The position numbers and the translations under genes are program-made. DNA of 64,000 nucleotides from Prochlorococcus marinus (GTDB taxonomy: Bacteria > Cyanobacteriota > Cyanobacteriia > PCC-6307 > Cyanobiaceae). Position 1 is the first letter of the stretch; each line of letters opens with the position of its first letter. The notes beneath the pieces were generated by a model. It did not search any database. It was not told where the DNA came from and saw nothing but the letters and a program-made list of their open reading frames with translations. The stretch lies in assembly GCF_001180305.1 (NCBI RefSeq), contig NZ_CVSX01000042.1, positions 1 through 64,000 on the forward strand, read 5' to 3'. Of this stretch, positions 1 through 64,000 are shown piece by piece.

Positions 1-1
1 T

Positions 2-556
2 TTTATTGTGGCAGCTTGCGAAAATATGATAAATGGATCTGCAGTACATCCTGGAGACGTAGTTAAAGCATCTAATGGTAAGACAATTGAAATAAATAAC
101 ACTGATGCAGAGGGTAGGCTGACCTTGGCTGATGCTTTAACTTACGCATCAAATTTAAAACCAGATACAATCATCGATCTTGCCACTTTAACAGGGGCAA
201 TTGTTGTTGCATTAGGAAATGATGTGGCTGGATTTTGGAGTAATAATAATGATTTAGCAAATGATCTAAAAACTGCATCATTCGATGCCGGAGAAGAATT
301 ATGGCAAATGCCTTTACAAAAATCTTATAAAGAAGGGTTAAAGTCTCATATAGCTGACATGAAAAATACAGGTCCTAGAGCAGGTGGTTCAATTACTGCT
401 GCTTTGTTTCTACAGGAATTCTTTCACGAAGATATAAAATGGGCTCATATTGATATTGCAGGCACTTGTTGGACTGATAAAAATAAGGGGATTAATCCAT
501 CAGGAGCAACAGGCTTTGGAGTTAAAACCCTCGTTCAATGGATTAAAAATAAATAA
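2..556 (+). CDS. pepA: Leucyl aminopeptidase PepA, C-terminal part (5' end outside window)
   Basis: M17-family leucyl aminopeptidase, a cytosolic two-metal exopeptidase that removes N-terminal residues from peptides. The reading frame is open to the left edge, so about 184 C-terminal residues are present and roughly 300 are missing upstream. The diagnostic NTDAEGRL motif, which supplies metal ligands and the catalytic Arg, is intact, as are AACENM and the [11 protein letters not shown] segment. The GTG at position 8 is internal, not a start. It converges on msrA 12 nt downstream. Identity is secure from the motifs. Confidence 0.95.
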
Positions 557-568
557 CTATATTAAAAA

Positions 569-1171
569 TCATTCAGACCAAAGATTTGTTGTTCTAGCGT
601 TAACCCCCCATAACTTATCCAATTTCTGATCTCTCCCACATGAGAATCTATAGAACTTATATTTTAATTCATTTCTCTCAGCAAAATCCTGATGATATTC
701 TTCAGCCAACCAAAATTGACCTTCTGACTTTAGTTCTACAGATATCTTTTCTAGTGGCACATGCAGTTCCTTAGAAGCCGAAAAAAGTGCATTTTCTGCA
801 TCACTTTTCTCGATTGAATCTTTGTAAAAGATTACTGGCCTGTAAGAATCTCCACGATCACAAAATTGTCCCTTACCATCGAGAGGATCAATATTTCTCA
901 AATATAGCCTGAGTATATCGGCTAAACTTAACAATTTGGAATCATAGTTAACCAAAACCACCTCTTGATGTCCTTCATGATTTTCGTAGGTAGGATTTTG
1001 TAAGTCTCCTCCTGAATAGCCACTTTGTACAGAATTGATCCCCTTTAATGACTCTAAATCATGTTCTAGGCACCAAAAACAACCTCCTGCAAGAATTAAT
1101 TCCTCTGCAAAAGTGTTTAAAGGGTTAATTAATATTGAAAAAGCAACTATTAGAGGTAAAAAATATTTCAT
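569..1171 (-). CDS. msrA: Peptide-methionine (S)-S-oxide reductase MsrA, exported form
   Basis: Repairs oxidised protein methionine (S-sulfoxide) with thiol reductant. The GGCFWC motif places the catalytic Cys at residue 31, followed by GHQEVV, YHQDF and a late resolving Cys in FSCGRD. Residues 1-22 are a hydrophobic signal-peptide-like segment ending TFAEE, so this copy probably acts in the periplasm or thylakoid lumen; that location is inferred. It lies 16 nt downstream of lpxB on the same strand and may share its transcript. Confidence 0.93.
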   Translation of the reverse strand: MKYFLPLIVAFSILINPLNTFAEELILAGGCFWCLEHDLESLKGINSVQSGYSGGDLQNPTYENHEGHQEVVLVNYDSKLLSLADILRLYLRNIDPLDGKGQFCDRGDSYRPVIFYKDSIEKSDAENALFSASKELHVPLEKISVELKSEGQFWLAEEYHQDFAERNELKYKFYRFSCGRDQKLDKLWGVNARTTNLWSE

Positions 1172-1187
1172 TTTTATATTATAAAGT

Positions 1188-2366
1188 TCAAATAATAGAA
1201 TTAATAATCTCTTTAGCAGCTCTTTGAACTACACCCTCTGTGCCCAATTCTTTTTTTAAAAAAGCATAGCCTTTATTTATTTTTATTTTTTCTGACTTCC
1301 TTTCAAGTATTTTGCAAGATTTATAAAAAATTTTCTTTTCGTCAAAGTCTCTTTGTACAAATTCAGGGATTATTAACTTATTAACCAACAAATTTACAGG
1401 AGAAATAAATCTTACTTTGAAATTAAGAATTTTTTTAGCAATAAAAGCAGTAACCCTACTTACTCTGTAACCAACAATCTGTGGAATTCCATATAAAGCT
1501 AATTCCATATTAACTGTCCCTGATTTACAAAGAGCAATTTTTGAAAGTGAATAAATATAAGGCTTTAATCTTGCGTTATCATTTTGAGAAATCACTTGTC
1601 CTTTAACTTGATATTTTATTAAAGCCTTTTTGAATCTTTCATCAAAAGCTTTCCTACAGGAGGGTATATAGACCACTAAACTTGGATATTTTTGTTGTAA
1701 TTTTCTAGCCACCAACATAAAAGTAGGTAATATATATTTCAATTCTTGAGGTCTTGATGCAGGCATTAAAAGTAATATGTTTTGATCTGGGCGAAGGCCT
1801 AGAACATATCTAGCATCTTTTTTTAGAGGAAGTTTTTTTGTTAAGTCAATCATTGGATGTCCAACCCATAGAACATTTCCACCCCTCTTTTTATAAAAAG
1901 CTGCTTCTTTCTTGAAAATCGCAAAAATTTTATCAGAAAAATTTATTAAATTTGTCGTGCTATTGTTCCCGACCCTCCAGGCCCATTCTTGAGGAGCAAT
2001 ATAGTAAAAAATTGGAATTTTAATCTTCGATTTTTTTAATTTATTTCCAATTTTTATATTGGGGCCCATGTAGTCAATCAAAATTAAACAATCTGGAGGA
2101 TATTTTTTTAATAATTTATAAAATCTTTTTTGAATTCTTATTGTTGGAATAATAAGTGGTAAAGCCTCCCAAATTCCTATTGCACTTATTGAGGTAGTAT
2201 CTTGAAGAATTTTTACACCTTCTTTCTTCATCCTTTCCCCACCTAATCCGCAAATTTCTAAATCTACAGATTTTCCTTTCGCTTCATCAAATAATGCTTT
2301 TGATATCAAACTTCCATGCAAATCTCCAGAGACTTCTCCAGTACTTATAAAGATCTTTTTTTTCAT
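1188..2366 (-). CDS. lpxB: Lipid-A-disaccharide synthase LpxB
   Basis: GT19 glycosyltransferase joining 2,3-diacylglucosamine-1-P and UDP-2,3-diacylglucosamine into the lipid A disaccharide at the inner membrane. The 392-aa length is normal. Family features are the N-terminal ISTGEVSGDLHG, the PEWAWR block, LLLMPASRPQE and the late CKSGTVNMELA donor-binding loop. It is last in the lpxC-fabZ-lpxA-lpxB run; its start overlaps the lpxA stop by 4 nt (ATGA), which implies translational coupling. Confidence 0.95.
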   Translation of the reverse strand: MKKKIFISTGEVSGDLHGSLISKALFDEAKGKSVDLEICGLGGERMKKEGVKILQDTTSISAIGIWEALPLIIPTIRIQKRFYKLLKKYPPDCLILIDYMGPNIKIGNKLKKSKIKIPIFYYIAPQEWAWRVGNNSTTNLINFSDKIFAIFKKEAAFYKKRGGNVLWVGHPMIDLTKKLPLKKDARYVLGLRPDQNILLLMPASRPQELKYILPTFMLVARKLQQKYPSLVVYIPSCRKAFDERFKKALIKYQVKGQVISQNDNARLKPYIYSLSKIALCKSGTVNMELALYGIPQIVGYRVSRVTAFIAKKILNFKVRFISPVNLLVNKLIIPEFVQRDFDEKKIFYKSCKILERKSEKIKINKGYAFLKKELGTEGVVQRAAKEIINSII

Positions 2367-3205
2367 AAATTAACTAAAGGCATTGGTCCTCGTCTTTCTT
2401 TAGAAATTGATTCTTTTAAAAAACTGCATAATTTGGAAGATGAAAAATCTAATTCTTCTTTCATTGCTTTTTCTAATGAATATGAAATCGGATCATTAGA
2501 TTTGAAGAGAAGATTCCAGGTTCTTTGGAGTAATTTTAAGTCAAAATTTTTGTTCCCCATTAAACCACTTCTTTTGATTCCAATCCTATTAAGGCCTCTC
2601 AATCTTCCAGGATGTCCTTCGGCCAAACAAAAAGGAGGTACGTCTCTATCCACTCTAGTCATTCCTCCAATCATCGCTAGATATCCAATATGTACAAATT
2701 GATGGATACCCAAACAGCCGCCAATTATAGCTTTATCTTCTACTTTTACATGCCCTGCGACTTGAACACTATTTGATAAAACAATTCCATTACCAAGTTC
2801 ACAATTATGACCTATATGACTGTAAGCCATTAACAAATTATCACTGCCTATAACAGTTTGTTCTCCTTCATCAGTTGCCTTATTAATAGTTACGCATTCT
2901 CTAAAAGTATTATTATCTCCAATAATAACTTCAGTAGCAGCTCCTTTATATTTTAGGTCTTGGGGATCCAGTCCAATAAATACATTTGGGAAAACTTTAT
3001 TATTACTACCAATTTTAGTTCTTCCTGTAATAACAGCATTTGGTCCAATTTCAGTTCCTTCCCCGATTATCACGTTAGGTCCGATAATGGCTCCTTGAGA
3101 AATTAAAACCCCATCATTTAATTCTGCACTGGGATCAACAAAAGCGTTTGGATGGACTGTTACACCACTTAAGCTTGACTTAAATTCAGTATTTTTATTC
3201 TCCAT
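2363..3205 (-). CDS. lpxA: UDP-N-acetylglucosamine acyltransferase LpxA
   Basis: First step of lipid A synthesis: transfer of a 3-hydroxyacyl chain from ACP to UDP-GlcNAc. Hexapeptide repeats (left-handed beta helix) fill residues ~15-190, followed by a helical C-terminal domain. The catalytic His lies in YSHIGHNC (H133 by this start). The ATG at 3205 is chosen because an AAGGA ribosome site lies just upstream; an in-frame TTG at 3217 would overlap fabZ. Its stop overlaps the lpxB start. Confidence 0.95.
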   Translation of the reverse strand: MENKNTEFKSSLSGVTVHPNAFVDPSAELNDGVLISQGAIIGPNVIIGEGTEIGPNAVITGRTKIGSNNKVFPNVFIGLDPQDLKYKGAATEVIIGDNNTFRECVTINKATDEGEQTVIGSDNLLMAYSHIGHNCELGNGIVLSNSVQVAGHVKVEDKAIIGGCLGIHQFVHIGYLAMIGGMTRVDRDVPPFCLAEGHPGRLRGLNRIGIKRSGLMGNKNFDLKLLQRTWNLLFKSNDPISYSLEKAMKEELDFSSSKLCSFLKESISKERRGPMPLVNL

Positions 3206-3209
3206 ATCC

Positions 3210-3650
3210 TTAATCAACTAGTGAGAACATTAATTCTCCAGCACAAACCAACTTCCCATCAACGTGTGCCTCGCCTTTAACCTTGCCAAATCTTTGTCTT
3301 TTAATACTTAGTAATTCACAAGAAATTATCAATTGATCTCCAGGTACAACAGGTTTCCTGAATTTAACATTATTGATTCCTGCAAAGACAAAAAGTCCTT
3401 TTGGCAGGTCGGGCATTTGGGTTACTATTATCCCCCCGACCTGTGCCATTGATTCAACAATAAGGACTCCAGGCATTAAGGGCCTTTCAGGAAAGTGTCC
3501 TTGAAATTGAGGCTCATTTATTGTGACATTTTTTACTGCAACAGCTCGCTCCCCTGGGATATGTTCTATGACTTTATCCACAAGAGCAAAAGGATATCTG
3601 TGAGGTAATAAACCTAGTATGTTCTCAGAGGTGAGTTGATTCTTTTCCAA
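3210..3650 (-). CDS. fabZ: (3R)-hydroxyacyl-ACP dehydratase FabZ
   Basis: Hot-dog-fold dehydratase of fatty-acid elongation. The catalytic pair is visible as H52 in [11 protein letters not shown] and E66 in VESMAQVGG. At 146 aa it is the normal length. It sits between lpxC and lpxA, a widespread bacterial arrangement that couples fatty acid and lipid A synthesis through the shared hydroxyacyl-ACP pool. It lies 17 nt from lpxC. Confidence 0.96.
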
Positions 3651-3667
3651 AACAATTAATGATGAAG

Positions 3668-4504
3668 TTAATTTTTTAGCGATGAGGCCAATAAAGCATT
3701 TAAAGAATGTGATCCTTTATAAACTAATATTTGAGCCTTAGGTAACCCTACCAAAGCCAAGTCCCCAATTAGGTCTAAAATTTTATGTCTTATTGGTTCA
3801 TCATCAAATCTTAATGGTGGATTAACCCATCCATCACCATCACAAACAAGTGCATTTTCCAAACTTCCTCCTTTTATTAGTCCAAGTTCTCTTAATTCCT
3901 GGAATTGATCCTTAAAACCAAATGTTCTTGCTGGAGCAATCATTTCAACAAAGCATTTTGGATTCAAATCAACAACATAAGTTTGATTTCCAATTGCTTT
4001 ATAGGGAAAACTTATGGTGGATATAATTGTTATTTTTTCGGAGGGGGAAGCCACTATAACTGAGTCTTCCTTATTTAATATTATTGATTTATTTATTTCT
4101 TGAAAAAAATTATTTGGTTTAGGTGCCTTTTTTATCCCTACATCTTCAAAAGCTCTAACCCATTGAATTGCTGATCCATCAAGTAGCGGGATCTCTTTAC
4201 CATCAACCTCAATATGTATATAACTTAGCCCACACCCAGCCATAGCAGATAATAAATGTTCAATAGTATATAGATTTCTCCCTCCTAATTTAACAGCCGT
4301 ACAAAGCATTGTACTACCAATTAAATCTTGTGTTAGCTCAAAAATTTCGTTGGGCTTATCTCTAAAAGAAACATAATATCCTTCTTTTTCATAAGAAGAT
4401 ATTGTAACTCTTGTTTTTTCTCCACTATGAAGACCAATCCCTTCTCTGGAGATAACACCAGCCAAGGTATAGCAAGAATCGTAATTAGTTGGCCAAGAAA
4501 ACAC
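3668..4504 (-). CDS. lpxC: UDP-3-O-acyl-N-acetylglucosamine deacetylase LpxC
   Basis: Zn-dependent deacetylase, the committed step of lipid A synthesis. Predicted Zn ligands are H83 in the TIEHLLSAM motif and H240/D244 in [10 protein letters not shown]. The 278-aa length is slightly short for the family. The start codon is GTG and directly abuts the TAA stop of the upstream bamA gene, so translation is probably coupled. Confidence 0.94.
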
Positions 4505-6613
4505 TTAAAACTTCCATCCAACTCCAAGTGTATATCTCCAATCTCCACTTAAGTCCTTACTGGCAACATCTAATCTTAGTGGACCAATAGGCGTTTTTAC
4601 TCCAATTCCCCCTCCTAGAGAATAACCAGAACCTTGTTTTTGTAGTAGTTTACCAGGTTTACCTGGGACATCCTTTTGAGTTCCTAAATCACTACCTGCA
4701 TCAACAAATAAAGCTCCGGATATCATTTTCCAGACGGGAAATCTATACTCTACTGTACCCTCAACAAAATTTTTACTTACAGCTAAATCACAAGATCCCC
4801 AACCTCTAACAGATGATGTTCCACCCATACAAAAAGCTTCATAAGGAGGCAATTCTCCAAAAATAGTTCCAGCCTTAAATTGAAAAGCGAAGGTTTGAGG
4901 ACAATCTTCACTAGTTACATCGCTAGACTTACATGCTTTGGTTAAATTTAACAATTTTGTTGGAATAAAAAATGAATACGAAGCTCGCGTTCTATTGAAA
5001 GTTGGAGAGTTATTACCCATTGAAACAAATTGTTCACTCCCGAAAGTTAATTTATTTCCTTGAGTTGGATTTGCAGAATTATTTAAATTATTTCTTGATG
5101 TGCTGGCAATTACACTTAGCAACTCATTTTCTTCAGGGCATGAGCCGTCATTTGGAGTGAATCCAAGACAGATAATATCGCTTATGTTTCCTGTTGTTGG
5201 AGTCAAATCACCATAAGGTTTAATATTTCCACTACCATCGATCATCTTCACTTTCTTAAAATTCATTCCTGCAAGAACTTTCCACTTGGCAGCCTTAAAT
5301 GGATCCCCTCCATTAAGAGGCCTTGAAAAAGAAAATCCACCCCCAGTTTTTTCTAAAACTACTGATGAAAAAGTATCAGATGTTGTGGTATTAGTATCAT
5401 TTACAGCATATATCCTTCCATTATTTTCACTCTTAAACTCTTGTGGATAATCCCTACTCAGAAAAATATTTGTTCTAAAAGAAGTTTTATGTTTATCCCC
5501 TTTAATCCATGGATCAGTTATTGAAAAATTATAAGTTGTAGAATATTCTCCAAAATTAAGATTTAAATTTGTAGACCATGCTCTACCAAAAGCATTTGTT
5601 TCCTGTAAACCAATAGAAGCAAATATACCTGAACCAGTGCTATAACCAATACCACCTGTCAATGAACCTGTTCTTTGCTCACTCAAGTCTAAAAAGATTA
5701 TGACTTGACCAGGCTTTGAATTATCAGAACCAAGAGAAACTTGGACATCATCAAAAAGTGATGTGGCATAAAGTCTTTTTATGTCTTCTTCTAAAACTTT
5801 TCTATTAAATATTGTCCCTGGTTTTGTTTTTAGCTCTCTTTTTATGACCCATTCTTTTGTTTTTCCTTTTCTAGGTTTTCCATCAACCAAAGATTCTCCA
5901 TCAGCTCCTATAAATCTCAACTCAATATCAGATACAATGCCTTCAGAAATGTTAATTGTTACTATACCGTCTTCGGAGATTCTGTCAGGGCCAGTAATTC
6001 TAGCTAAAGAATATCCCTCATTTTCATAACGTTTTTTTATTAACTCTATCTTATTTTGAAATTCATTTAAGTTAAGAGTTGTTCCATAATAATTATCAAA
6101 AATGTCATCTATATATTGATTGGAAATTATGGAATTTGTTGATTCAAGTTTAACTTTTTTCAAAATAGGATTAGGCACCACATTGACAATTAATCTCACT
6201 CCTAATGGACCTTCTTGAGATTTTATTTTTACTCCAGAAAACCAACCACTTGCATATATAGCATTGATATCTCGATTTAGAATTTTATTATCAACAATAC
6301 TTCCTGGCTTAATGCTCATAGAATCATATGCAGCCAATTCGAGTTTTCTACCCTCAGGATGATTTTCCCAGCCCTCAATGATTATTTCTGAAATAAGAAC
6401 ACTTTCTTGGTTTTCTGCAATGAAAAAACTTTTCTCTTGTTTTGCATCAAACCAATTATTTTTAGAAATATCTATTTCTGAGGATATTAGAGATTGCCCA
6501 ACTTTATTTGGCAAATACTTAGCAGCTAGTTCAGAGTTATTTGATATCAAGATCAACTGAGAAAAAGCAATATTTGAAAAAACCTTTCCAAATTTTGATA
6601 GATGACTTTGCAT
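4505..6613 (-). CDS. bamA: BamA/Omp85-family outer-membrane assembly protein
   Basis: Outer-membrane beta-barrel insertase, related to Tic/Toc75 of plastids. The 702 residues comprise a short exported N-terminus, POTRA repeats at ~70-310 (for example ISEGIVSDIELRFIGADG), and a C-terminal 16-strand barrel domain with GGTSSVRGWGSCDL (the conserved VRGY/W region) and a terminal aromatic, GVGWKF. It heads the lpx operon, linking protein and lipid A export to the outer membrane. The signal-peptide cleavage site is unclear. Confidence 0.93.
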   Translation of the reverse strand: MQSHLSKFGKVFSNIAFSQLILISNNSELAAKYLPNKVGQSLISSEIDISKNNWFDAKQEKSFFIAENQESVLISEIIIEGWENHPEGRKLELAAYDSMSIKPGSIVDNKILNRDINAIYASGWFSGVKIKSQEGPLGVRLIVNVVPNPILKKVKLESTNSIISNQYIDDIFDNYYGTTLNLNEFQNKIELIKKRYENEGYSLARITGPDRISEDGIVTINISEGIVSDIELRFIGADGESLVDGKPRKGKTKEWVIKRELKTKPGTIFNRKVLEEDIKRLYATSLFDDVQVSLGSDNSKPGQVIIFLDLSEQRTGSLTGGIGYSTGSGIFASIGLQETNAFGRAWSTNLNLNFGEYSTTYNFSITDPWIKGDKHKTSFRTNIFLSRDYPQEFKSENNGRIYAVNDTNTTTSDTFSSVVLEKTGGGFSFSRPLNGGDPFKAAKWKVLAGMNFKKVKMIDGSGNIKPYGDLTPTTGNISDIICLGFTPNDGSCPEENELLSVIASTSRNNLNNSANPTQGNKLTFGSEQFVSMGNNSPTFNRTRASYSFFIPTKLLNLTKACKSSDVTSEDCPQTFAFQFKAGTIFGELPPYEAFCMGGTSSVRGWGSCDLAVSKNFVEGTVEYRFPVWKMISGALFVDAGSDLGTQKDVPGKPGKLLQKQGSGYSLGGGIGVKTPIGPLRLDVASKDLSGDWRYTLGVGWKF

Positions 6614-6659
6614 AGTTTTTTTGATTTACGTTAAATAAAGCATTTTTTATTGAATTGAT

Positions 6660-7388
6660 TTAAATGAAATTGTTTATTCTTCTGTTAATTTCACTATAAG
6701 CTTCAATAAGACCACCCAAATCATTTCTAAATCTATCTTTGTCTAGACTTATTATCATATCATTTTTCTGTTGAAGATCCCATAATCTACAATTGTCGGG
6801 ACTTATTTCATCCGCAAGAAGTATATTATTTTTAAAATCATAACCAAACTCCAACTTAAAATCTACTAACTGTAGCTGAATTTTTTTAAAAAAATTTTTT
6901 AAAATTGAGTTAATCTTTAAAGTAAGATCTATTATTAAATCTAAATCTTTAGAACTAAGAATCTTCATTAATTCAATCCTATCTCTTGTAATTAATGGAT
7001 CATTAAGTTCATCATTTTTAAGATAAATATCAATTAATGGCTTTGCCAAGACAGTTCTAGGTTTAATAGTTGTTTGTTTACACAAAGAACCATAAGCAAT
7101 ATTTCTAAGAACAATTTCTAAGGGGATTACTTTTATTTTTTTTGCAATCATTGTATTTTCATTTTTAAGCCTAAGAAAATGAGTTGGAATATTCTTTTTT
7201 TTAAGATGTTCAAAAATTCTTGCACTTATAAGGCAATTAAGCTTCCCCTTCCCTTCAAATTTAGCTTTTTTTAACGCATTAAAAGCTGTAGCATCATCTT
7301 TAAATTCAATTATTACTTTATCTGAATCATCATGAGAAAATACTTTTTTTGCTTTGCCTTCATAAATCAATTCATATTTTTTATTCAT
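6660..7388 (-). CDS. purC: SAICAR synthetase PurC
   Basis: Phosphoribosylaminoimidazole-succinocarboxamide synthase of purine biosynthesis (ATP, CAIR and Asp to SAICAR). The family start YEGKAKKVF, the RNIAYGSLCK block and the ADEISPDNCRLWD signature are all present. At 242 aa it is normal. It is divergent from purD, another purine gene, across a 132-nt spacer that probably holds both promoters. Confidence 0.96.
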   Translation of the reverse strand: MNKKYELIYEGKAKKVFSHDDSDKVIIEFKDDATAFNALKKAKFEGKGKLNCLISARIFEHLKKKNIPTHFLRLKNENTMIAKKIKVIPLEIVLRNIAYGSLCKQTTIKPRTVLAKPLIDIYLKNDELNDPLITRDRIELMKILSSKDLDLIIDLTLKINSILKNFFKKIQLQLVDFKLEFGYDFKNNILLADEISPDNCRLWDLQQKNDMIISLDKDRFRNDLGGLIEAYSEINRRINNFI

Positions 7389-7520
7389 TAACTTAAGACC
7401 TCATTTGATTACTAAAAGTACGATTTGTAATTAACATATTTATTAGAGATCAACTTTTAAATAGTTTATTTCATTTTAACTGATTATTGATCAAAACCTC
7501 ATAACCTCCACTACAAATTT

Positions 7521-8852
7521 ATGGGTATTAATTCAAAAAATTCTAAAAGTTTCAGTAGTTTAGAAAATGTTTTAATCATTGGGAATGGTGGCAGAGAAAA
7601 TGCTTTGGCATGGGCTATTCAAAAAAATGAATTAGTCAAAAAAGTTTATTTAAACCCAGGCAACGCAGGAACAGAAAGAATCAATAAGTGCGAAAGAATA
7701 AAAATTGACATAAACAATAAAAATGAATTTGTCGAAAAACTTAATTTCTTAAAAATAAGTCTAATTGTAATAGGGCCAGAAATACCTTTAGCAAATGGAT
7801 TAGCCGATTTTCTTCGAAAAAAAGATTATAAAGTATTTGGCCCTAACAGAGATGGAGCAAAGTTGGAATATAGTAAGTCTTGGGCTAAGGAATTTATGCA
7901 AGAAGCAAACATTCCAACTGCAAATTTTTGGAAAGTCAAAACTCTTGAAGAGGCCAAAAAAATTATCTATTCATCATCGACTCCACTTGTAGTTAAAGCA
8001 GATGGTCTAGCTTCAGGTAAAGGTGTTTTTGTTCCATCTTCAAAAGATGAGAGCTTTAGAGCGGCAGAATCAATCTTCAATGGTAAGTTTGGTAACTCTG
8101 GGAATATGGTTGTTTTAGAAGAAAAAATTGAGGGTCCGGAAGTTTCAATTTTTGCCCTATGTGATGGGAGAAAATACATACTTCTTCCAAGTGCACAAGA
8201 TCACAAACGCTTAAATGAGCAAGATAAGGGTCCAAATACAGGAGGAATGGGGGCTTATTCTCCTGCTCCACTTTTAACAGAAGATTACCTTGATAGGATC
8301 ATCAAAGAAATAATTCAACCTACAATAGATGAGCTTAATAAAAGAAATATAGATTACAAAGGCGTTATTTATTTTGGATTAATGATCACAAAATACGGGC
8401 CTAAAGTTATAGAATATAATTGTAGATTCGGAGATCCTGAATGCCAAACCATAATGCCTTTGATGGATCAAAATTTTGTATGTCTTTTAGAAAAATGTTC
8501 AATGGGAAATTTAATTGGTGATGAAAAAGTTAATATCTCTGATAAGGTAAGTGGTTGCGTAATTGCAACCTCTAAAGGCTACCCCAACGAATATAAAACT
8601 GGCTTCCCAATAAAAATAGGAAATATTGACTCTAATGATTGTCAAATTTTCGACTCGGGGACATCCTTAAGTAAAAATGGGGAATTACTTACTGATGGAG
8701 GGAGAGTCTTAAGTATTGTCTGTCAAGATAAAGATTTTGATATGGTTTTTGAGAAAGCATACAGAAATTTAAAAGAAATAAATTTTGATGGTATTTACTT
8801 TAGAAATGATATAGGTCATCAAGTGAGAAAAAAATTCAGGAAGGGGATTTAA
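7521..8852 (+). CDS. purD: Phosphoribosylamine-glycine ligase PurD
   Basis: ATP-grasp GAR synthetase of purine synthesis. N-terminal signature LIIGNGGRENALAW, ATP-grasp core VVKADGLASGKGVFVP, then GPNTGGMGAYSP and EYNCRFGDPECQ metal-binding motifs; 443 aa. The N-terminus carries a ~17-residue Ser/Asn-rich extension before the first strand, so a later start cannot be excluded. The histidine kinase gene begins 4 nt downstream. Confidence 0.96.
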   Translation: MGINSKNSKSFSSLENVLIIGNGGRENALAWAIQKNELVKKVYLNPGNAGTERINKCERIKIDINNKNEFVEKLNFLKISLIVIGPEIPLANGLADFLRKKDYKVFGPNRDGAKLEYSKSWAKEFMQEANIPTANFWKVKTLEEAKKIIYSSSTPLVVKADGLASGKGVFVPSSKDESFRAAESIFNGKFGNSGNMVVLEEKIEGPEVSIFALCDGRKYILLPSAQDHKRLNEQDKGPNTGGMGAYSPAPLLTEDYLDRIIKEIIQPTIDELNKRNIDYKGVIYFGLMITKYGPKVIEYNCRFGDPECQTIMPLMDQNFVCLLEKCSMGNLIGDEKVNISDKVSGCVIATSKGYPNEYKTGFPIKIGNIDSNDCQIFDSGTSLSKNGELLTDGGRVLSIVCQDKDFDMVFEKAYRNLKEINFDGIYFRNDIGHQVRKKFRKGI

Positions 8853-8856
8853 ACTT

Positions 8857-10920
8857 ATGGCAGAAACCAAAATCCCAGAAATTAGAAAATATAACAAAGC
8901 CGATAAACAAGATATTAATAACTATTGGATTAATAGGCTTATTGCTTGGTGGGGTGGATTTAGTTTAAGAACTAAATTGTTAGCAATAGCAACTCTCGTT
9001 GTAAGCCTCTTAATGACAGGAATTACATTTTTTGCATTAAATAGCATTCAAAGAGATGCAGGAATGAATGATACGAGATATGCTCGAGATCTTGGATTAT
9101 TGCTATCTGGAAATGTAACAGAATTAGTTGCTAATAACCAAAAAAAAGAAATTTCAAATGTTGCTGAAAAGTTTTGGAGATCTAGTCGAAATCTACGCTA
9201 CATATTTTTTACCGATGCTGAAGATATTGTTCAACTTGGAATACCTATTAGTGCCACTCCAACAAGTTCAGATAGTCAGTTCCAGCTTACAAGAAGATTA
9301 AAACTACCTTCAGAATTAAAGAAAAGGCCACAATTTCCACTTGTCAGACAGCACGTTACACCTCAGGGTCAAGTAACAGATGTATTTGTTCCAATGTTAT
9401 GGAAAGGAAAATATCTTGGAACTTTAGCTTTAGGAGTTACACCTAACAAAAAAGCATTAGCTAGTGCCGCACTAACAAGGGAAGTGACCATAGCAGTTTT
9501 TATCTCTATTTGGGTTTTAGTAATTCTTGGAGCTGTTTTCAATGCACTTACAATTACTAGACCTGTAAGAGAGCTAGTACGGGGTGTAAGAGAAATATCA
9601 AAAGGAAACTTTAAATCCAGAATTTCTTTACCTATGACAGGAGATCTAGGAGAACTTTTAAATGGATTTAACCGAATGGCAACTCAGTTAGAAAATTATG
9701 ATGAGGCTAATATTGAAGAACTTAAAGCAGCTCAAATAAAGCAGCAATCACTTATAGCCACTATGGCTGATGGTGCAATATTACTGGATTCTCAAGGTAA
9801 AATCGTACTTACTAATCCGACAGCAAAAAGATTGTTTCGTTGGGAAGGTAGATTCTTAGAAGGAAAATATTTTTTAAATGAGATTCCAGAAATTTTATCT
9901 AATGACTTACATACAAATATAGGATCCATCTTAAACAGAGAAAAGGAGCAAGATGATTTAAGGTTTAGCTTAGGAGAACCGGCTAGAACTTTAAGAATTG
10001 TCTTGCAGTCAGTACTAGACACGAATAAAGTTGAGTTAAAAGGAATTGCTGTCACAATTCAAGATTTAACAAGAGAGGTTGAACTAAATGCTGCGCAAAA
10101 TAGATTTATCAGTAATGTTTCTCATGAATTAAGAACACCACTTTTTAATATTAAAAGTTATGTAGAAACTTTACATGATTTAAAAGATCAGCTTTCTAAT
10201 GAAGAACAAATCGAATTTCTCGGCATTGCAAATTCAGAGACTGATAGGTTAACAAGACTTGTGAATGATGTATTAGATTTATCAAGATTGGAGTCAGGGA
10301 AAATAATTCAACTAGATTCAATGGATATAAAACCAGCAATAGAACAAGCTCTAAGAAATTACAGACTTAATGCCACGGAAAAAAATGTTTCATTGGCACA
10401 TGATATAGAAGAAAATATCCCTTCAATTCTTGGAAATTTTGATTTACTTTTACAAGTTTTTGATAATCTGCTGGGTAATGGATTGAAATTTAGTCCAAAA
10501 AACAGCAACTTAATGATTAGAGCGTATACTTGGCCAGATTCCTGCCCTGCTTTTCCTCCAATCAATAACAATGATGAGGGCCCTCAATGCGAACTAGTTT
10601 CGCCATTACCAAAAGTAAGAATTGAAATTGCCGATACAGGTTCAGGAATATCCCAAGCAGATCAAGAAAAGATATTTGACCGTTTTTATAGAGTGGAGAA
10701 TGCAGTTCATACTGAGCAGGGAACAGGTTTAGGCTTATCTATAGTGCGAGGGATAATTGAAAAACATGGTGGGGAAATTCGCATGGCTAGTGAATTAGGA
10801 GTTGGAACAACCTTCTGGTTCGATTTAGCCTTGGAACAGTCTGATAAAGATGAATTATTAACTAAGACTATTAATAATAGAGATACTTTTTCAAGCTCTG
10901 AAATCAGCGAAATATTCTAA
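8857..10920 (+). CDS. nblS: NblS/Hik33-type sensor histidine kinase
   Basis: Membrane sensor kinase of the conserved cyanobacterial NblS/DspA/Hik33 type, which controls high-light, cold and nutrient responses including hli genes. Domain order over 687 aa: TM1 (~42-63), extracytoplasmic sensor (~64-205), TM2 (~207-230), HAMP (~231-283), PAS (~290-400), HisKA with phospho-acceptor H423 in VSHELRTP, and HATPase with NLLGNGLKFS, DTGSGIS and GTGLGLSIV. It starts 4 nt after purD and ends overlapping convergent kaiC by 4 nt. The hli targets could include those at ~46-47 kb; that is inference. Confidence 0.93.
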   Translation: MAETKIPEIRKYNKADKQDINNYWINRLIAWWGGFSLRTKLLAIATLVVSLLMTGITFFALNSIQRDAGMNDTRYARDLGLLLSGNVTELVANNQKKEISNVAEKFWRSSRNLRYIFFTDAEDIVQLGIPISATPTSSDSQFQLTRRLKLPSELKKRPQFPLVRQHVTPQGQVTDVFVPMLWKGKYLGTLALGVTPNKKALASAALTREVTIAVFISIWVLVILGAVFNALTITRPVRELVRGVREISKGNFKSRISLPMTGDLGELLNGFNRMATQLENYDEANIEELKAAQIKQQSLIATMADGAILLDSQGKIVLTNPTAKRLFRWEGRFLEGKYFLNEIPEILSNDLHTNIGSILNREKEQDDLRFSLGEPARTLRIVLQSVLDTNKVELKGIAVTIQDLTREVELNAAQNRFISNVSHELRTPLFNIKSYVETLHDLKDQLSNEEQIEFLGIANSETDRLTRLVNDVLDLSRLESGKIIQLDSMDIKPAIEQALRNYRLNATEKNVSLAHDIEENIPSILGNFDLLLQVFDNLLGNGLKFSPKNSNLMIRAYTWPDSCPAFPPINNNDEGPQCELVSPLPKVRIEIADTGSGISQADQEKIFDRFYRVENAVHTEQGTGLGLSIVRGIIEKHGGEIRMASELGVGTTFWFDLALEQSDKDELLTKTINNRDTFSSSEISEIF

Positions 10921-12452
10921 TTATTATTACTTTCAAGCCCTTTAAAAACATTTTGAACATTTTGATCAGGAACAACCCTATGTGGAGCACCACTAAATAT
11001 CTGTTCAAAGTTAGAAAAAGAATCTTTTATTTCTGGGCCTTTATTAGTGATAATAAATTCTCTTATGCGTTTATCATGCCATGATCCACGCATTTTAAAA
11101 ACATTTAAAGCTCTAGCCATCTCTCCCTTGATTTCAACATACTGGAGCAATAGTATGGTGTCAGTAATTGTTGAAATATGAGAATCAGTAATAGAATGAC
11201 TTCCCATGAATTCTTCAGCAGTATTAGTAAAAAAACCAGCTATCTCTTCTTGTTTTGTATAACCAGTCACTGCAATTACAAACTGTCTAAATGCATTCAA
11301 ACTTACACCTCGTGCTAATGCCGAGAGAGAATCAATTGCCATTCTCTTAGGTTTAAATTGATTAATTTGCGTTTTTATAATTTGTAAGTGATCTTCCAAA
11401 CCAGTCGATTCAGGATATGCACAAATAATTTTTAATAAACCATCACTTTCCATCTTTTCAAAATCTATTCCCCAACTAGTAGCGTTCCTTAGCAGTTGAG
11501 CCCTTGATTCTTCATATGCGAAAAGTATTGCTCTTTCATTATTGTTATAAGCATCTTCTACAAATTTTGATACAAGCATTGTCTTACCTGTACCAGTAGC
11601 TCCTGTCGCAAGGATAATTGAATCTTGAAAATAACCTCCTCCACACATATCATCAAGATCTTTAACTCCAGAACTAATCCTAATATTTGAAGATCTTTGC
11701 GTCAGTCTCATTGCTCCAAGAGCAAATACACTTATACCATCAGTCCCCATTGTAAATGGGTATTCTCCTTTCATATGTACTGTACCTCTTAATTTTAAAA
11801 CTTCTAAAGTCCTTCTTCTTTTCTCGGACTCCAGAACATTTCTTAATAAAACAACATTATCAGAAACAAATTCTTCTACACCATATCTAGCAATAGGTCC
11901 GTAATCATCAACCCTTTCTGTGGTCATAACAGTTGTTACTCCAATTTCTTTTAATCTTGCTATGAGTCGAAATATTTCTCTTCTAACTACGTAAATAGCA
12001 TCATATTGTTGAAAAACTGCAGTTATTGAGTCTATTGCAACTCTTTTAGCTTTATATTTTCTTATAGCGTAACTAATTCTCTCAATAAGACCTGACAAGT
12101 CAAAGTTGCCTGCGACATCTTGGCCATCAGGATCAGGAGAGGCATCTAATATAAAAAGCTTATTTTGATCAATTAGTTCTTGTAAATCCCATCCAAAGCT
12201 GGCGGCGTTTCTTATAATATCCAAAGGAGATTCTTCAAATGTGACGAAGATCCCTGGTTCATCAAAATTGCAAATTCCATGGTGTAAATATTGAAGCGAA
12301 AAAACAGTTTTACCAGTCCCTGAAGTTCCACTGACTAATGTACTTCGAGATACAGGCAATCCACCTCTACAAACATCATCGAAGCCCTCTATACCAGTAG
12401 GTAATTTTTGAACTTGCATTTTATTTGATTTTGTTAATTTCTTATCTTTCAT
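10917..12452 (-). CDS. kaiC: Circadian clock protein KaiC
   Basis: Double-RecA ATPase, autokinase and autophosphatase at the core of the clock. The two Walker A motifs are GTSGTGKT (CI) and GATGTGKT (CII), with paired Glu residues in TFEES and AYEES. The CII phosphosites are conserved as adjacent S427/T428 in SHISTITDT, equivalent to S431/T432 of Synechococcus. The C-terminal tail that binds KaiA elsewhere is retained in part. It is downstream of kaiB with a 69-nt gap. No kaiA is present, so the clock is probably a reduced timer. Confidence 0.97.
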   Translation of the reverse strand: MKDKKLTKSNKMQVQKLPTGIEGFDDVCRGGLPVSRSTLVSGTSGTGKTVFSLQYLHHGICNFDEPGIFVTFEESPLDIIRNAASFGWDLQELIDQNKLFILDASPDPDGQDVAGNFDLSGLIERISYAIRKYKAKRVAIDSITAVFQQYDAIYVVRREIFRLIARLKEIGVTTVMTTERVDDYGPIARYGVEEFVSDNVVLLRNVLESEKRRRTLEVLKLRGTVHMKGEYPFTMGTDGISVFALGAMRLTQRSSNIRISSGVKDLDDMCGGGYFQDSIILATGATGTGKTMLVSKFVEDAYNNNERAILFAYEESRAQLLRNATSWGIDFEKMESDGLLKIICAYPESTGLEDHLQIIKTQINQFKPKRMAIDSLSALARGVSLNAFRQFVIAVTGYTKQEEIAGFFTNTAEEFMGSHSITDSHISTITDTILLLQYVEIKGEMARALNVFKMRGSWHDKRIREFIITNKGPEIKDSFSNFEQIFSGAPHRVVPDQNVQNVFKGLESNNN

Positions 12453-12521
12453 AGTTTTTGCAAAGGGACTTAAATAAAATAAACTTTAAATTTATTTATA
12501 ATTAATAAAGTTTTATATGTG

Positions 12522-12839
12522 TTATTTATCTCCACTATATTCAGTTTCAGTTAATTCATCAAAAAGTAGATCTAAACCTATTAAAACTTTTTCTCTGTCA
12601 GAAAGATCTCCAATTATTCTTCTAACTGGTGGAGGTAAAATTTTAGCTAAGGTTGGAGTAGCCAAAATTTTATCTTCTTCAGCAAGTTGTGGTTGTTTAA
12701 GTACATCTATAACCTTTAAGGCATAAACTCCTTTAAATTCATGTTCTAAAATTTCTCTTAAAGTATTTAAAGCTCTCATTGAATTGGGAGTATTCCCAGC
12801 AACATAGAGTTTTAAAATATATGTTTTTCTTGCTGCCAT
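12522..12839 (-). CDS. kaiB: Circadian clock protein KaiB
   Basis: Thioredoxin-like fold-switching protein that binds phosphorylated KaiC in the night phase. The 105 aa include the N-terminal [14 protein letters not shown] and the [13 protein letters not shown] segment. It is upstream of kaiC and probably co-transcribed. The 144-nt gap between kaiB and rplU, where kaiA lies in relatives that have it, contains no kaiA-like ORF. Confidence 0.97.
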
Positions 12840-12983
12840 TAATTTGGTTCCTAAAATTGATATAAAAGATTTAAAACAACCCTTGACTTATTACACTACA
12901 AAATAAGAAAATAAACAAACAATTATGATTGCTTTTTTGGCTTAATCAAATTTTAAATTTGAGCCTAATAGCGTCTTCAAGAT

Positions 12984-13424
12984 ATGACAAATTCAAAAAA
13001 ATCTACAAACGATTCATCTAAAAATAATGAATTGTACGCAATTGCGGAAACTTCAGGTCAACAATTTTGGTTCGAAGTTAACAGATATTATGATATCGAC
13101 CGATTAAATGCAAAAGAGAAAGATAAAATAGTACTAGAAAAGGTTTTACTTTTAAAGGATAAAAACTCCATTACTATAGGGAAACCTTATGTTAAAGATG
13201 CAAAAATTGAATTAGAAGTAGTCTCGCATAAAAGAGATAAGAAAATTATTGTCTACAAGATGCGACCAAAAAAAAAGACGCGAAGAAAGATGGGTCACAG
13301 ACAAGAACTAACAAGAGTTATGGTAAAATCAATATCAAAGGGTAATGGTTCCCCAAAAACTCCTTCCAAAAAGGAAACAGTTAAAAAGGAAGCTAAACCA
13401 AAATCTGAAAAATCTACAAATTAA
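12984..13424 (+). CDS. rplU: 50S ribosomal protein L21
   Basis: Ribosomal protein bL21 of the large subunit. The core spans residues ~16-112 (YAIAETSGQQFWFEV, then RPKKKTRRKMGHRQ with the conserved rRNA-binding basic patch). At 146 aa it is longer than the ~103-aa enterobacterial protein because of an N-terminal extension and a Lys-rich C-terminal tail of about 30 residues. It is followed 9 nt later by rpmA, the usual operon. Confidence 0.97.
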   Translation: MTNSKKSTNDSSKNNELYAIAETSGQQFWFEVNRYYDIDRLNAKEKDKIVLEKVLLLKDKNSITIGKPYVKDAKIELEVVSHKRDKKIIVYKMRPKKKTRRKMGHRQELTRVMVKSISKGNGSPKTPSKKETVKKEAKPKSEKSTN

Positions 13425-13433
13425 ACATTTCTA

Positions 13434-13694
13434 ATGGCACATAAAAAAGGAACAGGTTCAACCAGAAATGGAAGAGATTCCAATTCTAAAAGATTAGGAG
13501 TAAAAGCTTATGGTGGAGAAAAAGTGACCGCCGGATCGATCTTAATACGCCAAAGAGGTACATCTTTCTTGCCTGGAATTAATGTTGGGAAAGGTAAAGA
13601 CGATACCCTTTTTGCACTTAAAGAAGGTACTGTAAGCTTTGAAAGCATTAAAAGAAATTTAAGAAATAGAAAAAGAGTTAATATAGTTGCTTAA
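13434..13694 (+). CDS. rpmA: 50S ribosomal protein L27
   Basis: Ribosomal protein bL27, whose N-terminus reaches the peptidyl-transferase centre. [16 protein letters not shown] and the [17 protein letters not shown] block identify it; 86 aa. There is no Firmicute-type cleavable N-terminal extension. Its last 17 nt overlap the end of the convergent methyltransferase gene. Confidence 0.97.
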
Positions 13695-14427
13695 TCTTCC
13701 TATATGCTCTAGTTGTTATAAGAATGGGATGAAATACCTCTATAAATTTTGATTGAAGTGTATTAAAAAAACTTTCCACGATTTGAATATCATCTATATG
13801 AAAAGGATATTCATTCTTTTCTCCTTTATAGAAATACCAATTAAGTAAAGAAATGGAATTGTAATCCATAATTTCATGGAAAACATCTATCTGAGAACTT
13901 GGATCTGCTAAATGTTCCAAAACATCAAGACAAATAACTGTATCAAATTTTGATATATGAGTATCTTTTATTGTTTTGCAAAAAGTAAGCTTTTTTTCAA
14001 CTCCTAATTTCTTTGCTCTAAATTCAACAAATTTTCTATTGGTTTGATTAATATCTACAAAAAATACATGCTTTACCTTTTTAGACATAGCATTGGCCAA
14101 GGCATGCGTTCCAATCCCCCCACCAAAATCTAAAACCAAATCTCTAGAGAATTTCTGCTGAAGTTTTAAAGTATCAGAGATATAATCTTTACTTGTAATA
14201 TGCCAAGCAGCTAAGTCTGCTAGATGTCTATCTCCTACAATATCCGTATAAAAATCTGAGATATTACCTAAAGAATCTCCAGGATGCGAATTAGCCAATT
14301 TCGTCCTAGCATCTCTAAGAAAATCATCTAAATCACATTTTTTAATTGATAAGAATTCCATTAAATGTGATTTCAAATTAAAAGCATCATCTAAGAACTC
14401 GTTTAATATTAAATTATCTGTTTTCAA
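13678..14427 (-). CDS. Class I SAM-dependent methyltransferase, substrate unknown
   Basis: The Rossmann SAM-binding motif I is [11 protein letters not shown] (residues ~98-108), motif II has the acidic VDIN, and a later [11 protein letters not shown] resembles UbiE/Methyltransf_11 proteins. The 249 aa have an all-helical N-terminus of ~80 residues. The substrate cannot be deduced. The gene overlaps the end of rpmA by 17 nt on the opposite strand. Confidence 0.8.
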
Positions 14428-14503
14428 TTTCTTACTTTAAATTTCTGATATAAAAATCATAGGATGGCATTAAATTCTTATCAAAGTATTCTTAATATTA
14501 ATA

Positions 14504-15421
14504 ATGGAAAATAAAAATGGATTCTTAGTAATTAATAAAGAACAAGGCTGTACCTCTCATGATTGTGTTAAAAAAATAAGGAATTTACTAAATACAAAAA
14601 AAGTTGGACATACAGGAACTCTTGATCCAGAAGTTACAGGCATATTACCAATTGCAATTGGCAGTGCAACAAGATTTATACAATATCTTCCGCAGGAGAA
14701 AACATACATAGGACAAATTAAACTAGGTATCAGAACAAGCACTGATGATATTCAAGGCAAAATAATTAATAAAAAAGATTGGCCCAAAATTACTCATGAG
14801 CAAATAGATCAATATTTAAATCTTTTTAGAGGGAAAATCAAACAAATTCCACCAAAAGTATCTAGTGTACATGTAAATGGTGAGAGAGCTTATAAAAAAT
14901 CTTTTAAAAATGAAAACTTTGAATTAGCACCAAGAGAAGTAAAAATATACGAGCTTTTATTAATGAAATGGGATCAAATAAAAGGAATCTTAGAAATAAA
15001 AATTAAATGTTCCGCAGGTACCTATATAAGATCAATTGCAAGAGATTTTGGGAAAGCTCTTAATTCTGAGGGATGTCTTTTAATGTTGGAAAGAACTGCA
15101 GCTTGCGGATTTGATGAAAAAAGTTCTATAAAAATATCGGATATGGAAAAAGATAGAGACAACATTAAAAATTTTATTATTCCCACAATTTCTGCACTTG
15201 ATCATCTTTCAACATTTGCTTTAAGTAATGAAGAAGAAGTTAAATTTTGGCAAACTGGAAGAGCAATTAAAGTTGATCTTAATTACTTTAATGAAAGCAA
15301 AACCTTTGATCATAAAAATCCCATAAAAGTAATAGACAAAACAAAAACTCTTCTTGGAATAGGCTTCTTTAATGAAGAACAAATAAACATAAATCCAAAG
15401 TTAGTTCTTAATGCAAAATAA
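14504..15421 (+). CDS. truB: tRNA pseudouridine-55 synthase TruB
   Basis: Makes pseudouridine 55 in the T-loop of tRNAs. The catalytic Asp is D41 within [30 protein letters not shown] and [13 protein letters not shown] are the other family motifs. The 305-aa length is normal. It converges on the SpoIID-like gene with only 2 nt between stops. Confidence 0.95.
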
Positions 15422-15423
15422 TT

Positions 15424-16773
15424 TTATAAATAAAATCTCTTGAAAGGTTTTATTTTAACTCCTCTATAAAAATGTTTTAATATCTCCTCAGCTTTTTCTC
15501 CTTTATTAGCCATATATCTTGCACCCCATTGACTCATTCCTACACCATGACCAGATCCAAATCCTGACACTAATAAAATCTTGTCTGCGGTAGAGAAATT
15601 ATTTAAGGAGCTTTTTGGAATTAATAATATTTGATTTATATTAATTATTGATGAATCTTTAATACTATTTAAAGCAACTATATCTTGCAAATTTACTTTA
15701 TATTTATAAGCAATATCAAATAAATTATCACCTGCCTTAACAATATGGGTTTTAGGTTTATCTTCTAATGATTTAGTTTCATTATCTTCAAGAAATTTAA
15801 ATCTTACCAAAGTACTTTTAAGGTTCATCCTTTTACGTATATCAACTCCTGAAATTTGCTCAGTCCCAGACTCACCATGAACTTTTGCATTTTTCACTCT
15901 GCCCGTACTCGTTACATTTAAAATTTCTATTTGTTTAATTCCTCCAATCATTGGAAAAAGTTTTTGCAATTGAGACTGTGAGAACTGTTTATTCCATGCA
16001 AGTTTGGGATTATTTTTATCAAAGTCTTTAACACTCGATAAATATGGATATTGATTTTTCCATACATCTTGACTATTTTCAGTCATACCAGCAGAACTAC
16101 TATGAAATAAAGAATTAATTAATTTTTTGTTAAAAGTCAAAACTAATGATCTTGTACTTTTTACTGCCCTTTTAGTTTTATTTGTCCCCGCCTCTAGTCC
16201 AATATAGACCTGATTCTTATTCGTCGAATCAATATCATATATAGAATTTCCTTTTTGCCTCAAAGCATAAGTCCTAGATGCAATTGCTTGTGCTTTTAAT
16301 GCTTCTATAGGCCATTTAGCAGGCATTTCTGAACCAACAACACTATCGAGGTACTTCTCAATCCCAATAACATTAACTACCAATATGTCATTATCACGTA
16401 TGAAAATCTTCAATTTACCAGCGTATCTTTTTTGTCCAACCCAAATACCTCTTCTATCTGATGATCTCACTAAAAGTCTTTCGTTATTTTGCAAGTCATA
16501 GATTTTCTGTATATTCTTATCAAAAAATAAAGTTGTTCTATTATTTTGTTTTTTTAAAGTTAAACCGTTAATTGTTTCATTAGAAAATCTTTCACTCTTA
16601 ATTTTCAGTGGAATTGACCTGTCTGCCCTAATTCTTATTTTTTTGTTTTTCAAAATTAGAACATTTATTATTGGTTCTGTTTGAGCTGAAATAACTTGAG
16701 GCTGGGAAAAACAAAAAGTTATTACGCTTAAAAAACAAAGTTTAAAAGTAGTTTTTATAATTTTTAATGTCAC
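15424..16773 (-). CDS. SpoIID/LytB-domain protein with embedded LysM motif
   Basis: Exported cell-wall protein with a hydrophobic signal segment in the first ~30 residues. The SpoIID core (VVGSEMPAKWPIEALKAQA, then SRTYALR) occupies ~145-330. A LysM peptidoglycan-binding motif (VKAGDNLFDIAYKYKV) sits at ~344-387. After it come the SpoIID C-terminal residues GSGHGVGMSQWGARYMANKG (~405-424), so LysM appears inserted into the SpoIID domain. SpoIID proteins of Firmicutes are lytic transglycosylases; the cyanobacterial role is unproven. 449 aa, divergent from rnz. Confidence 0.88.
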   Translation of the reverse strand: MTLKIIKTTFKLCFLSVITFCFSQPQVISAQTEPIINVLILKNKKIRIRADRSIPLKIKSERFSNETINGLTLKKQNNRTTLFFDKNIQKIYDLQNNERLLVRSSDRRGIWVGQKRYAGKLKIFIRDNDILVVNVIGIEKYLDSVVGSEMPAKWPIEALKAQAIASRTYALRQKGNSIYDIDSTNKNQVYIGLEAGTNKTKRAVKSTRSLVLTFNKKLINSLFHSSSAGMTENSQDVWKNQYPYLSSVKDFDKNNPKLAWNKQFSQSQLQKLFPMIGGIKQIEILNVTSTGRVKNAKVHGESGTEQISGVDIRKRMNLKSTLVRFKFLEDNETKSLEDKPKTHIVKAGDNLFDIAYKYKVNLQDIVALNSIKDSSIININQILLIPKSSLNNFSTADKILLVSGFGSGHGVGMSQWGARYMANKGEKAEEILKHFYRGVKIKPFKRFYL

Positions 16774-16861
16774 TTTGTTTGAAAAACAAATTTTGAAATT
16801 GCCTTAATATCCCTAAAAGTCTAGATTTAATCTAGATAAAAAAACAACAATATTATTATAA

Positions 16862-17800
16862 GTGAACATCACATTCCTAGGAACAAGCTCTGGGGTGCCA
16901 ACATTATCAAGAAATGTCTCTGCCTTAGCACTAAAATTATCTCAAAGTGCTGAAGTATTTCTTTTTGATTGTGGAGAAGGAACGCAACATCAATTAATGC
17001 GAAGTAATATCAAATCTTCACAAATCAAAAAAATATTTATTACTCATATGCATGGTGATCATATCTATGGATTGCCTGGCCTTTTGGCGACCTTAGGATT
17101 ATCAGGTAATAGTAAAGGTATTGAAATTTACGGCCCATTAGGGTTGAAAGGTTTTATCAATTCTGCGCTTAGTAGTAGTTTTTGTAAGTTGTCATATCCA
17201 TTACATTTCATTGAAGTTGAAAATTTTGCATTAGAAAATAAAATTTTGTTTGAAAATAACCAAATCAAAGTTAATTGCGCCTGCCTTAAACATAAAATAC
17301 CTGCTTATGGTTACCGAGTAAGCGAAAAAGACAGGCCAGGTATATTTGATGTTAAGAAAGCAGAAATGTTTAAAATTGCCCCTGGACCAATTTATTCCGA
17401 ACTACAACAAGGTAAAAAAGTCGTATTAGCAGATGGGAGGTCATTTGACGGGAAAGAGTTCTGCGGTCCTCCTAGGAAGGGTGAAAGTTTTGTTTATTGC
17501 ACAGATACAATTTTTAGCGAATCAGCAGTTTCTTTATCAAGAAATGCCGATTTACTTGTACATGAATCGACATTTTCAGAAGAGGATGAGAGCATGGCAT
17601 ATGAAAAATTACATTCCACAACGATAATGGCTGCTAGAACAGCATTATTATCAAATACAAAAAAATTAATCATTACTCATTTAAGTCCAAGATACACTAG
17701 TAAAAATACAATCACACCAAGCGATTTACTTAAAGAAGCAAAAAAAGTTTTTCCAAATACTCACCTTGCGAAAGATTTTCTAACTGCAGAAATTAAATAA
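16862..17800 (+). CDS. rnz: Ribonuclease Z (tRNA 3' processing endonuclease)
   Basis: Metallo-beta-lactamase-fold nuclease that removes 3' trailers from tRNA precursors. The HxHxDH motif is H62, H64, D66, H67 in [10 protein letters not shown], with later ligands in CTDT and HLSPRY. The 312-aa short form starts with GTG at [10 protein letters not shown]. It suits an organism whose tRNA-Val here lacks an encoded CCA. Confidence 0.95.
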
Positions 17801-17874
17801 ACTGCTACAGTTCGTGATCAGTAGGGTTTTTAATGCCCAACCCATGGAATAATAGTCATATGTTTTCTATATAG

Positions 17875-18438
17875 ATGTTGATCGAAATGGTTTCTTTTTT
17901 TTCATCACTACATCAGTCTTTTAAAAGACTACTTATTTTTCTTCCTTTAATTATTGGTTTACTTATTAACCCAATCTCTGTTAATGCACTTTATCCTAGT
18001 GATCCTTCATCAGTAGACGTGCTAAAGGAGGATCTCCATGGTAAAGATCTACAAAATACTGAATATGTGAAATATGATTTGTCAGGTCAAGATTTGGGTG
18101 AATCAAATCTTCAAGGAGCATATATGAGCGTAACAACCGCAAAAAATGCTAGTTTCAAGGGTGCAAATATGAAAGATCTTATTGCATATGCGACGCGTTT
18201 TGATAACGCTGATCTTTCGGATGCGAATCTTACAAATGGTGAGTTGATGAAAAGTGTTTTTGATGGTGCAAATATTAATGGTGCAGACTTTACTGATGCA
18301 AATCTCGATCTTTCCCAAAGAAAAGCTTTATGCGAAAGAGCTAGTGGCACTAATCCACAAACTGGAATCGATACAATTGATAGTCTTGAATGCACTGGTT
18401 TAAAAGGCTACATGCCTCCCAAACCAAAAGCTTCTTAA
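17875..18438 (+). CDS. Lumenal-type pentapeptide-repeat protein
   Basis: An N-terminal hydrophobic stretch (~residues 18-38, LLIFLPLIIGLLINPISVNA) resembles a Sec signal, so the mature protein is probably periplasmic or thylakoid-lumenal. Residues ~55-150 are A(D/N)LXX pentapeptide repeats (DLSGQDLGESNLQGA through GANINGADFTDANLD), expected to form a right-handed beta helix. A Cys pair near the C-terminus (CERASG and LECTG) could form a disulfide. Function is unknown. An alternative start lies at Met5. A terminator hairpin follows 33 nt after the stop. Confidence 0.85.
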   Translation: MLIEMVSFFSSLHQSFKRLLIFLPLIIGLLINPISVNALYPSDPSSVDVLKEDLHGKDLQNTEYVKYDLSGQDLGESNLQGAYMSVTTAKNASFKGANMKDLIAYATRFDNADLSDANLTNGELMKSVFDGANINGADFTDANLDLSQRKALCERASGTNPQTGIDTIDSLECTGLKGYMPPKPKAS

Positions 18439-18442
18439 AAAA

Positions 18443-18811
18443 TCACCTATTTTTATCTGGATAAATATTACCAGGCTCTTTTGAGCCTGGTTTTTTGCTA
18501 TACCACCATTCTTGAAGATCAGAAGAAAATTTTCTTGAAAAAAGAGTAATAACTGTTTCTACAGGTTTTGAACCAGGCTCCAAAATCTCAACTGAGTAAG
18601 ATGGGCATTTTCTAGAAGCCATATCTGCTACAAATCTAGAGCCTATTCTTCTCCAGCTAGGTTCTTTGCTTCTCCAAGCAAGTCTAGAACATGGCCAAGG
18701 TAACTCTTCCCTATCATATAGCCTGCAACAAGGTCCAATAACCCTGTAACTATACTGACCTCCATAACTTGATTGAACACTTCCGGTTTTAAAAAATTCA
18801 AATTTATTCAT
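18443..18811 (-). CDS. Conserved cyanobacterial protein of unknown function
   Basis: About 122 aa, rich in Arg, Trp, Cys and Ser (for example GPCCRLYDREELPWPCSRLAW). It resembles conserved hypothetical proteins of marine picocyanobacteria; no domain is recognised and no membrane segment is evident. The ATG at 18811 is preferred over an in-frame GTG at 18817. Its C-terminal codons overlap the terminator hairpin of the convergent pentapeptide gene. Confidence 0.7.
   Translation of the reverse strand: MNKFEFFKTGSVQSSYGGQYSYRVIGPCCRLYDREELPWPCSRLAWRSKEPSWRRIGSRFVADMASRKCPSYSVEILEPGSKPVETVITLFSRKFSSDLQEWWYSKKPGSKEPGNIYPDKNR
18471..18496 (+). terminator. Rho-independent terminator of the pentapeptide gene
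   Basis: A perfect stem CCAGGCTC/GAGCCTGG with a short loop is followed by six T residues on the plus strand. It lies wholly inside the last codons of the convergent minus-strand gene, so those codons (KKPGSKEPG) are shaped by it. Confidence 0.85.
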
Positions 18812-18817
18812 TGTCAC

Positions 18818-18847
18818 AAAAAAAAAGCCACCTCTTTAGAGGGTGGC
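18818..18847 (-). terminator. Rho-independent terminator of petF
   Basis: Reading the minus strand, a GCCACC/GGTGGC-cored hairpin (18827-18847) is followed by nine U residues (18826-18818). It lies 45 nt downstream of the petF stop and probably ends a monocistronic petF mRNA before the next gene. Confidence 0.85.
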
Positions 18848-18891
18848 AAAGATAAAATAAAATTTCAACTAAAAAAAGTTAATTTTTATAA

Positions 18892-19191
18892 TTAATACAA
18901 TTCTTCCTCGGCATGAGTTGTAATGGTTACATCAGATGTTGGATAAGCTACGCAAGTAAGTACAAAACCAGCTTCTAGTTGATCATCATCTAAGAAACTT
19001 TGATCTGATTGATCAACACTGCCTGAAGTAACCTTGCCAGCACATGTTGAGCAGGCTCCTGCTCTGCATGAATAAGGTAGGTCAATGCCTTGTTCTTCAG
19101 CAGCATCGAGAATGTATTGATCATCAGGTACTTCAATAGTTGAATTTAAACCTTCACTTTCGCTGATGAGTGTAACTTTGTAAGAAGCCAT
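18892..19191 (-). CDS. petF: Plant-type [2Fe-2S] ferredoxin PetF
   Basis: Soluble electron carrier from photosystem I to FNR and other reductases. The four cluster cysteines lie in CRAGACSTC and the later VLTCVAYP; 99 aa and acidic, with the EEELY-type C-terminus typical of photosynthetic ferredoxins. It is probably transcribed alone: a 135-nt spacer lies upstream and a strong terminator downstream. Confidence 0.96.
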
Positions 19192-19326
19192 TTAAAAAAA
19201 TAATTGTTGGTAATTAATACCTATCAAATACATTTTTAACATTGATTGAGTCGATATGTGAGATTTTGAAGTAAAAAATGACACAATAAAATGTATTAAT
19301 AGAGTATCTATAAGAAAAACTTATAG

Positions 19327-20238
19327 TTAGGTTAGATTGTTAACCTTTTGAGCCGAAATACAAACCCAATCTTGTCTAGTCGAGACATCCAATAATTTCA
19401 AGTTATTTTGAATTAATGTTTTTATAATTTGATTTTTTTGTGAATTTAAAATTCCACTGAAAATGACTTCCCCATTTTTTTTTAAACACTTATTAACATA
19501 AGGTATTATTTCCATTATCACTTCAGCAAGAATATTGCACAAAACAAAATCAAAATTATTGAATTGATATTTAATAAACATTTCGTCAAAATATCCTAAA
19601 TATGTTTGGAACTTATTTAAGTTGCCGAAATTTAGTTGAAAATTAGAATTAGTTGAATTTATTGCTAAATAATCATTATCTATTGCAGAAACCTCATTAG
19701 CGCCAAGCAGTCTTGCGGCAACACTTAAAATACCGCTACCACTCCCAATATCTAATACCTTTTTATCAGAAAATAAAATATTCTCCATTTTTTCTAAACA
19801 AAGATAAGTCGAAGGATGACTTCCTGTACCAAAGGCTGCTCCAGGATCAATTTTTATGATTTGCTTATCTTTAAATTTTTCATTTAGATTTATCCAACAA
19901 GGCAATATCAAAAAATTATTTCCTACTAATTCAGGCTCCCAATATTTCTTCCAACTTGTCAACCAATCCTCCTCTTTAATGATACTCCATTCAAAAAATT
20001 GGCTTATAGAAGCATTAATCTTTAGAAGATTGCTAATTGTTTTTTCAAAACAACTTCTTGAACTCTCACCCCAATCATCAATTGGGAGCCATATATTCAC
20101 TTCTTTTTCATTTTCATTTTTAAATAAATATTCAAATGAAAAACTAAATATTCCCATCTCATTTAATTTCCAAATAATAATTTCTTCTGAATCACTTTCT
20201 ATGAGAAAAGTTACTTTATACCAATCTTTATTTGCCAT
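19327..20238 (-). CDS. prmA: Ribosomal protein L11 methyltransferase PrmA
   Basis: SAM-dependent methyltransferase trimethylating L11. The SAM motif is [19 protein letters not shown], preceded by [16 protein letters not shown] and followed by CNILAEVI, all PrmA signatures. The 303-aa length is normal; the N-terminal substrate-recognition domain is divergent. It is 17 nt downstream of serA, probably in one operon. Confidence 0.93.
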
Positions 20239-20255
20239 TAATAGTTCAAGCCTCT

Positions 20256-21842
20256 TTATAAAGTAACTGGATTAGCGCTGGTAATTCCCTCTACTTCAAT
20301 AATGGCATCAAGCAACTTATTAGGTATTGGATCATCAATGCTAAGAACCATAACTGCTTCTCCCCTAACAATTTTGCGCCCAACTTGCATTGAGGCAATA
20401 TTTACATTGTTGCTACCTAATAAAGAACCCAACTTGCCTATAATACCGGGCATATCTCTATGCCTAGTAACCAACATATATCTACTTGGTGATACGTTAA
20501 CTGGGTATTGATCAATACTAATAATTCTTAATTCCCCATCAGCAAAAATACTCCCCGCTACGCTATGGTCGCCATTATCTCCATAAGTCGTTAACTGAAG
20601 GGACCCGCTGGCAAATTCAGGCCTTGCCTCATCTTTATTCTCGACCACTGAAATACCTCTTGAATCCGCTTCTAGCGAAGCATTCACATAATTAATCCTA
20701 TCTCCCAAAGCTTTACTTAGAAGGCCTTTCAGACTAGCTATTATTAATGGCTGGGAAGGATGTTGAACAAATTCACCTTGAAGCTTCACCTCGAGTTTTT
20801 GAATCTGTCCACCTGAAAGCTGGCTTATAAGCAGACCCATTGTTTCAGCTAACTGCAAGTGAGGTTTTAGACTATCCATAATATCAGGGCTCAAACCTGG
20901 TATATTAACTGCAGTTCTAGCAGATAAACCAAGCAAAACATCTCTGATTTGTTCTGCGACATCAACAGCTACATTTTCTTGTGCCTCCCGAGTAGATGCT
21001 CCTAAGTGTGGGGTAAGAATAAGATTCTTCTCTACCTTCAAAAGTGGTGTATTAGATTCCAAAGGTTCTTTAGAAAAGACATCTATTGCAGCACCTGCAA
21101 TTAATGATTTATTTAAAGCTTCTGCTAATGCTTCTTCATCAATCAAGCCTCCTCTGGCACAATTAATTAATTTTGCGCTACTTTTCATGCTTTTAAGCAC
21201 CTCTATATTTACTAAATTCTCAGTCTCTGGTGTACGAGGCAAATGCAAAGTTACATAATCGGATTGTTGGAATAAATCCTCTATTTCAGATAGTTTAACT
21301 TGTATTTGTTGAGCTCTTTCAGTTGAAACAAAGGGATCATATCCGTAAACTTCCATTCCTAATGCATTAGCAACTTTCGCTACATGAGCACCAATTTTCC
21401 CTAAACCTACTACACCTAATTTTTTCTTATAAAGCTCATTCCCAACAAATTTCTTTCTTTCCCATTTACCTGACAAAGTACTACTATTAGCAATTGGAAT
21501 ATGTCTAGATAAAGCCAACATCATAGCTATAGTATGTTCAGCCGCGGCTATTGTGTTACCTCCGGGAGAATTAACAACAAGAACTCCTTTTTGCGTTGCA
21601 GCCTTTACATCTACATTATCGACTCCAACTCCAGCTCTCCCAATAATTCTCAGTTTGCTTGAAGAGTTAATAACTTCTTCAGTCACTTGAGTACCAGAGC
21701 GGATCATTAAAGCATCATAATCTTTAATAATGGAAGCCAATTCAGACTCTGAGATTCCTATTTTCTGATCAACCTGAGCAACCTGTGAAAGAATATCGAT
21801 TCCTGTTTGATCAATTGGATCTGTAATGAGAACTTTTGTCAT
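20256..21842 (-). CDS. serA: D-3-phosphoglycerate dehydrogenase SerA
   Basis: First enzyme of the phosphorylated serine pathway. Its 528 aa contain a catalytic and NAD-binding region ([26 protein letters not shown] with active Arg; [10 protein letters not shown] with active His), then the intervening ASB domain and a C-terminal ACT domain ([15 protein letters not shown]) that may confer serine feedback. This is the long type 1 form. Confidence 0.96.
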
Positions 21843-21941
21843 TTAAGATTGGTTCTTTAATCTTTTACTTTAACTTAATCTATAGTGTATGTATCTTATT
21901 TTATTAATTTGAATAACACACAAACATTTGAGGATTGAAAT

Positions 21942-22508
21942 TTGACAAAAAGTATTGTGATATTTGAAGACATTGATAAATGTATCCAGCTATTTGATGC
22001 TTTCAAAGAAAAATCAATTATGCTCTCTGAAGCTATTTTGATCCCACCAATAAGTGAGAAAATATCATCCGATGAAACAGAGTTGCTTAATACGAAAGCA
22101 AATATCTTATTCAAATCTCAAAATTTCGAAGATATAAGAATCTTAAATCCTAAACTTGATAGAAAGATTAGACAGAAAGATATGAGTAGATGGCTAATGC
22201 CATTTGGTTTTTTAGCTGGAATAGCTTTTTCTAATATGACAAATTTATCTACTTTCAGCATTCTTGGTTTAAATAACATTGGGGAATCTTTAATTGGAGG
22301 CCTTTTAGGAATGGGTTCAGGATATTTAGGAAGCGTTGTTTCTTCCGCAAGTATCAACATCAATAGAAATAAAGAGTTAAGGTCAATTATTAGTTTAAAT
22401 AAAGAGGGTAAATGGCTTGTTCTCCTTGAAAATCAAATTGGATCTGAATTACCTTGGGCTTTGATAAAGCAATCAGAAGCAAAAGATATAATTTTTTTAG
22501 AAGGCTAA
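21942..22508 (+). CDS. Conserved cyanobacterial membrane-associated protein, unknown function
   Basis: 188 aa. Residues ~85-130 are hydrophobic and Gly-rich (LMPFGFLAGIAFSN and GGLLGMGSGYLGSVVSS), flanked by soluble segments. TTG is the probable start: an in-frame stop lies just upstream and AGGA is correctly spaced. It abuts the S4-domain gene, so the two are probably co-transcribed. No family is assigned with confidence. Confidence 0.72.
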   Translation: MTKSIVIFEDIDKCIQLFDAFKEKSIMLSEAILIPPISEKISSDETELLNTKANILFKSQNFEDIRILNPKLDRKIRQKDMSRWLMPFGFLAGIAFSNMTNLSTFSILGLNNIGESLIGGLLGMGSGYLGSVVSSASININRNKELRSIISLNKEGKWLVLLENQIGSELPWALIKQSEAKDIIFLEG

Positions 22509-23300
22509 ATGATTGACTTAAAAGAAATATTAATAAATTCAAACTGCAAAAAAGAAACTGAGGAATTAATCAATATTGCTAAGTTAGCTTACAAACACTG
22601 GGAAACTTATTGGACTGGATTTAATTCAACTTATATTTGCGAGGAGATTTTGAAAGATTTTGAAAATTTAAATGATTTCAAATTCTTTATTTATGGAGGA
22701 TTCTCCTCTTCTCAAAGATCTAGAATAGCTTGTTTTAGAGGAGATAACATTCCTGAAGAGGATGCGCTAAAAAGTAATTTCCCAGCTCAAGGGATAAAAA
22801 TTAATGGCAATTTTTTATTTGATAATGCTACACAAGACGACTTTAGATCCCTTTTAATTGAAAATGGGGTAAATAAAGTAAAATTAGGAGATATATGGAC
22901 TATTGGCGATAGGGGGGCACAAGGGATAATTGATAATTTAGATATTGAGCATCTAGATGAAAAGACTTTTAATTTGAGAGACGTAAAAGTAAAAATTAAT
23001 TTAGTTGGTATAGATGAATTACAAATACCTTCTGGAAGAACAAAAAAACTTGTTAATACAGTAGAAGCTTCAACAAGATTAGACGCTATAGCTTCAGCAG
23101 GTTTTAGGATATCACGAACCAAAATAATTGAAAGGATAGAAAATGGAATGCTCAAATTAAATGGAAGCAAAGTTAATAAGCCAACTATTAATCTAAAAAT
23201 TGGCGACAAGCTAGAACTAGAAAATAAAGGATTTATTGAAATTCTAAATTTAGAAATCACCAAAAGAGAAAGATGGAAAGTTAAATTACTTAGAAAATGA
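22509..23300 (+). CDS. Photosystem II S4-domain (YlmH-like) RNA-binding protein
   Basis: 263 aa. The N-terminal two-thirds match the YlmH-like fold (FIYGGFSSSQRSRIACFRG, GDIWTIGDRGAQGI), and the C-terminus is an S4 RNA-binding domain (RLDAIASAGFRISRTKI, NGSKVNKPTINLKIGD). Cyanobacterial members are annotated as photosystem II S4-domain proteins; an effect on PSII and an RNA target are family-level statements. It follows the previous gene with no gap, and a tRNA gene lies 49 nt downstream. Confidence 0.88.
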   Translation: MIDLKEILINSNCKKETEELINIAKLAYKHWETYWTGFNSTYICEEILKDFENLNDFKFFIYGGFSSSQRSRIACFRGDNIPEEDALKSNFPAQGIKINGNFLFDNATQDDFRSLLIENGVNKVKLGDIWTIGDRGAQGIIDNLDIEHLDEKTFNLRDVKVKINLVGIDELQIPSGRTKKLVNTVEASTRLDAIASAGFRISRTKIIERIENGMLKLNGSKVNKPTINLKIGDKLELENKGFIEILNLEITKRERWKVKLLRK

Positions 23301-23349
23301 AACTTAACCTGCTATTTTCTTATAAGGGGGATTTAAAATTCTTCAATTT

Positions 23350-23421
23350 GGGCGATTAGCTCAGTGGTAGAGCACTACCTCGACACGGTAGTGGCCACTG
23401 GTTCGAATCCAGTATCGCCCA
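23350..23421 (+). tRNA. trnV: tRNA-Val(GAC)
   Basis: A complete cloverleaf folds by eye: acceptor GGGCGAT/ATCGCCC, D-stem GCTC/GAGC, anticodon stem CTACC/GGTAG, 5-nt variable loop and T-arm ACTGG-TTCGAAT-CCAGT. The anticodon loop TCGACAC gives GAC (Val). CCA is not encoded. Position 33 reads C where nearly all tRNAs have U. Confidence 0.93.
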
Positions 23422-23487
23422 TTAACTTTCAGCGACCTAGCTTATATCCACAGAAAATAATTTCATTTTTTAGATTATTAAAAAAAG

Positions 23488-24105
23488 ATGAAACTTAATC
23501 AAATAATTAATCTTCATAAGGGGCTTACAGCATTTGTAGTGATAGGCCTTATGATTTTTTTTGATAACTTTACAATCGCTCCCTACATTTATTTAGCTCT
23601 ACATGGTACTTATGGATTACTTTGGCTTCTAAAAGAAAAGATATTCCCGGACCCCTATTTTAAAGAAAAAATCAATTTTTTAACTTCAGTTACTGGTTTT
23701 ATTTTCCTTGGAAGTTACTGGGTAGCTCCTTACATTCTTATCTCATCTCAGAAATCTGTTCCAAATATTGTAATAGCTACATCTGTATCTATAAATATAA
23801 TTGGTGTGTTTTTGCACTTTGCCAGTGATGCTCAAAAATATTTTTCTCTTAAATTAAAAAAAGATTTAATTAAAGAGGGATTTTTTAAAAACATAAGGAA
23901 TACAAATTATCTTGGAGAAATACTAATTTATCTATCATTCTCCATCCTTTCAATGAGTTTCATCCCATTCGTGATTCTTGCAATATTTTTCTTCATAGTT
24001 TTTCTACCAAGAATGTTAAAAAAAGATAAGTCGCTGGCTAAATATGATTCATTCGAAGAATACAAGAAGAAAACTGGTTTAATTTTACCTAAATTAAATG
24101 CTTGA
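23488..24105 (+). CDS. DUF1295/ICMT-like integral membrane protein
   Basis: 205 aa with about five hydrophobic segments (~15-48, 63-85, 92-112, 146-180). The region GFFKNIRNTNYLGEIL matches the conserved C-terminal motif of the isoprenylcysteine methyltransferase/steroid reductase-like (DUF1295) superfamily, as does the final FEEYKKKTGLILPKL. Substrate is unknown. It overlaps the next gene by 8 nt. Confidence 0.75.
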   Translation: MKLNQIINLHKGLTAFVVIGLMIFFDNFTIAPYIYLALHGTYGLLWLLKEKIFPDPYFKEKINFLTSVTGFIFLGSYWVAPYILISSQKSVPNIVIATSVSINIIGVFLHFASDAQKYFSLKLKKDLIKEGFFKNIRNTNYLGEILIYLSFSILSMSFIPFVILAIFFFIVFLPRMLKKDKSLAKYDSFEEYKKKTGLILPKLNA

Positions 24106-24649
24106 GAACAACTTACCAGGTTGGAGGCAAGATTTAAAATCTTCAAGGAAAAAAGAGGGAAAATCACCCTCTAACAGATGGATTCAGCTTGCAACAGTTG
24201 ACGAAAAAAATGAACCAAGATTAAGAACAGTTGTTTTCCGAGGATGGCATAAAGATAGTTCAATGATTATTTTTACAGATAGAAGAAGTAAAAAAATTGA
24301 GCATTTAAAATCTAACCATAATGCAGAAGTATTATGGTTTTTCTTGAAAACCAAATCACAATATAGATTCAAAGGAAAAATAAGTGAATTAAGTGATAGC
24401 AAAAATTATTGGGATACATTATCAGAAAAATCAAAATCCTCTTGGTTTTGGGGATCTCCAGGAGAGAGAATAAACCCAAAAGTACAATCTAGTTGTGAAA
24501 AATTATCTCAAATACCTAAGTCAGAAAATTTTGTAGTTCTAAATTTTGAAATCGATTCAGTAGATCTTCTTAAATTAGAACAACCTATTCATAAAAGATA
24601 TCTATGGGAAAAGATAAAAGGATGGGAAAAAATTGAAATTAATCCTTAA
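24098..24649 (+). CDS. PNPOx-like FMN-binding protein (Alr4036 type)
   Basis: 183 aa with a split-barrel flavin fold. RWIQLATVDEKNEPRLRTVVFRGW is the conserved N-terminal strand pair of the pyridoxamine-phosphate-oxidase superfamily, and the segment near HNAEVLWFF and QYRFKG would bind FMN phosphate. Cyanobacterial Alr4036-type proteins lack a proven enzymatic role; PNPOx activity is not assumed. It starts within the end of the previous gene. Confidence 0.8.
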   Translation: MLENNLPGWRQDLKSSRKKEGKSPSNRWIQLATVDEKNEPRLRTVVFRGWHKDSSMIIFTDRRSKKIEHLKSNHNAEVLWFFLKTKSQYRFKGKISELSDSKNYWDTLSEKSKSSWFWGSPGERINPKVQSSCEKLSQIPKSENFVVLNFEIDSVDLLKLEQPIHKRYLWEKIKGWEKIEINP

Positions 24650-24723
24650 ATATTTCTAAATTGTATATTTAAGTTGAAAAACATATAGCTATCGGTCAAT
24701 TTTAAAAAAGAAGTATTATCTAT

Positions 24724-24897
24724 ATGAATTTCTCAGAAATTCCAGAAAATCCTGTTATTTTTTTATCTTGGGTAACAGCTATAGGACTATTTATAAGTCT
24801 TACCGAAGCGACAATTAAAATAAAACTTGAGAGGAGAAACAGTCATCGTAAAAGGTTAGAAATAATAAGTAACCTTTATCCCAAAAAATTAGCCTGA
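24724..24897 (+). CDS. Small single-TM protein
   Basis: 57 aa: a hydrophobic span at residues ~10-27 (PVIFLSWVTAIGLFISL), then a basic cytoplasmic tail (KLERRNSHRKRLE). Its stop overlaps the end of the convergent DoxX gene by 9 nt. Codon use and topology match other picocyanobacterial mini-proteins. Function is unknown. Confidence 0.6.
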   Translation: MNFSEIPENPVIFLSWVTAIGLFISLTEATIKIKLERRNSHRKRLEIISNLYPKKLA

Positions 24898-25440
24898 AGT
24901 ATCTGAAAGTATATTCGCTTGAAGAAATTGAAATAAACCAACTTTACTTGTTTCATCTTTAATTTCAGTTGATTTAGAAGATTTTGATTTTGTGGTAGAT
25001 ATAATTTCTGCTTTATCTTCTGATTTCAAGATTCTAATAATTACTTCATCTAAAGAGAAATTACCAGGACCTGTTAAAGCTATAGAAGTAGCTGAAGCGA
25101 AATACAAAAGTAAAAGCTCCAGTAAAAAAATATTAAAACCTGAAGTAACAAGGGCGTGGTATATAGCGACAGAAATTGTTCCAACAATTGCTAAAGCTCC
25201 GAACCTTGTAGCTAAACCAATAATTAGTAACCAGCTACCCCCTATCTCTGAAAACGCTGCTATATATGATAAAAAGATAGGGAAAGGAAGATGTAATGGT
25301 CTGACAAAAGCATCAGCAAAATTTTCTATGTTTGCTAATTTCTCATAACCGTGATGAATAAGAACAGTTCCAGTTATAACTCTAAGAATTAATAAAGCAG
25401 TATCTTTGCTAAACGACTTTGTAAGAATTGTTGAAAGCAC
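24889..25440 (-). CDS. DoxX-family membrane protein
   Basis: 183 aa with four hydrophobic helices in residues ~10-130 (LLILRVITGTVLIHHGYEK, FPIFLSYIAAFSEIGGSWLL and following), the DoxX/DoxD pattern, and a soluble Lys/Ser-rich C-terminal tail of ~45 residues. DoxX proteins are linked to redox or sulfur metabolism but the role here is unknown. The start codon is GTG. A second, shorter DoxX lies at 51430. Confidence 0.8.
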   Translation of the reverse strand: MLSTILTKSFSKDTALLILRVITGTVLIHHGYEKLANIENFADAFVRPLHLPFPIFLSYIAAFSEIGGSWLLIIGLATRFGALAIVGTISVAIYHALVTSGFNIFLLELLLLYFASATSIALTGPGNFSLDEVIIRILKSEDKAEIISTTKSKSSKSTEIKDETSKVGLFQFLQANILSDTSG

Positions 25441-25579
25441 TATAAAAAAATTATCCTTAAGTAAAAATAACTAGTCACAGTATCCATCGTGGATTAAACA
25501 ACAAAAGTCGCGCCTAATTAAGTATTTATACTTACTTTCTAAAGGATTTTTCTGGTTAAGAATTAAACTAGGTGAAAAA

Positions 25580-26728
25580 TTATTTTTTTGAATAATTTTC
25601 GTATATTCTTTGGTTGATTTTCGGGATATTTTCTTTAAATTTAAAAAAGCCTTTTTTAGCGAATTTCCACGCGAATAAGTCTTCATCTCTCACAAGATTA
25701 AAGATTTTTATATCGTGCAGATTTTTAAACTCAGTTATGAAATCATAATTTTCTCCCACACCAGGATAAATAATATCTATTTGGTTAGTTTTTTTAAAAG
25801 TAATTTCTAGTGAATCTGGATCAATCTGTTCAACATTATCAAATTGCTCTATAAATTCAGAAACCAAACCTTGTTTAAATTTCAAAACAGACTCAGACAA
25901 TTTAATTATTCTTTGTTCATTTTTTAGTAGGATAATAAATGCTTTTTTATACCTTGGAAGTAAACTTTTAAGAGTTGCAAGGTGAAGATCATTTTCAAAC
26001 ATAATAAGATTGTCTGACTTAGGGTCCATATTATTTTTATAAATCTCATCTTCTAATGGTATTTGATTCGATTCCTCAAGAAGAATTTGTTTGTTTATTA
26101 TTTTTTCTGCATTAAATCTATTATTTGAAAATTTTCTAAGGTTTGATGATGAAAAAAGATATTGTTTTCCTTTAGTTTGCAATCCTCCCACCCATCTCCA
26201 ACTAAGCAGATTAGATGCAGCATCACCATCAAAAAGATATTTAAAGAAAAGCTTTGCTCCCAGTTGCCAAGGGAGGCCCAAATTAAATATCCATGTACTC
26301 GCAAACCACATTCTTGTATGGTTATGCAAATAGTTGTACTGCTTTAGTTCAAGGACCCAAGAATTAAAAAAATCTATTTCTGTATTGCCATTAATTGCTT
26401 TTTCATATAGCTCATAATCAAAATCAAGATTTTTTTCTGAAATAAAATTTCGCCAAACTTTAGGTCTATTTTCCATCCACCCTTTCCAATAAACTCTCCA
26501 AAATATTTCTTCAACAAATTTAGTTGTATTTTTAATTTTGTACTTACTTTTAATGTCATGAATCAGATCATATTCCGATAATATTCTATGCGTAATAAAA
26601 GGTGATAATTTTGAAACTGAACTTTCTTTATTTGGCCCAAAGTCAAAATTTCTTAATTTTGCATAATCATTGATCTTATATTTCGCAAAATTGTTCCAGA
26701 TATTTTGAGCTTCTAATAAAAATGTCAT
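25580..26728 (-). CDS. Photolyase-like FAD-binding protein lacking the N-terminal domain
   Basis: 382 aa. Residues ~1-215 match the C-terminal helical FAD domain of photolyases and cryptochromes: LSPFITHRILSEYDL, RVYWKGW, RMWFASTWIFNLGLPWQ and LFDGDAASNLLSWRWVGG. The ~130-residue alpha/beta domain that normally precedes it is absent, and residues ~220-382 form an unfamiliar C-terminal region. It may be a DNA repair or light-sensing flavoprotein; activity is unproven. Confidence 0.82.
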   Translation of the reverse strand: MTFLLEAQNIWNNFAKYKINDYAKLRNFDFGPNKESSVSKLSPFITHRILSEYDLIHDIKSKYKIKNTTKFVEEIFWRVYWKGWMENRPKVWRNFISEKNLDFDYELYEKAINGNTEIDFFNSWVLELKQYNYLHNHTRMWFASTWIFNLGLPWQLGAKLFFKYLFDGDAASNLLSWRWVGGLQTKGKQYLFSSSNLRKFSNNRFNAEKIINKQILLEESNQIPLEDEIYKNNMDPKSDNLIMFENDLHLATLKSLLPRYKKAFIILLKNEQRIIKLSESVLKFKQGLVSEFIEQFDNVEQIDPDSLEITFKKTNQIDIIYPGVGENYDFITEFKNLHDIKIFNLVRDEDLFAWKFAKKGFFKFKENIPKINQRIYENYSKK

Positions 26729-27002
26729 TTTCTTATAACTTTAAGAAATTTTTTTTGTATTGGTAGAAATTTCAAAAAATCGCCTACAAATTATCCTTAA
26801 AATCTTCTATTACACTTTTAAGTAAATATGTTTGATTGAAGTATTTAATTTAAACTCCTAATCCGTACATTTTATACTCTTAAATCACTCTCTTCGTAGG
26901 AGGATATTTACTTGTCAATTACTTTTTAAATCTAGTTTTAATTTTTAAATCTTCATTTAGATGATTTTTTCAAAAGATTTTTAAATATTTATCAAAATTA
27001 TT

Positions 27003-27752
27003 ATGAATAATTTATTAGTGAGAGATGTTAAGTATCTAGATGAACAATACAGAATAGGTAAAGGCATAATTTCCGATGATGCATTTAAGCAACTCGAGAA
27101 GCTCTTTTTACCTGTTGATCCAGGGTGCGATTACTTTAATCAAAAAAATATTAGACTTTTGCCAAAATTAGCTAAAGAAAACTATAAAGAATTTTTGGGA
27201 AGTTTATTAACAAAAACAAGATTAAGCATTCAACCAAAAATTGATGGCTGCGCTATTGCAATTAGATATATAAATGGCAATTTTAATAAAGCTATTACAA
27301 AAAAAGGATTTGATGTCTCAAGCAAAATTAAACAAATTAAAAATGTCCCCGATTATATTCCTGTCAAACGAGATTTTCAAATTAGAGGTGAACTATACGC
27401 TACAAACAAAGTTGCCGGAATTTCCCAAAAAATTACAAGAAAATACCTCAATGATAAGAAAGGGACTGGAGAAAGTCTCAGCTTTTGCTGTTTCCAAATA
27501 CTTAATGGGAGACTTAATCAATATGAAACCCTTAACTATCTTAAAAAATGCGGCTTCAGCACCCCTGACAGTTACTTCACAAATCATACAAGCGAAATCC
27601 AAATATATAAAGAAAATTGGTTAGAGAGAAAAATATTTTCTAAATATCCAACTAATGGAATAGTCATTAAAATAAATAGTAGGAAACTACAATTACTTAG
27701 AGAGAAAAGTTTATCTCAAAATAATGAATGGCAATATGCAATTGAAAAATAA
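27003..27752 (+). CDS. Stand-alone NAD+-dependent DNA ligase adenylation domain
   Basis: 249 aa. An Ia-like helical segment (YLDEQYRIGKGIISDDAF, ~11-28) precedes the nucleotidyltransferase domain. Motif I is KIDG with predicted AMP-accepting K79, motif III RGELY (E130), motif IV NGIVIKIN (218-225) and motif V YAIEK, where the protein ends. OB, zinc-finger, HhH and BRCT domains of LigA are missing. It can plausibly bind NAD+ and self-adenylate but not ligate DNA as LigA does; role unknown. Confidence 0.82.
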   Translation: MNNLLVRDVKYLDEQYRIGKGIISDDAFKQLEKLFLPVDPGCDYFNQKNIRLLPKLAKENYKEFLGSLLTKTRLSIQPKIDGCAIAIRYINGNFNKAITKKGFDVSSKIKQIKNVPDYIPVKRDFQIRGELYATNKVAGISQKITRKYLNDKKGTGESLSFCCFQILNGRLNQYETLNYLKKCGFSTPDSYFTNHTSEIQIYKENWLERKIFSKYPTNGIVIKINSRKLQLLREKSLSQNNEWQYAIEK

Positions 27753-27859
27753 ACTTAACTAGTAACTTCAAAAAGAGCTCACGATACTGACTTGCAGTAT
27801 TTACACTAAATAAATAATTAAATTTAGTTTAGTTACAAAGAAATTTGCAAGATCACTAA

Positions 27860-28789
27860 ATGACTGCCACTGTTTCAAGACCTAATATCTCCAACTGGGA
27901 AACATCTAATATTCCAAACCTTATAGGCAAAACCGCACTTATCACTGGTGCAAATAGTGGTCTTGGATACTACACAGCAAAAGCCCTAGCAGAAAAAAAT
28001 GCTCATGTACTCATAGCATGTAGATCTCTTGAAAAAGCTAATAAAACTATCAATAAACTTAAAAGTCTTAATCCTGAGGGAATATTTACTCCTTTAGAAT
28101 TAGATTTGTCAGATTTGAAAAATATAGTTGAAGTTCAGTCCAAAATTTTTGATGACTTTGAAAATTTGGACTTACTAATTAACAATGCGGGCATAATGCA
28201 TCCTCCTAAAACACTTAGTGCCCAAGGATATGAAATACAATTTGCAGTTAATCATCTAGCCCATATGCTTTTGACCCTAAAGCTTCTCCCAATTATTGAA
28301 AAAAAAGAGAAATCTAGGATAGTGACAGTTACTTCTGGTGCACAATTTTTTGGTAAAGTTGGTTGGAAAAATCTAAAGGCAGAGAACTATTACAACAAAT
28401 GGGAATCTTACTCCAATAGCAAATTGGCGAATGTAATGTTTGCTCTGGAACTAAATGAGAACCTTAAACACAAAAATATTCTTTCTTTAGCTGCTCATCC
28501 TGGAATAGCAAAAACAAATCTCTTTACTGCTCAAAAACCTAAACCTAGTCCAATAGAAACATTCTCAATGGAATTATTTAGCCCTATTTTTCAATCTGCT
28601 GAGATGGGTGCTTTACCTCAACTCTTTGCAGCTACTTCACCAGATGCAAGAGGCGGTGATCATTATGGTCCTAAATTTAATTTCAGAGGTCATCCAAAAT
28701 TATCTCCTACTTCTCCTTTCGCGATTAATAAAAAAGAAAGAAAAGATTTATGGGAAAAAAGCATTGAAATACTAAGTGACTTCTTATAA
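27860..28789 (+). CDS. Short-chain dehydrogenase/reductase, retinol-dehydrogenase/POR-like
   Basis: 309 aa Rossmann oxidoreductase. The cofactor motif is TGANSGLGYYTA, with CRS after strand 2 (NADP preference), NNAGIM, and the catalytic YSNSKLAN (Tyr/Lys). It resembles the retinol dehydrogenase/protochlorophyllide reductase branch but has a short N-terminus and is not the main POR. Substrate is unknown. It is convergent with the next gene, overlapping by 6 nt. Confidence 0.88.
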   Translation: MTATVSRPNISNWETSNIPNLIGKTALITGANSGLGYYTAKALAEKNAHVLIACRSLEKANKTINKLKSLNPEGIFTPLELDLSDLKNIVEVQSKIFDDFENLDLLINNAGIMHPPKTLSAQGYEIQFAVNHLAHMLLTLKLLPIIEKKEKSRIVTVTSGAQFFGKVGWKNLKAENYYNKWESYSNSKLANVMFALELNENLKHKNILSLAAHPGIAKTNLFTAQKPKPSPIETFSMELFSPIFQSAEMGALPQLFAATSPDARGGDHYGPKFNFRGHPKLSPTSPFAINKKERKDLWEKSIEILSDFL

Positions 28790-29050
28790 ATTTTTCATTT
28801 TTACTAACTTTAGAAAATATTTCAAGATATGTAATTCACTCTCCGAGAGTTTCATGAATTCTGTTAAAGCATCATAATTTTTTTCATCAATTTTTTTTGA
28901 CAATTGAATAAAACTATCATGGTTTTCATTAACAAAGCGCTCAGCAATCTGAGATGGAGTTAAACCCTTTTCAATTAATTCACCTGGAGCATTTTTCTCC
29001 CACTTTTCATAAAACCAAGAGAACCAGTATTTTGCTGTATTTTCTTCCAT
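28784..29050 (-). CDS. Small helical protein, paralogue of the 39.5-kb gene
   Basis: 88 aa from Met at 29050 (an ATG at 29071 adds seven residues). Predicted all-helical and soluble, beginning with a WFSWFYEKW aromatic cluster and ending with DALTEFMKLSESELHILK. The same pattern (WFKWL, AE-F-N, DTLNQFLKLTECEWHVFK) occurs in the protein at 39483-39800, so the two are paralogues. No domain or function is recognised. Confidence 0.7.
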   Translation of the reverse strand: MEENTAKYWFSWFYEKWEKNAPGELIEKGLTPSQIAERFVNENHDSFIQLSKKIDEKNYDALTEFMKLSESELHILKYFLKLVKMKNL

Positions 29051-29150
29051 TAAGTAACCTACATTTGGCAAATTCTATAAACACTGAAGATTGATCTCAT
29101 TATTGAATTAACCCTCAAACACATTTAATATAAATTCAATTATAAATTTA

Positions 29151-30554
29151 ATGATAGATAATAATCATTTAACTAAAAGAAAAAATATTAATCTAGTAAT
29201 TGGATTAGGTAAATCTGGATTTTGGGCTGCAAAGTTTTTGAGAAGCATCGATAAGAACGTAATTGTTTGGGAAAGCAAAGATGGGAAAGAATTCATAGAA
29301 ACAAAAACAGAATTGGAAGAACTTAATATAGTAGTTTCTCTGAATAAAGAATTTGTGTTTGAAGAAATTAATCCCTTTATAAAAGAGCTTGAATCTGTTG
29401 TTGTAAGTCCATCAATACCTTATGACCATAAAACTATTATTAAATTAAAAAAAAAGGGAATTAAAGTAATTGGAGAAATTAATGTTGCATGGGAAATTTT
29501 AAAAGACACAAATTGGATAGGTATTACTGGCACTAATGGTAAGACTACTGTGACTCATTTACTAAGCCATATACTCTGCCAGAATGAATTATATGCTCCT
29601 TTTGCTGGGAATATTGGCACACCTTTATGTAAATATGCTTACTCCAAAAAACATGAAAAAATTGACTGGGTTGTAGCTGAATTAAGCAGTTATCAAATAG
29701 AAATATCTCCGGAAGTCAAACCTAATATTGGAATCTGGACAACCTTCACAGAAGATCATCTTGAAAGACATAAAACACTTGAAAACTATTTCAACATAAA
29801 AAAAAGCTTACTAGAAAAATCAGATTTTAGAATTTATAATTATGACGATGAATATCTTAGAAATCTCTATGATTCACTATCAAAAGGGGTTTGGATAACA
29901 ACTAGTTTAAATAAATCAAATTTTATTCAATGCGATTATTGGATAGATGATCAATCATTCATTGTTGAGAAAGGAAACAGACTATTCAAAATTGAACATT
30001 TCCCTTTAAAAGGAATACATAATCTTCAAAATCTTCTATTAGCGATAGCAGCAGCAAGAAAAGTTGGACTATCTGCAATGAAGATTAAAGATTCATTATC
30101 AAATTACAGACAATTGCCGCATAGGATGGAGACAATTTACAAAAATAATGATCTGGAAATAATTAATGATAGTAAAGCTACAAATTTTGATTCATCTATT
30201 GCAGGAATAAATTCAATTGAAGGTCAAATAATTATTATTGCTGGGGGGAGATTAAAAGGCAATGAATATAGTGAGTGGATAAAAGTTTTAAAGAAAAAAG
30301 TTAAATGTGTTTTTCTTTTTGGAGAAAGCTCAAAAATTCTAAAAATGGCTCTTATTAATGAAGGCTTCAAAAAAGATATTTTTGAATTTTCAGAACTCAA
30401 AGAGCTTTTAAATTTTGTTTTTAATTATTTACGACATAACAGAGTTGGAACATTACTATTCTCACCTTCATGCTCTAGTTTTGATCAATTTAAAAATTAT
30501 GAAGAGCGTGGAGATCATTTCAAGAAAATAATAAGTGAAAAAATTAAAGGTTAA
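29151..30554 (+). CDS. murD: UDP-N-acetylmuramoylalanine-D-glutamate ligase MurD
   Basis: Cytoplasmic peptidoglycan ligase adding D-Glu to UDP-MurNAc-L-Ala. N-terminal [10 protein letters not shown]-like Rossmann segment ([15 protein letters not shown]), central ATPase motif [25 protein letters not shown] and the C-terminal [11 protein letters not shown] block. At 467 aa it is normal for cyanobacteria. Confidence 0.96.
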
Positions 30555-30675
30555 TAAATCCATTTCTTGTTCAAAATATCATTTTGTGATTTTCAGGTCG
30601 GTCATCACAACCGTCTACCCCCTAGCGAATATTCACTTAATTAGTTAGATTTTGACTATAAATTAACTACTAGCA

Positions 30676-30990
30676 ATGAGTGAATCTAACAATTTACCTC
30701 AAGCAATAAGTCATAAAAAATTAAATTACTTGATGATGAAGGCACAAAAAGATCCTCATTTTTCTGATGCATTATCAGAAATTGAAAGCCCCGAACAAAG
30801 AGAATTTGACGGATTAATGGACAATTGGGAAGTTACAACCAAAAAGTTAGTTAAAGAGTTATCAAAAAGAAAAGAGAATTTGATTAAGGACAAATCGCCA
30901 AATTCTTTAATTGCTCTTGGTGCTATGGAAGTTCACCTTAATATGGCTTTGCAAGCCTTAAATGCATTTAATAAAGAAGTAGATGATTAA
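30676..30990 (+). CDS. Conserved cyanobacterial helical protein
   Basis: 104 aa, charged and helical, without membrane segment (HKKLNYLMMKAQKDPHF, then NSLIALGAMEVHLNMALQALNAF). It looks like a conserved picocyanobacterial hypothetical protein; function unknown. It converges on the pirin gene with a 7-nt gap. Confidence 0.72.
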   Translation: MSESNNLPQAISHKKLNYLMMKAQKDPHFSDALSEIESPEQREFDGLMDNWEVTTKKLVKELSKRKENLIKDKSPNSLIALGAMEVHLNMALQALNAFNKEVDD

Positions 30991-30997
30991 TTTTAAA

Positions 30998-31729
30998 CTA
31001 TAAAGAGGGCATTGAAAATAAAAGAAAATCTAGTTCTTTTTTAGTATCTAAAACGATATCATCATAATCAATAACTTCAAAACCCAAGCCATCTCCAGAA
31101 GAGAGACTTATATTTGAATTAGGGTATTTACTTTTTAATAAAAGATTACCTTCTATCACTTGTATCCAATTATATTTATCGATTTTTAAGGGCAATTTTT
31201 TTTCTTTAATAGGTTTGTATTTACAACGCCATAAAGAAATATTTTGATTTATAAAAAGCTTATTATTTTGACCGTTTTTGTAATCAAAAATTAGATTGTC
31301 CCACGACTTTTCATTTAATGAAATTTGATCATAGCGAGGTTTGATATTTTCTTTTTGAGGGTATATCCAAATCTGAAACAATTTGCAGGTCTCATTTTCT
31401 TCGTTCTTCTCGCTATGAGAGATTCCAGTACCTGCAGACATAACTTGGACTTCATCTTTGTGAATTTTTCCAAGGTTATTTAAAGAGTCTCTATGGGTTA
31501 TTACTCCTTTTATCACTACGGTAATTATTTCCATATTTGCATGAGAATGTGTATTAAATCCTGCTTTAGGAGAAATAATATCCTCGTTTATAACTCTAAT
31601 TTTCCCAAAATTATCCCATTCTGGATCTTTATGCTCTGCAAAAGAAAATGAATGCATTGAATTTAGCCATTCTCTATGCGAACTAAATCTTTCATGAGAT
31701 TTCCTAAGTTTAATTATTTTCAAAGACAT
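30998..31729 (-). CDS. Pirin-family bicupin protein
   Basis: 243 aa. The N-terminal cupin carries the pirin metal ligands (GFNTHSHANMEIITVVIKG and SAGTGISHSEKNE: three His and a Glu), and a second C-terminal cupin is degenerate. Some pirins have quercetinase activity, others regulate transcription or metabolism; which applies is unknown. Confidence 0.88.
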   Translation of the reverse strand: MSLKIIKLRKSHERFSSHREWLNSMHSFSFAEHKDPEWDNFGKIRVINEDIISPKAGFNTHSHANMEIITVVIKGVITHRDSLNNLGKIHKDEVQVMSAGTGISHSEKNEENETCKLFQIWIYPQKENIKPRYDQISLNEKSWDNLIFDYKNGQNNKLFINQNISLWRCKYKPIKEKKLPLKIDKYNWIQVIEGNLLLKSKYPNSNISLSSGDGLGFEVIDYDDIVLDTKKELDFLLFSMPSL

Positions 31730-31809
31730 ATATGCTGAAAAATAAATATAGTATTCGTATAAATTAAATATGCTTGAAATTATAAATTATGAATAAGAGA
31801 AATTACTTT

Positions 31810-31941
31810 TTATTTATTTTTTAATTTTACTTGTGCTTTATTTGCTTTATTAATTATTTTTTTTGCTTCTTCTCTTGAAGAACATTTTTCTGCCTCAACA
31901 TTTAAGTTTTTTAATTTATTTAATTGCTTAGAAATTTTCAT
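31810..31941 (-). CDS. Small basic helical protein
   Basis: 43 aa, Lys-rich and probably one or two helices (MKISKQLNKLKNLNVEAEKC, then SSREEAKKIINKANKAQ). A single Cys at residue 20. No known domain. The reading frame fills a gap between other minus-strand genes, which supports it moderately. Confidence 0.5.
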   Translation of the reverse strand: MKISKQLNKLKNLNVEAEKCSSREEAKKIINKANKAQVKLKNK

Positions 31942-32023
31942 ATACGTTTAAATTACCAATTAGAAGTTAACACATATTTAAATGAATAGCTAAAAATAAT
32001 GGCTTAGATTTGAATCATACTAA

Positions 32024-32560
32024 CTAAAAATAGGATTGGAGGATGGAATTATCAGAACAGTATAGAGGATGTATTGGATTGTCTTTGATTGTTTTCTTAA
32101 TTAAAAGCGGTCCAAGAGGATTATCAAAATTATTTTTCCTAATTGAGTTATATTGCATAATTTTTTTTGATATTCTTTTATTTCTATTTAGAAATTTTCC
32201 TTTGTTACCCCAACCCAACCATAAATCACAATTTATATTTTCAGACCAGTGTTTTAAGTTTTTATAAATATAATTATTGTTTAGATAACCAACAGGGTTA
32301 TTATGATTAAAAAGTTTTTTTGGATTGCTTGAAATAAGAGCAAATAGATTGATTAATCTTACTTTGCCATAATTATTGTTTTTCGAAATTTTGATTATCT
32401 TTTTTGTTGTATTATCCAAGAAAACTGAATCTGACAATGAAGGATTTAAACCAATAAAAATAACTTCTTTTATAGATTTAGAAATCTTATAACTTAAACT
32501 CCATCTATATTGTTTGTTTTCACTTATTAAACAATTTCTTTCTAGAAATAAATTTTTCAA
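32024..32560 (-). CDS. DUF1643-family protein
   Basis: 178 aa. The DUF1643 signatures FIGLNPSLSD (residues ~34-43), RLINLFALISSNP and LWLGWGNKG are present. Function of the family is unknown; some members occur in mobile or metabolic islands. Its start overlaps the stop of the DUF2214 gene by 4 nt (ATGA), so they are translationally coupled. Confidence 0.83.
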   Translation of the reverse strand: MKNLFLERNCLISENKQYRWSLSYKISKSIKEVIFIGLNPSLSDSVFLDNTTKKIIKISKNNNYGKVRLINLFALISSNPKKLFNHNNPVGYLNNNYIYKNLKHWSENINCDLWLGWGNKGKFLNRNKRISKKIMQYNSIRKNNFDNPLGPLLIKKTIKDNPIHPLYCSDNSILQSYF

Positions 32561-33042
32561 CCTAAACCTACACCTCTAGCCATAAGAGTTGCAAACAAAG
32601 GTATTGTTGCAAAGCCAACTAATTCAGTGGTAATGATAAGTCTAAATCTCTTAACTAGGTTTTCTGAAATTTCAGGTAATTTATTTTTACTTATTGGAAT
32701 TGCCCAGAGGATATAAGTTGTTGTTGGGTATAAAGAAAGTAAGCCAACCAAAATATAAAGCGAAACCTTTATCCAAAAAACAGGATTAGCCGTATAGAAA
32801 TCGCCTCCTTGTCCAAAATATTTGACACGCAATATACCAGTGACTAATATTGCAACTCCTGCTAAACCATAGACCACATCTGCAATTATCATTGAAATCG
32901 TCTCATTTCTATTAAGGCCCACTTTAAGAGTCAACCTTTCATACAAAAGAGACCCGAAACACAAAATAATTCCTAAATAATGAACATATGCCACCAAAGC
33001 ACTTTTAGCAATTTCGCCTGTAAATAAAGTTCCTAATAACAT
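32557..33042 (-). CDS. DUF2214-family four-helix membrane protein
   Basis: 161 aa with four hydrophobic helices (~13-35, 50-72, 86-115, 135-158). The pattern AYVHYLGIILCFGSLLYE with a membrane His and GILRVKYFGQGGDFYTANP matches DUF2214. Function is unknown; the conserved His hints at heme or redox but is not proof. Coupled to the DUF1643 gene. Confidence 0.83.
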   Translation of the reverse strand: MLLGTLFTGEIAKSALVAYVHYLGIILCFGSLLYERLTLKVGLNRNETISMIIADVVYGLAGVAILVTGILRVKYFGQGGDFYTANPVFWIKVSLYILVGLLSLYPTTTYILWAIPISKNKLPEISENLVKRFRLIITTELVGFATIPLFATLMARGVGLG

Positions 33043-33129
33043 TTTCTAGTCAAAATTTATACAATCCTAACCACCAAATAAATAATTTGTTTAAAAATAG
33101 ATTAATAACTTAAAAGCAAGTTTTTAAAT

Positions 33130-33879
33130 CTAAGAATCTAAATACCTTTTTTGGCCATCTTCAAAAAAATCTTTTTTATTCCATACTTCGATTACATCTG
33201 GGAAATGTTTTTCCATACAATTATCACAAACCCCATGACTAAATCTAATATCACTAATTTTCGAAAGATATTTTTCCAAATGCATCCAATCGCCCTCCTT
33301 ATTTTTCACTTCTCTGCAATATGAACATACAGATAAAATCCCTTCCTGTTTATGCAAATTAGACAATGCATCTAACAAGTTTAATGACTTTTTTCTAAGC
33401 TCTAAAAATGAAACTATTTGCTTGGACAATAATTCCATAATATTGAATTGTTGTACTGTTAGATTTCCTGGCTTTCTATCTATCACACAAAGTGTTCCAA
33501 GCTTATTACCATCATTATTTCTAAGGGGAAAACCTGCATAAAAACGAATCTTCGGGTCTCCTGTTACCAATGGATTATTTATAAATCTTTCATCTTGGAA
33601 AGCATCATGAACAATTAAGGGACTATTTTCCTTTATTGCATGGGTGCAAAAAGACCAATCTCTTTTAGTCTCTGATAATTGAAGTCCTACTTTGGATTTA
33701 AACCATTGTTTATCTTTGTCTACCAAAGTCATCAAAGAAATAGGCACATTACAGGTTGTTGCAGCAATTTTTGTAATATCGTCATAACATGATTCTGGCT
33801 TGGTTCCCAAAATCCTGTATTCTGCCAAAGCCTTTAATCTTCTTTCCTCTTCTTCTTTTTTTGATATAAGATTCTGCAT
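33130..33879 (-). CDS. GAF-domain sensor protein with C-terminal Cys motif
   Basis: 249 aa. A GAF domain (~20-165: NVPISLMTLVDKDKQWFKS, WSFCTHAI, FYAGFPLRNNDGNKLGTLCVID) is followed by a ~75-residue segment with CSYCREVKN and SHGVCDNCMEKHFP; the CXXC pairs could bind metal. There is no kinase, cyclase or output domain, so it is probably a small-molecule or redox sensor acting through a partner. Confidence 0.85.
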   Translation of the reverse strand: MQNLISKKEEEERRLKALAEYRILGTKPESCYDDITKIAATTCNVPISLMTLVDKDKQWFKSKVGLQLSETKRDWSFCTHAIKENSPLIVHDAFQDERFINNPLVTGDPKIRFYAGFPLRNNDGNKLGTLCVIDRKPGNLTVQQFNIMELLSKQIVSFLELRKKSLNLLDALSNLHKQEGILSVCSYCREVKNKEGDWMHLEKYLSKISDIRFSHGVCDNCMEKHFPDVIEVWNKKDFFEDGQKRYLDS

Positions 33880-33995
33880 TAATCTTCACCAATAATTAAA
33901 ACTTTAAAATTAAAGTTTCTTCAAAAAACTTTTTCTTTCTAATACTTAATAAAAAAAAGATAAACTTATTGATTTGTTACTTATTGATTAGTTAC

Positions 33996-35252
33996 TTAAT
34001 GTTTTAACTTTGAGACTGCCATCCCAGCGATCCATCCACTTGTCCAACAATGTTGAAAATTAAATCCACCTGTGATCCCATCAACATCTAAAACTTCTCC
34101 AGAAAAAAATAATCCTGGACAAATTAAGCTCTCCATAGTTTTAAAATTCACTTCATTAATTTTTACTCCTCCAGAAGTAACAAATTCCTCACCAAATGGT
34201 CCTTTGCCCGAAATTATATATTTGTCCTTCATTAGAATATTTATCATTTTCTCTCTTTCATTCGCTAGTAAATCAGCCCATTTTTTCTCTTTATCAATAC
34301 CTATTTTATTTAATAAAAAAATCCATAATCTTTTTGTTAATAGTGGAACAGGTCTACTGTTAATTAGATTCACCTTACCTTTATTTAATCTTAAATAGTT
34401 AACTTTTTCTTTTAACTCCTCATAACTTAAAGCAGACCATTTAATGATTAGATTAAATTTATATTTTTGGCTATAAAGTTCCCTTGCCGCAATTGATGAA
34501 AGTTTTAATACTGCTGGTCCACTAAAACCCCAATGAGTTATTAGTAAATCGCCTCTATTTTGAAAATTCTTATTGTTTAATTCAATTTCTATATCTATGC
34601 CCTTTATCGATACCCCACTACATTCATCCAAATTTGGTTCTTTTGTAGAAAAAGTAAAAAGCGATGGAACAGGTTTCACAATATTATGTCCAAGATTTTC
34701 AGCTAATTTATATCCGCTTGGATTACCTCCAGTTGAAAGAATAATATTTTTTGAAGCTATCTTAGCTTTTTTAAGACTAAAAATATTGAATATATTATCT
34801 GGAGTTTTTGAAATTTCTTTTACAAAAAATTTTGTTAATATCTCTACGTTTTTTGATAAAGCACTTTTTCTCAAACAATCAATAACATCTGAAGAAGAAT
34901 TAGACACTGGGAATACTCTTAGATCTTCCTCAATTTTTAATTTTAACCCTTTTTTCTCAAACCAATCGTATACATCTCCAGCAGCAAAACGATTAAATGA
35001 TTCCAAGAGCTGAATTCCACCTCTGGGGTAATTCTCAATTAGTTCATTCGGTATCCATGTCGCATTAGTGACGTTACATCTTCCCCCTCCACTAATCCTT
35101 ACTTTCTCCATAAGTTTTGAAGTACCTTCAAGAATTATTATTCTTTTAACTCCATTTTCAGCAGCAGTTATTGCTGTCATAAAACCGGCTGCACCGCCTC
35201 CAACAACTGCCAAATCAAAAGGTTCCAAAAACTTATTATTATTATGCTTCAA
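33996..35252 (-). CDS. BaiN/HI0933-type FAD-dependent oxidoreductase
   Basis: 418 aa flavoprotein. Dinucleotide-binding motif LAVVGGGAAGFMTAITAAE, then RISGGGRCNVTN, LSTGGNPSGYKLAE and a C-terminal GEVLDVDGITGGFNFQHCWTSGW, which is diagnostic of the HI0933/BaiN family. Substrate is unknown. Confidence 0.9.
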   Translation of the reverse strand: MKHNNNKFLEPFDLAVVGGGAAGFMTAITAAENGVKRIIILEGTSKLMEKVRISGGGRCNVTNATWIPNELIENYPRGGIQLLESFNRFAAGDVYDWFEKKGLKLKIEEDLRVFPVSNSSSDVIDCLRKSALSKNVEILTKFFVKEISKTPDNIFNIFSLKKAKIASKNIILSTGGNPSGYKLAENLGHNIVKPVPSLFTFSTKEPNLDECSGVSIKGIDIEIELNNKNFQNRGDLLITHWGFSGPAVLKLSSIAARELYSQKYKFNLIIKWSALSYEELKEKVNYLRLNKGKVNLINSRPVPLLTKRLWIFLLNKIGIDKEKKWADLLANEREKMINILMKDKYIISGKGPFGEEFVTSGGVKINEVNFKTMESLICPGLFFSGEVLDVDGITGGFNFQHCWTSGWIAGMAVSKLKH

Positions 35253-35412
35253 TCTGATAATAGCAAGGAGTTACAAAGAAAAATTACTCCAAAAACCATA
35301 AAAAAATAAATAAAAAACTTTTAAACTAAATAATAAATAACTGCAATTCACTAATTTTTAAATTTCTAAAAAAATCAACGCAGTCGTTATTTTTATGCTT
35401 TAACTTGAATAA

Positions 35413-35649
35413 ATGAGTCTAATATTTTCTTACGTTAAATATTCTGAGGCCAGTTTTCCTATGACTGGTCAATATACTGCTCTTCTTTTAATAACTTCTG
35501 TTATTTGGGTTCTGCTTTGGTTCGGATATAGACAAAACAAGATAAATGATGAGATCAAGAAAAAAGAAAAAGAAGAAAGAATTAATGCGAAAGTTCAAAG
35601 AAGAAAGAAGTTAGAGAGTTTGTACCCTACTAATAAAAAAACCGTTTAA
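35413..35649 (+). CDS. Small single-TM protein with basic tail
   Basis: 78 aa: hydrophobic span at ~21-38 (YTALLLITSVIWVLLWFGY) and a strongly charged helical tail (KKKEKEERINAKVQRRKK). Met17 is a possible later start. It opens the mini-protein-rich region and is followed 18 nt later by another mini-ORF. Function is unknown. Confidence 0.65.
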   Translation: MSLIFSYVKYSEASFPMTGQYTALLLITSVIWVLLWFGYRQNKINDEIKKKEKEERINAKVQRRKKLESLYPTNKKTV

Positions 35650-35667
35650 AGTAATCTCTAAGTAAAT

Positions 35668-35766
35668 ATGAAAAAAAATAATTTCAAATCACTAATTCAG
35701 TACTTACCAGGGATTTTGATTCTTATTTATGTATTCTTTTTAGCATTTACTCAATTTATAAAATAA
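35668..35766 (+). CDS. Mini-protein, 32 aa, one membrane span
   Basis: MKKNNFKSLIQYLPGI, then a hydrophobic LILIYVFFLAF span and a short tail. Positive N-terminus, so N-in topology is expected. It sits between the 78-aa gene and the EamA transporter on the same strand. No function is recognised. Confidence 0.5.
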   Translation: MKKNNFKSLIQYLPGILILIYVFFLAFTQFIK

Positions 35767-35787
35767 AATTTTTAAAAATTATTCGTT

Positions 35788-36660
35788 TTGATTGGAATCC
35801 TTTCTGCTTTTGGAGCTGCTACATCATGGACATATGCGTGCTTTATTTGGCGCGCGCAAACTCAAAAATTTAAATCAATAGATATTAATTTAACAAAAAA
35901 TATAATAGCTTTTTTAATTTTTATACCTGCTTTAATCAATCTAAGTTCTACAACTGCATTAAAAAACATATTTATACTACTAATTAGTGGAATAATAGGT
36001 ATTGGTTTAGGTGATACTTTCTATTTAAAGTCACTACAAACAATTGGCACAAGAAAAACTTTATCTATAGAAACTCTTTCTCCGTTAATGGCGGCTTTGT
36101 CAGGAGAATTTTTTATTAATGAAAATTTAACAACTCAATCATGGGTTGGAATAATCATAGTAACGATTTCGCTATTCATAATTCTCAGAAAAGGTAACAA
36201 TTTTAAAGAGGAAAACTCCTCTTTCTCAGAAAAAAATAACTTTAAGATTTTTGCTTTTCCTTTTTTATCAGTTTTATGTGCTGTTATTGGAGGTCTTTTA
36301 TCAAGGATGGTTTTCCTTCAAAGCAATTTATCTCCTTTCCTTACAACTGAAATAAGATTATTAGGTGCAATAATTTTTTTGATTAGTCTAAAAGGATTTA
36401 AGATTAATTTTTTCTTAAAAAACATAGAAAAAAAACAACAAAAAAGATTTTTGCTTTCAATACTTCTTGGAACAAATATAGGAATATTGCTACAACAAGT
36501 TGTTTTTAAAACCCTTCCCATAGGAGTAGGATGGGCTTTATTAAGCACATCTCCAGTAATTTCCTTATTTTTTGCTAAGAATGAGGAAAGAGAAATTACC
36601 AAAAAAATAATATTTTTTACTTATTTTTTATTTTTTGGCTTGACATTAATAATTCTTTAA
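35788..36660 (+). CDS. EamA/DMT-family transporter
   Basis: 290 aa with about ten hydrophobic helices arranged as two EamA repeats (~3-135 and ~150-288). Motifs such as GLGDTFYLKSLQTIG and LSPLMAALSGEFFINENL fit the drug/metabolite transporter superfamily. Substrate is unknown. TTG is the start; no ATG lies near the first helix. Confidence 0.87.
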   Translation: MIGILSAFGAATSWTYACFIWRAQTQKFKSIDINLTKNIIAFLIFIPALINLSSTTALKNIFILLISGIIGIGLGDTFYLKSLQTIGTRKTLSIETLSPLMAALSGEFFINENLTTQSWVGIIIVTISLFIILRKGNNFKEENSSFSEKNNFKIFAFPFLSVLCAVIGGLLSRMVFLQSNLSPFLTTEIRLLGAIIFLISLKGFKINFFLKNIEKKQQKRFLLSILLGTNIGILLQQVVFKTLPIGVGWALLSTSPVISLFFAKNEEREITKKIIFFTYFLFFGLTLIIL

Positions 36661-36738
36661 TCTCATTTTTAATGTAAAAAATACTCATGTTAATAGAAAT
36701 CAGATTAAATAAAATTAGCCTATAAACACTCAGAAACA

Positions 36739-36855
36739 ATGAAAATTTTAAAGAAAAAAAGACTCGGCACAATGGAGGTTTATGTAATTTTTCTAAGCTG
36801 TATTTATGCAGGCTTTATAGGTTATAAATCTCTCTTAAATGTTTTATTTACTTGA
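36739..36855 (+). CDS. Mini-protein, 38 aa, one membrane span
   Basis: Basic N-terminus (MKILKKKRLGTMEV) and a hydrophobic segment YVIFLSCIYAGFIGY. It converges on the next minus-strand ORF with a 2-nt gap. Function is unknown. Confidence 0.5.
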   Translation: MKILKKKRLGTMEVYVIFLSCIYAGFIGYKSLLNVLFT

Positions 36856-36857
36856 AA

Positions 36858-36992
36858 TTAATTAATTCTTTCTAATGATTTAATCAATTTACCACCATCT
36901 TGGTCATCATCATCGTTAGAAGCAAAAAATAAAAAAAATATCCCCAGAGAAGCTATAGATAGCGAAATTGACAATACAGAAAGCTCATCCAT
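36858..36992 (-). CDS. Mini-protein with TM span and DDDDQDGG acidic motif
   Basis: 44 aa: TM at ~4-25 (LSVLSISLSIASLGIFFLFF), then ASNDDDDQDGGKLIKSLE. The acidic DDQDGG block recurs in the 60-aa protein at 38125, which suggests a shared family. The role is unknown. Confidence 0.55.
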   Translation of the reverse strand: MDELSVLSISLSIASLGIFFLFFASNDDDDQDGGKLIKSLERIN

Positions 36993-37110
36993 AAATTAAA
37001 GATTTTTTTTATGATAAACGAAAAAAAATAAAAGACAGTAAAGAAATACACATTCTAGAAAATAAGAATTTCTTTTATTTGTAAAATAAAAAACATATCC
37101 GAAGTATTTC

Positions 37111-37386
37111 ATGAAAGTTCTAATATCTTCCCCCTGTAGTGCAAGTGTAATAATTCAGTATGGAATAAAAAGTTGGCCTATTTGGGAATGTGAGCCAAGC
37201 AAATTTCAATGGAATTACTATGATAAGGAAATTTGCTTAATTATTGAAGGCCAAGCGAAAATAAGTACCAAAAACGGTGACATTTACGTAATTAAAGCTG
37301 GAGATCTTGTTGAGTTTCCTGCTGGACTTAACTGCGAATGGGAAGTAACCAAAAGTATTAAAAAACATTATCGATTGGGTAGCTAA
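37111..37386 (+). CDS. Single-domain cupin (DUF861/Cupin_3 type)
   Basis: 91 aa. The EGQAKISTKNGDIYVIKAGDLVEFPAG segment is the two-motif core of Cupin_3 (EutQ/ureidoglycolate-type) proteins, with Trp-rich WPIWECEPSKFQWNY before it. Typical metal His residues are lacking, so enzymatic activity is doubtful. Confidence 0.8.
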   Translation: MKVLISSPCSASVIIQYGIKSWPIWECEPSKFQWNYYDKEICLIIEGQAKISTKNGDIYVIKAGDLVEFPAGLNCEWEVTKSIKKHYRLGS

Positions 37387-37477
37387 ATTTAAGAAAAAAG
37401 ATTTTTTCTTCTTTACTGTTAAGTCAATGTAGATAAAATATGGTTAATAAATAATTTTCAAGAAGGAAACTAATATT

Positions 37478-37648
37478 ATGCCTTTTACTGATCAAGAATA
37501 TTTTGAAGTTATCGAAAAGAACGAAATAGTAAAAAAGGCCTTTGAAAATATTAAGCAAATTTGCATTGATTTACAAAAACAAACAAATTGTCCTGAAGAA
37601 GATCTAAAAGATTTTCTTGAATTTATTTCTAAACAATGGAATAAGTAA
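37478..37648 (+). CDS. Small helical protein, 56 aa
   Basis: Soluble and probably two helices (YFEVIEKNEIVKKAFENIKQ; EEDLKDFLEFISKQW). An AAGGAA ribosome site is correctly spaced. It carries two Cys but no recognised domain; the pattern resembles small adaptor-like proteins of picocyanobacteria. Confidence 0.55.
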   Translation: MPFTDQEYFEVIEKNEIVKKAFENIKQICIDLQKQTNCPEEDLKDFLEFISKQWNK

Positions 37649-37711
37649 TAATTAACAAGCCTTTAAATACTAAATTTAAAATTTCAATTTAGTTTTCTGA
37701 CACAATAAGTT

Positions 37712-37843
37712 CTAATCTAATTCCTTTTTTGGTTTTGTATTGATACTGGAAGTTCCCTTAGCAGCAGAAACGAAGAAAAAGAAGCCTACAATTCCTGAAA
37801 TACCAAATATCGCAGCCAAAGGATCAAAAGTGAAAGAAAACAT
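37712..37843 (-). CDS. Mini-protein, 43 aa, one membrane span
   Basis: From ATG at 37843: FDPLAAIFGISGIVGFFFFVSAAKG spans the membrane, then a KPKKELD tail. A longer frame to 37894 is open but lacks a better start. The FGISGIVGFFFF Gly-pattern could pack against other helices. Function is unknown. Confidence 0.55.
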   Translation of the reverse strand: MFSFTFDPLAAIFGISGIVGFFFFVSAAKGTSSINTKPKKELD

Positions 37844-38124
37844 AGAATTTATAAAATCAAGATAAATAATAGTTTTTGATTCAAGATTACACAATTATTG
37901 TTAAGTATAAAAAATAACAATTGCAAGATTCATTATGTCATTTTTAGTTTCTTATCAGGGAGAAGAAAATTATTAGTAAGAATTAATATTTGAGTATGAA
38001 AATATCAATATATAACTAAGATTTATTCGTATGACAGAAAAAATTTTAAGAATATTTGCAGAAAATTAGAATATCAATACCCAATAGATCCACAATTGTC
38101 GTTTCTTTTAATTATTATTAGTAG

Positions 38125-38307
38125 ATGACAGATTTATACTCAACCTCTTCTGCTATAACTCCTCTTACTGCGATTCTTTGGTGTTTATATCCTGTAGCTA
38201 TATTAGTCATAATTGAGTTACTTCTTGGAGGAGGCTTTGATGATGATAATAATGACGATCAAGATGGCGGAATGCTAATACCGGCATATTCAAGATCAAA
38301 TAGTTAA
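38125..38307 (+). CDS. Mini-protein, 60 aa, TM span followed by DDDNNDDQDGG
   Basis: TM at ~15-35 (AILWCLYPVAILVIIELLLGG), then an acidic FDDDNNDDQDGGMLIP segment. The acidic motif and TM arrangement match the protein encoded at 36858-36992 on the other strand. Known only as a conserved type in picocyanobacteria, as far as can be judged here. Confidence 0.6.
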   Translation: MTDLYSTSSAITPLTAILWCLYPVAILVIIELLLGGGFDDDNNDDQDGGMLIPAYSRSNS

Positions 38308-38352
38308 TTTTGAAGTTGAAATTTAATTAATCCTTTAAATAATGTTATTTAT

Positions 38353-38490
38353 GTGACAAATAATTTTGATACCACTTTTATTTCGTTAATAACACTTTCC
38401 ATTTTAATTTTCTCCTCTCTCTCTTGGCTAGTCTTTAGGACTCTGAAAGAGGGAAGAAAAGCTCTTAAAGAAATAAATAAAGACAGATAA
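38353..38490 (+). CDS. Mini-protein, 45 aa, one membrane span
   Basis: GTG start. TM at ~8-28 (FISLITLSILIFSSLSWLVF), then a basic amphipathic tail RTLKEGRKALKEINKDR. It is 45 nt after the 60-aa acidic mini-protein on the same strand. No function is recognised. Confidence 0.5.
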   Translation: MTNNFDTTFISLITLSILIFSSLSWLVFRTLKEGRKALKEINKDR

Positions 38491-38688
38491 TACCTAAAAC
38501 AAAAAATTCAAAAATATAGAAATTTTTGGTAAGGATTATTTTTTATTTTCTTAATAACTGTTATCTAATAAAGTGGATTTTAATAAACAATGACTTTTCC
38601 TTATGAAATTATGGGATAATCATAAAAAGCTTAAATAAATATTAGAATTTAAGATATAGTTTGTTAACCCATTCAAAATTCATAGTTA

Positions 38689-38714
38689 CCCTTTTTTTGA
38701 AAGGGGCTTTTTTT
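38689..38714 (+). terminator. Probable Rho-independent terminator
   Basis: CCCTTT/AAAGGG hairpin followed by C and seven T residues. No ORF of convincing length lies in the ~200 nt upstream, so it may end a small RNA or the mRNA of the 38353 gene. Confidence 0.55.
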
Positions 38715-38736
38715 CGAAATTACCTTCATAAATAAA

Positions 38737-38835
38737 ATGCATCTAAATTCTATACTTTATATTTTTTCTATCTCTTTATTCATATACATTATGGGTCTAT
38801 TTTGGAGAGACATACCAAATCAAAAAAATAATTAA
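38737..38835 (+). CDS. Mini-protein, 32 aa, one membrane span
   Basis: MHLNSILYIFSISLFIYI is a hydrophobic span, then MGLFWRDIPNQKNN. Resembles the low-molecular-weight thylakoid subunits in size, but matches none that I recognise. Confidence 0.45.
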   Translation: MHLNSILYIFSISLFIYIMGLFWRDIPNQKNN

Positions 38836-38903
38836 TATTAATTTTGTTGCGTATAAAAAAAAATTAGGTTATTAATTTAATATTGGTTTTAATTTTTATA
38901 TAA

Positions 38904-39068
38904 ATGCTAAAAGAATCTTCAAATAACGATAATAAAAATACAATACGAGAAACAACTACTTTTTCAAAAGAAAAGATGATTTGCAAAGATGGATTCTGCT
39001 CATTACCAAATCAAGAAGTGATCCCAAAGCAAGATTCAAAAAAAATTAATTTATTTGATCCTATTTAG
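38904..39068 (+). CDS. Small soluble protein with CKDGFC motif, 54 aa
   Basis: Polar, Asn/Lys-rich N-terminus, then KMICKDGFCSLPNQE with a CX4C pair and a FDPI end. No membrane span. The Cys pair could be redox-active or bind metal; function unknown. Confidence 0.55.
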   Translation: MLKESSNNDNKNTIRETTTFSKEKMICKDGFCSLPNQEVIPKQDSKKINLFDPI

Positions 39069-39135
39069 TAATTAAATAACATTTTGATAAATTTAAAAGA
39101 AATTTGATAATTTTAAATTCTTAGAATTTTTATTT

Positions 39136-39471
39136 ATGCTTAAAAACTTTTTAAATGCATATATAGAGTTTTGGATTAAAGCTACAGACATAAAAGGAAT
39201 CACGTCACTATCTGACTGGTGGTTCGTGCAATTAGCAAATCTAATAATTTCTCTACTAACTATCCCAATATTTTTAAAGACGTTCGGATTCAATGTTTAT
39301 GGAATAGTTTGCATAATTCCTCAAATATCTATTGATATAAGAAGATTAAGAGATTTTGGAAAGGATTGGAAATGGATCTTTATAAATTTAATACCCTTTA
39401 TCGGATGGATCTTGTGGTTCATTTGGTTAGGCTTAGGCAAAACTGGCAAAGGGAAAAATAAATTTATATAG
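39136..39471 (+). CDS. DUF805-family membrane protein
   Basis: 111 aa with three hydrophobic segments (~30-50, 52-68, 83-101). SLSDWWFVQLANLI, the IDIRRLRDFGKDW block (the conserved R-R-L-x-D signature) and a final WLGLGKTGKGKNKF identify DUF805. Function is unknown; members are common small inner-membrane proteins. Confidence 0.8.
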   Translation: MLKNFLNAYIEFWIKATDIKGITSLSDWWFVQLANLIISLLTIPIFLKTFGFNVYGIVCIIPQISIDIRRLRDFGKDWKWIFINLIPFIGWILWFIWLGLGKTGKGKNKFI

Positions 39472-39482
39472 AATTTAACTCT

Positions 39483-39800
39483 TTACTTTTTCTTATTTTT
39501 AAAATCTACAAATCTTATCTTTTTTTTTAATGCTATTTGCTTTTCAAGAATTTTAAAAACATGCCATTCGCATTCTGTTAATTTGAGAAACTGATTAAGT
39601 GTATCGTGATCTTCTTCATCAAAATCCTCGAAAACTTCTGAAATAGCATTACTATTATTAAAAATAAAATCCTCTGCTACATTCTTTGGATTTTTGCCTG
39701 ATGCGAAATCCTGAAAAGCCTCATAAGAATTAAGTTCTCTCGTTAACCATTTAAACCATGGTTCATTTTTGTTATGTTTTTTATTTATGATTTTGTTCAT
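39483..39800 (-). CDS. Small helical protein, paralogue of the 28.8-kb gene
   Basis: 105 aa from Met at 39800 (an upstream Met at 39827 adds nine residues). PWFKWLTRELNSYEAF, then NVAEDFIFNNSN and DTLNQFLKLTECEWHVFK align with the 88-aa protein at 28784-29050, ending in a basic tail. Soluble, helical, function unknown. Confidence 0.68.
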   Translation of the reverse strand: MNKIINKKHNKNEPWFKWLTRELNSYEAFQDFASGKNPKNVAEDFIFNNSNAISEVFEDFDEEDHDTLNQFLKLTECEWHVFKILEKQIALKKKIRFVDFKNKKK

Positions 39801-40012
39801 AAAATAAATTTTTACTAACTTAATCATTATTAGTTATTCATTCATTCGCAGCTGTACAATTACTCATTCTTATAAATTAATTAAAATAAATCTTAATTTT
39901 TAAATATACATAATAGATTAAAGTGATTACCTCGATAATTTTTTCCTGAAAAAATATTTATTGTTCATTTTTTGTTTTAAAGATAGCTAAGATTAAATTT
40001 TCATAAAGAACA

Positions 40013-40231
40013 TTGCAAATCCCATTTTATGACTTTCCTTCATCTCCAATTTTAATTATTGGTGCCCTTGGCATTGCGGTAGCAATAGCAGTTTTTTTTG
40101 TTGCATATCAAAAATATTTCAATTCGCCGCTTAACAGAGAGCTGAAAGAAAAGAAAAAGGCCTTAATTAAGGAACAAAAAGAATTAAATGAAAGATTAGA
40201 AAAGATTGAACAAGATTTAAAAAATTTATGA
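40013..40231 (+). CDS. Single-TM protein with coiled-coil tail, 72 aa
   Basis: TM at ~13-31 (ILIIGALGIAVAIAVFFVAY), then a heptad-like charged helix ELKEKKKALIKEQKELNERL to the end. TTG is the only plausible start upstream of the TM. The layout suggests a membrane-anchored oligomerising protein; no family named. Confidence 0.6.
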   Translation: MQIPFYDFPSSPILIIGALGIAVAIAVFFVAYQKYFNSPLNRELKEKKKALIKEQKELNERLEKIEQDLKNL

Positions 40232-40344
40232 AACTAACAATTATTATCATAAAAAGCTTTAAAAATTACTTTCTTAAAATCCCTTAATGATCTCGAATTC
40301 AAGACCTTAATTTTTTTAACCAGAATTATGGTTTATAAGGAGTT

Positions 40345-40500
40345 ATGGATAAAGATCATCTGATTGAGTTAATTTCTAATAGTCTCCTTTTCGAGAGTAA
40401 AGATTCTGATTCAACTAAAAATTTAAATGATTTTAGAAATTACTTAGAGAGATTGAATCTAGATCAATTGAGAACTATGTCTAAAGAATTTATTCTTTAA
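40345..40500 (+). CDS. Small helical protein, 51 aa
   Basis: MDKDHLIELISNSLLFESKD, then NLNDFRNYLERLNLDQLRTM. It is preceded by a strong AAGGAG ribosome site 2 nt from the ATG, which is unusual in this AT-rich setting. Soluble, two predicted helices, function unknown. Confidence 0.6.
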   Translation: MDKDHLIELISNSLLFESKDSDSTKNLNDFRNYLERLNLDQLRTMSKEFIL

Positions 40501-40579
40501 TCAAAAACAAAACTTTTATTTTTTAATTTTGTTAATAATGAATACTATTTAAAAATGCCATTTTCAAAAAACAAGGAAT

Positions 40580-41686
40580 ATGATCAAAATAAATAAAAGT
40601 GATTTTTTAATCAAGCCATTTTTAAAAAGAGATAATTTTAGAGCTTTCTATCAAATTATATCTACCATAATACCTATAATTTTTGTTTGGTTAATTGTTC
40701 ACCAAATAATAAATCATCCATTTTCATTATTAGTTAAAAGTTTTTTATTAATACCTAATGTTTTTGTTCTGACGCTACTTTCTTCTAGAACATTCTCACT
40801 AATGCATGATTGTGGTCATAATTCTCTTTTTGCAAAACGTAACTTAAACCGCTTTTTTGGATTTTTACTTGGGTTAGTAAATGGTATACCCCAGAAATCA
40901 TGGTCAATTGATCATGCATTTCATCATAGAAATAATGGAAATTGGGAAATTTATAAAGGTCCGATAGATGTTTTAAGTCTGGAAGATTATAATTCTCTCT
41001 CAAAAAGAGAGCAAATATTTTATAAATTGAGCCGAAATTGGATAATGCTTTTTCCAGGGGGCTTTTATTACTTGGTTCTAAAACCTAGATTAGGACTGAT
41101 CATTATTATTTTTAATTTCACTAAAGATATAGTGAAAGAGACTTTTTACAAAATAAAAAAAGGGGAAATTTCTAAACTTTTAGTTATTAATTCAAGAGTC
41201 AAGTCACCCTTTTCTGATTATGGAGATAATTCTAGTGAACTATTTGAATTAATAATAAATAACCTTGTAGTAATAATAGGGTGGATTTTTATGAGCAAAT
41301 GGTTGGGATTAGTTTTTTTCTTATCATTTTATTCTTTGGTATTAACCCTATCAGCAGCAATTTTAATATGTGTTTTTTTCGTACAACATAATTATAAAAA
41401 TGCATATGCTAAAAATACAAAAAATTGGAACATCGTCGATGGAGCAATTTTAGGAAGTAGCAATTTAGATATTCCTAATTGGCTCAATTGGTTTTTAGCA
41501 GATATATCTTTCCACAGCATTCATCATCTCTCTGAAAGAATCCCAAATTACAACTTAAGAGCTTGTCATAAAGCAAATATTCATTTGCTTTATCAATCAA
41601 AGTTTTTAAAATTAAGTGAAATACCAAACTGTTTCAAATATATTATTTGGGATGATAAAAATGAAAAATTAATACCAATAAGGTAA
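40580..41686 (+). CDS. Membrane fatty-acid desaturase-like protein
   Basis: 368 aa, four or more membrane helices. The three histidine boxes of the di-iron family are HDCGHNSLF, HAFHHRNNG and HSIHHLSERIPNY. It is most like acyl-lipid desaturases, though related ketolases and hydroxylases share the boxes, so the regiospecificity is unknown. It is more divergent than the desaturase at 43450. Confidence 0.85.
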   Translation: MIKINKSDFLIKPFLKRDNFRAFYQIISTIIPIIFVWLIVHQIINHPFSLLVKSFLLIPNVFVLTLLSSRTFSLMHDCGHNSLFAKRNLNRFFGFLLGLVNGIPQKSWSIDHAFHHRNNGNWEIYKGPIDVLSLEDYNSLSKREQIFYKLSRNWIMLFPGGFYYLVLKPRLGLIIIIFNFTKDIVKETFYKIKKGEISKLLVINSRVKSPFSDYGDNSSELFELIINNLVVIIGWIFMSKWLGLVFFLSFYSLVLTLSAAILICVFFVQHNYKNAYAKNTKNWNIVDGAILGSSNLDIPNWLNWFLADISFHSIHHLSERIPNYNLRACHKANIHLLYQSKFLKLSEIPNCFKYIIWDDKNEKLIPIR

Positions 41687-41689
41687 TAC

Positions 41690-41842
41690 CTAATTCAATT
41701 TTCTTCTGAATTTTCTTTTTACAGGAATACTGCTATACGAATGCATACCAATAGATGGAGGCAAGTCATTCTTTAAAGGATGCATAAAAGCGTTTGCCAT
41801 ACTCTCAAACATTTTCGAAAGCCAATTAATTACTGATTTCAT
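41690..41842 (-). CDS. Small basic protein, 50 aa
   Basis: MKSVINWLSKMFESMANAFM, then HPLKNDLPPSIG and a basic C-terminus KRKFRRKLN. Met-rich amphipathic N-terminal helix. Its stop lies 3 nt from that of the upstream convergent desaturase. No domain recognised. Confidence 0.55.
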   Translation of the reverse strand: MKSVINWLSKMFESMANAFMHPLKNDLPPSIGMHSYSSIPVKRKFRRKLN

Positions 41843-42132
41843 TGAAATCTCTAAAAGAATACTTTTTTATCATCTAACTAAATTACTTAAAAGTAAATCA
41901 GTCTTTATGCTGATTTTTTTTAAAATATTGTTTGAAAAAAAATTTACATTAAATAATCAAAATAATTGTTTTTTTAGATTTTATAAAGAATATTATTAGA
42001 ACCTTTTTAAGATTATCTAACTTAAATATTTATTTAGGAAATAATACTTATTTTTTCAAATTCACTTAATAAATTAAATTATTGATCATTATTTCATGCT
42101 ATATCTCTATTCCAAATAAATCTAACAATATT

Positions 42133-42291
42133 ATGAATGATTCATTTGTTTCTACCAATCAGAATACAGAAATAGATTCTATTAATTCATATTTTGAATG
42201 TATTACTGAATGCAGTATTGTGGATGGTCATCAAGAATGTATTACTCGTTGTTTAGAAATTCATTTAAAGGGGGGAGATCAAAATGAATAA
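42133..42291 (+). CDS. Small protein with twin CX3C motifs, 52 aa
   Basis: From ATG at 42133; an in-frame TTG at 42082 would add 17 hydrophobic residues. ECITECSIVDGHQECITRC is two CX3C motifs separated by eight residues, with the ECIT(E/R)C unit repeated. It could form a disulfide-linked hairpin or bind metal. It overlaps the next gene by 8 nt. Confidence 0.6.
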   Translation: MNDSFVSTNQNTEIDSINSYFECITECSIVDGHQECITRCLEIHLKGGDQNE

Positions 42292-42436
42292 AAAAAATTC
42301 ACCACAAAGGAAAACAACTTTAAAATGGAACCCTAATGGAGAGCTTTCTTCAATTGATATGTTAAGGATTTTAGAGAAGATAGCCTCCAGTGATCTAAAT
42401 CAGTGTGAATTAACCTGCGATTCTGATCATGTCTAG
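42284..42436 (+). CDS. Small protein with C-terminal CX3C, 50 aa
   Basis: Basic N-terminus (MNKKNSPQRKTTLKWNPNG), a helix SSIDMLRILEKIASSD and the tail NQCELTCDSDHV with one CX3C. A strong GGGGGGAGA ribosome site lies inside the end of the preceding gene, and the 8-nt overlap implies coupling. Function is unknown. Confidence 0.6.
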   Translation: MNKKNSPQRKTTLKWNPNGELSSIDMLRILEKIASSDLNQCELTCDSDHV

Positions 42437-42570
42437 AGATTTTAATCCAAGAAGTTTTTAATTTATAAATTATTAAATAGACAAATAAATTTAACCTGGA
42501 TATCTAAATAAATTATTTTGTAATTTCTTTTATGATAAGAACTTTTTATTAGACTAAATTTTTTGAGGAA

Positions 42571-42675
42571 ATGAATCTAAATGAGATTCCACAATTATTT
42601 CTTTTATTGATTTTTAATCCTTATAATTTCCAAGCAATAAGGTTGCCTCGGCAAGATATTAATAGTTTATTATAA
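42571..42675 (+). CDS. Mini-protein, 34 aa
   Basis: MNLNEIPQLFLLLIFNPYNF, then QAIRLPRQDINSLL. GAGGAA lies right upstream of the ATG. Hydrophobic first half and polar second half. Its stop is followed at once by a hairpin. Function is unknown. Confidence 0.45.
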   Translation: MNLNEIPQLFLLLIFNPYNFQAIRLPRQDINSLL

Positions 42676-42700
42676 GGTTCTAAAAAAGATTTAGAACCCT
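42674..42700. terminator. Hairpin between convergent mini-genes, possible bidirectional terminator
   Basis: GGTTCTAAA/TTTAGAACC perfect 9-bp stem with a 5-nt loop, between the stop of the plus gene at 42675 and the stop of the minus gene at 42718. T-rich flanks are weak on both sides, so termination strength is uncertain. Confidence 0.5.
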
Positions 42701-42717
42701 TGCTAAAGCCTTTAAAT

Positions 42718-42870
42718 TTATTGATTTTCTAGCTTTTTAGAATCCCTAACGTTTTTAAAAAATGTTTCACTAATTTCTTTTTTTGTTATTTCAATCTTTT
42801 TTACCATGCCTGAATTGCCATGAGTTGGACAATAATATGTCATTAACATCCATTTTTTGTCATTGTCCAT
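42718..42870 (-). CDS. Small protein, 50 aa
   Basis: MDNDKKWMLMTYYCPTHGNS, then a charged helix VKKIEITKKEISETFLKNV. The YYCPTHGNSG segment has one Cys and one His. Soluble; resembles small picocyanobacterial hypothetical proteins. Function is unknown. Confidence 0.55.
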   Translation of the reverse strand: MDNDKKWMLMTYYCPTHGNSGMVKKIEITKKEISETFFKNVRDSKKLENQ

Positions 42871-43069
42871 GAGAAATAACCTCCCAGAAAGAAAATAATA
42901 AAAAACTATTTAGGATGAAATATTAAAAAATTGATCTTTTTTAATCTTTTTTTCTTTTTTGCTTAATGATTATTTATACAAAATTTGAAGAAATTTTCAT
43001 TAAATAGATATAAATACGCATGTCTTTGAATAAAAATGCTGCTATTAATAAATATATTTAAAGTTATTT

Positions 43070-43201
43070 ATGTCTTTAGAATCAATATTGATGGTTGTTG
43101 CCCCAATCTGTCTTTTTACTGTAGGAGTAATCGTTTTACCTATAATAGTTAAACCGCGTAAACAATCTGGGCTCCCAAAGAGATATATACGCGGTCTATA
43201 A
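43070..43201 (+). CDS. Mini-protein, 43 aa, one membrane span
   Basis: N-terminal span MSLESILMVVAPICLFTVGV continues to VLPIIV, then a basic tail KPRKQSGLPKRYIRGL. Size and topology recall low-molecular-weight photosynthetic subunits but no known one is matched. Confidence 0.55.
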   Translation: MSLESILMVVAPICLFTVGVIVLPIIVKPRKQSGLPKRYIRGL

Positions 43202-43449
43202 ATGAAATAAGGTATTAGGGGGCATAAATAAAAGTCAAAGGACAAGTTAATTGCATTGATCAATTGAGATATTTCGATAAAAATGACACATAAAATATTA
43301 GACTAAATTAAACTTGTTTAGAATTTAAATGTTACTCGTTTAAGTTTTTTATAAACTGAAAATATATATTGTTTTCATAATAAGAGCCTGTGATGGATAA
43401 TAGAATATATAAATTCATTTTTATTTAATTAAATTCTTACATAAAAAAA

Positions 43450-44613
43450 TTGAGCAATATAAATTTCTCAGGTCTTAAAGGCAAAGCGCTTGTAATAGAG
43501 CATAAAGATATTCCAAGCATAAAAGAATTTCAGGATGTAATCCCAAGTCACTATTTCACGTGTAATACCAAAACCTCTTTGAGGTATCTTTTACAATCAG
43601 TTTTAATTCAATCATTGGTAGTTGTAATAGGATTATCTATTCCATTTACGTCAAAAATGATCCCAATTTGGATCATTTACTCATTACTATCAGGTACCAC
43701 AGCTATGGGATTCTGGGTAATTGCTCATGAATGCGGACATGGAGCATTTTCTAAAAACAAGACTTTGGAAACTATGATTGGATATTTACTACATTCTTTA
43801 CTACTAGTTCCTTATTTTTCTTGGCAACGTTCTCATGCGGTTCATCATCGATTCACAAATAATGTAACCAACGGTGAAACGCACGTTCCTTTAGTCATTA
43901 AGGGAAATGGAGTAACTGAAAAGATTGGTGGAGAAAAAGAATTACATTTTTCAAATTCAATTGGTAAAAAAAAATATGGAATTTTTCAACTTTTTTTACA
44001 TTTAATATTTGGCTGGCCTGCTTATTTACTTACCGGAAGTACTGGAGGTATTAAATATGGAACTTCAAATCATTTTTGGCCAATTAAACCATTTTCCAAA
44101 GCATTATGGCCATCAATATGGACTAAGAAAGTTTGGATATCAGATATTGGTATAGCTTTAACATTACTGAGTATTTTCTTAATTGCTTTTAAGTATGGAT
44201 TATTTCCAGTAATGGCTATGTATATTGGACCTTTATTAGTAATTAATTGTTGGTTAGTAGTTTACACATGGCTCCATCATACAGATTCGGATGTGCCTCA
44301 TTTTTCAAATACAGATTTTTCATTTATGAGAGGAGCATTTCTTTCTATTGACAGGCCTTACGGAAAAATCCTTGATTTTCTTCATCACAATATAGGTTCA
44401 AGCCATGTTGTACATCATGTTTGTCCTACCATTCCTCATTATCACGCTAAAAAAGCTACTCTCATAATTAAAAAAGCCTTCAATAATATATATCTTTTTA
44501 ATCCTGATCCCATACCCAAAGCCCTCTGGAATGTAGCATGCAATTGCGTTGCAGTTAGGCTCGACAAAAAAGGAAATAGATATATCTGGCAATCTTCATA
44601 CAATAGAAAATAA
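43450..44613 (+). CDS. Acyl-lipid desaturase (Delta12/omega-3, DesA/DesB type)
   Basis: 387 aa di-iron membrane desaturase. Histidine boxes HECGHGAFSKN, HAVHHRFTNN and HVVHHVCPTIPHYHA match plant/cyanobacterial Delta12 and omega-3 desaturases, with STGGIKYG between. TTG is the start. It would raise membrane lipid unsaturation, probably in thylakoids; exact regiospecificity cannot be read. It is one of two desaturases within 4 kb. Confidence 0.88.
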   Translation: MSNINFSGLKGKALVIEHKDIPSIKEFQDVIPSHYFTCNTKTSLRYLLQSVLIQSLVVVIGLSIPFTSKMIPIWIIYSLLSGTTAMGFWVIAHECGHGAFSKNKTLETMIGYLLHSLLLVPYFSWQRSHAVHHRFTNNVTNGETHVPLVIKGNGVTEKIGGEKELHFSNSIGKKKYGIFQLFLHLIFGWPAYLLTGSTGGIKYGTSNHFWPIKPFSKALWPSIWTKKVWISDIGIALTLLSIFLIAFKYGLFPVMAMYIGPLLVINCWLVVYTWLHHTDSDVPHFSNTDFSFMRGAFLSIDRPYGKILDFLHHNIGSSHVVHHVCPTIPHYHAKKATLIIKKAFNNIYLFNPDPIPKALWNVACNCVAVRLDKKGNRYIWQSSYNRK

Positions 44614-44724
44614 TAAAATTAACCTTCTTTATCAATTTAATTGAAGCAAATCTGAAAAAAATATAAAAGAATTAGAATTAGACCCTTTTTTATCTTAGAA
44701 GTTTATCTTATAAACACTATTATT

Positions 44725-44886
44725 ATGAGCGGAGACAATCTACATGGCAAGCAGCCCATCAAATTCTATTCAGAGAAAATAACTCTCACAAAAATGGAAT
44801 TATTAGAATTACAGTTGAGTCTAGGCGATAAAGTTTCTAATTTAGATGAAAAGCACAAAGAATGGAGCAGAAAGCTAGCTGGTTGA
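44725..44886 (+). CDS. Small charged protein, 53 aa
   Basis: MSGDNLHGKQPIKFYSEKIT, then a helical KMELLELQLSLGDKVSNLDEK. Soluble, coiled-coil-like. It follows the desaturase by ~110 nt on the same strand. No domain or function recognised. Confidence 0.55.
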   Translation: MSGDNLHGKQPIKFYSEKITLTKMELLELQLSLGDKVSNLDEKHKEWSRKLAG

Positions 44887-44932
44887 AAACTCTATAAAAT
44901 ATCTTTTTTAGTTATAAATGCATTAATTCCAC

Positions 44933-45565
44933 TTAATTGGAATCTTTTCGATAAATTATTAAAAAATTATTTGCTGGCATATTAATAATTTCTTGTTGAA
45001 AAAAACTATTTTTTTTACCCTCATCACTAACTTCCTCTAGATTTCTAATACCCCAAAGAGAATTTTGCATTTTTAATGAATTATCAAAAAAATAATTACT
45101 TTGACTTGTATGCTTATTATCAATTTTAAAAGGCCCGTATAATATCAAAAATCTTCCTTTATTAAGTAATTTACCTGACTCCCTGAAGAGAGCTTCAGTA
45201 CAAGACCATGGTGCTACATGAATCATATTTATAGAAATTATACCTTGCAAAGAATAGATTAACTTGAGAGGGATCTTCCAAGGAATTTTTTCAACATCAA
45301 TCATTAGAGGTTGAGGCATTTTTTTATTTAATTTTTCATAATCAATCCAAGAACTTATACTTTCTCGATGTATTGAAGCTGGATCACTTGTTTGCCATAC
45401 TATTTTAGGAAAGCGTTTTTGAAAGAATACTCCGTGCTCTCCACTCCCACTACCAATTTCTAATATTGAACCATTTTTTTTTATAATTTTATAAAGTACA
45501 CCTTCAATACTTTTTCTATTTCTTTGAGTTGCAGGAAAAAAAAGTCTCTTATCCAAAATTATCAA
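44933..45565 (-). CDS. DUF938-family SAM-dependent methyltransferase
   Basis: 210 aa. DUF938 signatures: FFPATQRNRKSIEGVL, SAM motif ILEIGSGSGEHGVFFQKRFP, WQTSDPASIHRESISSW, and NMIHVAPWSCTEALF. Substrate is unknown; related eukaryotic proteins (METTL26) are uncharacterised. Confidence 0.88.
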   Translation of the reverse strand: MIILDKRLFFPATQRNRKSIEGVLYKIIKKNGSILEIGSGSGEHGVFFQKRFPKIVWQTSDPASIHRESISSWIDYEKLNKKMPQPLMIDVEKIPWKIPLKLIYSLQGIISINMIHVAPWSCTEALFRESGKLLNKGRFLILYGPFKIDNKHTSQSNYFFDNSLKMQNSLWGIRNLEEVSDEGKKNSFFQQEIINMPANNFLIIYRKDSN

Positions 45566-45609
45566 AATTAGGAAAAATAGTAAAAATAATATTTATTAAA
45601 TACTTTTTC

Positions 45610-45774
45610 TTATTTCGCTTTTCTCAATTTTGGAGTTTTAAAAAACATTATTTTAAAGCTAAAGAACAATATTGAAGCAGTAAGAGCAGGAACTATGTAA
45701 AGGATTAAATCAGAGTTTATAAGAGAAGGGATTTTTGCAAAAAAATGATGCATAAAATAAGTAGTGAATGACAT
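45610..45774 (-). CDS. Mini-protein, 54 aa, one membrane span
   Basis: MSFTTYFMHHFFAKIPSLIN, then a TM LILYIVPALTASILFFSF and a basic tail KTPKLRKAK. Aromatic/His N-terminus. Its start faces the hli cluster. Function is unknown. Confidence 0.5.
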   Translation of the reverse strand: MSFTTYFMHHFFAKIPSLINSDLILYIVPALTASILFFSFKIMFFKTPKLRKAK

Positions 45775-46138
45775 TAGTTCATATATATCTACTGTATTAA
45801 TAGCAATAATTTATTATTTAAAAATATTATTTTATGAAAAAAATAATTAATAAAATAAAAGAGTCAACCTGTATCCCTACTAGTTGACTCTTGTATTTAT
45901 ATTAAATTAAATTCCCTTTAAATGAGGATTGAATCTTTAAAAAAATAGCTTTTACCTCATATTTTTCATTTTTAATTTATTAAGATCGGTAGGCAACATC
46001 AAAGAGCAGAAAGAGTAATATCTGATACAGTTTTGTCGCATATTTGATCTTCATGAGGCAATAAATGCAAATTCTTCAATAAAAGTTTACAAAAGTAAAT
46101 AAATGTGTTATATTTGTTTACAATTAAAAATTTCAAAA
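45775..46138. other. Gene-free AT-rich spacer upstream of hli pair
   Basis: No ORF of note. It holds an AAGAGTCAAC/GTTGACTCTT hairpin at 45859-45892 and probably the hli promoter in the last ~60 nt. A less AT-rich patch around 45985-46060 is not coding in any frame that I can support. Confidence 0.5.
45859..45892 (-). terminator. Strong hairpin, possible minus-strand terminator
   Basis: AAGAGTCAAC pairs with GTTGACTCTT around a 14-nt loop. On the minus strand it is followed by TTTTATTTTATT, so termination of a leftward transcript is favoured. No minus-strand gene is seen to its right before 47027, so it could serve an antisense RNA. Confidence 0.4.
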
Positions 46139-46246
46139 ATGACCCCTGAAGCAGAAAGATTCAACGGATTAGCAGCAATGCTTGGTTTCGTTGCAGCAGT
46201 TGGTGCATATGTAACAACTGGACAAATTATTCCTGGTTGGTTCTAA
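46139..46246 (+). CDS. hli: High-light-inducible protein, short form (35 aa)
   Basis: Single-helix LHC-like (Hlip) protein of thylakoids, which protects chlorophyll-binding complexes under excess light. AERFNGLAAMLGFVAAVGAY is the chlorophyll-binding helix, ending in TTGQIIPGWF. The canonical NGRxAM Arg is replaced by Leu (NGLAAM); the Glu is kept. Its TAA overlaps the next ATG by 1 nt (TAATG), so the pair is coupled. Confidence 0.9.
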   Translation: MTPEAERFNGLAAMLGFVAAVGAYVTTGQIIPGWF

Positions 46247-46386
46247 TGCAAAATACTGAACCAAAAATTATAGAAAAAGAAAAAATTGTAGCTGAAAAGC
46301 TAAATGGAAGATTTGCAATGATAGGCTTTATCGCTCTTATTGGAGCATACCTAACAACGGGACAAATTATTCCTGGTTTTATTTAA
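46246..46386 (+). CDS. hli: High-light-inducible protein (46 aa)
   Basis: Hlip with charged N-terminus (MQNTEPKIIEKEKIVAEK) then the canonical LNGRFAMIGFIALIGAYLTT helix and GQIIPGFI end. Carries the ExxNGRxAM chlorophyll-binding motif. Second gene of a coupled pair; NblS-type regulation is known for hli genes in other cyanobacteria. Confidence 0.92.
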   Translation: MQNTEPKIIEKEKIVAEKLNGRFAMIGFIALIGAYLTTGQIIPGFI

Positions 46387-46821
46387 ATAAAAAACTACAA
46401 TCAATTAATAGAACTGGATTAAAAATCTGGTTCTTTTTTCTTTAAATTAATAGAAATTCTGATTTTTTTTATTTCCCTTTCAAGTACAGTATTTAAAAAA
46501 TATTCAAGAATTAAATAAAAGTTAAAGCAAAATTGTAAATTGATTTATGTTGATTTATCTTAATTTTATCTATTAGAGATTGGTATATTCGTTTAATACC
46601 TTAAATATTTTAGCTATTTGAGATGTTTTAAATTTGAAAAATAATAACTAAACAAAAAAGATTTAATCAACAATATCCAAAATTATCTAAGTAAAAAGTA
46701 GTTTTTTTCTAAATGTTTAAAAATATATATAAAGAAAAGTTTAAATTTACTTCTTTTGTAATACTTAATTTTATTTTTTAAATAATGCTATCTTATCTAG
46801 ATAAATTAGGGACTAAAATAA
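46387..46821. other. Gene-free AT-rich stretch between hli pair and a mini-gene
   Basis: About 435 nt of very AT-rich DNA with stop codons in all frames. I see no ORF, tRNA or convincing hairpin with a T-tract. The last ~40 nt presumably hold the promoter of the 46822 ORF. Confidence 0.5.
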
Positions 46822-46947
46822 ATGAGAGTCAAACTTGAACCTGAAACTGCATTTATAGGAAAGAAATTTGCCTATATATTTTTTGGCATAATATTTTCTC
46901 TCAATTTAATAACCTTTATCTGGTTTTTGTTTTCTAACAAAATTTGA
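46822..46947 (+). CDS. Mini-protein, 41 aa, one membrane span
   Basis: MRVKLEPETAFIGKKFAYIF then a hydrophobic FGIIFSLNLITFIWFLF and short tail. N-in topology is likely. Lies between hli genes. Function is unknown. Confidence 0.5.
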   Translation: MRVKLEPETAFIGKKFAYIFFGIIFSLNLITFIWFLFSNKI

Positions 46948-47026
46948 TAGAAATAACTTAGCAAGCTTATAAAAATTTATTATATATTTTTTAAGAAAAA
47001 GTTGAATCAAATAAAATGATTTTTTT

Positions 47027-47233
47027 TTAGAAGATTCCAGGTATGATTTGACCTGTTGTTAGGTATGCTCCAATTAGTGCAACAAAACCAATCATTGCCC
47101 ATCTGCCATTAACTTTTTCTGCATTTTGAGGATATCCATCATAAGAGACGGTTTCATCTACATAAGGCCTAGTTTCGGCAGGGAACATATTTTGTCTTCC
47201 ACCTGATTCTGTGGTAACTCCTAATTTTGACAT
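47027..47233 (-). CDS. hli: High-light-inducible protein (68 aa)
   Basis: Hlip with a ~38-residue hydrophilic N-terminus (MSKLGVTTESGGRQNMFPAE) and the canonical EKVNGRWAMIGFVALIGAYL helix plus TTGQIIPGIF. The C-terminal 25 residues are almost identical to the 46246 protein, so the helices derive from recent duplication or conversion. Its orientation is opposite to the pair at 46.2 kb. Confidence 0.93.
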   Translation of the reverse strand: MSKLGVTTESGGRQNMFPAETRPYVDETVSYDGYPQNAEKVNGRWAMIGFVALIGAYLTTGQIIPGIF

Positions 47234-47442
47234 TTAATGTAAAAAGCTATTGTTAACTAAAGTAACATAATTATTAACTTATGTAAACAAAGATAAAAAT
47301 ATTGCATTAGAGACTAAATCAATAATTTTTCAAAAAAATTTACTTTAAATCTTTTCTAAATTGCTTCTTTTAATCTATATTTCTAAAATACTTACAAAAT
47401 AAGCATTTATACTCACAGTAAGTAATTCTACTTATTACAATA

Positions 47443-47541
47443 GAACCAGCATTTAGGAAGTGCTTAGCTGGTTAAACTCAGGAATTCTGAATTTAACAAG
47501 GTCGTCATGAGCTTGCAGGTGGGATACCCGCAAGCTCTTTT
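47443..47541 (+). ncRNA. Probable small non-coding RNA
   Basis: About 100 nt less AT-rich than its surroundings. A 5' hairpin AACCAGC/GCTGGTT (47444-47473), an unstructured middle (AACTCAGGAATTCTGAATTT) and a terminator stem GAGCTTGC/GCAAGCTC with inner GGG/CCC, followed by TTTT (47509-47541). A TATTACAAT box ends at 47441. No ORF fits. Resembles the compact Yfr-type sRNAs of picocyanobacteria in size, but no specific name can be given. Confidence 0.65.
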
Positions 47542-47657
47542 AATTTTCGAAGCAAATGATTAATTAGATAATTTTTTGAATAAAACATTTTTAAAAAGCA
47601 TTAAACCTGCCAAAATCTTATTTTATTGCTAAATAGAAAATAACATTAGAAGAATTT

Positions 47658-47759
47658 ATGTCTTTAGATTTTATTCTTATTCCTGCTTGCATTTTTATTA
47701 TTCTTTTTCTTTTAAATAAAGAAAATAAAATCTACAAAAAAAATCAAAAAGCTGAGTGA
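47658..47759 (+). CDS. Mini-protein, 33 aa, one membrane span
   Basis: MSLDFILIPACIFIILFLLN spans the membrane, then a Lys-rich KENKIYKKNQKAE tail. Typical of the mini-protein set in this region; function unknown. Confidence 0.5.
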   Translation: MSLDFILIPACIFIILFLLNKENKIYKKNQKAE

Positions 47760-48112
47760 TTTTTAAAAACTGGTTATTCTCGAGTTGATTTAAAATAGCA
47801 AACATTCATGAAAAGCTATGCTAAATCTTTACTTAAAATTAATTTCTCCCAATATAATTTTGAACTGTTAATCTGCACTAATTTTTGTTGGCAATGAATG
47901 CACTTGCATTCCTTTAATGATCTTGTTTCTTTCATTCATTTCCCTTTTTTTTTAATAAAGCAAATTTTCTGTATTACTGCAAATAAGAATATTATTTTTA
48001 TTTAGAGATCTAACTATAAACATTATTCATCCTAACTAGAAATTTATATTGGTCTCCAAATCATTGATATTTTATAATGCAGGAAAAGATAGTACAAATT
48101 AAATAAATTTCT
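47760..48112. other. Gene-free stretch before the LptF/G-like gene
   Basis: About 350 AT-rich nt. The only candidate is a 23-codon minus-strand ORF at 47868-47939 (MNERNKIIKGMQVHSLPTKI then SAD), without a clear ribosome site; I do not call it. A C/T-rich patch at ~47920-47960 has no fold I trust. The promoter of the permease gene is expected near 48060-48100. Confidence 0.4.
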
Positions 48113-49318
48113 TTGGAACTTTCAATTCAATCACTTATTAAAAAAACTATTAATAAAATAATCGTTCCTTGGTATTCTTTACCTTTAATAGATAGATGGT
48201 TATTAGGGCAAATAATACCCCCAATGATCTTTGCCATTTCCGCTTTTACTGTTATTTCATTATCTGTTGGGGTAATGTTCGATCTCATAAGGAAAATAGT
48301 TGAATTTGGCTTACCTTTATTTTTAGCTTTAAAAGTACTTTTCTTTAGTTTGCCTAGCTTTTTAGTTTTATCTTTCCCAATGGCAGTTTTGCTTTCTACA
48401 TTATTAGCCTATGGAAAATTATCTAGCAATTCTGAATTGTTAGCATTGAAATCCTTGGGTATAAAAACTTCACGAATTATTGCTCCAGCTATTGCTCTTT
48501 CAATATTTATGACGGGGTTAACTTTTTATTTCAATGATAATTTAGTTCCTGCAAGCAATAAGTTGGCTGAAAAAACATTAAGGGCAGGGGTAGGGAGTTC
48601 TTTTAGCGGTGAAAAAGGTAAAGACAATATTATGTTCTCAAGATACGGCTCTAGGATAAATGCATCAAGCAAAAAACCAACAAAAATAAATACTTACCTT
48701 ACTCACATATTCTATGCTTCTTGGTACGAAAACAACGTTATGACGGGTGTTACGGTATTAGACTTTTCAAGAGAAGATTTTCAACAAATCTTGAAGGCAA
48801 ACTCTGCAAGATTCGACAAAAAAAACTCATCCTGGATATTTTCAGATGGGAGTATTGTATCAATTTCTCCAAGCGGCGAAACTACAAATATTCAATTCAA
48901 GGAATATACATATCCATTCGTAGAGGGCCCCTTAGAGTTAGCCAAAGTGCCTAAAGATTCTAGTGAAATGACTTTAAAGCAGGCTATACAAGCAGAAAAT
49001 ATTTATAAAAAAACTGGAAACTTGAAGGAAGTTAGAAGAATTAAAGTCCGCATTCAAGAAAAATTTACCCTACCTTTTGCCTGCTTGGTCTTTGGCTTAA
49101 TAGGAAGCAGTCTAGGATCTAAATCCAATTTAAGATCTTCAAAAAGTCAGGGCTTTGGATTGAGCGTAATTCTTATATTAATTTATTACGTAATGTCGTT
49201 TATATTTAGTTCTTTTGGAGTAAAAGGTATTTTAGCTCCAATTTTTGCTGCTTGGTTACCTGTCTTAATTTCTCTTGGAGGTGGACTTTATTTATTAAGA
49301 AAATCAAGTTCTTTTTAA
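48113..49318 (+). CDS. LptF/LptG-family permease (YjgP/YjgQ)
   Basis: 401 aa: three N-terminal TM helices (~27-50, 67-92, 112-135), a large periplasmic beta-jellyroll region (~150-310) and three C-terminal helices (~330-400). DRWLLGQIIPPMIFAISAF and the PMAVLLSTLLAYGKLSSNSE coupling region match YjgP/YjgQ. With LptB2 these move lipopolysaccharide or other lipids to the outer membrane, which fits the lpx genes at 1-4.5 kb. TTG is the start. Confidence 0.9.
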   Translation: MELSIQSLIKKTINKIIVPWYSLPLIDRWLLGQIIPPMIFAISAFTVISLSVGVMFDLIRKIVEFGLPLFLALKVLFFSLPSFLVLSFPMAVLLSTLLAYGKLSSNSELLALKSLGIKTSRIIAPAIALSIFMTGLTFYFNDNLVPASNKLAEKTLRAGVGSSFSGEKGKDNIMFSRYGSRINASSKKPTKINTYLTHIFYASWYENNVMTGVTVLDFSREDFQQILKANSARFDKKNSSWIFSDGSIVSISPSGETTNIQFKEYTYPFVEGPLELAKVPKDSSEMTLKQAIQAENIYKKTGNLKEVRRIKVRIQEKFTLPFACLVFGLIGSSLGSKSNLRSSKSQGFGLSVILILIYYVMSFIFSSFGVKGILAPIFAAWLPVLISLGGGLYLLRKSSSF

Positions 49319-49388
49319 GATTTTAAGAACATAAATAAAAATATACTTATTTAAATAAATTCTTTTTCAAGAAAAGATTCTTAGATCT

Positions 49389-49973
49389 TTATTTACTATC
49401 TATTTTGTGATAACCATACCAATCAGGATAATTATTTTCTTCAATAAATTTCTTATATGGAGTTAATTCTATTTTCCAATTATCTATCTTTTTTATTAGT
49501 TCACAATCATCGCAACTAATTACCGTTTCTAAAGAGGCAAGATCATCTTTATGCTTTTTTTTACACCCAATAAGCCATTTAGATTTAGCTATATTTTTTG
49601 CCTCTAATTTATTTGAAGCCACAACTAATCCAAACTCATGTTTTTCTTGCATTGAAGTTGGATCATAACCTCCAATATTGACGAACCATAAATACTTTTT
49701 GGTGCAACTTTTATTAGAAGATTTCTTGTTTTTGATTGCTAATTTATCAACATTTCGAAGATTTATTTTATAACCATCTAAATATTTTATTTTTTTATAG
49801 CTATCGATATGCAAACCTTTTGAAGACCCAAACCAATCCTTTCTTAAAGTATCGTATGTATCCTCAATTTTAGATCCGACGACCCATCTTACATCATGTA
49901 ATTCAATATTAGCTTTTTTTAATCTACCTCCAAGAACAACTAAATAAAGAAAATTATTTTCTAATTTTTCCAC
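49389..49973 (-). CDS. Tandem DUF1543-domain protein
   Basis: 194 aa with two DUF1543 repeats. The first is canonical (LYLVVLGGRLKKANIELHDV, DTYDTLRKDWFGSSKGLHID, DGYKI); the second (~95-185) is divergent (LWFVNIGGYDPTSMQEKHEF, KDDLASLETV). Soluble, function unknown. Confidence 0.8.
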   Translation of the reverse strand: MEKLENNFLYLVVLGGRLKKANIELHDVRWVVGSKIEDTYDTLRKDWFGSSKGLHIDSYKKIKYLDGYKINLRNVDKLAIKNKKSSNKSCTKKYLWFVNIGGYDPTSMQEKHEFGLVVASNKLEAKNIAKSKWLIGCKKKHKDDLASLETVISCDDCELIKKIDNWKIELTPYKKFIEENNYPDWYGYHKIDSK

Positions 49974-50057
49974 TTTTAATAAATAAAGTTTAATTTGCCT
50001 TTAATTTAAATTATCCAGGATTATCTTGCAGATTTTTAATTTAAGAAATAGATTCTC

Positions 50058-50201
50058 TTAATTGAACCAGCCTTTTTTCTTTTCTTTAACTTTAGGCGCA
50101 GTTTGAATCTTGGGAGATTCGTCCACTCTACCTTTAATAATCATTAGGGGAACTATTGCCCATAGTGATAAAAATAATATCCAAAAAAGATAAATGTTCA
50201 T
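50058..50201 (-). CDS. Mini-protein, 47 aa, one membrane span
   Basis: N-terminal span IYLFWILFLSLWAIVPLMII, then GRVDESPKIQTAPKVKEKKK and a terminal GWFN. Signal-anchor topology. Function is unknown. Confidence 0.55.
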   Translation of the reverse strand: MNIYLFWILFLSLWAIVPLMIIKGRVDESPKIQTAPKVKEKKKGWFN

Positions 50202-50540
50202 AATTTTAAATTTTTATAGAATCATCTTAAAATCAATTAGATAAGATTCGTGAGTTTCTTTTTAAAGTTCTAATACAGATGTATAATAAAATATTTTTTT
50301 GAATTAAAGATAAATAAAATTCTAAAAAATATTATATAAATATTTGGCTAACTTCAAAAATATAAAGCAGAAATAAGGACTATTTAACAAATCAAAAAAA
50401 TAATCGCACTCAATAAAACCACTGCTTTGCTTCAGTATATTTTGAGTGCATATTTATAATGACACGATAAAAATTTTTTCGTGAATCTTTATAAATCCAA
50501 CTTTACTTATTTAAAATAAACTTAAAAATTAATAGATAAA
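50202..50540. other. Gene-free stretch with a hairpin
   Basis: About 340 AT-rich nt. GCACTCAA (50406-50413) pairs with TTGAGTGC (50442-50449) around a less AT-rich loop; on the minus strand this is followed by a T-rich tract. It may be a small RNA or terminator but no promoter is evident. A second weak hairpin CACGA/TCGTG lies at ~50463-50483. Confidence 0.4.
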
Positions 50541-50696
50541 ATGAAAAAATGTGATTCATGTCATAAGCCAGATAAAATTCATTACAGAGTTAAATCCATA
50601 ATTCATACGGACTGGATTTTTTGTTGTAAAGAGTGTTGGAGTATAATTTCTAAACATAAAAATTATTCCTATGGTGGCACTAGAAAGTCAAAATAA
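50541..50696 (+). CDS. Small zinc-ribbon-like protein, 51 aa
   Basis: MKKCDSCHKPDKIHYRV then WIFCCKECWSIISKHKNYSY. CXXC and CCXXC pairs about 25 residues apart look like a treble-clef or zinc-ribbon site. Basic, soluble. Possibly nucleic-acid binding; no close family recognised. Confidence 0.65.
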   Translation: MKKCDSCHKPDKIHYRVKSIIHTDWIFCCKECWSIISKHKNYSYGGTRKSK

Positions 50697-50757
50697 TAAA
50701 TTTTCCAGCGGAGTAACTTACAAAAAACAATTTAATTAGAAAAAGGATTTTAAATTT

Positions 50758-51234
50758 CTAAAAAAATTCGTTAATTTCTTTTTTTATAGATTTATATTCT
50801 AAATTAATATCTTTAATAAATTCGTCTACTTCTTTTTTTATATTTTTATATTCATTTATTTTTTGTTTACTTTTTTTATAGAAAATCGCTTCAAATTTAC
50901 CTGGATTTGATACCTCAATCCAATATCCTGCTAAACAATAAATTCGGTTTGGCACAAAAGTTACAATAAATAATTTTTTAGAATTTTTATATTGATCAAT
51001 TATCTTGTTAGCCAAATTACCTTTAGTTTTCTTAGTTCCAAATAGAGTAATATCTTTTGCTAAAGGCTTAAAATTATTCGATAGATTCTTACTGTTTTCT
51101 ACTGAATTTCTAGAAATTATTTTTTCTAGAGAATAACAATAATCGAAAAAATTATTATTTTCTTTTTTTGAGGGATATATAGTTATGAGAGAACCAAAAA
51201 TTAAAAAAGAAGTTAAAAGAAATTTCTTAAACAT
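50758..51234 (-). CDS. Exported protein of unknown function
   Basis: 158 aa with a Sec-type signal peptide (MFKKFLLTSFLIFGSLITIY). The mature part is Lys-rich, with a beta-like core NSKKLFIVTFVPNRIYCLAG and a charged C-terminal helix EYKSIKKEINEF. No domain is recognised. Confidence 0.65.
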   Translation of the reverse strand: MFKKFLLTSFLIFGSLITIYPSKKENNNFFDYCYSLEKIISRNSVENSKNLSNNFKPLAKDITLFGTKKTKGNLANKIIDQYKNSKKLFIVTFVPNRIYCLAGYWIEVSNPGKFEAIFYKKSKQKINEYKNIKKEVDEFIKDINLEYKSIKKEINEFF

Positions 51235-51429
51235 ATTTATTTTAAGTTAGATTTTATTATTGCATAAATATAAAAAAAGCATTCTAAAAATAACTTTTAA
51301 TGTCGTTTAAAAGATTCAAATTAATTTAAAAAAATTTCTATTAATTGAGCTTAATCTTATTATTAAACTTTAAAATTTTTTTGGACTAATTAAGTATTTT
51401 AAAACAAAATTTTTTCTTATAATAAACTC

Positions 51430-51810
51430 ATGAAAAATTCTTTTTTAAAAAATAAAAGTTTCAGATCCTTTTTAGATTTTTTTTCAAGAGTATCAATTTC
51501 AGCAATATTTATCTCTGCCATACCAGGCAAAATAAATGATTTTGAAAGAACAGTTGAATATATTTCTTCAAAAGGTATTCCCGATCCCATTTCATCTATT
51601 CTTCTAGTTGGAGCGATTATATGTCTTATCTTAGGTTCGGGATTTTTTGTATTTGGAGAAAATCAAAAAATTGGTTCAGTCTTTTTATTACTATTTCTTA
51701 TTCCAACAACAATAATTTTTCATTTATTCCCTTTCCATCAACGAGCAGTATTTATGAATCTAGGATTGATAGGTGGATTAATTATTGCGGCAATAAGGGA
51801 ACCAAAATAA
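51430..51810 (+). CDS. DoxX-family membrane protein (short)
   Basis: 126 aa, four helices. FSRVSISAIFISAIPGKIND, VGAIICLILGSGFFVFG and FHLFPFHQRAVFMNLGLIGG fit the DoxX/YphA-like pattern. It is a second DoxX of the window (see 24889), shorter and without a hydrophilic tail. Role unknown. Confidence 0.8.
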   Translation: MKNSFLKNKSFRSFLDFFSRVSISAIFISAIPGKINDFERTVEYISSKGIPDPISSILLVGAIICLILGSGFFVFGENQKIGSVFLLLFLIPTTIIFHLFPFHQRAVFMNLGLIGGLIIAAIREPK

Positions 51811-51841
51811 TTAACTTAATTAAAGAAACCTAAATTTTTTT

Positions 51842-52036
51842 TTATTTTTTCTCTCTTAATTCTGGAAAGCATTTTGCAATATGAATTAATTCATAAAACT
51901 CATTGCATTCGTATTTTTTATTAGGAATCCCACTTCCTACATTTATGCCTCTTTCTTTCATCTTCTTTAATATCAATTCTTGTCTTTGCTTACTCGACAA
52001 AGACTTAAATCTTTTAATTCGTTCTTCTTTATTCAC
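51842..52036 (-). CDS. Small helical protein, 64 aa
   Basis: MNKEERIKRFKSLSSKQRQE starts a basic helix; then INVGSGIPNKKYECNEFYEL and a Lys-rich end. Soluble. It is convergent with the DoxX gene. No domain recognised. Confidence 0.6.
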   Translation of the reverse strand: MNKEERIKRFKSLSSKQRQELILKKMKERGINVGSGIPNKKYECNEFYELIHIAKCFPELREKK

Positions 52037-52115
52037 TAGATCTTAATTGATTTAAAATTTATTTTAAGGTTTTATCAATTAGCGATTCATTAAATAAGTA
52101 AGAAAGCCTGTAAAT

Positions 52116-52220
52116 GTGAGTAATTTAAATCCAATAAAGAAAGGCAAATATTTTTTGACCTTTTTGCCAACGGGTAATAATTTGTTTAATGAATTGATCA
52201 TGATTGACATTAAAATCTAA
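52116..52220 (+). CDS. Possible mini-protein, 34 aa
   Basis: GTG-started frame MSNLNPIKKGKYFLTFLPTG then NNLFNELIMIDIKI. Low hydrophobicity, no clear ribosome site. Called weakly because the gap is otherwise empty. Confidence 0.3.
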   Translation: MSNLNPIKKGKYFLTFLPTGNNLFNELIMIDIKI

Positions 52221-52322
52221 TTCTTTCGAACATCTTAACGAATTTTTTTAAAATTATTCCATTTCGATTTGTACATTTTAAATAATAGGTCTAAGCTAGA
52301 AAGATTAATCCCCTTATTCTTT

Positions 52323-52709
52323 ATGAATGATAAAGAAACAATAATTTCATTATTAAATGAGTTTGCTAATCCAAAAAAAATGGCTTCATTTTTTGTTGAT
52401 AATGCAACTCCTGATTTTTTATTCATAAGACCTAGTGGTAATCCTATAGATGCGAAAGGATTCGCACAAATGATTAATGGTGATATTGTTCAAGAAAAGG
52501 CAGAAATAACCAAAATTCACCGATTCGAATTTTTAAGCGAAAACATAGTAATGTGCATTTTTACACTAGGTTCAAAATTTACTTATAAAGGAACTCCTAA
52601 TGATGACTTACCAACAGTTACATCAATTTTTAAAAAAGAAAATAATGTTTGGAAAATTCATTGGATGCAAAGATCTACAGGAAATTCAGATTTATCTTTA
52701 TGGGACTAG
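52323..52709 (+). CDS. NTF2-like (SnoaL/DUF4440-type) protein
   Basis: 128 aa from ATG at 52323; a TTG at 52269 is open but unlikely. A cone-shaped NTF2-like fold is suggested by the N-terminal helices, then ATPDFLFIRPSGNPIDAKGF, a middle strand set and the terminal strand NNVWKIHWMQRSTG. No enzyme assignment. It overlaps the next mini-ORF by 10 nt. Confidence 0.7.
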   Translation: MNDKETIISLLNEFANPKKMASFFVDNATPDFLFIRPSGNPIDAKGFAQMINGDIVQEKAEITKIHRFEFLSENIVMCIFTLGSKFTYKGTPNDDLPTVTSIFKKENNVWKIHWMQRSTGNSDLSLWD

Positions 52710-52789
52710 CGAAGTTAATAGCCCTGTTAATGGTCTTACTTCTCATTGGTAGCTCTTTTCTTGGTTTAATTATTTATTTTATAAAATAA
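52700..52789 (+). CDS. Mini-protein, 29 aa, one membrane span
   Basis: MGLAKLIALLMVLLLIGSSF then LGLIIYFIK: almost entirely one TM helix. It starts inside the end of the NTF2-like gene, so is probably co-translated. Size suits a small thylakoid subunit, but none recognised. Confidence 0.5.
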   Translation: MGLAKLIALLMVLLLIGSSFLGLIIYFIK

Positions 52790-52867
52790 ATACATCTCAT
52801 AAAGAATAACCATTAACTATTTTTTATTTAGAAAGCAATTACACCTTTTTGATAAGTAATTTGATTT

Positions 52868-52942
52868 TTAGGTAAAAATAAAAACTTTAGACAGACTAAC
52901 ACCTATATCTAAAGCTAATAAAGCAATTAGTAACTTACTCAT
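52868..52942 (-). CDS. Possible mini-protein, 24 aa, hydrophobic
   Basis: MSKLLIALLALDIGVSLSKV then FIFT: one hydrophobic helix. Its ATG lies inside the end of the 19-aa ORF at 52935-52994 (8-nt overlap). Short length keeps confidence low. Confidence 0.35.
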   Translation of the reverse strand: MSKLLIALLALDIGVSLSKVFIFT

Positions 52943-52994
52943 TTTTTGAACTCTCAACTATTTTTTTGTAAAGTTCTTCAGAAATAGGTTGCAT
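52935..52994 (-). CDS. Possible leader mini-ORF, 19 aa
   Basis: MQPISEELYKKIVESSKNE, a charged helix, preceded by AAAAGG. Overlaps the 24-aa ORF by 8 nt, a layout like other coupled mini-ORFs here. Too short to be sure. Confidence 0.35.
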   Translation of the reverse strand: MQPISEELYKKIVESSKNE

Positions 52995-53187
52995 AACCTT
53001 TTAAAAATCTAATTAAAAAATAGTTATTTTAAAATTAATTTCTCGTTACTAAATATACGAATTTATGAATTTTTAAATAGGCAAAAAATATCTTTGCAAT
53101 AAGTTTTTCTTATAACGTATTAATAAATACTGAGTTCAGAAACTTAAATAAATTTCAAAACTTTTTTTACAAACGAACTTAGAAATC

Positions 53188-53382
53188 TTATTTTAAGTAA
53201 ATTGATCCTCTATAAGTAAGCTTTATTCCCTTTTGTTCAATGTTTCTACAATATACGAATGACTTTCCGTTGAAATACATGTTTACCATGATGCAGCTCC
53301 TGAAAACTTGCTCAAGTCCCCGTCCTATGGCTTGAGTCGTACTGCGGTCTATCAAATAGTAGATCGGACGATTTTGTAGCAT
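53188..53382 (-). CDS. Small protein with DUF4278-like YRG ending, 64 aa
   Basis: MLQNRPIYYLIDRSTTQAIG, then RGLEQVFRSCIMVNMYFNGK and the end IKLTYRGSIYLK. The LTYRGxxY motif recalls the cyanobacterial/phage DUF4278 proteins, where it lies at the N-terminus; here it is C-terminal. The coding region is less AT-rich than its flanks, which could reflect transfer. Function is unknown. Confidence 0.5.
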   Translation of the reverse strand: MLQNRPIYYLIDRSTTQAIGRGLEQVFRSCIMVNMYFNGKSFVYCRNIEQKGIKLTYRGSIYLK

Positions 53383-53910
53383 TAACTACACTTAATTAAT
53401 AGAATATTTATTCTTAGCTGTCAACTCTTATTAGAAAATAGGCTTCTATTTGAAATTAGATCTTTCAATTATAAAATCCTTAAAAAGAATCAATAACATA
53501 CAACTACAAGTAACCCCTATAAATAAGGAAGTAAGTTCCTGCACAACTCAAATAGGATAATGTAGAAAACCCATTATTAATTTTCTAATATAAATTTTAG
53601 TTGAGTCTCTGCACTAAGAATATCAATTCTTCTCTTAAATAATTTAAAAAATCTAATTATTTTTTTCAAAATTAAACCTTCTTTTAATTACTAACAATCC
53701 TATTATTCATAGGATTAATATATCAATGAGCAAAAATACTGAATCAATTGATATGACTAAATTCATTAACAATATTTATACAAAAATTTCGAATATATAC
53801 TATATAGCTTTTACTTTGCGAATTGACTTATAAGGACCTATTCAACGAAAGAATCGCAATTTACGATCCTGATACATTGCAGAGATATTTTTAGTTTGCT
53901 AAAAAGATAG

Positions 53911-53951
53911 AGCGGGCTAAGGTCTAATGCTCCACGAGGATTTAGTCCGCT
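53911..53951 (+). ncRNA. Hairpin RNA element A (loop complementary to element B)
   Basis: AGCGGGCTAA (53911-53920) pairs with TTAGTCCGCT (53942-53951) over 10 bp with one G-U pair, around a 21-nt loop containing TCCACGAGGA. The patch is clearly less AT-rich than its surroundings. The loop plus part of the 3' arm (53931-53947) is the exact reverse complement of 54079-54095. Strand is uncertain. Confidence 0.5.
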
Positions 53952-54078
53952 ACTTAAATAAATAAATTTAAACTTCTATCAAATAAATTAATAACCATAT
54001 GATAAAAATATCTTGATTGCTTGATAAATTTATTTTGTATATTGCTATTACAAAATTTTTAAGGTTATTTGAATTAGT

Positions 54079-54118
54079 GACTAAATCCTCGTGGAAAAAG
54101 CTTTAGTTAACTTTTTTT
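54079..54118 (+). ncRNA. Hairpin RNA element B with T-tract
   Basis: ACTAAA (54080-54085) pairs with TTTAGT (54102-54107) around a loop with TCCTCGTGGA, followed by TAAC and a run of T: terminator-like. 54079-54095 is a 17-nt perfect reverse complement of element A. It could end an RNA starting before element A or be a separate RNA. Confidence 0.45.
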
Positions 54119-54321
54119 ACTCGTTATTAATGAGATCAGCCGCATCACATTATGGAGAATCGATAGTATCAGTAAAAGTTACTTATAATTCGATGAGAAA
54201 TTATTATTGATTTTAATAAACTTTTTATTGAAGTCTTCTAGTATTAAATCTAATAGCTTGTTAAGAATTGACTAACTTATTTTTAAGTTAAATTGATCTC
54301 TTATCACTATTGCAAATAACT

Positions 54322-54585
54322 ATGAGATTGTTACTGTGGCTTTTAAAGAAGATACTTAAATTTCCTAAAATGACGCAATTGAATAATTTTAATTCCGTCC
54401 AAGATAATGATGGTCTTATGTCGATAGAAGATCTAAAGGCTTTACGTCTACGAAAAAAGAAACTTGAAAGCGACAAAAAAGCCAGGAAGTATATCTTGGA
54501 GATAAATCATAGGTTTAAGAAAATGAAAAATAAAAAAAGTAATGAATTTTTTAAGAGTATGAACCCTTTTAAAAAGGTAGTTTAA
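54322..54585 (+). CDS. Small basic protein, 87 aa
   Basis: MRLLLWLLKKILKFPKMTQL, a hydrophobic start, then acidic SVQDNDGLMSIEDLKALRLR and a strongly basic helix SDKKARKYILEINHRFKKMK to the end. A later Met (54370) or an upstream TTG (54310) are alternatives. It may be membrane-attached through the N-terminus. A terminator follows ~90 nt later. Function unknown. Confidence 0.6.
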   Translation: MRLLLWLLKKILKFPKMTQLNNFNSVQDNDGLMSIEDLKALRLRKKKLESDKKARKYILEINHRFKKMKNKKSNEFFKSMNPFKKVV

Positions 54586-54671
54586 ATTTTTAATTTTTAT
54601 TTTACGAATTTGTCTAAATTTTAGGTTTCACAGTAAAAGCTAAAAGGTGTTTCTTTGGAAGAGTTTCACCA

Positions 54672-54696
54672 AGAGGGGCTTATAGCCCCTTCTTTT
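54672..54696 (+). terminator. Rho-independent terminator
   Basis: AGGGGC/GCCCCT hairpin with a 5-nt loop, then TCTTTT. Lies ~90 nt downstream of the 87-aa gene; the intervening sequence is less AT-rich (GTTTCACAGTAAAAGC), so it may instead end a separate small RNA. Confidence 0.75.
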
Positions 54697-54757
54697 ATAA
54701 AGTATTTATTTGTTTGACAATCGGTCTAAAATTAAAAGGAACAAACCCCTTTGTTAA

Positions 54758-54817
54758 ATGAATAGAAGATTAATAGCTGAAAAGATAATGACTCTTATTT
54801 TTTCCTTGATTAACTAA
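54758..54817 (+). CDS. Mini-ORF 1 of overlapping chain, 19 aa
   Basis: MNRRLIAEKIMTLIFSLIN: basic start then hydrophobic. Its TAA overlaps the ATG of the next ORF by 1 nt (TAATG). An AAAAGGA stretch lies ~20 nt upstream. Could be a leader peptide for the following chain. Confidence 0.4.
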   Translation: MNRRLIAEKIMTLIFSLIN

Positions 54818-54933
54818 TGAATATTTCACCTCATCTTCTAATTGATGCTGTAATACTTAGTAGTGCACTTACAATTACTTTGGTATTGAGAGCTAAAAGA
54901 AATTCTGCCATTAAAGAAAAAGAATTCAAATGA
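54817..54933 (+). CDS. Mini-ORF 2 of chain, 38 aa, one membrane span
   Basis: MNISPHLLIDAVILSSALTI then TLVLRAKRNSAIKEKEFK: one TM helix and a basic tail. Overlaps ORF 1 by 1 nt and ORF 3 by 4 nt (ATGA), so translational coupling is expected. Function unknown. Confidence 0.55.
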   Translation: MNISPHLLIDAVILSSALTITLVLRAKRNSAIKEKEFK

Positions 54934-55070
54934 TTTCTAATAAAGAAGAAAAAACATTTGGAAAACCCAAATTATCTAAAATCTGGAACTTTCTAATCTA
55001 TGGAAGTTTTATAGCTATTGGAGTTTTCTTAGTTTATTTATATTCTGCTTATGTCTTTATAAATAAATGA
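54930..55070 (+). CDS. Mini-ORF 3 of chain, 46 aa, one membrane span
   Basis: MISNKEEKTFGKPKLSKIWN, then a TM FLIYGSFIAIGVFLVYLYSA and a short end. Overlaps both neighbours by 4 nt (ATGA). Function unknown. Confidence 0.55.
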   Translation: MISNKEEKTFGKPKLSKIWNFLIYGSFIAIGVFLVYLYSAYVFINK

Positions 55071-55162
55071 CTTACATGTACGGCATAGCGATTACTTATG
55101 GGGTTGTGAGTCTTTTATTGCTTGGTGGGTTTGCATACTTTACTTTTAAAATGAAACGCTAA
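55067..55162 (+). CDS. Mini-ORF 4 of chain, 31 aa, one membrane span
   Basis: MTYMYGIAITYGVVSLLLLG then GFAYFTFKMKR: one TM helix with basic end. Last of the coupled chain. Size is like small PSII/cytochrome b6f subunits, but no match is recognised. Confidence 0.55.
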   Translation: MTYMYGIAITYGVVSLLLLGGFAYFTFKMKR

Positions 55163-55205
55163 TTTTTAGTATCTCTCAAATAAAAAAATCAAGAGTGCTA
55201 ATACC

Positions 55206-55237
55206 TAAAAAATAAGAGGGCATTTATTTGCCCTCTT
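55206..55237 (-). terminator. Minus-strand terminator, maybe of a small RNA
   Basis: AAGAGGGC/GCCCTCTT perfect 8-bp stem with an 8-nt loop; on the minus strand it is followed by ATTTTTTAG. The 60 nt before it on that strand (about 55240-55300) is GC-enriched with no ORF, so a short antisense-strand RNA of ~90-110 nt is possible. Confidence 0.5.
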
Positions 55238-55423
55238 CGAGTCGTATGCCCCTCGCTGTCCACAAAGTCAATGAAGTGCTTTTGACTCCTGAATTATTTC
55301 TACTCCTACTGAATGGAAAATGATAGTCGTAACAACCACAAAGTACTAATACTCGGGTAATAATACTCTATTAATTTCAGCTGAATAAGAGGATAATTAA
55401 GGAGTAGAGATATAGGAGGTTTT

Positions 55424-55588
55424 ATGAGACTTACCACTCCATTCACTGCCCTAAGAAATGCAACTTCAGATATTTGGAGAATGCATGATTTCAATTATCA
55501 ATTACCCAAAAAAGAATTAAAAAAATATTGGGAGCAAGAATGCAATGCGCATCCTACTAATAATCATTGCAAAATTTATTGTGATTAA
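55424..55588 (+). CDS. Small protein with Cys-rich tail, 54 aa
   Basis: MRLTTPFTALRNATSDIWRM, a charged middle KKELKKYWEQE, then CNAHPTNNHCKIYCD. The final CX3C plus His suggests metal binding or disulfides. A near-perfect Shine-Dalgarno TAGGAGGT lies at 55412-55421, rare in this genome. First of three mini-genes with strong ribosome sites. Confidence 0.65.
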   Translation: MRLTTPFTALRNATSDIWRMHDFNYQLPKKELKKYWEQECNAHPTNNHCKIYCD

Positions 55589-55673
55589 TTTTTGATCAAT
55601 TTTTAGGTATTCTTACGCTTGTTTTTATATCTAATACGTACTAAATATCAGTTATTAAAAAGGAGGAAAGTAG

Positions 55674-55775
55674 ATGACTAATTTAAGTTTAGAAATTCTT
55701 TTTTGGACAATTTTAATTTCATATCTTGGATTAAGATTGAATCAAACTTGGGATGGTTACAAGCAGCAACATTAA
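55674..55775 (+). CDS. Mini-protein, 33 aa, one membrane span
   Basis: MTNLSLEILFWTILISYLGL then RLNQTWDGYKQQH. One TM helix, N-out or N-in unclear. Preceded by AAGGAGG. Second of the strong-RBS trio. Confidence 0.6.
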   Translation: MTNLSLEILFWTILISYLGLRLNQTWDGYKQQH

Positions 55776-55784
55776 GGGGGAAAA

Positions 55785-55931
55785 ATGAAACTACAAACAC
55801 AATTTACTGTTCCCAAAAAAGATTTACAAGATCTTGATTACTACAGGAAAACGGAAACTTTAGAAAAAACTTTAAAAAAAAGTTGTATAGATTATCCATC
55901 TGAGGAAGATTGTTTAGTTTGTTGCAATTAA
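55785..55931 (+). CDS. Small protein with Cys-rich tail, 48 aa
   Basis: MKLQTQFTVPKKDLQDLDYY, then LEKTLKKSCIDYPSEEDCLVCCN. Four Cys in the last 17 residues. AAGGGGG lies just upstream, 9 nt after the previous stop. The VPKKDL and Cys-tail layout is similar to the 54-aa protein at 55424 (QLPKKEL, Cys tail), so they may be related. Confidence 0.6.
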   Translation: MKLQTQFTVPKKDLQDLDYYRKTETLEKTLKKSCIDYPSEEDCLVCCN

Positions 55932-56005
55932 CCAAAAATAAATAATTATAGTTTGCAAATAAATTTTAATCGTATTTGTTAATTCATTAGCGGAGAGGTT
56001 GAATT

Positions 56006-56524
56006 ATGGAATTAAAATTCTGCCCTACAACTATTTTTAGAGAAACTCCCAAAGTAACTTTTTTTGATGCAGGCTTAGATTCAACTAATGGTTGTGATGT
56101 TGTTATTCATTCAGGAGAGGCTATATCTCCTCCAGATGAATTTGAGCATGAACAGTACTATGTGCACAATCATCAAATTGATCACAATTTAGTTATTACT
56201 GGTGAGCGAAAATTTATTTTGATAAATCCAGCTTGGGACGAGCCCCATCATGTGATTTATCTAAAAAGATCTATGGGAGCACTTGAAATCCCTATCGGAA
56301 CTTATCACAGATCAATCTCTGGGAAAGAAGGGAGCATTGTTTTAAATCAACCTATCAGAGATAAATTTTTTGATTCAAAAAAAGAATTTATCCCTCATAA
56401 ACTGAACAAATTAAGTCTTATTAACGCTAGAAAAAGTCCTCCCGTCTATTGGATTTGGGAAAATGATCAAATCAAAAGATTAATGTTTAATCCTTTATTT
56501 AAAGAAACTGCAAATTCAAATTGA
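56006..56524 (+). CDS. Cupin-like protein of unknown function
   Basis: 172 aa. HEQYYVHNHQIDHNLVITGE followed by KFILIN, LEIPIGTYHRSISGKEGS is a jellyroll/cupin-like strand pattern with several His residues that could bind a metal. A strong GGAGAGG-type ribosome site precedes the ATG. Related proteins occur in picocyanobacteria; reaction unknown. Confidence 0.68.
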   Translation: MELKFCPTTIFRETPKVTFFDAGLDSTNGCDVVIHSGEAISPPDEFEHEQYYVHNHQIDHNLVITGERKFILINPAWDEPHHVIYLKRSMGALEIPIGTYHRSISGKEGSIVLNQPIRDKFFDSKKEFIPHKLNKLSLINARKSPPVYWIWENDQIKRLMFNPLFKETANSN

Positions 56525-56573
56525 TATTAAAACTCAAACCCACTTCTCACTTAAATTAAAGAGGAACTTAATC

Positions 56574-57965
56574 ATGAAAAAAAGAGTTATAGTTCTTGAT
56601 ACAAATGTTTTATTACATGATCCAGAATCACCTCTGCATTTTACCAATGAAAATGTTGTAATTCCAATTCAGGTAGTTGAAGAGGTTGATAGATTCAAAA
56701 GAGATCCTGGCGAGAAGGGACGAAATGCCAGAAGAGTTTCAAGATTATTAGATAGTCTCCGAAAAAAAGGTAATCTATCTTCGGGTGTAAAAATTAATGA
56801 TAAATCTGAAGGGAAAATAAAAGTTGCATTTTGCAGAAAAGAGACTACTGATAGATTACCCTCAGAACTTAGTGACAGTAGTGGAGATAATAAGATTTTA
56901 GCTGTCGCTCTTGAAGAAAAAAATACCAAAATCTTATCAGACTTTCCTGAAGTCGTACTTATTTCAAAAGATACAAATTTAAGAATTAAAGCGGATGCTG
57001 TTGGTCTTAAAGCTGAAGATTTTACTAAAGATAAGGTTTCTTTAGATAATTTAGATAAGGGTTTTAGGGAAATAATTTCAAATTCAGATGAGATAAATAA
57101 GGTTCAAAAAGATGGGTTTATTCATACAAGAGATATTAAATCACAATTTGAACCATCTTTAGTTAACAATGAGGGGGTAATCTTGAGAGATAATTTAAAA
57201 GATAACCATACTTACTTAACAAGATATGATCAATCTGAGAAAAAGTTAGTAGGTCTAAATTTTTTAAGAAGATCAAATTTAGGTAAAGTAAAACCCAAGA
57301 ATCTTGAACAAAGTTTTGCTTTAGATTTACTCCTGGACCCAAAAGTTCAATTAGTAAGTCTTGTAGGAAAAGCTGGCACAGGTAAAACTTTACTTGCTTT
57401 AGCAGTAGGGTTACATCAAGTTGCAGACGAAAATATATACGAAAGATTATTAGTTTCTAGACCTCCAGTACCTTTGGGCAAAGAATTAGGCTATCTCCCA
57501 GGCAGTCTTGATGAAAAATTAGCTCCTTGGATGAAGCCAATAATTGATAACTTAGATTATTTAACAAGTCCAAATTCAAATAAAAATGGAGCAAGAGTTA
57601 ATCAAAAAGAAAGAGATACTAACTCTAAAAATTCATGGGAAGACTTAAAAGGAATGGGTCTCTTGGAAGTAGAGGCAATAAATTACATTAGAGGACGATC
57701 AATACCACATCAATTTATTCTTATAGATGAAGCCCAAAATTTAACACCTTTAGAAGTAAAAACTATCGTTACGAGAGCTGGAGAAGGAACAAAAATTGTT
57801 TTCACAGGAGATCCAAATCAAATAGATCATCCATATCTTGATTCTGATAGTAACGGATTAACTTGGTTAGCTAAAAAATTGTATGGTCAAAAAATAATTG
57901 GACACATAACTTTATCTCAAGGAGAAAGAAGTGATTTAGCAGAATTAGCGGCTGATCTTTTATAG
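56574..57965 (+). CDS. PIN-PhoH (PhoH2-type) RNA helicase/ribonuclease-like ATPase
   Basis: 463 aa. N-terminal PIN nuclease domain (~1-140: VIVLDTNVLLHDPES, EEVDRFKRDPGEKGRNAR, DNKILAVALEE) and C-terminal PhoH ATPase with Walker A VGKAGTGKTLLALAVGLHQV, Walker B FILIDEAQNLTPLEVKTI and GDPNQID. PhoH2 proteins couple RNA unwinding with cleavage; in many bacteria linked to toxin-antitoxin or RNA quality control. No antitoxin gene is seen upstream. Confidence 0.92.
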   Translation: MKKRVIVLDTNVLLHDPESPLHFTNENVVIPIQVVEEVDRFKRDPGEKGRNARRVSRLLDSLRKKGNLSSGVKINDKSEGKIKVAFCRKETTDRLPSELSDSSGDNKILAVALEEKNTKILSDFPEVVLISKDTNLRIKADAVGLKAEDFTKDKVSLDNLDKGFREIISNSDEINKVQKDGFIHTRDIKSQFEPSLVNNEGVILRDNLKDNHTYLTRYDQSEKKLVGLNFLRRSNLGKVKPKNLEQSFALDLLLDPKVQLVSLVGKAGTGKTLLALAVGLHQVADENIYERLLVSRPPVPLGKELGYLPGSLDEKLAPWMKPIIDNLDYLTSPNSNKNGARVNQKERDTNSKNSWEDLKGMGLLEVEAINYIRGRSIPHQFILIDEAQNLTPLEVKTIVTRAGEGTKIVFTGDPNQIDHPYLDSDSNGLTWLAKKLYGQKIIGHITLSQGERSDLAELAADLL

Positions 57966-58000
57966 AAAAAGCTCTTAATTTTTATATACAAAACAACAAA

Positions 58001-58894
58001 ATGGAGAACGACATGAATGACAAATTTAAATGTGATTTTGAAAAAGAAAGAAGCAATGAGGTTGAATTAGTTGCAAGTAATTTAGAGGCAATTTTAAAAT
58101 CTAGTACTTATAAACTTGCTCACGAAGATATTGAATTATTGAATACTGATGAAATGCGAGGGGTGAGGATGCTCCTTGAAATTACAAAGCCTGAACAAGT
58201 TATTGAAAAAGAAAATATAATTTCAACTATTATTGTCTTTGGAGGAGTCCACATATCAGAAGAAATTACATCCAAAAGAAGGCTAGATGATGCAGAAAAA
58301 CTTCTTTCGAGTAATCCTAAATCTAAATCTTCAAAGATAAATATCGAGAGATTAAAAAATTTGCATTCCCTATCACAATATTATTCTGCAGCAAGAGAAT
58401 TATCTAAATTAATCTCTCTGGATAGCAAAACAAAAAATCCTCACTCTCATGTAATAGTGACTGGTGGCGGACCAGGGATTATGGAAGCAGCTAATAGAGG
58501 AGCGTTTGATGCTGGATGTAAATCGATTGGATTAAATATAAGTCTGCCCAATGAACAACATCCTAATTCTTTTATTACACCAGGATTATGTTTTAAATTT
58601 AATTACTTTGCTATGAGGAAATTTCATTTTGTTATGAGATCCGCTGCTGCAGTTTTTTTCCCTGGAGGATTTGGAACTCTTGATGAATTATTTGAATTAT
58701 TAACATTAAGGCAGACCGGAATGAAGAAGAATATTCCAATAATTTTATTTGGTAGAAGCTACTGGGAAAAGGTAATTAATTTTCAATTCCTATCTGATAT
58801 GGGCTTGATTGGAGAAAATGATTTATCTATTTTTCAGTACGCGGATACAGCAAATGAGGCTTGGAACTTAATTAAAAATTTTTCAAGAGATTAA
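58001..58894 (+). CDS. LOG-family (lysine decarboxylase-like) Rossmann protein
   Basis: 297 aa. VIVTGGGPGIMEAANRGAFD and PGGFGTLDELFELLTLRQTG are the LOG signatures (PGGxGTxxE). LOG enzymes hydrolyse nucleotide 5'-monophosphates, in plants releasing active cytokinin; cyanobacterial substrate unproven. The long N-terminus (~100 residues) places it with the larger cyanobacterial class. Confidence 0.88.
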   Translation: MENDMNDKFKCDFEKERSNEVELVASNLEAILKSSTYKLAHEDIELLNTDEMRGVRMLLEITKPEQVIEKENIISTIIVFGGVHISEEITSKRRLDDAEKLLSSNPKSKSSKINIERLKNLHSLSQYYSAARELSKLISLDSKTKNPHSHVIVTGGGPGIMEAANRGAFDAGCKSIGLNISLPNEQHPNSFITPGLCFKFNYFAMRKFHFVMRSAAAVFFPGGFGTLDELFELLTLRQTGMKKNIPIILFGRSYWEKVINFQFLSDMGLIGENDLSIFQYADTANEAWNLIKNFSRD

Positions 58895-59117
58895 AATTAT
58901 TAATTTCAAAGCCCCCAATTAACCTTTTACTTTCCAAAAAAGGGACTTTGATGGATAATAAATTTATAATTATTTATCGCAAAGATCAATCTATAGTTTG
59001 TCAATGAGCTAGAAAGTGAAATGTAGATGAATGACTTATTTTCGCCTCAAATCAATAAAAATGAAAAAAGAAAATTTTCTGGATCTTAAAGGTTTTGCTT
59101 AATAAATATTTAATCTA

Positions 59118-59831
59118 ATGAAATTAAAAATAATTAGTTTTGGCAGCAATGATGAGTATATTAATTTGGCAGAGAAAACTGTTCAATCAGTCAAAAATCT
59201 TTATTCAAAAAGTGAAACTAAAGTTTTCAAACCTAAAGATCTTCCTAATGTTATCAATAATTATGCAAAATCATACAGTAAAGGATATGGATATTGGGTT
59301 TGGAAACCATATATAATTAGGGAAGCTTTAACTACAGCAACTACGGACGATATTCTGTTATATGTTGATGGCAGATCAGGGTTAAAGAAAACTGGCAAAC
59401 CAATAAGGTGGTTAGATAATTTTATACTTGAAAATCATTTTGATATTGCGCTTTGGCAAATGATACACAAAGAAATGAGTTGGACAAATGGAGATATAAT
59501 TTCTGCTTTTAGTCTAGATTTAGATTCGGAAATACTTAAAACTGGTCAATTTGCAGCAACTTTCCATGCTTGGAGAAAAAATATAAGAACACTTTCTTTT
59601 TTAAACGAATGGTTAAACTTTTTACTAAACAATCGGGATATATGCAGAGATGAAGATTCTAAAAAACTTAACCATAAAAAATTTATAGAAAATAGACATG
59701 ATCAAAGTGTTTTTTCTTTGATGATTAAAACAAAAATTTCCAACAATGAATCTATAACTTTTAAGATTATGCAATCCAGAAAAATCTTAAATGATAATTT
59801 GCGACCACATTTAAAGAATCATCCTAATTAG
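59118..59831 (+). CDS. Possible glycosyltransferase-like protein
   Basis: 237 aa. IISFGSNDEYINLAEKTVQS, SKGYGYWVWKPYIIREAL and DDILLYVDGRSG resemble the uncharacterised GT-A-like proteins in surface polysaccharide regions, where YWxWKP and a DxD-like acidic site are conserved. Here the acidic motif is VDGR. Substrate unknown. Confidence 0.6.
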   Translation: MKLKIISFGSNDEYINLAEKTVQSVKNLYSKSETKVFKPKDLPNVINNYAKSYSKGYGYWVWKPYIIREALTTATTDDILLYVDGRSGLKKTGKPIRWLDNFILENHFDIALWQMIHKEMSWTNGDIISAFSLDLDSEILKTGQFAATFHAWRKNIRTLSFLNEWLNFLLNNRDICRDEDSKKLNHKKFIENRHDQSVFSLMIKTKISNNESITFKIMQSRKILNDNLRPHLKNHPN

Positions 59832-59951
59832 AAACTTTCTTCGACTAATAATGTTCGATAAACTAAACAAAACGCTTTGGATTAAGCTGACTTTCGAAAA
59901 AAGTTAACAAAATACCATACCAGCAGCCCTATTTCCCGCAAATTATTTACT

Positions 59952-60410
59952 ATGACTGAGATAAACTACTGGCTAATGAAAAGTGAGCCTGATGCATATA
60001 GCATAGATACCTTAAAAAAAGATGGAGTAACTTTATGGGATGGGATAAGAAATTATCAAGCTCGAAATTTCATGAGAAATATGAAAAAAGGAGATAAAAT
60101 TTTTTTTTATCACTCTAACTGCAAACCTCCAGGCATTGTTGGACTTATGGAAGTGATAGATCTAAATATTGTTGATCCAACGCAATTTGATAAAGATTCT
60201 AAGTATTTTGATCCAAAATCGAAGCCTGAGAATCCGAGATGGGATTGTGTAAAAGTAAAATACCTTTCAACGTCAAATAAGATACTAAGTTTACCTGAAT
60301 TAAAAAGTTTATTTAGTGAGGATGAGTTATTAGTGGTAAAAAAAGGGAATAGATTATCTATTTTACCTGTCAAAAATGACATAGCAAAGTTACTACTTGA
60401 AAAAATATAA
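59952..60410 (+). CDS. EVE-domain protein
   Basis: 152 aa. YWLMKSEPDAYSIDTLKKDG, LWDGIRNYQARNFMRNMKKG, GDKIFFYHSNCKPPGIVGL and NPRWDCVKVKYL match EVE (YTH-like, modified-base-reading) domains. Stand-alone EVE proteins probably bind modified DNA or RNA bases; the target here is unknown. Confidence 0.93.
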   Translation: MTEINYWLMKSEPDAYSIDTLKKDGVTLWDGIRNYQARNFMRNMKKGDKIFFYHSNCKPPGIVGLMEVIDLNIVDPTQFDKDSKYFDPKSKPENPRWDCVKVKYLSTSNKILSLPELKSLFSEDELLVVKKGNRLSILPVKNDIAKLLLEKI

Positions 60411-60415
60411 AAAAT

Positions 60416-60667
60416 TTAGTCCCTAAAATTCATTGAAAACATATTTCCAATATAAAGTCTCGTCAAATCCCTATTTTGAAATCCTTTTTGCATCAAAAAT
60501 CCTGCAATAGCAGCTTGAAGTATTCTATATTGATCCCAATTAGGATGTTCCTCAACGAATTCTTTCATGGCTTTTTGAAGATTTTCTTGAAGTTCACATT
60601 TGAAACTAATTACATCATCTTTCTGATTTAAAACTATTGGATTTGCCTCATAATTTAATTCTTGCAT
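60416..60667 (-). CDS. DUF2811-family protein
   Basis: 83 aa. ISFKCELQENLQKAMKEFVE, HPNWDQYRILQAAIAGFLMQ and KGFQNRDLTRLYIGNMF are the DUF2811 cyanobacterial signature. Soluble, helical. Its promoter would lie in the spacer that carries the DnaA-box pair. Confidence 0.85.
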   Translation of the reverse strand: MQELNYEANPIVLNQKDDVISFKCELQENLQKAMKEFVEEHPNWDQYRILQAAIAGFLMQKGFQNRDLTRLYIGNMFSMNFRD

Positions 60668-60977
60668 TGCAAAAAACTGTTGGAATTGAAATCTACAAGA
60701 TTAAGTTTTCTTCAAAATTATAAATTCGTCAACAGGGATTATTAATTAACAGTCTCACGTAATAGAACAATGAGAATTCAGTTATAATAGGGGTAATAAT
60801 AGAAATTTAATTTCTAACATTAAATCTCAAAAAAATATAAAGAACTATTAAAAAAAAAAAGTTTTCCACATACTTTAGTTAAACGGTTATTTTTTAAAAA
60901 TTCGCTGTGGAAAAATTGTGAAAAATTTTATTGGCAACGGGGAAATATTTTTCAAAATTTCCAATTTTATTTATCTT
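60668..60977. other. Gene-free spacer with inverted DnaA boxes
   Basis: About 310 nt between the start of the DUF2811 gene and the end of the DUF1818 gene. It contains TTTTCCACA at 60862-60870 and its inverted copy TGTGGAAAA at 60906-60914, plus a TTATAAT box near 60782. No ORF. Confidence 0.6.
60862..60914. promoter_or_regulatory. Inverted pair of TTTTCCACA DnaA boxes
   Basis: Two exact 9-mers in opposite orientation, 35 nt apart, separated by TTTTTTAAAAA-type AT sequence. TTTTCCACA is the DnaA-box form used by cyanobacteria. A single pair is too few for an origin; it could control DUF2811 or titrate DnaA. Confidence 0.5.
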
Positions 60978-61355
60978 TTAATAGATTGATTCCCACATTT
61001 TTTTTATTTCAAAAAATAAATTTTGTGCTATTGGTATCGGCCAATACATTTCAAAAGATCTTGTTTGGTCTTGGCTTTCAAAAACAAACCTTAAACTCCA
61101 TTCGTTTTTTTTTCCTTTTAATTCGATAAACCAAGGCAAGTTTTCTAATTCTAAGCTTATAGACTCTTCATCCATTAATTCATTCTGTATATCTAATAGT
61201 TGTTTATTAATTCTTATAAGTGAAAAATAAAGTGCATCAAACTCACTCCGCTGTAGCTCAATTGACCAATTATCAACCCCAATCAAAAAACAAAATTTAC
61301 CTTTTTTAAAATCTTTTAGTAATCTCCACCTTGTTTGATCTTCTAGCAAAATCAA
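60978..61355 (-). CDS. DUF1818-family protein
   Basis: 125 aa. [40 protein letters not shown] and the C-terminal [17 protein letters not shown] are features of the cyanobacterial/plastid DUF1818. Function unknown. Its ATG overlaps the rpoZ stop by 4 nt, so it is coupled to an RNA polymerase subunit gene. Confidence 0.87.
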
Positions 61356-61588
61356 CCAGGAAGTAAATCTGGTTGGTCCTGCTCATCGCTTAGTTCAATA
61401 ATAGACCTTTGAACAGGTTTAATAGTTGATTCCTCTAGAAGTCCATCAAAATCATCAAAACGTCTCTGTTTAGCTCTGAAAGCAATTTTAACTGTAGTTA
61501 AATATCTGTTAGTTGATTTTCTTATTAAGCTTTCACCTCTTTTGGCAAGATCATCAGAATCAATTCCTGTATTATTTGATATGTTCAT
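61352..61588 (-). CDS. rpoZ: RNA polymerase omega subunit RpoZ
   Basis: 78 aa. [20 protein letters not shown] and [20 protein letters not shown] are the cyanobacterial omega signature; the acidic C-terminus ends [11 protein letters not shown]. It assists assembly of the polymerase beta' subunit. Divergent from the Hsp70-like gene. Confidence 0.93.
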
Positions 61589-61685
61589 TTAAGATTTTTT
61601 TACTATAAGATATATTCTACAGTTTATTTGGCAGATTCAAAACATAAATTACAAAACGAACTTAATTGATTCATAAAAATTTCAT

Positions 61686-63254
61686 ATGGGAAAAGATTTA
61701 TCTGGTACTCTCGCAATTGACTTAGGAAATACTAATACTGTAATTGCTTTTCAAGATCAAAAAGATAATAATTCTGTCTTAATTGAAATACCCAATATTA
61801 CATCATCTCCAGGAGTTATACCTACAGCAGTTTGGTTTGAGGGACCTTCAAAACTTCTAAAAATTGGCATCAGTGCTTTAAAAATGAGAGATAATCATAA
61901 CTCGGACTTATTCTTTCATTCGAATTTTAAAAGATTAATTGGAAATCCTATTGAAACAATTAATCAAAAAACCATATTAAAGCCAACTGAATGTGCAGAA
62001 AAATTTTTTAAATTTTTGTGGGCAAGTATTCCTGATAAATTTGAAATCACGCGTTTAGTTTTAACTGCTCCAATTGACACATACAAGGGTTATAGAGAAT
62101 GGTTAGTTAATCTTTGCGGGGAAATATCTGTAGATGAGATTGCACTTGTTGATGAACCTACTGCTGCAAGTTTAGGTATTAATGTTCCATTTGGTTCCAA
62201 AATTATGACCCTAGACATTGGAGGAAGCACAATAGATATGAATATTGTCAAAATTGATGGAGGTGAAGGAAAATCTGGACCAATAGCTGAACTTTTAAAA
62301 TTTAAAGGAAATGATGTCAGCTCAATTTCAAAACAAAAAATAAGATGTGCCGAAATAATCAGTAAAATAGGATCAAAAATTGGTGGTAAAGATATTGATC
62401 AATGGATAATTAATTATTTTATTCCAGATAATAAATATACAATTAATCTTTTAAAGGCAGAAGAAATAAAATGCAAGCTCAGCTCATATGCAATCAATTA
62501 TGAAAATAAATATCCAATAAAATTATTAAGTGAAGACAATCAAGAAAAAGAATTTTACCTAAGTAAAGAAATATTTGAGAAGATAATAATTGATAATAAT
62601 CTTCTTAATCACCTTAATTCCTTGCTTAAAGATTTATTAAATGAAGCAAGAGGCAAATTTTGCACAATAGATGACTTAAGCGCAATTATTTTAGTTGGAG
62701 GCGGGACCCAAATACCATTAATTCAAGAATGGATTAAAAAAAAGATTTCAAAAGTTGAAATAAAGTCCCCGCCACCTATTGAATCAATTGCTTTGGGGGC
62801 TTTAAAAATGACCCCAGGAGTAAAAATTAAAGACATTTTAAATAAAGGATTATCCATAAGATTATTGAATAGAAGAGAACAAAAAACCTTCTGGCATCCT
62901 ATTTTTTGTAAAGGACAAACATGGCCTACTGAAAACCCATTTAAACTTATCCTTCAGGCCAGTAAAAAAAATCAGGAAATATTTGAAATAATAATTGGCG
63001 AAACAAAAAAAGAAAGAGAATATGATGTGATTTTTGAAAATGGATTACCAAAATTGTCAGAGGTTCAAAGTGAAGAAGAAATTATTAAATGGGACAAATC
63101 ACCACTTAAAATCAAACTGAAAAATTGTTCTAATCTTGGAGAAGACAACCTAATACTTTTTTTTAGAATAAACAAAAAAGCTGATTTGTTGGTTAAGTGT
63201 TACGACATTCTAAATGAGTTTTTAGGAGAATATAATTTAGGAAATATTTTCTGA
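61686..63254 (+). CDS. Hsp70/DnaK-like ATPase with atypical C-terminus
   Basis: 522 aa. Hsp70 motifs: AIDLGNTNTVIAFQDQ (phosphate 1), VDEPTAASLG, LDIGGSTIDM (phosphate 2) and ILVGGGTQIPLIQEWIKK (adenosine). The N-terminal ~375 residues form the nucleotide-binding domain; the ~140-residue remainder lacks the usual substrate-binding sequence and the helical lid/EEVD-type tail. Probably a specialised chaperone or regulator, not general DnaK. Confidence 0.88.
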   Translation: MGKDLSGTLAIDLGNTNTVIAFQDQKDNNSVLIEIPNITSSPGVIPTAVWFEGPSKLLKIGISALKMRDNHNSDLFFHSNFKRLIGNPIETINQKTILKPTECAEKFFKFLWASIPDKFEITRLVLTAPIDTYKGYREWLVNLCGEISVDEIALVDEPTAASLGINVPFGSKIMTLDIGGSTIDMNIVKIDGGEGKSGPIAELLKFKGNDVSSISKQKIRCAEIISKIGSKIGGKDIDQWIINYFIPDNKYTINLLKAEEIKCKLSSYAINYENKYPIKLLSEDNQEKEFYLSKEIFEKIIIDNNLLNHLNSLLKDLLNEARGKFCTIDDLSAIILVGGGTQIPLIQEWIKKKISKVEIKSPPPIESIALGALKMTPGVKIKDILNKGLSIRLLNRREQKTFWHPIFCKGQTWPTENPFKLILQASKKNQEIFEIIIGETKKEREYDVIFENGLPKLSEVQSEEEIIKWDKSPLKIKLKNCSNLGEDNLILFFRINKKADLLVKCYDILNEFLGEYNLGNIF

Positions 63255-63255
63255 A

Positions 63256-63798
63256 CTAAAGTTGTTCGATAAAAACTCCTTCTTCTTTATCAATATCATT
63301 TAGACGTAAATGAATATTTTCATTTTTACTGGTCGTTATTTTTTTACCGCAAAAGTCGGGCTGAATAGGAAGTTCTCTAAAACCTCTATCTATCATAACT
63401 AATAACATCACTCTTTTAGGTCTTCCCCATGAATACAAAGCATCCATTGCAGCTCTTATTGTTCTACCTGTATAAATCACATCATCTATCAAGAGTATTT
63501 CTTGTTTCTCAATAGGAGTAGGGATATCTGTTGCTTGTATCAAGCGAGTTCCAACCCTATTCTGATCATCTCTATAAAAAGTAGGATCAATTATCCCTTT
63601 TCTTATTTTTGTACCTGTCTTATAGGATAATTCTTTTTCTAAAACTTCAGCCAAGTTTATACCTCTCGTGGGAATACCTACCAAAAGAAGATTGTCTAAG
63701 TTTTTTACTTTTTCAATAATTTCGGAAGTTAAACGCGAAAGGGTTTTTCTAAGCTCAACTTGCGAAAGTATCACGATCCTTTTACTTTTATTAGGCAT
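63256..63798 (-). CDS. pyrR: PyrR: pyrimidine regulator/uracil phosphoribosyltransferase
   Basis: 180 aa type-I phosphoribosyltransferase. PRPP loop LLIDDVIYTGRTIRAAMDAL, LVGIPTRGINLAEVL and DPTFYRDDQN are PyrR features. In Firmicutes it controls pyr attenuation and has UPRT activity; no pyr gene or attenuator is adjacent, so the UPRT role is more likely here (inference). It converges with the Hsp70-like gene with 1 nt between the stops. Confidence 0.93.
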   Translation of the reverse strand: MPNKSKRIVILSQVELRKTLSRLTSEIIEKVKNLDNLLLVGIPTRGINLAEVLEKELSYKTGTKIRKGIIDPTFYRDDQNRVGTRLIQATDIPTPIEKQEILLIDDVIYTGRTIRAAMDALYSWGRPKRVMLLVMIDRGFRELPIQPDFCGKKITTSKNENIHLRLNDIDKEEGVFIEQL

Positions 63799-63934
63799 GA
63801 TTTATCAACAAATAAAATACATTCAATATTTTTTAAATTAGCAAAAGCTAACCATGTTAAATATAAATTGTTAAAGAGTAGCGTTTAAAGCTAAATTTAA
63901 GATTGGATCACTTAATAATGAATTTGATCTAAAT

Positions 63935-64000
63935 ATGTCAAAGATTAGCAGCAAAAATATAAATAGATTAAATGCTCCCCAGAGTCCTGTAGTTCTTGCA
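63935..64000 (+). CDS. gpmI: 2,3-bisphosphoglycerate-independent phosphoglycerate mutase, first 22 codons
   Basis: Open to the right edge. MSKISSKNINRLNAPQSP then VVLA matches the start of cyanobacterial GpmI, where PVVLxILDGWG follows. The diagnostic part lies outside the window, so this is a strong guess from the start and from the pyrR-gpmI order in picocyanobacteria. Confidence 0.65.
   Translation, partial: MSKISSKNINRLNAPQSPVVLA

Follow-up and report, generated by a model that had tools for sequence, protein, structure and literature searches.

Features of the locus

On the plus strand of the window (the whole 64-kb stretch of DNA that was analyzed), a hairpin preceded by a promoter-like sequence is followed by a second promoter-like sequence and by a 39-codon gene whose start region is complementary to part of the hairpin. 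We refer to the hairpin as A and to the gene as B1; their coordinates, and those of the associated features, are listed in Table 1.

Table 1. Coordinates of the elements of the A-B1 locus within the window.
Feature	Position	Strand	Basis or remark
Putative promoter of sRNA A (TTGCAG 53877-53882, 17-nt spacer, TAAAAA 53900-53905)	53877-53905	+	Promoter-like architecture
Hairpin A, proposed antisense sRNA core	53911-53951	+	Scores 65.5 bits with covariance model R1
Antisense segment of A (part of loop and 3′ arm)	53931-53947	+	Complementary to 54079-54095
Putative B1 mRNA promoter (TTGATT 54013-54018, long 19-nt spacer, TATATT 54038-54043)	54013-54043	+	Few substitutions in the blocks
Site targeted by A, including the B1 start codon	54079-54095	+	Block ACTAAATCCTCGTGGAG, exact in 44/58 unique places
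"Hairpin B", weak; the start codon would sit in its loop	54080-54107	+	MFE -8.4, z -1.14
B1, 39-codon gene, GTG start (VEKALVNFFYSLLMRSAASHYGESIVSVKVTYNSMRNYY)	54091-54210	+	Purifying selection in frame

The antisense segment of A (TCCACGAGGATTTAGTC) and the target site are reverse complements of each other over 17 nt without a mismatch, as the first-pass annotation of this DNA had reported, and the match lies within a 31-nt inverted repeat that is 81% complementary. It was the sole 17-nt pair in the 64-kb window among inverted pairs that have at least six G/C and a distance of 30-300 nt between their arms. No pair of 14, 16, or 17 nt appeared in 30 dinucleotide shuffles, and pairs of 12 nt averaged 0.03. 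The complementarity is real and beyond chance, as had been argued from the letters. The predicted gain from pairing of A with B1 was -19.1 kcal/mol, a value reached by none of 1000 window 56-mers drawn away from the element (mean -4.0, best -12.8 kcal/mol); in a first control set of 200 56-mers, in which overlap with the element was possible, the best value was -18.6 kcal/mol.

Hairpin A as a candidate sRNA gene

Hairpin A folds with 11 pairs, G-U included, a bulged G, and a short inner helix (z -2.1), and 8 of 200 shuffles folded equally well; we accept the hairpin as real, in line with the earlier description. The covariance model R1 was built on the plus strand from 24 variants of A. Of 336 pair cells counted for A, 97.6% were standard, and two pairs had changed on both sides. 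Covariation was modest, with measures that were reached by 13-17 of 500 shuffles. G-U pairs were frequent, which favors the plus strand. A function of the minus strand is disfavored, as the plus strand scored 51-70 bits and the minus strand 20-30 bits at the same places with this plus-built model.

In 101 scored loci, the loop bases of A that are complementary to B1 were non-consensus in 3.0% of cells, as against 10.1%, mostly at one position, for the four other loop bases. These percentages omit the 14 of 115 A loci missed by the hairpin pattern, namely decayed copies plus the intact L040, L041, L046, and L114, and adding the decayed copies would lower the conservation figure; L097, also omitted, is the opposite strand of B.

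The putative promoter of A has TGC immediately 5′ of its TAAAAA block and ends 5 nt before the hairpin. An arrangement of TTGNNN-(16..18)-TANNNN, 4-8 nt before the hairpin, was found at 90 of 101 A loci and at 153 of 5360 (2.9%) random positions, a count that reflects conservation and not 101 independent cases because the loci are related. Solitary copies of A have the promoter-like block, as do those next to B and those of the MED4-like group, and we infer that A is transcribed from it. A clear terminator for A was absent in most of the loci inspected by eye, and in some loci decayed copies of A lie next to an intact B1. Judged by these sequence features, A looks like a separate sRNA gene with a promoter-like sequence of its own.

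"Hairpin B" and the B1 gene

The first-pass annotation had described a second hairpin followed by a T-run, at which termination might be controlled. A hairpin is present there but is weak: its stem joins ACTAAA (54080-54085) to TTTAGT (54102-54107), and 26 of 200 shuffles folded equally well. The T-run is not a conserved terminator, for it encodes Asn-Phe-Phe-Tyr of a conserved ORF and is interrupted in 12 of 21 aligned rows, and a terminator scan reported no terminator at B. An intrinsic terminator or attenuator was rejected on these grounds, and control of termination at B is unsupported because B starts a coding region.

The evidence for coding comes from the substitution pattern. Over 85 places (58 unique) found by whole-element similarity or by hairpin A, the nonsynonymous/synonymous observed-over-expected ratio was 0.47 in the B1 frame and 1.3 and 0.92 in the other two. 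Across the 58 unique places, the ratio was 0.48 for the B1 codons from 54112 onward, third codon positions took 114 of 251 changes, and B1 was the only one of the three frames over 54091-54210 under purifying selection. A first test with 117 unique aligned loci had given 0.48 for the B1 frame and 0.98 and 1.12 for the others; it was repeated on the 85 places because 96 loci (L048-L143) had been fetched with a pattern fixing 54080-54113, which biases the 117-locus test there, as well as parts of the A-B pairing and B1 coding comparisons. The start codon was GTG in 54, ATG in two, and TTG in two of the 58 unique places. By these comparisons, "hairpin B" is the start of a conserved coding gene, B1. 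An upstream frame, ORF1 (TTG 54017 or 54035 to TAG 54106), was considered as a hydrophobic peptide and rejected, with ratios of 1.2 and 1.1 and with several rows carrying stops in its frame; shifting the frame one base beyond ORF1 gave a ratio of 0.57 in the 117-locus test despite stop codons.

A protein search of 151 genomes of the genus found B1-level matches, scoring at least 69 bits, at 105 places in 94 of the genomes; five of these places have an in-frame stop and 100 do not. At 39 aa, B1 falls below the limit of ~60 aa for type I small proteins. B1 is not strongly hydrophobic: GRAVY values of -0.01 and 0.14 and best 15-residue windows of 1.17 and 0.99 are far below those of TisB (1.62 and 2.64). 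The B1 and B2 (see below) protein families had no match in Pfam or PADLOC, and the best E-value among PDB sequences was 0.26 (B1/B2); B1 alone was compared with NCBIfam, without a match, and with PHROGs, with a best E-value of 0.13. The libraries searched contain no match to this small-protein family. At the RNA level, no Rfam family reached its gathering threshold over the A-B stretch (the best match had E 0.29 and 20.7 bits, where the cut-off is 69), so that a known riboswitch was rejected, in agreement with the first-pass annotation.

Conservation and specificity of the pairing

The complementary block covers about -11 to +6 of the B1 start. Among 32 neighboring A-B pairs that were not pattern-fetched and were scored in a common register (five more rows were unscorable), pairing extends through all 17 positions in 22, and the other 10 carry one to three mismatches. 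The window's own pair belongs to these 10, and a shift of register by one brings it to 17 bp. No compensatory double change between A and B was seen among the 32. The examination of homologous loci proposed earlier as a check has a mixed outcome: the target is exact in most places, and some pairs carry uncompensated mismatches. In MED4, the B1 target differs by one base, at which a G-U pair is still possible.

In 12 genomes that are 99-100% complete, copies of A and starts of B1 were the only sites differing from the target block at no more than one position. Sites with two mismatches occur elsewhere in those genomes, and with up to three mismatches several genomes were not above the backwards control (e.g., G152, 7+3 vs. 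4+9).

Arrangement of A and B1

The usual arrangement, seen at 129 of 139 B places (a number that includes some loci fetched twice), has A 45-117 nt upstream of B in the same orientation. At four other places A is distant, 5.4 kb downstream of B1 in MED4 and 1.4-3.6 kb upstream in L078, L112, and L117. The remaining six had no A in the fetched stretch, one of them (L059) being at a contig end. Because A follows B1 in MED4 and can be present where B1 is absent, the two need not share a transcript.

This bears on the choice, left open in the first-pass annotation, between one RNA that switches and two RNAs that pair. A cis-acting switch would be a single transcript running from the A promoter through B and alternating between two local hairpins and a long-range helix. 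The usual close spacing on one strand suits such a switch, as does the joint A+B strand, for which the MFE structure was the long-range helix. The distant copies of A in MED4, L078, L112, and L117 mean, however, that a switch within one short transcript is not general; B retains its own promoter-like block at loci where A is not adjacent, hairpin B is weak, and its T-run is coding. We regard the switch as very unlikely and favor the two-RNA option, with which the promoter-like sequence of A and the copies of A without B agree.

Five copies of A without an adjacent B were read, four of them beside a ribbon-helix-helix (RHH)-like gene and the fifth being that of MED4. At the four (L032, L043, L045, and L046) the hairpin is solitary and the RHH-like gene, whose RHH match is below the Pfam cut-off, is on the opposite strand; L046 belongs to a genome lacking any B1-level match, and its copy of A has drifted slightly. 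About 60 covariance-model entries score 62.6 bits, as the solitary type does, and at least one of these (G191) adjoins B1.

Distribution and origin

Conservation of the A-B element extends through the genus to which the window belongs, which we take, from the presence of MED4 in it, to be the high-light clade. A and the B family (B1 or B2) had an identical distribution, 23 of 24 genomes of the genus and none of 276 genomes from 58 other genera. By the covariance model, A was present in 120 of 151 genus genomes and in 47 of the 52 that are at least 90% complete. In this sample of 151, A and B1 occurred together in 91 genomes, B1 without A in three (G460, G474, and G486, 65-80% complete), A without B1 in 29, and neither in 28. 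That A without B1 is common and B1 without A is rare fits a toxin-antitoxin logic, and linkage explains part of it because A and B1 usually adjoin.

The 29 genomes with A and no B1-level match, such as G376 (99% complete, ~140 contigs), also indicate that A may have other roles. They argue for reading A as an sRNA whose principal targets lie elsewhere, B1 being a minor target or a relic. Against this reading stand the absence of any other site with at most one mismatch in the 12 genomes screened with the full target block, and the lower variability of the B1-complementary loop bases relative to the other loop bases; we consider it unlikely.

R1 also matched the opposite strand of B1 starts at four places (21.6-24 bits), a weak hint from sequence that A may be an inverted copy of the B start. 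The same matches, and the presence of several copies of the element in some genomes, could be explained by a non-regulatory repeat with an inverted repeat, or by a terminator for a minus-strand gene. Such an explanation is highly improbable: it does not account for selection on the B1 frame, for G-U pairs that suit one strand, for the conserved promoter-like architecture, or for the many solitary copies of A with equal scores. A phage origin of A and B was rejected as well, as 136 stretches of viral contigs fit the peptide pattern but none was confirmed, the A pattern had no hit there, and phage records gave E-values of about 4 or no match.

In MED4 (G152), Yfr20 was found at exactly 1336435-1336523, matching Table 1 of PMC2518516, and the elements lie at 770.25, 775.5-775.8, and 1350.5 kb. 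The predicted copies of A span 770253-770293 and 1350540-1350581 and B1 spans 775680-775796, all on the minus strand. At 1346025-1346084 of this genome, ~4.5 kb from its second copy of A, a B-like match of 24.3 bits is short, contains a stop, and is perhaps a relic.

The paralogue B2

A second subfamily, B2 (MEKSFLNFIYWILVKSAESYYGDSLKTEVPYTPYF type), has the core NF-YW-L--SAES-YG in common with B1, and in MED4 it follows B1 in tandem. The longest A-like complement near B2 was 9-11 nt in 11 of 11 loci, and an A-like partner for B2 is disfavored accordingly; the same procedure on B1 controls found 16-17 nt in four of five, and only 11 in MED4. At eight B2 loci (L231, L236, L237, L238, L240, L241, L244, and L246) there is a conserved leader of its own around CTACGATGTTTTTAT, with small variations, and several of the eight have a possible AGGAA/TTCCT hairpin just before the ATG.

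Proposed control of B1 by A

Sequence comparison shows that A and the B1 start are complementary, that this match is conserved and specific genome-wide, that B1 is coding, and that A and B are located independently of each other and co-occur. We think it probable that A is an antisense sRNA that represses translation of B1, working like a trans-encoded type I antitoxin. In this view A would be a gene for a small antisense RNA, with transcription from a promoter of its own. The RNA would use its 3′ arm and part of its loop to pair over ~17 bp with the B1 mRNA, at about -11 to +6, probably beginning with a loop-loop contact, and the duplex would exclude ribosomes so that B1 is repressed. A block on initiation is suggested because the pairing covers the B1 start. 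Pairing of the two RNAs in the cell, repression by that pairing, and the toxin-antitoxin-like logic all belong to the proposal.

The wording "works like" a type I system, and not "is" one, was chosen because of the linkage of A and B1, the weak hydrophobicity of B1, and the lack of a complement for B2. In a full type I toxin-antitoxin system B1 would be toxic when made, A would be the antitoxin, and solitary copies of A would be immunity or anti-addiction RNAs. B1 almost always occurs with A and A often without B1, several copies are present in some genomes, and the length of the pairing resembles that reported for OrzO-zorO (18 nt; PMC3919570). The contrast in hydropathy with TisB, the absence of an A-type partner for B2, and the share of linkage in the co-occurrence count against it, and while the idea deserves to be taken seriously, we lean against it. 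A still more specific version, a lineage-specific type I system of the MED4 group with a new non-membrane toxin family (B1, with B2 differently controlled), a hairpin antitoxin derived from an inverted toxin start, and solitary guard copies protecting genomes without B1, is speculative and on the unlikely side.

Comparison with known systems

RNA antitoxins silence small toxins in other bacteria, and type I toxins are usually hydrophobic membrane proteins. The tisB/istR-1 system resembles A/B1 in its trans-encoded antitoxin RNA and tiny ORF. IstR-1 exerts its effect at a standby site well upstream of the tisB start, whereas the A/B1 pairing covers the start codon. Yfr1 and Yfr2 are likewise two RNAs with nearly complementary exposed motifs, but both are non-coding and the motif is different.

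The zorO/orzO locus of E. coli, as described in PMC3919570, is similar in that a short sRNA is near, but does not overlap, a tiny gene, in its long perfect pairing (18 nt, of which 15 continuous nt suffice), and in being duplicated. In that description the two genes are divergent, the toxin is a hydrophobic protein of 29 aa, and toxicity was demonstrated (PMC3919570). A/B1 differs from the system so described in its same-strand or detached genes, pairing at the start codon, little hydrophobicity, and solitary sRNA copies. In a cyanobacterium, Microcystis, msoT1/msoA1 is comparable as an antisense-controlled small protein but, according to its description, has a cis-encoded antisense RNA and a 63-aa protein with predicted membrane helices (PMC12390103). 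The authors of that search noted that their method was not designed for trans-encoded type I systems (PMC12390103). Should B1 prove toxic, A/B1 would represent a trans-encoded type I system of a cyanobacterium. The presence of A and B1 in most genomes of the group, together with an exact predicted pairing site, makes them a directly testable regulatory unit.

In MED4, Yfr6/Yfr14 and Yfr8/Yfr9 are RNAs that carry small ORFs and have antisense partners, for which a possible toxin-antitoxin role was proposed (PMC2518516; PMC1242208); as tabulated, they are overlapping antisense pairs at 339.9-340.2 and 627.7-628.1 kb (PMC2518516). The MED4 sites of A, B1, and B2 overlap no ncRNA in the two published tables used for comparison. 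A literature search, largely confined to open-access main texts, found no paper with the sequence strings of A or its target or with the two protein motifs, and searches by subject brought up no earlier description of the pair.

Two known elements lie in the same window. On the minus strand at 53188-53373, a match to the Glutamine-II riboswitch (53311-53373) is followed by a 33-codon frame with its ATG at 53289; this unit is likely a homologue of Yfr6, for which a possible peptide of 33 aa was published (PMC1242208). Yfr20 (RF02367) is on the plus strand at 47447-47536, ~6.4 kb before hairpin A, and Yfr20 and B1 were within 10 kb of each other in three of six genomes checked (G117, G095, and G359).
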